A stretch of DNA of 8,391 nt from Nitrospinota bacterium (lineage in GTDB: Bacteria > Nitrospinota > Nitrospinia > JACRGO01): the NCBI GenBank assembly GCA_016212295.1, contig JACRGO010000155.1, forward strand, positions 1 through 8,391, in the 5' to 3' direction. Positions 1 through 8,391 of the stretch are shown here, in pieces (the first letter of the stretch is position 1; each line of letters starts with the position of its first letter). Position numbers and translations under genes: made by a program. Under the pieces are notes generated by a model. That model was given only the letters and a program-made list of their open reading frames with translations, was not told the origin of the DNA and made no database searches.

Positions 1-20
1 GATTTAAAAGACTTTTTCTT

Positions 21-40
21 ATTTATGCGTAGGCTCTATA
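21..40 (+). repeat. Left copy of a 20-bp inverted repeat that bounds the window
   Basis: The sequence ATTTATGCGTAGGCTCTATA is the exact reverse complement of 8253-8272. With two mismatches the match extends to 27 bp (14-40 against 8253-8279), and both copies continue into an A/T run on the outer side. A perfect 20-mer inverted pair is very unlikely by chance in 8.4 kb. The repeat lies inside the reading frame of the truncated beta-helix gene, so it marks either a rearrangement point or a dispersed short repeat. No transposase or recombinase lies between the copies. Confidence 0.8.
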
Positions 41-118
41 GACTGCTCGACCCAATCCAACGGCAAAATAGCGCTAAGCGGTTCCGGCGCCGCTGGAAGC
101 TCCACGGATGGTTTAAAT

Positions 119-1519
119 GTGAACAGGGGGAATCTCACGGTAAAAGGCCTTTCCATAAGCGGGTTTTCCGGAAACGGCGTCTTGTACAATGACAAAGGAT
201 ACGTGAGAGTGGAGAACCTGGAGATTACGGATAATGGGAGATATGGCATTCTCGCCGATGGAGATATATATATCAACAGCGCCGCGTCGAAGTCCGATGC
301 CGGTTCCATAAGCGCTGGAACAGTTACCGTGTCCGGCAATGGCGGCAAGGGTGATGGGGGAGGGATAAGGAGCCTGAAAAAATCAATTACGGCGAGGAAT
401 GTTGAAATAACCGGCAATAAGGGACCAGGGATCGCGGCGAAAAAGGATATCGACCTGGGAAAGATAAAAGTAAATAACAATCAGGGTCCAGGCATTCAGA
501 GCATGAACGGCGGTATCACTATTACAGGGGCTGTGGACGATAGCGATGTCAACGAGGTCAGCGGGAATGAAGGGCCTGGGATTTTCGCCGGGACCGATAT
601 GGCTCTTCCTGGCGCCGGTAGCGGTAAATCCATAGGCGGTAAAATTTACATTCAGACGCACATCACCGTGAGCAAGAATACCGGCTGGGGGATATTAGGC
701 CCTTCTTATGTCGCGGTAAACCGGTTAGACACCGCCTCCAGTGGAGTAAGCCCTCATACCAGCGTCATTTCCGGCAATGGCGACAAGACAAAAAAATGCT
801 ACATTGTTGAAGATAACGGCGATCTTGCCTTACTCTCCGCCAAGGCATACGATACCGGGGGCATTGGAAGCGGGAGCTATATTGGCGCTAGCGTCATGGA
901 TGTGAGCGATAATCATGGTCCCGGGATCGTGGCAAGAGAAGACATTCACTTGAGGAAAATCAATATACAAAACAATCAGGGTCCAGGCATTCAGAGCATG
1001 AACGGCGGTATCACTATTATAGGGGCCGTGGACGATAGCGATGTTAACGAGATCAGCGGAAATCATGGCCCTGGGATTTTTTCCGGAGTGGATATGAATG
1101 TTCCCGCCGATTATGGTAAAAGCATATTTGTGCAGACCCACATCCAGGTAAGGGACAACAGCGGATGGGGGATCGCCGCTCCTCGAAAGGACGTGGTGGT
1201 AAACGGAATTGAGTATGGCACACGGGGGAAAGTAAGCGCCTCCACCAGCTATATTACCGGGAACGGCGCTAAAAATAATCCATTCTATCTTGTCGGAGAA
1301 GATGGCAGCCTTGGCCGGTTAAAGAAATACGACGCAGGCGGGATTTTGGCCGGACAATCCATGGCGGGATACCTCCTGGAGGCCACGGACAATTTTGGAG
1401 ACGGCGTCAATGCGGCCAAGGATATTTATATTGATACAGGCAAGGTTTGCAATAACACTGGAGTAAACATAACCTCAAATGGCGCGCAAACCCTGGATAA
1501 TGTGGATTTGTGCAAGTAA
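119..1519 (+). CDS. Secreted parallel beta-helix repeat protein, 5'-truncated
   Basis: This encodes a right-handed parallel beta-helix of the pectate-lyase/polymorphic outer membrane protein type, recognised from many short rungs such as ITGNKGPGI, VSGNEGPGI, ISGNHGPGI and TDNFGDGV, rich in Gly, Asn and Asp. A module of about 165 residues occurs twice (about residues 94-258 and 259-418), followed by a partial third copy (from about 419). Each module carries the block NNQGPGIQSMNGGIT. No catalytic residues can be assigned. Such proteins are usually exported and act at the cell surface as adhesins or carbohydrate-binding proteins; that role is inferred. The GTG at 119 is the first usable start and has no good ribosome binding site. 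The same frame stays open upstream to position 8 and still reads like a beta-helix (GSGAAGSSTDGLNV) from about position 41. The true N-terminus and signal peptide are therefore probably missing, cut at the 21-40 repeat. The C-terminus (NVDLCK) shows no sorting signal. Two Cys (444, 465) could pair. Confidence 0.75.
   Translation: MNRGNLTVKGLSISGFSGNGVLYNDKGYVRVENLEITDNGRYGILADGDIYINSAASKSDAGSISAGTVTVSGNGGKGDGGGIRSLKKSITARNVEITGNKGPGIAAKKDIDLGKIKVNNNQGPGIQSMNGGITITGAVDDSDVNEVSGNEGPGIFAGTDMALPGAGSGKSIGGKIYIQTHITVSKNTGWGILGPSYVAVNRLDTASSGVSPHTSVISGNGDKTKKCYIVEDNGDLALLSAKAYDTGGIGSGSYIGASVMDVSDNHGPGIVAREDIHLRKINIQNNQGPGIQSMNGGITIIGAVDDSDVNEISGNHGPGIFSGVDMNVPADYGKSIFVQTHIQVRDNSGWGIAAPRKDVVVNGIEYGTRGKVSASTSYITGNGAKNNPFYLVGEDGSLGRLKKYDAGGILAGQSMAGYLLEATDNFGDGVNAAKDIYIDTGKVCNNTGVNITSNGAQTLDNVDLCK
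476..592 (+). repeat. Copy 1 of a long direct repeat inside the beta-helix gene
   Basis: This segment is nearly identical to 971-1087, offset by 495 bp (165 codons, in frame). The first 49 bp (476-524 and 971-1019) match perfectly, and the rest differ at scattered, partly silent positions. It encodes the rung block NNQGPGIQSMNGGIT followed by GAVDDSDVNE. The DNA-level identity is much higher than between the flanking rungs, which points to recent duplication or gene conversion. Confidence 0.85.
971..1087 (+). repeat. Copy 2 of the long direct repeat inside the beta-helix gene
   Basis: This is the second copy of the segment at 476-592. Protein differences are minor: one residue after GGITI (T to I), EVSGNEGPGIFAG against EISGNHGPGIFSG. 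An in-frame repeat this long could let the gene gain or lose one module by homologous recombination. Confidence 0.85.
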
Positions 1520-1540
1520 GGGAGCAAACCACGGATCGCC

Positions 1541-1672
1541 AGGGACTCAGTAAATACCAATATACCATTAAGCATCCCGCCTTCGGGCCGTCTTAGGTTG
1601 CGCCTCAATCGCAAGCCAAACCCGGCCCAAATCCGGGCGCTATCCAGGTATATTTGTATTTACTGAGTCCCT
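1541..1672. mobile_element. 132-bp MITE-like element with 26-bp terminal inverted repeats
   Basis: Positions 1541-1566 (beginning AGGGACTCAGTAAATAC) are the reverse complement of 1647-1672 with one mismatch; the outer 17 bp match perfectly. The interior holds two small GC-rich hairpins: CCCG-CCTT-CGGG at 1576-1587, and CCCGG/CCGGG around a 7-nt loop at 1621-1637. There is no open reading frame of note. Size, termini and lack of coding fit a non-autonomous miniature transposable element or a REP-like palindrome. I see no clear target-site duplication (left flank GATCGCC, right flank AAAATTG). As RNA it would fold into a large hairpin 21 bp after the beta-helix stop, so it could also end that transcript. 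Confidence 0.65.
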
Positions 1673-1676
1673 AAAA

Positions 1677-1706
1677 TTGTATTTCCGCGTAAAACTCAGG
1701 TACAAT
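1677..1706 (+). promoter_or_regulatory. Putative sigma70-type promoter for the cytochrome b fusion gene
   Basis: TTGTAT at 1677-1682 and TACAAT at 1701-1706 are separated by 18 bp, a reasonable match to -35 and -10 boxes. They sit in the AT-rich gap between the MITE-like element and the start codon at 1759, leaving a leader of about 45 nt. The -35 box begins 5 bp beyond the end of the element, so insertion of the element may have shaped the promoter. The assignment rests on sequence match alone. Confidence 0.4.
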
Positions 1707-1743
1707 ATTCGCCTTTAAACGCCATTCATTAAAAAATTAAATT

Positions 1744-1750
1744 GGGGAGG
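1744..1750 (+). promoter_or_regulatory. Shine-Dalgarno site that fixes the TTG start at 1759
   Basis: GGGGAGG lies 8 nt before the TTG codon at 1759-1761. No ATG or GTG in this frame is as well placed, and the N-terminal residues that follow (MTNYQSLGMGQRFF) suit the cytoplasmic lead-in of a cytochrome b. The strong site supports the rare start codon. Confidence 0.7.
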
Positions 1751-1758
1751 AATTCAAC

Positions 1759-3837
1759 TTGACTAATTACCAATCATTAGGAATGGGGCAAAGGTTCTTT
1801 CTTTATCTTGACAGCCTGGGAAACAAAATATTCACGCCGAAATATAATCCCCTGTATTACACGGGGGCCATTTCCACCATCTTGATGGCGTTTCTTTTTA
1901 TTAACGGCCTGTATTTGTTCCTCTACTACAGGATCGGCGTGGAAAACGCGTGGGGCTCCCTGGACTATATATCAAATAAGCAATGGTGGCTTGCCGGGAT
2001 CATGAGGAGCACCCATAGATACGCAGCCGACGGGCTTATCATATCAGTGGTTATTCACATCCTCCGCGAGTATTTCCTGCAAAGGTTCAGGGCCTTCAAG
2101 GCGCTTGGATGGCTGACTGGATGGGCCATGCTGATTATTCTTTGGGACGTTGGCATCACCGGGTATTTAATGGTCTGGGACGAGCGCGCGCAACTCGTGG
2201 CCCTTTTAATAACGAAGCTTCTGTCAACCATTTCGGTTTTCCAGGCCTTGCCCACCAGCTTTTTAAAGAATTCCTCCGTCACCAACATGCTTTTCCTTAT
2301 AATCACCTTTTGCCATGTCTTTCTCCCCATACTCACGGGATTTTTCCTTTTCGTGCATCAGGCGGGAATAACCAGGTCCCACCTTATTCCGCCAAAACCA
2401 ATCACTTACACCATAGGCGGTCTGCTGGTCGCGTATTCGCTTGCATTACCTGCCTTGAGCTCCGCGCCGGGGGACTTGTCAAAGGTCCCGACCAGCGTGT
2501 CGATTGATTGGTTTTATCTTTCCTTCTTCCCCTACCTGAATCTGGTTTCTCCCACAGTGGCATGGCTGACGCTTTTTGTCTCAGGGGTGTTATTTATCGC
2601 GGTCCCCATGCTCTTTTTCAAGAAACAAACGCAGCATATTGCTTTCGATTTATCCAAATGCTTCGGGTGCAAGCTTTGTTACGAGGACTGCCCTTACGGG
2701 GCCATTGAGATGAAAAAGAGGTCGGACGGGAAAAAATTTGAACTCCAGGCCAGCGTGGTCGAAAAGAAGTGCGCTAATTGCGGCATCTGCGTGGCCTCGT
2801 GTGAATCCTTGTCTCTGAGCCTTGGAAATATAAGCAACGATGAAATAATAAAAAAAATCACGGACCTCATGTCGGCCCCGTCGTTGAAAAAGGGCGAACC
2901 CAAGATCCTGGGTTTTGTATGCGATTTCAGCATCAGGGACTACAGTGTCCCGAATATTTCCAACTTTCAGGCGATAAGGGTCCCATGCGCTGGAATGGTG
3001 CATGCCTCCTTCCTGAGCCATGCCTTCAAATCCGGGGCGGACGGCGTTATGGTCATCGGGTGCAAGATGGGGGACTGTTACTACAGGGAAGGAAATGTAT
3101 GGCTGGAGAAGAGGCTTGCCGGGGAAAGAGAGCCTTCCATCAGAAAAACCGTGGATTTAAGGCGGGTGAAAACATGCTGGTTGTCTCCGGTTGAGACCAA
3201 GGCATTTCAGGAAAATGTCCGGGCGTTTAACGACGGCTTAAAAACACTAAGTCCAGTGCCGGCGGGGAGCGCAAAAAAGGGGTGGGATAGTTTGGCCTCC
3301 AATGGAAAAAAGGCCTTCCCGGCCATGGTAGCTATCGGGCTTGCGATTCCCCTGCTCCCGATATTCTTTTTCACGAACCTGACGTTTTCCTTTTATCCCA
3401 AGGACATTTCCATGATAAAAATCAGTTTTAAATACGTTTCTCCCAGGCTGGAGGACTGTTCCGAGGAGGAAGTAAAATCGTATAAGGAACAAAGAAGCGC
3501 GCTCAGGCCGCACATGCAGCAAAAGCGCAATACCACGAATTGCGGCAAAAGGACCAGGAGTCCGATGAAGCTTCAGTTGACAGTTGACAATAAGGAGTAT
3601 ATGTCCAAGGTGTACCAGCCTGGCGGCGCCAGCTCGGATCTTTCCATCTCGGTCTATGACGAGCTCATGATACCGTCCGGGCCGCATAAGGTCGCTCTGA
3701 GAATGAAAAATCTGAAAGGCAATACCGAGGGTTTTGATTATGAATTCGAGGAAAATTTTAATTTAGAGCCGTCCAGGGTTTTTGTGTATTCCTTTGACCA
3801 GCCGGAGAAGAAATTTTTCAGGGATGAGGGGAAATAG
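1759..3837 (+). CDS. Cytochrome b / dicluster ferredoxin / MvhD-like fusion, membrane electron-transfer protein
   Basis: This is a 692-residue membrane protein likely to carry electrons between the quinone pool and a cytoplasmic Fe-S or flavin partner. Residues 1-210 resemble the cytochrome b N-terminal domain, with two His pairs, H86/H100 and H186/H200, each 14 apart, as expected for two b hemes. Further spans lie at about 217-235 and 260-288. Two [4Fe-4S] motifs follow: C301-x2-C304-x2-C307-x3-C311-P, and C338/C341/C344/C348, where the second lacks the usual Pro. Residues 380-450 match the MvhD/FlpD family (ILGFVC, then PCAGMV, then GCKMGDCYYREGN) with C388, C410, C435 and C440 kept, but the second Cys of the usual CxxC is Ser391. 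A last span at about 520-543 precedes a roughly 150-residue tail. Counting spans puts the Fe-S domains in the cytoplasm and the tail in the periplasm; this is inference. HdrA, hydrogenase and Rieske genes, usual partners of these domains, are absent nearby. The start is TTG with a strong ribosome binding site. Confidence 0.85.
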   Translation: MTNYQSLGMGQRFFLYLDSLGNKIFTPKYNPLYYTGAISTILMAFLFINGLYLFLYYRIGVENAWGSLDYISNKQWWLAGIMRSTHRYAADGLIISVVIHILREYFLQRFRAFKALGWLTGWAMLIILWDVGITGYLMVWDERAQLVALLITKLLSTISVFQALPTSFLKNSSVTNMLFLIITFCHVFLPILTGFFLFVHQAGITRSHLIPPKPITYTIGGLLVAYSLALPALSSAPGDLSKVPTSVSIDWFYLSFFPYLNLVSPTVAWLTLFVSGVLFIAVPMLFFKKQTQHIAFDLSKCFGCKLCYEDCPYGAIEMKKRSDGKKFELQASVVEKKCANCGICVASCESLSLSLGNISNDEIIKKITDLMSAPSLKKGEPKILGFVCDFSIRDYSVPNISNFQAIRVPCAGMVHASFLSHAFKSGADGVMVIGCKMGDCYYREGNVWLEKRLAGEREPSIRKTVDLRRVKTCWLSPVETKAFQENVRAFNDGLKTLSPVPAGSAKKGWDSLASNGKKAFPAMVAIGLAIPLLPIFFFTNLTFSFYPKDISMIKISFKYVSPRLEDCSEEEVKSYKEQRSALRPHMQQKRNTTNCGKRTRSPMKLQLTVDNKEYMSKVYQPGGASSDLSISVYDELMIPSGPHKVALRMKNLKGNTEGFDYEFEENFNLEPSRVFVYSFDQPEKKFFRDEGK

Positions 3838-3866
3838 CCGGCGGCAGGCGGATTTCAAAGAATTAA

Positions 3867-3908
3867 CATCGAACACTGAACATCGAACACTGAACGCTGA
3901 ACGCCTAA
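3867..3908 (+). repeat. Six-unit array of 7-bp repeats
   Basis: Units in order are CATCGAA, CACTGAA, CATCGAA, CACTGAA, CGCTGAA and CGCCTAA, contiguous with no gaps. The first four form two perfect 14-bp copies. The array sits 30 bp after the cytochrome b fusion stop codon and ends about 70 bp before the next start. Arrays of this GAACACTGAACATC type recur between genes in several environmental bacterial lineages; no function is established that I know of. Confidence 0.85.
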
Positions 3909-3981
3909 ATGAGTCATGCGTCATTGGTCGTGATTTGCTGGCTCCATACATAAAATAACCTTTCTTAAAGGAACTCATCAA

Positions 3982-4149
3982 ATGGAAACCGCTATTCCCA
4001 TAATGGTCTTTGGCGTGTCCTTTTTGCTGGTGCTGGTATGGGCTCTTGCCTCACGAAAAGGAAAGGGCTGTTGCGGCTCTAAAGACGCGGACAGTGAAGA
4101 GCGCAAGGCCTGCTCAACGGAAGAAAAACCCGGCAAGGACCAGGCATAG
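3982..4149 (+). CDS. Small Cys-rich single-span membrane protein (55 aa)
   Basis: ATG at 3982 is preceded by AAAGGAA (3967-3973), a well-spaced ribosome binding site. Residues 5-24 (IPIMVFGVSFLLVLVWALAS) form one membrane span. A short basic, Cys-bearing stretch, RKGKGCCGSKD (residues 25-35), and a charged, hydrophilic tail with a third Cys (C44) follow. The positive charges just after the span predict a cytoplasmic tail, so the Cys would face the cytoplasm and could bind a metal. The layout resembles FeoB-associated Cys-rich membrane proteins in outline, but no feoB is near and the likeness is weak. It lies 144 bp downstream of the cytochrome b fusion and could be an accessory to it. I do not recognise a named family. 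Confidence 0.6.
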   Translation: METAIPIMVFGVSFLLVLVWALASRKGKGCCGSKDADSEERKACSTEEKPGKDQA

Positions 4150-4183
4150 CCGCTATAGGCGCAAATCCGTTTTGTCCGTACAA

Positions 4184-4335
4184 CAAATAAATCTCAATAA
4201 CCAAAATTACAAATGACAAACAAGGAAATGGAGTTGTTTTGGACATTCAGTAATTGTAATTTGTAATTTGCTATTTGTAATTTGCTATTTGTCATTTGCT
4301 ATTTGCTATTTGTCATTTGGGATTTGGGATTTTGT
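4184..4335. repeat. 7-bp NNATTTG repeat array with a short inverted arm
   Basis: Ten contiguous heptamers of the form NNATTTG run from 4257 to 4326 (TA, TA, CT, TA, CT, TC, CT, CT, TC and GG as the first two bases), followed by a decayed unit. At 4184-4220 the same heptamer appears degenerately on the opposite strand (CAAATAA, CAAAATT, CAAATGA). AAATTACAAAT (4204-4214) is the exact reverse complement of 4259-4269, and CAAATGACAAA (4210-4220) pairs with 4288-4298 or 4309-4319. The whole is a large imperfect palindrome with several alternative pairings. The rest of the 4150-4468 gap holds only a small hairpin (GCGG-TGAAG-CCGC, 4349-4361) and the micro-ORF at 4365. Confidence 0.85.
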
Positions 4336-4364
4336 TTTCTCTTTGGTTGCGGTGAAGCCGCGCC

Positions 4365-4472
4365 ATGTCATCCATGTTCCATGAACTTAAATCTAACATC
4401 GCAAATCCAAAATTAATTTCATCTGCCATGGACGACACCGATCCGCATATCCGGAAAATCCTGATCAAATGA
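4365..4472 (+). CDS. 35-codon micro-ORF overlapping the sulfatase-like gene (possible leader)
   Basis: ATG at 4365 opens a 35-residue frame (beginning MSSMFHELKSN, ending HIRKILIK) whose TGA at 4470-4472 overlaps the ATG of the next gene in an ATGA arrangement. The next gene has no clear ribosome binding site of its own, so reading through this frame could supply translational coupling. The upstream GGTGAAG (4351-4357) is a weak ribosome binding site partly inside a small hairpin. The peptide is hydrophilic and matches no family I know. It may equally be the remnant of a larger lost gene, or chance. Confidence 0.3.
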   Translation: MSSMFHELKSNIANPKLISSAMDDTDPHIRKILIK

Positions 4473-5677
4473 ACAACTTTCTCAAAACATCCCTCCTGGC
4501 TTCGTTTTTTTTTATCGCCGGTTTAATAAGCAATTTTTTTCATGAATCTAAATTTCCCGGCGGCAACGTAATACTGATTTCCCTGGATTCCCTGAGGACG
4601 GATAAACTAAACCCGTACGGTTTCGGGAAATATCCTTCCTCCCAGGAACTGGATAAGTTCGCCAGGGACGCTATTCAATTCAGCAATTGTTTCACGCGGG
4701 AAGCCGATAGCCAGTCCTTCCAGTTTTGCCTCTTCAAGGGAATTGACCCAAAAAGGAGCGCGGCGCTGGACCACGGGCAATCGTCCGGATATCCCTCCTT
4801 TGTCGATGTATTGAAGGAAAATGGTTACGCGGTCCACGCGTTTGTGGACCAGGGATATCCACGCCAAGGCGCCGGATTCCCAAAAGGCCTCGATTCTTAT
4901 AATGACGGCGCTGGAAATTCAAGAGGGATAGCGTCAGAGGCCCTCAACTTCATTAATACCTATTCCCCGGGAAAACCTTTTTTCCTTTTCATGCACTCCT
5001 CAGAGTTGACCCCGAAAGGAGACGCCTCCACTTACAAAAGCCTCAAACCCTTCCATGGAAAATTCTCGAAAAATATTCTTTACGCGAAGGAAGGCAGGGA
5101 ATACCTCGAGGCCGTTTATTCGGAAAAAGTTATGTTCCTGGACAGGCATCTCGGCAAGATATTCAATGCCTTGAAGGAGAAGGGCCTGTATAACAGGTCC
5201 CTCATCATCGTCACCTCCAGCCACGGCGAAGGACTTCTTGACCACCAATCCTTTTCACATGACGAGTTGTATGACCACACCATACGTATACCTCTGCTTG
5301 TGAAACTTCCCAATAACGCCCATGCCATGAGGATAAGGACCTCCCTGGCCATGGCCCAGGACATTGGGCCAACCATATTGGACCTGCTCGGCCTCCCAAT
5401 ACCTCAATTGGCCGAAGGCGCGTCCCTCGTCTCCACCATAGAGAAAAACAAAACTGTCCGGGAACACGTCTTCGCGCGGAGTCCAGGCAAAGGCTCCGAA
5501 ACACAAGCCGTCCGGACGCTGGCATATAAATACATATTCGACCCGAAAACGGGGGAGGAAATGCTGTTCAATGTATTGAAGGACCCGCGGGAGAGAAAAA
5601 ATCTGGCGGGAGTGGAAGTGGGAATAAAGGAGGATTTAAAAGCGAAACTCAGGGAGTGGTCTCGTGGCGAGGGTTAA
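4469..5677 (+). CDS. Membrane-anchored sulfatase / alkaline-phosphatase-fold protein with atypical active site
   Basis: This 402-residue protein has an N-terminal hydrophobic segment (residues 5-24), a signal anchor or signal peptide placing the domain in the periplasm. The fold is clear from VILISLDSLRTDKL (residues 34-47, with D40 the usual first metal ligand) and from FSHDELYDHTIRIPLLVKLP (262-281), typical of sulfatases and related phosphotransferases. The active site departs from the family. At the nucleophile position, ten residues before G91, stands S81 in SQSFQ, where sulfatases have C/S-x-P-x-R; the Pro and Arg are absent. The metal motif usually read as SDHGE is SSHGE, with S251 replacing Asp. 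It may be inactive, a binding protein, or act with altered chemistry. The C-terminus (MLFNVLKDPRERKNLA) matches the normal sulfatase end, so the gene is full length. The start overlaps the micro-ORF, and no strong ribosome binding site precedes it. Confidence 0.8.
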   Translation: MNNFLKTSLLASFFFIAGLISNFFHESKFPGGNVILISLDSLRTDKLNPYGFGKYPSSQELDKFARDAIQFSNCFTREADSQSFQFCLFKGIDPKRSAALDHGQSSGYPSFVDVLKENGYAVHAFVDQGYPRQGAGFPKGLDSYNDGAGNSRGIASEALNFINTYSPGKPFFLFMHSSELTPKGDASTYKSLKPFHGKFSKNILYAKEGREYLEAVYSEKVMFLDRHLGKIFNALKEKGLYNRSLIIVTSSHGEGLLDHQSFSHDELYDHTIRIPLLVKLPNNAHAMRIRTSLAMAQDIGPTILDLLGLPIPQLAEGASLVSTIEKNKTVREHVFARSPGKGSETQAVRTLAYKYIFDPKTGEEMLFNVLKDPRERKNLAGVEVGIKEDLKAKLREWSRGEG

Positions 5678-5747
5678 AAAAAAACATTTTGTCTGGCTTA
5701 CCAGCGGCCTCTCATGAAAATTTGATCATAGGCCCGGCCTACTTAAA

Positions 5748-6047
5748 ATGATGAAACTATTTACGTCGTCCATAATATGGGCCGGTGTTTGTATCCTGAC
5801 AGCGGGGTATGCCCTTGCCGAAGATGGCTTGGATATCAACAGCGCATTGGAAAAGGCAAATAAGTTTTACGAGCAAAGAGGAAACCCGGAAAACCTTAAA
5901 GCGGCGGTGGAGGTTTATGAAAATATTTTAAGGCACATTCCTCAAGTGGAAGCGTCAGGCGCCGGCGGCAGGGCTAAAGCATTGACCGCCCTTTCCAGAT
6001 GCTGCTTCAAGCTGGCCACATATCACGCCATGAGCGATAAGACTTGA
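5748..6047 (+). CDS. Small exported TPR-like protein, probably truncated
   Basis: This encodes 99 residues. A signal peptide (residues 1-24, ending YALA, cleavage before EDG) is followed by amphipathic helices. SALEKANKFYEQRGNPENLKAA...VYENILRHIP (32-65) and ALTALSRCCFKLATYHA (78-94) look like one to one-and-a-half TPR helical hairpins. Family members of this look usually continue with several more repeats, whereas this frame ends at consecutive TGA and TAG codons right before a stretch with no recognisable coding and then an aminotransferase remnant. I read it as the 5' end of a larger periplasmic TPR protein cut by rearrangement; a genuinely short protein is possible. Met2 at 5751 is an equally good start. 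The gene follows the sulfatase-like gene after 70 bp with a weak ribosome binding site. Confidence 0.55.
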   Translation: MMKLFTSSIIWAGVCILTAGYALAEDGLDINSALEKANKFYEQRGNPENLKAAVEVYENILRHIPQVEASGAGGRAKALTALSRCCFKLATYHAMSDKT

Positions 6048-6150
6048 TAGGAATTTGCTTTTTGAAGGTTTTTGATCACAATGTACTGATCATCGGAGGG
6101 AATGAAGTCCTGGAAGCAAGACTCCACATCCGGCATGGCGTCTCCAACCG

Positions 6151-6611
6151 GTGGCGGGTGGGTATTGGGAAGGGGCGGTGGACTGTGACTCCTTATGTTC
6201 CAAAGCCCGAGATGCTTTAAAACTTAAACCCATCGCTGAATCATGTCCGTTCGTTTCCGCTATCCGCGGCAAGGGGCTCATGTTCGGGCTCGACTTCGAT
6301 TGGCCGAAGGACTCCATGAAGCTGAAGGTTACATGGAAAATTCTGCACAAGTTGAACGAAAGCGTGTTCGGGCAGATGATTATAATTCCCTTGCTGCAAA
6401 AACACCGCATCCTGACACAAGTCGCCGGATATCACACGGAGGTCATCAAGTTCCTGCCCCCTCTCACAATCACCAAAGACGATCTGGACTGGTTTCTTGC
6501 CGGGCTGGACGATGTGCTGAAGGACACGCAGCGCGAGTGCCGGCGACCGCCTGCAACACCATCCTCGGCCTGGCCAAGGGCGTGCTCCTGGCCTGTATAA
6601 GCAGCCTTTAA
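6151..6611 (+). pseudogene. C-terminal remnant of a class-III (PLP) aminotransferase, frameshifted
   Basis: The frame reads as the small C-terminal domain of a class-III pyridoxal-phosphate aminotransferase: FVSAIRGKGLMFGLDF, then LLQKHRILTQ, then VIKFLPPLTITKDDLDWFLA. The large domain with the PLP-binding Lys is missing, so the enzyme cannot work. Recognisable homology begins at about 6180, with no suitable start codon or ribosome binding site. Near 6525-6545 the frame slips: the first frame degenerates into CRRPPATPSSAWPR and ends at 6600, while the frame one base back continues plausibly as CNTILGLAKGVLLACISSL and stops at 6609-6611. A one-base loss or two-base gain explains this. The stop overlaps the next start as TAATG, preserving the old operon joint. 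The stretch 6048-6150 upstream holds nothing I can assign and probably contains the breakpoint. Confidence 0.75.
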
Positions 6612-7460
6612 TGAGCAGCATCAAGGAAACATCCAATTCTTCCACAACCGCCGCATGCAACGGTCTCATGCGTACCGGATTCGGGTCCGCGTACGTCGCG
6701 GACCTTTCCACTCTCAAGGGCAAGGCCCGCTTCGAGTCAATATTTCAGGCGCATCGCAAGGACCACGTTTCCATGTAAATCATCCAGGAAACCATCCGCC
6801 AGGGCTTTGAGTACTATTACCTGGTCCTTGAGGACCGGGAGGGAAGGGTCCGGGTCATACAACCGTTTTTCGTGCATGGGCAGGACCTTCTTGCCGGCGC
6901 CGGACCTCCGGCGCAAATTCAGAAACGCGGCCAAGACCCCTCCGCTGGGCATGCAGGCCGTCACTGATCTCACTCCGTACGTGGATGAGGTATACCCGCT
7001 TTATCTCCAGGTGTACGAACGGTCCAAGCTGCGGTTCGAGAAGCTGACCAAGGAATATCTCCGCCGCATTGGCGCCGAGCGCCCGGAGAAGGCGCGGTTC
7101 TTCATCTGGCGGCAGGAAGGCAGGCCAGTGGCCTTCAGCGTGTGCGCGTTGCATGATAACGCCCTGTGGGACGAGTACATAGGAATGGACTACGGCGTCG
7201 CGCTCGATCTGCACTTGTACTTTCTCACCTTCCGCGATCTGATCAATTGGTGCTGCAAGCAGGGCCTTAAACGATACTACAGCACGGCCCTTGGATACGA
7301 TCCGAAGCTGCATCTGAAATGCAGGCTGGCGCCCATTGATCTCTACGTGCGGCATACCAGCCCCTTGATCAACCAGGTTTTCCGCCGGGTCCTTAAGTTT
7401 TTGGAGCCGACCCGCGGCGATCCGGTCCTCAAAAAATTTCCAAACGCGAGCGAGTTATGA
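6611..7460 (+). pseudogene. GNAT/FemAB-like acyltransferase gene broken by a nonsense codon and a frameshift
   Basis: Three pieces of one gene are visible. Piece 1 starts at ATG 6611 and reads up to KARFESIFQAHRKDH before an in-frame TAA at 6776-6778. Piece 2 continues in the same frame (QETIRQGFEYYYLVLEDREG) to about 6900. Piece 3, in the next frame from about 6903, reads DLRRKFRNAAKTPPL and then RFFIWRQEGRPVAFSVCALH, DEYIGMDYGVALDLHLYF and DPKLHLKCRLAPIDLYVRHT to the TGA at 7458-7460. These are hallmarks of a GNAT-fold family related to peptidogalycan/FemAB-type acyltransferases, which usually have about 370-400 residues. The jump from DLLAGAG to DLRRKFR omits roughly the middle hundred residues (estimated from memory of the family), so an internal deletion happened as well. 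The short direct repeat CCGGCGC (6894-6900, 6908-6914) lies at the joint. The last frame alone could give a C-terminal fragment from TTG 6807, but that part is out of frame with the gene until about 6900. Confidence 0.75.
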
Positions 7461-7909
7461 CCGGCCACCGTGAAAGTAAATTAGAAAGCGGGATATCCGG
7501 GCAAGCCGTCTTGCCGTGGTTCCTTAATCCGTTCCTCCATCTCGCGCTTAATGGACTTCTGAGAACAGTGTCCGAACTGCTCTTCAAGCGCGCGGCAATT
7601 GCCGCGGCTGATGTGCCGGCCCCCTCGTGGCTGGCCTGGCTGGGCTTTACCGCGTTGGGGTCATGGTGGATATGGGCCGGCACCATCCTGGCCATAGCGA
7701 GTTTTATATGCTGGCTGCACGTGCTACGGTTTGTGCCGCTCAGTATCGCCTATCCAGTGGCAAGCGCCGTCCATGTGTTGATCCCGTTAGGCGCATGGGC
7801 TTTTTTGGGAGAAACGCCGGGACCGGTTCGGTGGTTCGGGATCAGCCTGATCATCGCAGGCAGATTGGTCATCTCCGGCCCTATGGTCAGCGCGGAGGAA
7901 AAATTATGA
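7457..7909 (+). CDS. SMR/EamA-type small membrane transporter subunit 1 (ArnE/F-like)
   Basis: This encodes 150 residues with four predicted membrane spans (about 22-46, 60-84, 88-112 and 124-141) after a hydrophilic N-terminus. VPLSIAYPVASAVHVLIPLGAW followed by GETPGPVRWFGISLIIAGRLVI is the typical second half of small multidrug resistance and ArnE/ArnF-type proteins. Such proteins export small cations or flip polyprenyl- or lipid-linked sugars. Span 1 contains E40 and K44 (SELLFKR), E40 being a candidate for the membrane Glu used by SMR exporters. The start overlaps the stop of the GNAT gene (ATGA) and the stop overlaps the start of the next gene (ATGA), so translation is coupled. The partner gene suggests a heterodimer. 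Gly-Arg near the end (GRLVI) puts a charge where family members usually have an apolar residue. Confidence 0.75.
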   Translation: MTGHRESKLESGISGQAVLPWFLNPFLHLALNGLLRTVSELLFKRAAIAAADVPAPSWLAWLGFTALGSWWIWAGTILAIASFICWLHVLRFVPLSIAYPVASAVHVLIPLGAWAFLGETPGPVRWFGISLIIAGRLVISGPMVSAEEKL

Positions 7910-8247
7910 CCAGGATGGCCCTGTTGGCGCTGCTGGCGCAAGCGGCCCAGGTGGCCGGGCAGATTTTTCTAAAGCACGCCATGACGTCCAACGGCCGCTG
8001 CCAGGGTACGGCAGGCAAGGCAAAACTCCACTTCACGGCCGGGATAAGCCTTCTAACGCTTTGGTTTTTTCTGTGGATAGGACTTCTCCAGAAGTGGGAC
8101 CTGAGCTACATATTCCCCTTCGAGGGGGTCAGCCCTGTGCTGATAGTCCTTGCCGCCTGTTTTTTGCTCAATGAAAAGATGCCCATGAGGTCTTGGGTCG
8201 GCGTCGCCTTGATCTCGGTCGGGGTGGTTTTGGTGGGACTAAGCTGA
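7906..8247 (+). CDS. SMR/EamA-type small membrane transporter subunit 2 (ArnE/F-like)
   Basis: This encodes 113 residues, four spans, and is the partner of the preceding gene. ATG at 7906 is chosen because it forms an ATGA overlap with the upstream stop and has GGAGG at 7894-7898, 7 nt before it; longer in-frame starts would lie deep in the upstream gene. Span 1 reads LLAQAAQVAGQIFLKHAM: the GQxxxK pattern resembles ArnE (AGQLCQKQA), with Q19 where SMR drug exporters have Glu. The C-terminal half, WDLSYIFPFEGVSPVLIVLAA followed by NEKMPMRSWVGVALISVGV, is typical of the family. With its neighbour it probably forms an asymmetric dimer in the inner membrane that moves the product of the decayed biosynthetic genes upstream. 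It ends 5 bp before the right-hand 20-bp repeat, and no hairpin terminator is visible. Confidence 0.75.
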   Translation: MTRMALLALLAQAAQVAGQIFLKHAMTSNGRCQGTAGKAKLHFTAGISLLTLWFFLWIGLLQKWDLSYIFPFEGVSPVLIVLAACFLLNEKMPMRSWVGVALISVGVVLVGLS

Positions 8248-8252
8248 ATAAT

Positions 8253-8272
8253 TATAGAGCCTACGCATAAAT
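8253..8272 (-). repeat. Right copy of the 20-bp inverted repeat
   Basis: TATAGAGCCTACGCATAAAT is the exact reverse complement of 21-40. It starts 5 bp after the stop codon of the second SMR gene and is followed by an A-rich run, as is the outer side of the left copy. The DNA beyond it is markedly more AT-rich than the operon before it. Confidence 0.8.
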
Positions 8273-8335
8273 TAAAAAACAACAAATCAATTTTAAAAAA
8301 CCCAACAAAATCAATGAGTTAGGATTTTAGGGTCT

Positions 8336-8391
8336 ATGGGTAAATTGAAAACCAGTAAATATAAACTTGTCAATTTTGAAGCAGTCCCATA
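8336..8391 (+). CDS. Start of an unidentified gene, cut by the window end
   Basis: ATG at 8336 opens a frame that stays open to the window end: MGKLKTSKYKLVNFEAVP. The basic, ordered start reads like a real N-terminus, and an AGGG (8329-8332) lies just upstream as a weak ribosome binding site. Only about 18 residues are visible, so no family can be named. Its AT-rich codon use differs from the GC-rich operon to its left. Confidence 0.4.
   Translation, partial: MGKLKTSKYKLVNFEAVP

Follow-up and report, generated by a model that had tools for sequence, protein, structure and literature searches.

The window analysed here, a stretch of 8,391 bp, is one entire contig of a genome of 3.74 Mb in 237 contigs. 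It carries an intact gene for a large membrane protein, whose start codon reads as TTG and whose features are collected in Table 1. The flanks are short because the window is a whole contig; no HdrA, hydrogenase or Rieske gene is found on it, in agreement with the earlier note, and no NuoF gene is present either. A MITE-like palindromic element with inverted arms of about 26 nt lies close 5' of the gene (1541-1672), and more copies occur on contigs C148, C74, C226 and C134 of the same genome. Positions 5748-6600 contain short open reading frames, in which a TPR-like start and a piece like the C-terminal part of a class III aminotransferase are recognizable by eye, suggesting a decayed or frameshifted stretch. 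A pair of neighbouring EamA/EmrE-like half transporters, the first being ArnE/ArnF-like, is located at 7457-8247 with a FemAB/GNAT-like gene alongside.

Table 1. Features of the fusion gene (positions in the window; aa, amino acid residues).
Feature	Position	Strand	Extent or basis
Ribosome-binding site GGGGAGG	1744..1750	+	8 nt 5' of TTG; direct reading
Fusion of cytochrome b, subunit IV, two [4Fe-4S], MvhD, membrane helix and beta-sandwich tail	1759..3837	+	692 aa
Cytochrome b6-like four-helix core, aa 27-202	1837..2364	+	Pfam PF00033; Foldseek to complex III cytochrome b
Helices E and F, subunit-IV-like part, aa 205-296	2371..2646	+	Profile match to cytochrome b6f subunit 4
Ferredoxin-like dicluster domain, aa 294-350	2638..2808	+	Pfam; eight cluster cysteines
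MvhD/FlpD domain, aa 378-504	2890..3270	+	Pfam, structure match
Seventh membrane helix, aa 521-538	3319..3372	+	AlphaFold model; charge distribution
Periplasmic beta-sandwich tail, aa 539-692	3373..3834	+	Model pLDDT 90; Cys pair C567/C595

Domain architecture of the fusion protein

The protein was described in the earlier note as one polypeptide that joins two b hemes, two [4Fe-4S] clusters and an MvhD domain, with an added membrane span and a periplasmic tail. Domain search and structure prediction bear this out. Pfam matches were obtained for Cytochrome_B (aa 27-202, E 1e-14), a Fer4 dicluster (aa 300-349, E 8e-9) and FlpD/MvhD (aa 401-497, E 6e-22). Confidence in the AlphaFold model is high along its whole length (mean pLDDT 92.1, pTM 0.89); Foldseek aligns it with complex III cytochrome b across some 290 columns and matches the MvhD part separately. 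The charge distribution, read by the positive-inside rule, predicts cytoplasmic Fe-S and MvhD domains and a periplasmic tail.

Conservation was counted over 94 non-redundant homologues. The four histidines that would ligate the two hemes (H86, H100, H186 and H200) are present in all 94. Helices E and F (aa ~213-285) were not named in the earlier note. The family profile of aa 205-296 matches cytochrome b6f subunit IV (E 3e-5) and PF00032 was matched in 14 of 32 family members (best E 3.6e-6), so the membrane part can be described as cytochrome b6 plus helices E and F. D250-W251-F252 (2506-2514) aligns with the PEWY position of the quinol-oxidation site; D250 is invariant (94/94) and W251 nearly so (93/94). 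The loop of this putative quinol site is predicted from the sequence to face the periplasm.

On the cytoplasmic side, each of the eight cluster cysteines (301/304/307/311 and 338/341/344/348) is found in at least 93 of the 94 homologues. The MvhD part reads C388-D-F-S391, followed by C410, C435 and C440, and these four cysteines are each kept in 93-94 of 94. The CxxS noticed in the earlier note is indeed there (S391, 2929-2931) but is not peculiar to this copy: position 391 is Gly in 42, Ser in 29, Ala in 15 and Cys in just 1 of the 94 homologues, so that S391 represents the normal state of the family. Judged against the same alignment, every redox ligand is retained in the window copy.

The extra C-terminal domain proved likewise to be family-wide. 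It is fused in 37 of the 94 homologues, and in the other 57 it is mostly encoded by a separate gene immediately 3' of the fusion. Fused tails cluster on the tree, yet several changes are required; thus fusion or separation of the tail occurred more than once. The Cys pair (3457-3459 and 3541-3543) is present in 79 of 89 tails, and Arg600 and Gly623 in all 89. A Pfam search of 42 tails gave no convincing recurrent family, FixG_C has no match among them at E up to 1, comparison with PDB sequences gave no usable match, and no cofactor site is evident. In structure comparison, the tail scored best against the luminal beta-sandwich of HGSNAT (Z 9.7, rmsd 2.8, 97 residues aligned); we claim the fold alone because this Z score barely exceeds the background of 7-8. 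In locus L033, a separate tail-like reading frame of 133 residues (6987-7388) neighbours a fusion with a tail of its own; it lies where the contig stops and is probably the terminal part of a second fusion truncated there.

Genomic association with eNOR-type heme-copper enzymes

The homology scan of genome contigs yielded at least 586 encoding stretches. The best 80 of these are hosted by Nitrospirota, Nitrospinota, Alpha- and Gammaproteobacteria, Magnetococcales, Mariprofundaceae and Aquificaceae, as well as by Deltaproteobacteria-labelled MAGs and one Hydrothermarchaeota-labelled MAG. Viral spread was rejected, with 28 pattern matches in viral contigs giving zero relatives. No published description of the fusion and no biochemical work on a family member were found in the literature searched, to which the eNOR-defining paper (Murali et al.) did not belong. 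The fusion family is a widespread and largely unstudied group of membrane proteins.

The gene neighbourhood was surveyed in 88 loci, the counts coming mainly from the best 80 of the at least 586 stretches. The genes recur in the order CuA subunit II, heme-copper subunit I, heme o synthase, SCO, fusion, tail and hemerythrin. A COX2-HCO-SCO-fusion-tail operon is located on a plasmid in Defluviimonas sp. SAOS-178_SWC, an environmental bacterium that can be cultured. Where 4 kb or more of upstream sequence was available (47 loci), eNOR-type subunit I was found in 44, SCO in 44, CuA subunit II in 38 and heme o synthase in 23. Other genes near the fusions encode NirK, NirS, NirDL, Fnr/Crp regulators and hemerythrin. 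The survey also answers a possibility raised in the earlier note, that homologues are always encoded with a standard HdrABC or hydrogenase partner and have a normal CxxC, which would make the window copy a damaged relic. HdrA flavin regions, Rieske proteins or patterns and NiFe large subunits are absent from every open reading frame of the 88 loci, and the normal CxxC occurs in 1 of 94 sequences. HdrABC, hydrogenase and Rieske partners were therefore rejected, as was the damaged relic, the redox ligands being kept and the CxxS-type change being family-wide.

Subunit I aligns with ba3 oxidase and has Gln at the Tyr237 position; helix VI reads GH[S/P/A]SQQ, with Gln replacing the ba3 Tyr, in all 52 readable subunits. 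Gln at this position is the eNOR residue (Table A4, PMC8756737). A ba3-a1 subtype lacking the Tyr is discussed in PMC6431628; PMC8879329, which cites Hemp et al. 2021, names ba3-a1 eNOR and reports it to be an NO reductase. The B-family enzyme beside the fusion family is thus of the eNOR type and a predicted NO reductase, a class assigned from one active-site residue, similarity and these published descriptions rather than from a reference tree. eNOR is a recently recognised and widespread source of the greenhouse gas N2O.

The association extends to whole genomes. Seven of 60 relatives have a full-length fusion, and the identical seven have the eNOR subunit (chance 2.6e-9); in 185 genomes of a gammaproteobacterial class the fusion occurs in 12 and eNOR in the identical 12 (chance 4e-19), both figures being too extreme because relatedness is ignored. 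In 2 of these 12 genomes a distance of about 18 kb, or a contig boundary, separates the fusion from eNOR. The eNOR clusters of Thermus and Thermomicrobium (GHGAQQ) are without the fusion, so eNOR has no general need of it.

The window copy and a second fusion in the same genome, located next to mreBC on contig C165, do not adjoin eNOR genes. The genome has eNOR-type clusters on contigs C3 and C98, both without the fusion; eNOR-type subunit I and CuA subunit II, encoded with the fusion in the family, are thus found only elsewhere in the genome for the window copy. The earlier note had called the gene an orphan. It is indeed off-operon, but comparison of the 94 homologues and the eNOR clusters elsewhere in its genome make it an orphan by position only. 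The window copy has a long branch (1.46) and groups with relatives of its class with a support of 88, the grouping being drawn unresolved in detail; the other genome from its genus yielded no close orthologue.

In Nitrospinota and Nitrospirota relatives, the fusion adjoins a gene for a NuoF-like protein that contains FMN and [4Fe-4S] domains, and the gene following the fusion in relatives from the window's class encodes such an NADH/FMN flavoprotein. NuoF is near the fusion in just 11 of the 88 loci. In the window genome, NuoF matches (about 40%) are on other contigs, within longer open frames. In four loci (L036:4068-9877, L049, L055 and L057) one NuoF-like gene is flanked by two diverged fusions, an arrangement that suggests a heteromeric complex of two paralogous fusions and NuoF.

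Comparison with known systems

The fusion resembles the Rieske/cytochrome b complexes bc1 and b6f in its four-helix diheme core, similar ligand spacing, helices E and F and, at the PEWY position, a candidate quinol-site motif (DWF). In contrast to them, the family has no Rieske protein, cytochrome c1 or cytochrome f, and adds the cytoplasmic ferredoxin and MvhD domains and the periplasmic beta-sandwich tail. It would be a bc-lineage cytochrome b that works without Rieske and carries its Fe-S chain on the other face of the membrane. Two complexes of Kuenenia stuttgartiensis (Kuste4569-4574 and Kustd1480-1485; PMC12954380) likewise combine a b6-like cytochrome b and a part resembling subunit IV with an NAD(P) oxidoreductase in the cytoplasm, but have Rieske and multiheme cytochromes c, whereas the fusion family is tied to eNOR with no Rieske beside it. 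The MvhD domain shares its fold and four of five conserved cysteines with MvhD/FlpD of HdrABC-MvhAGD; unlike that system, the family has Gly, Ser or Ala in place of the second Cys of CxxC and no HdrA or hydrogenase partner. In relation to eNOR (ba3-a1, B-family), its conserved genetic partner, the fusion is an added module absent from the Thermus and Thermomicrobium clusters.

CcoG/FixG, the cupric reductase for cbb3 assembly, is also a membrane protein with a ferredoxin-like dicluster that is tied to a heme-copper enzyme, and FixG carries a periplasmic C-terminal domain. CcoG is not known to have a cytochrome b membrane part or an MvhD domain, both of which are present in the fusion, and the fusion's tail lacks a FixG_C match. 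FixG_C was not found in the window genome but is present in G001.

Possible roles of the fusion

The fusion probably serves eNOR because its relatives almost always adjoin eNOR genes, and we are highly confident that the family as a whole partners this enzyme. The window gene is most likely an off-operon copy of this eNOR-associated cytochrome b/ferredoxin/MvhD protein and presumably continues to serve eNOR. The family, whose distribution over genomes coincides exactly with that of eNOR in both bacterial samples and whose architecture could carry electrons through the membrane, is a testable candidate for eNOR electron supply or assembly.

Our leading reading, which we hold with even confidence, is that the fusion acts as a transmembrane electron conduit for respiratory supply to quinone or eNOR. 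Sequence comparison and prediction show the domains, the ligand conservation, the topology as predicted and the co-occurrence with eNOR in operons and genomes; cofactor occupancy, electron direction, donor and acceptor are what we infer in the following scheme. A low-potential cytoplasmic donor (NADH via the NuoF-like flavoprotein where present, otherwise some ferredoxin or flavoprotein) would deliver electrons at the MvhD [2Fe-2S] site, from which they would pass to the two [4Fe-4S] clusters. The two b hemes would then carry them through the membrane to the vicinity of the DWF site, where a quinone or an acceptor in the periplasm would take them up and the tail would hold the eNOR/SCO side. 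The operon link (44/47), the exact co-occurrence (7/60 and 12/185) and the neighbours NirK, NirS and NirDL, together with Fnr/Crp and hemerythrin, are consistent with this reading, as are the complete redox ligands of the window copy and the eNOR clusters C3 and C98 of its own genome. The existence of fusion-free eNOR clusters in Thermus and Thermomicrobium and the low frequency of NuoF (11/88) argue against it, and so does the position of the window copy and the C165 paralogue away from eNOR. The window copy, given its off-operon position and long branch, may have diverged in function. The earlier note had proposed a wire from quinones to a soluble flavin or ferredoxin partner encoded elsewhere. 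The predicted quinone-type site, the cytoplasmic Fe-S entry and the NuoF-like gene next to the fusion in class relatives, which makes a soluble flavin partner plausible, agree with that proposal; the conserved partner eNOR was missed in it, and the recurrent neighbour turned out to be eNOR-type subunit I.

The position of the fusion between SCO and the tail gene, 3' of heme o synthase, fits an assembly factor equally well. In such a role, the protein would be a transmembrane reductase that feeds electrons to the periplasm during eNOR assembly, its target being either copper or the cysteines in SCO, in the CuA subunit or in the tail. The periplasmic tail with its conserved Cys pair and no evident cofactor site points in this direction, and membrane reductases based on Fe-S or heme have precedent in supporting heme-copper enzymes: CcoG is a cupric reductase with Fe-S and CrpH a candidate heme-based copper reductase (PMC8267372, PMC13038864). 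A metal reductase would, however, not need the quinol-site region (helices E/F and DWF) that is kept, and the eight cluster cysteines plus MvhD look elaborate for assembly alone. Some eNOR clusters also lack the fusion, and the tails fail to match FixG_C. We regard the assembly role as the main rival to electron supply, a serious one though less likely than not.

A third reading is quinol bifurcation at DWF, in which one electron would go to eNOR and NO, while the other would travel over the b hemes and the Fe-S clusters and yield NAD(P)H or reduced ferredoxin. The conserved D250-W251 at the PEWY position, the Fe-S exit on the n-side, the adjacent NuoF in relatives and the very oxidising acceptor would suit such a reaction, and bifurcation of a comparable kind has been proposed for the Kuenenia complexes in which Rieske/cytochrome b is linked to NAD(P) (PMC12954380). 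No Rieske pattern occurs in the 88 loci, leaving no known carrier for the high-potential electron, and the tail is without a cofactor site; bifurcation is thus unlikely. Also unlikely is the idea of a Rieske-free, bc-lineage cytochrome b in a supercomplex with eNOR, linking NAD(P)H or ferredoxin to periplasmic NO reduction directly or by quinol bifurcation. If it were true, either low-potential electrons would be fed straight to NO reduction, or NO reduction would drive the reduction of NAD(P)+ or ferredoxin through quinol bifurcation. A reading in which the window copy has diverged or is decaying, and as a paralogue plays no part with eNOR, is very unlikely: its off-operon position, its branch length of 1.46 and the failure to find a close orthologue in the genus's other genome stand against an intact frame, a clear ribosome-binding site, a high-confidence fold and retention of all redox ligands and most family-invariant residues.

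Some further heme-copper genes were observed. A second type of subunit I, with helix VI GGGHxLQF and Phe at the Tyr position, is a neighbour of the fusion in about 10 loci; it has no match to PDB sequences at E 0.01. Examples are L034:3244-4707, L138:8191-9342 and, in the window genome, G000:C185:16992-18353; in G001 it is near ccoG/ccoI-like genes. A cluster on contig C98 of the window genome (L134, 2860-7865) holds, side by side, two distinct genes for heme-copper subunit I and a pair of genes for CuA-type subunit II.
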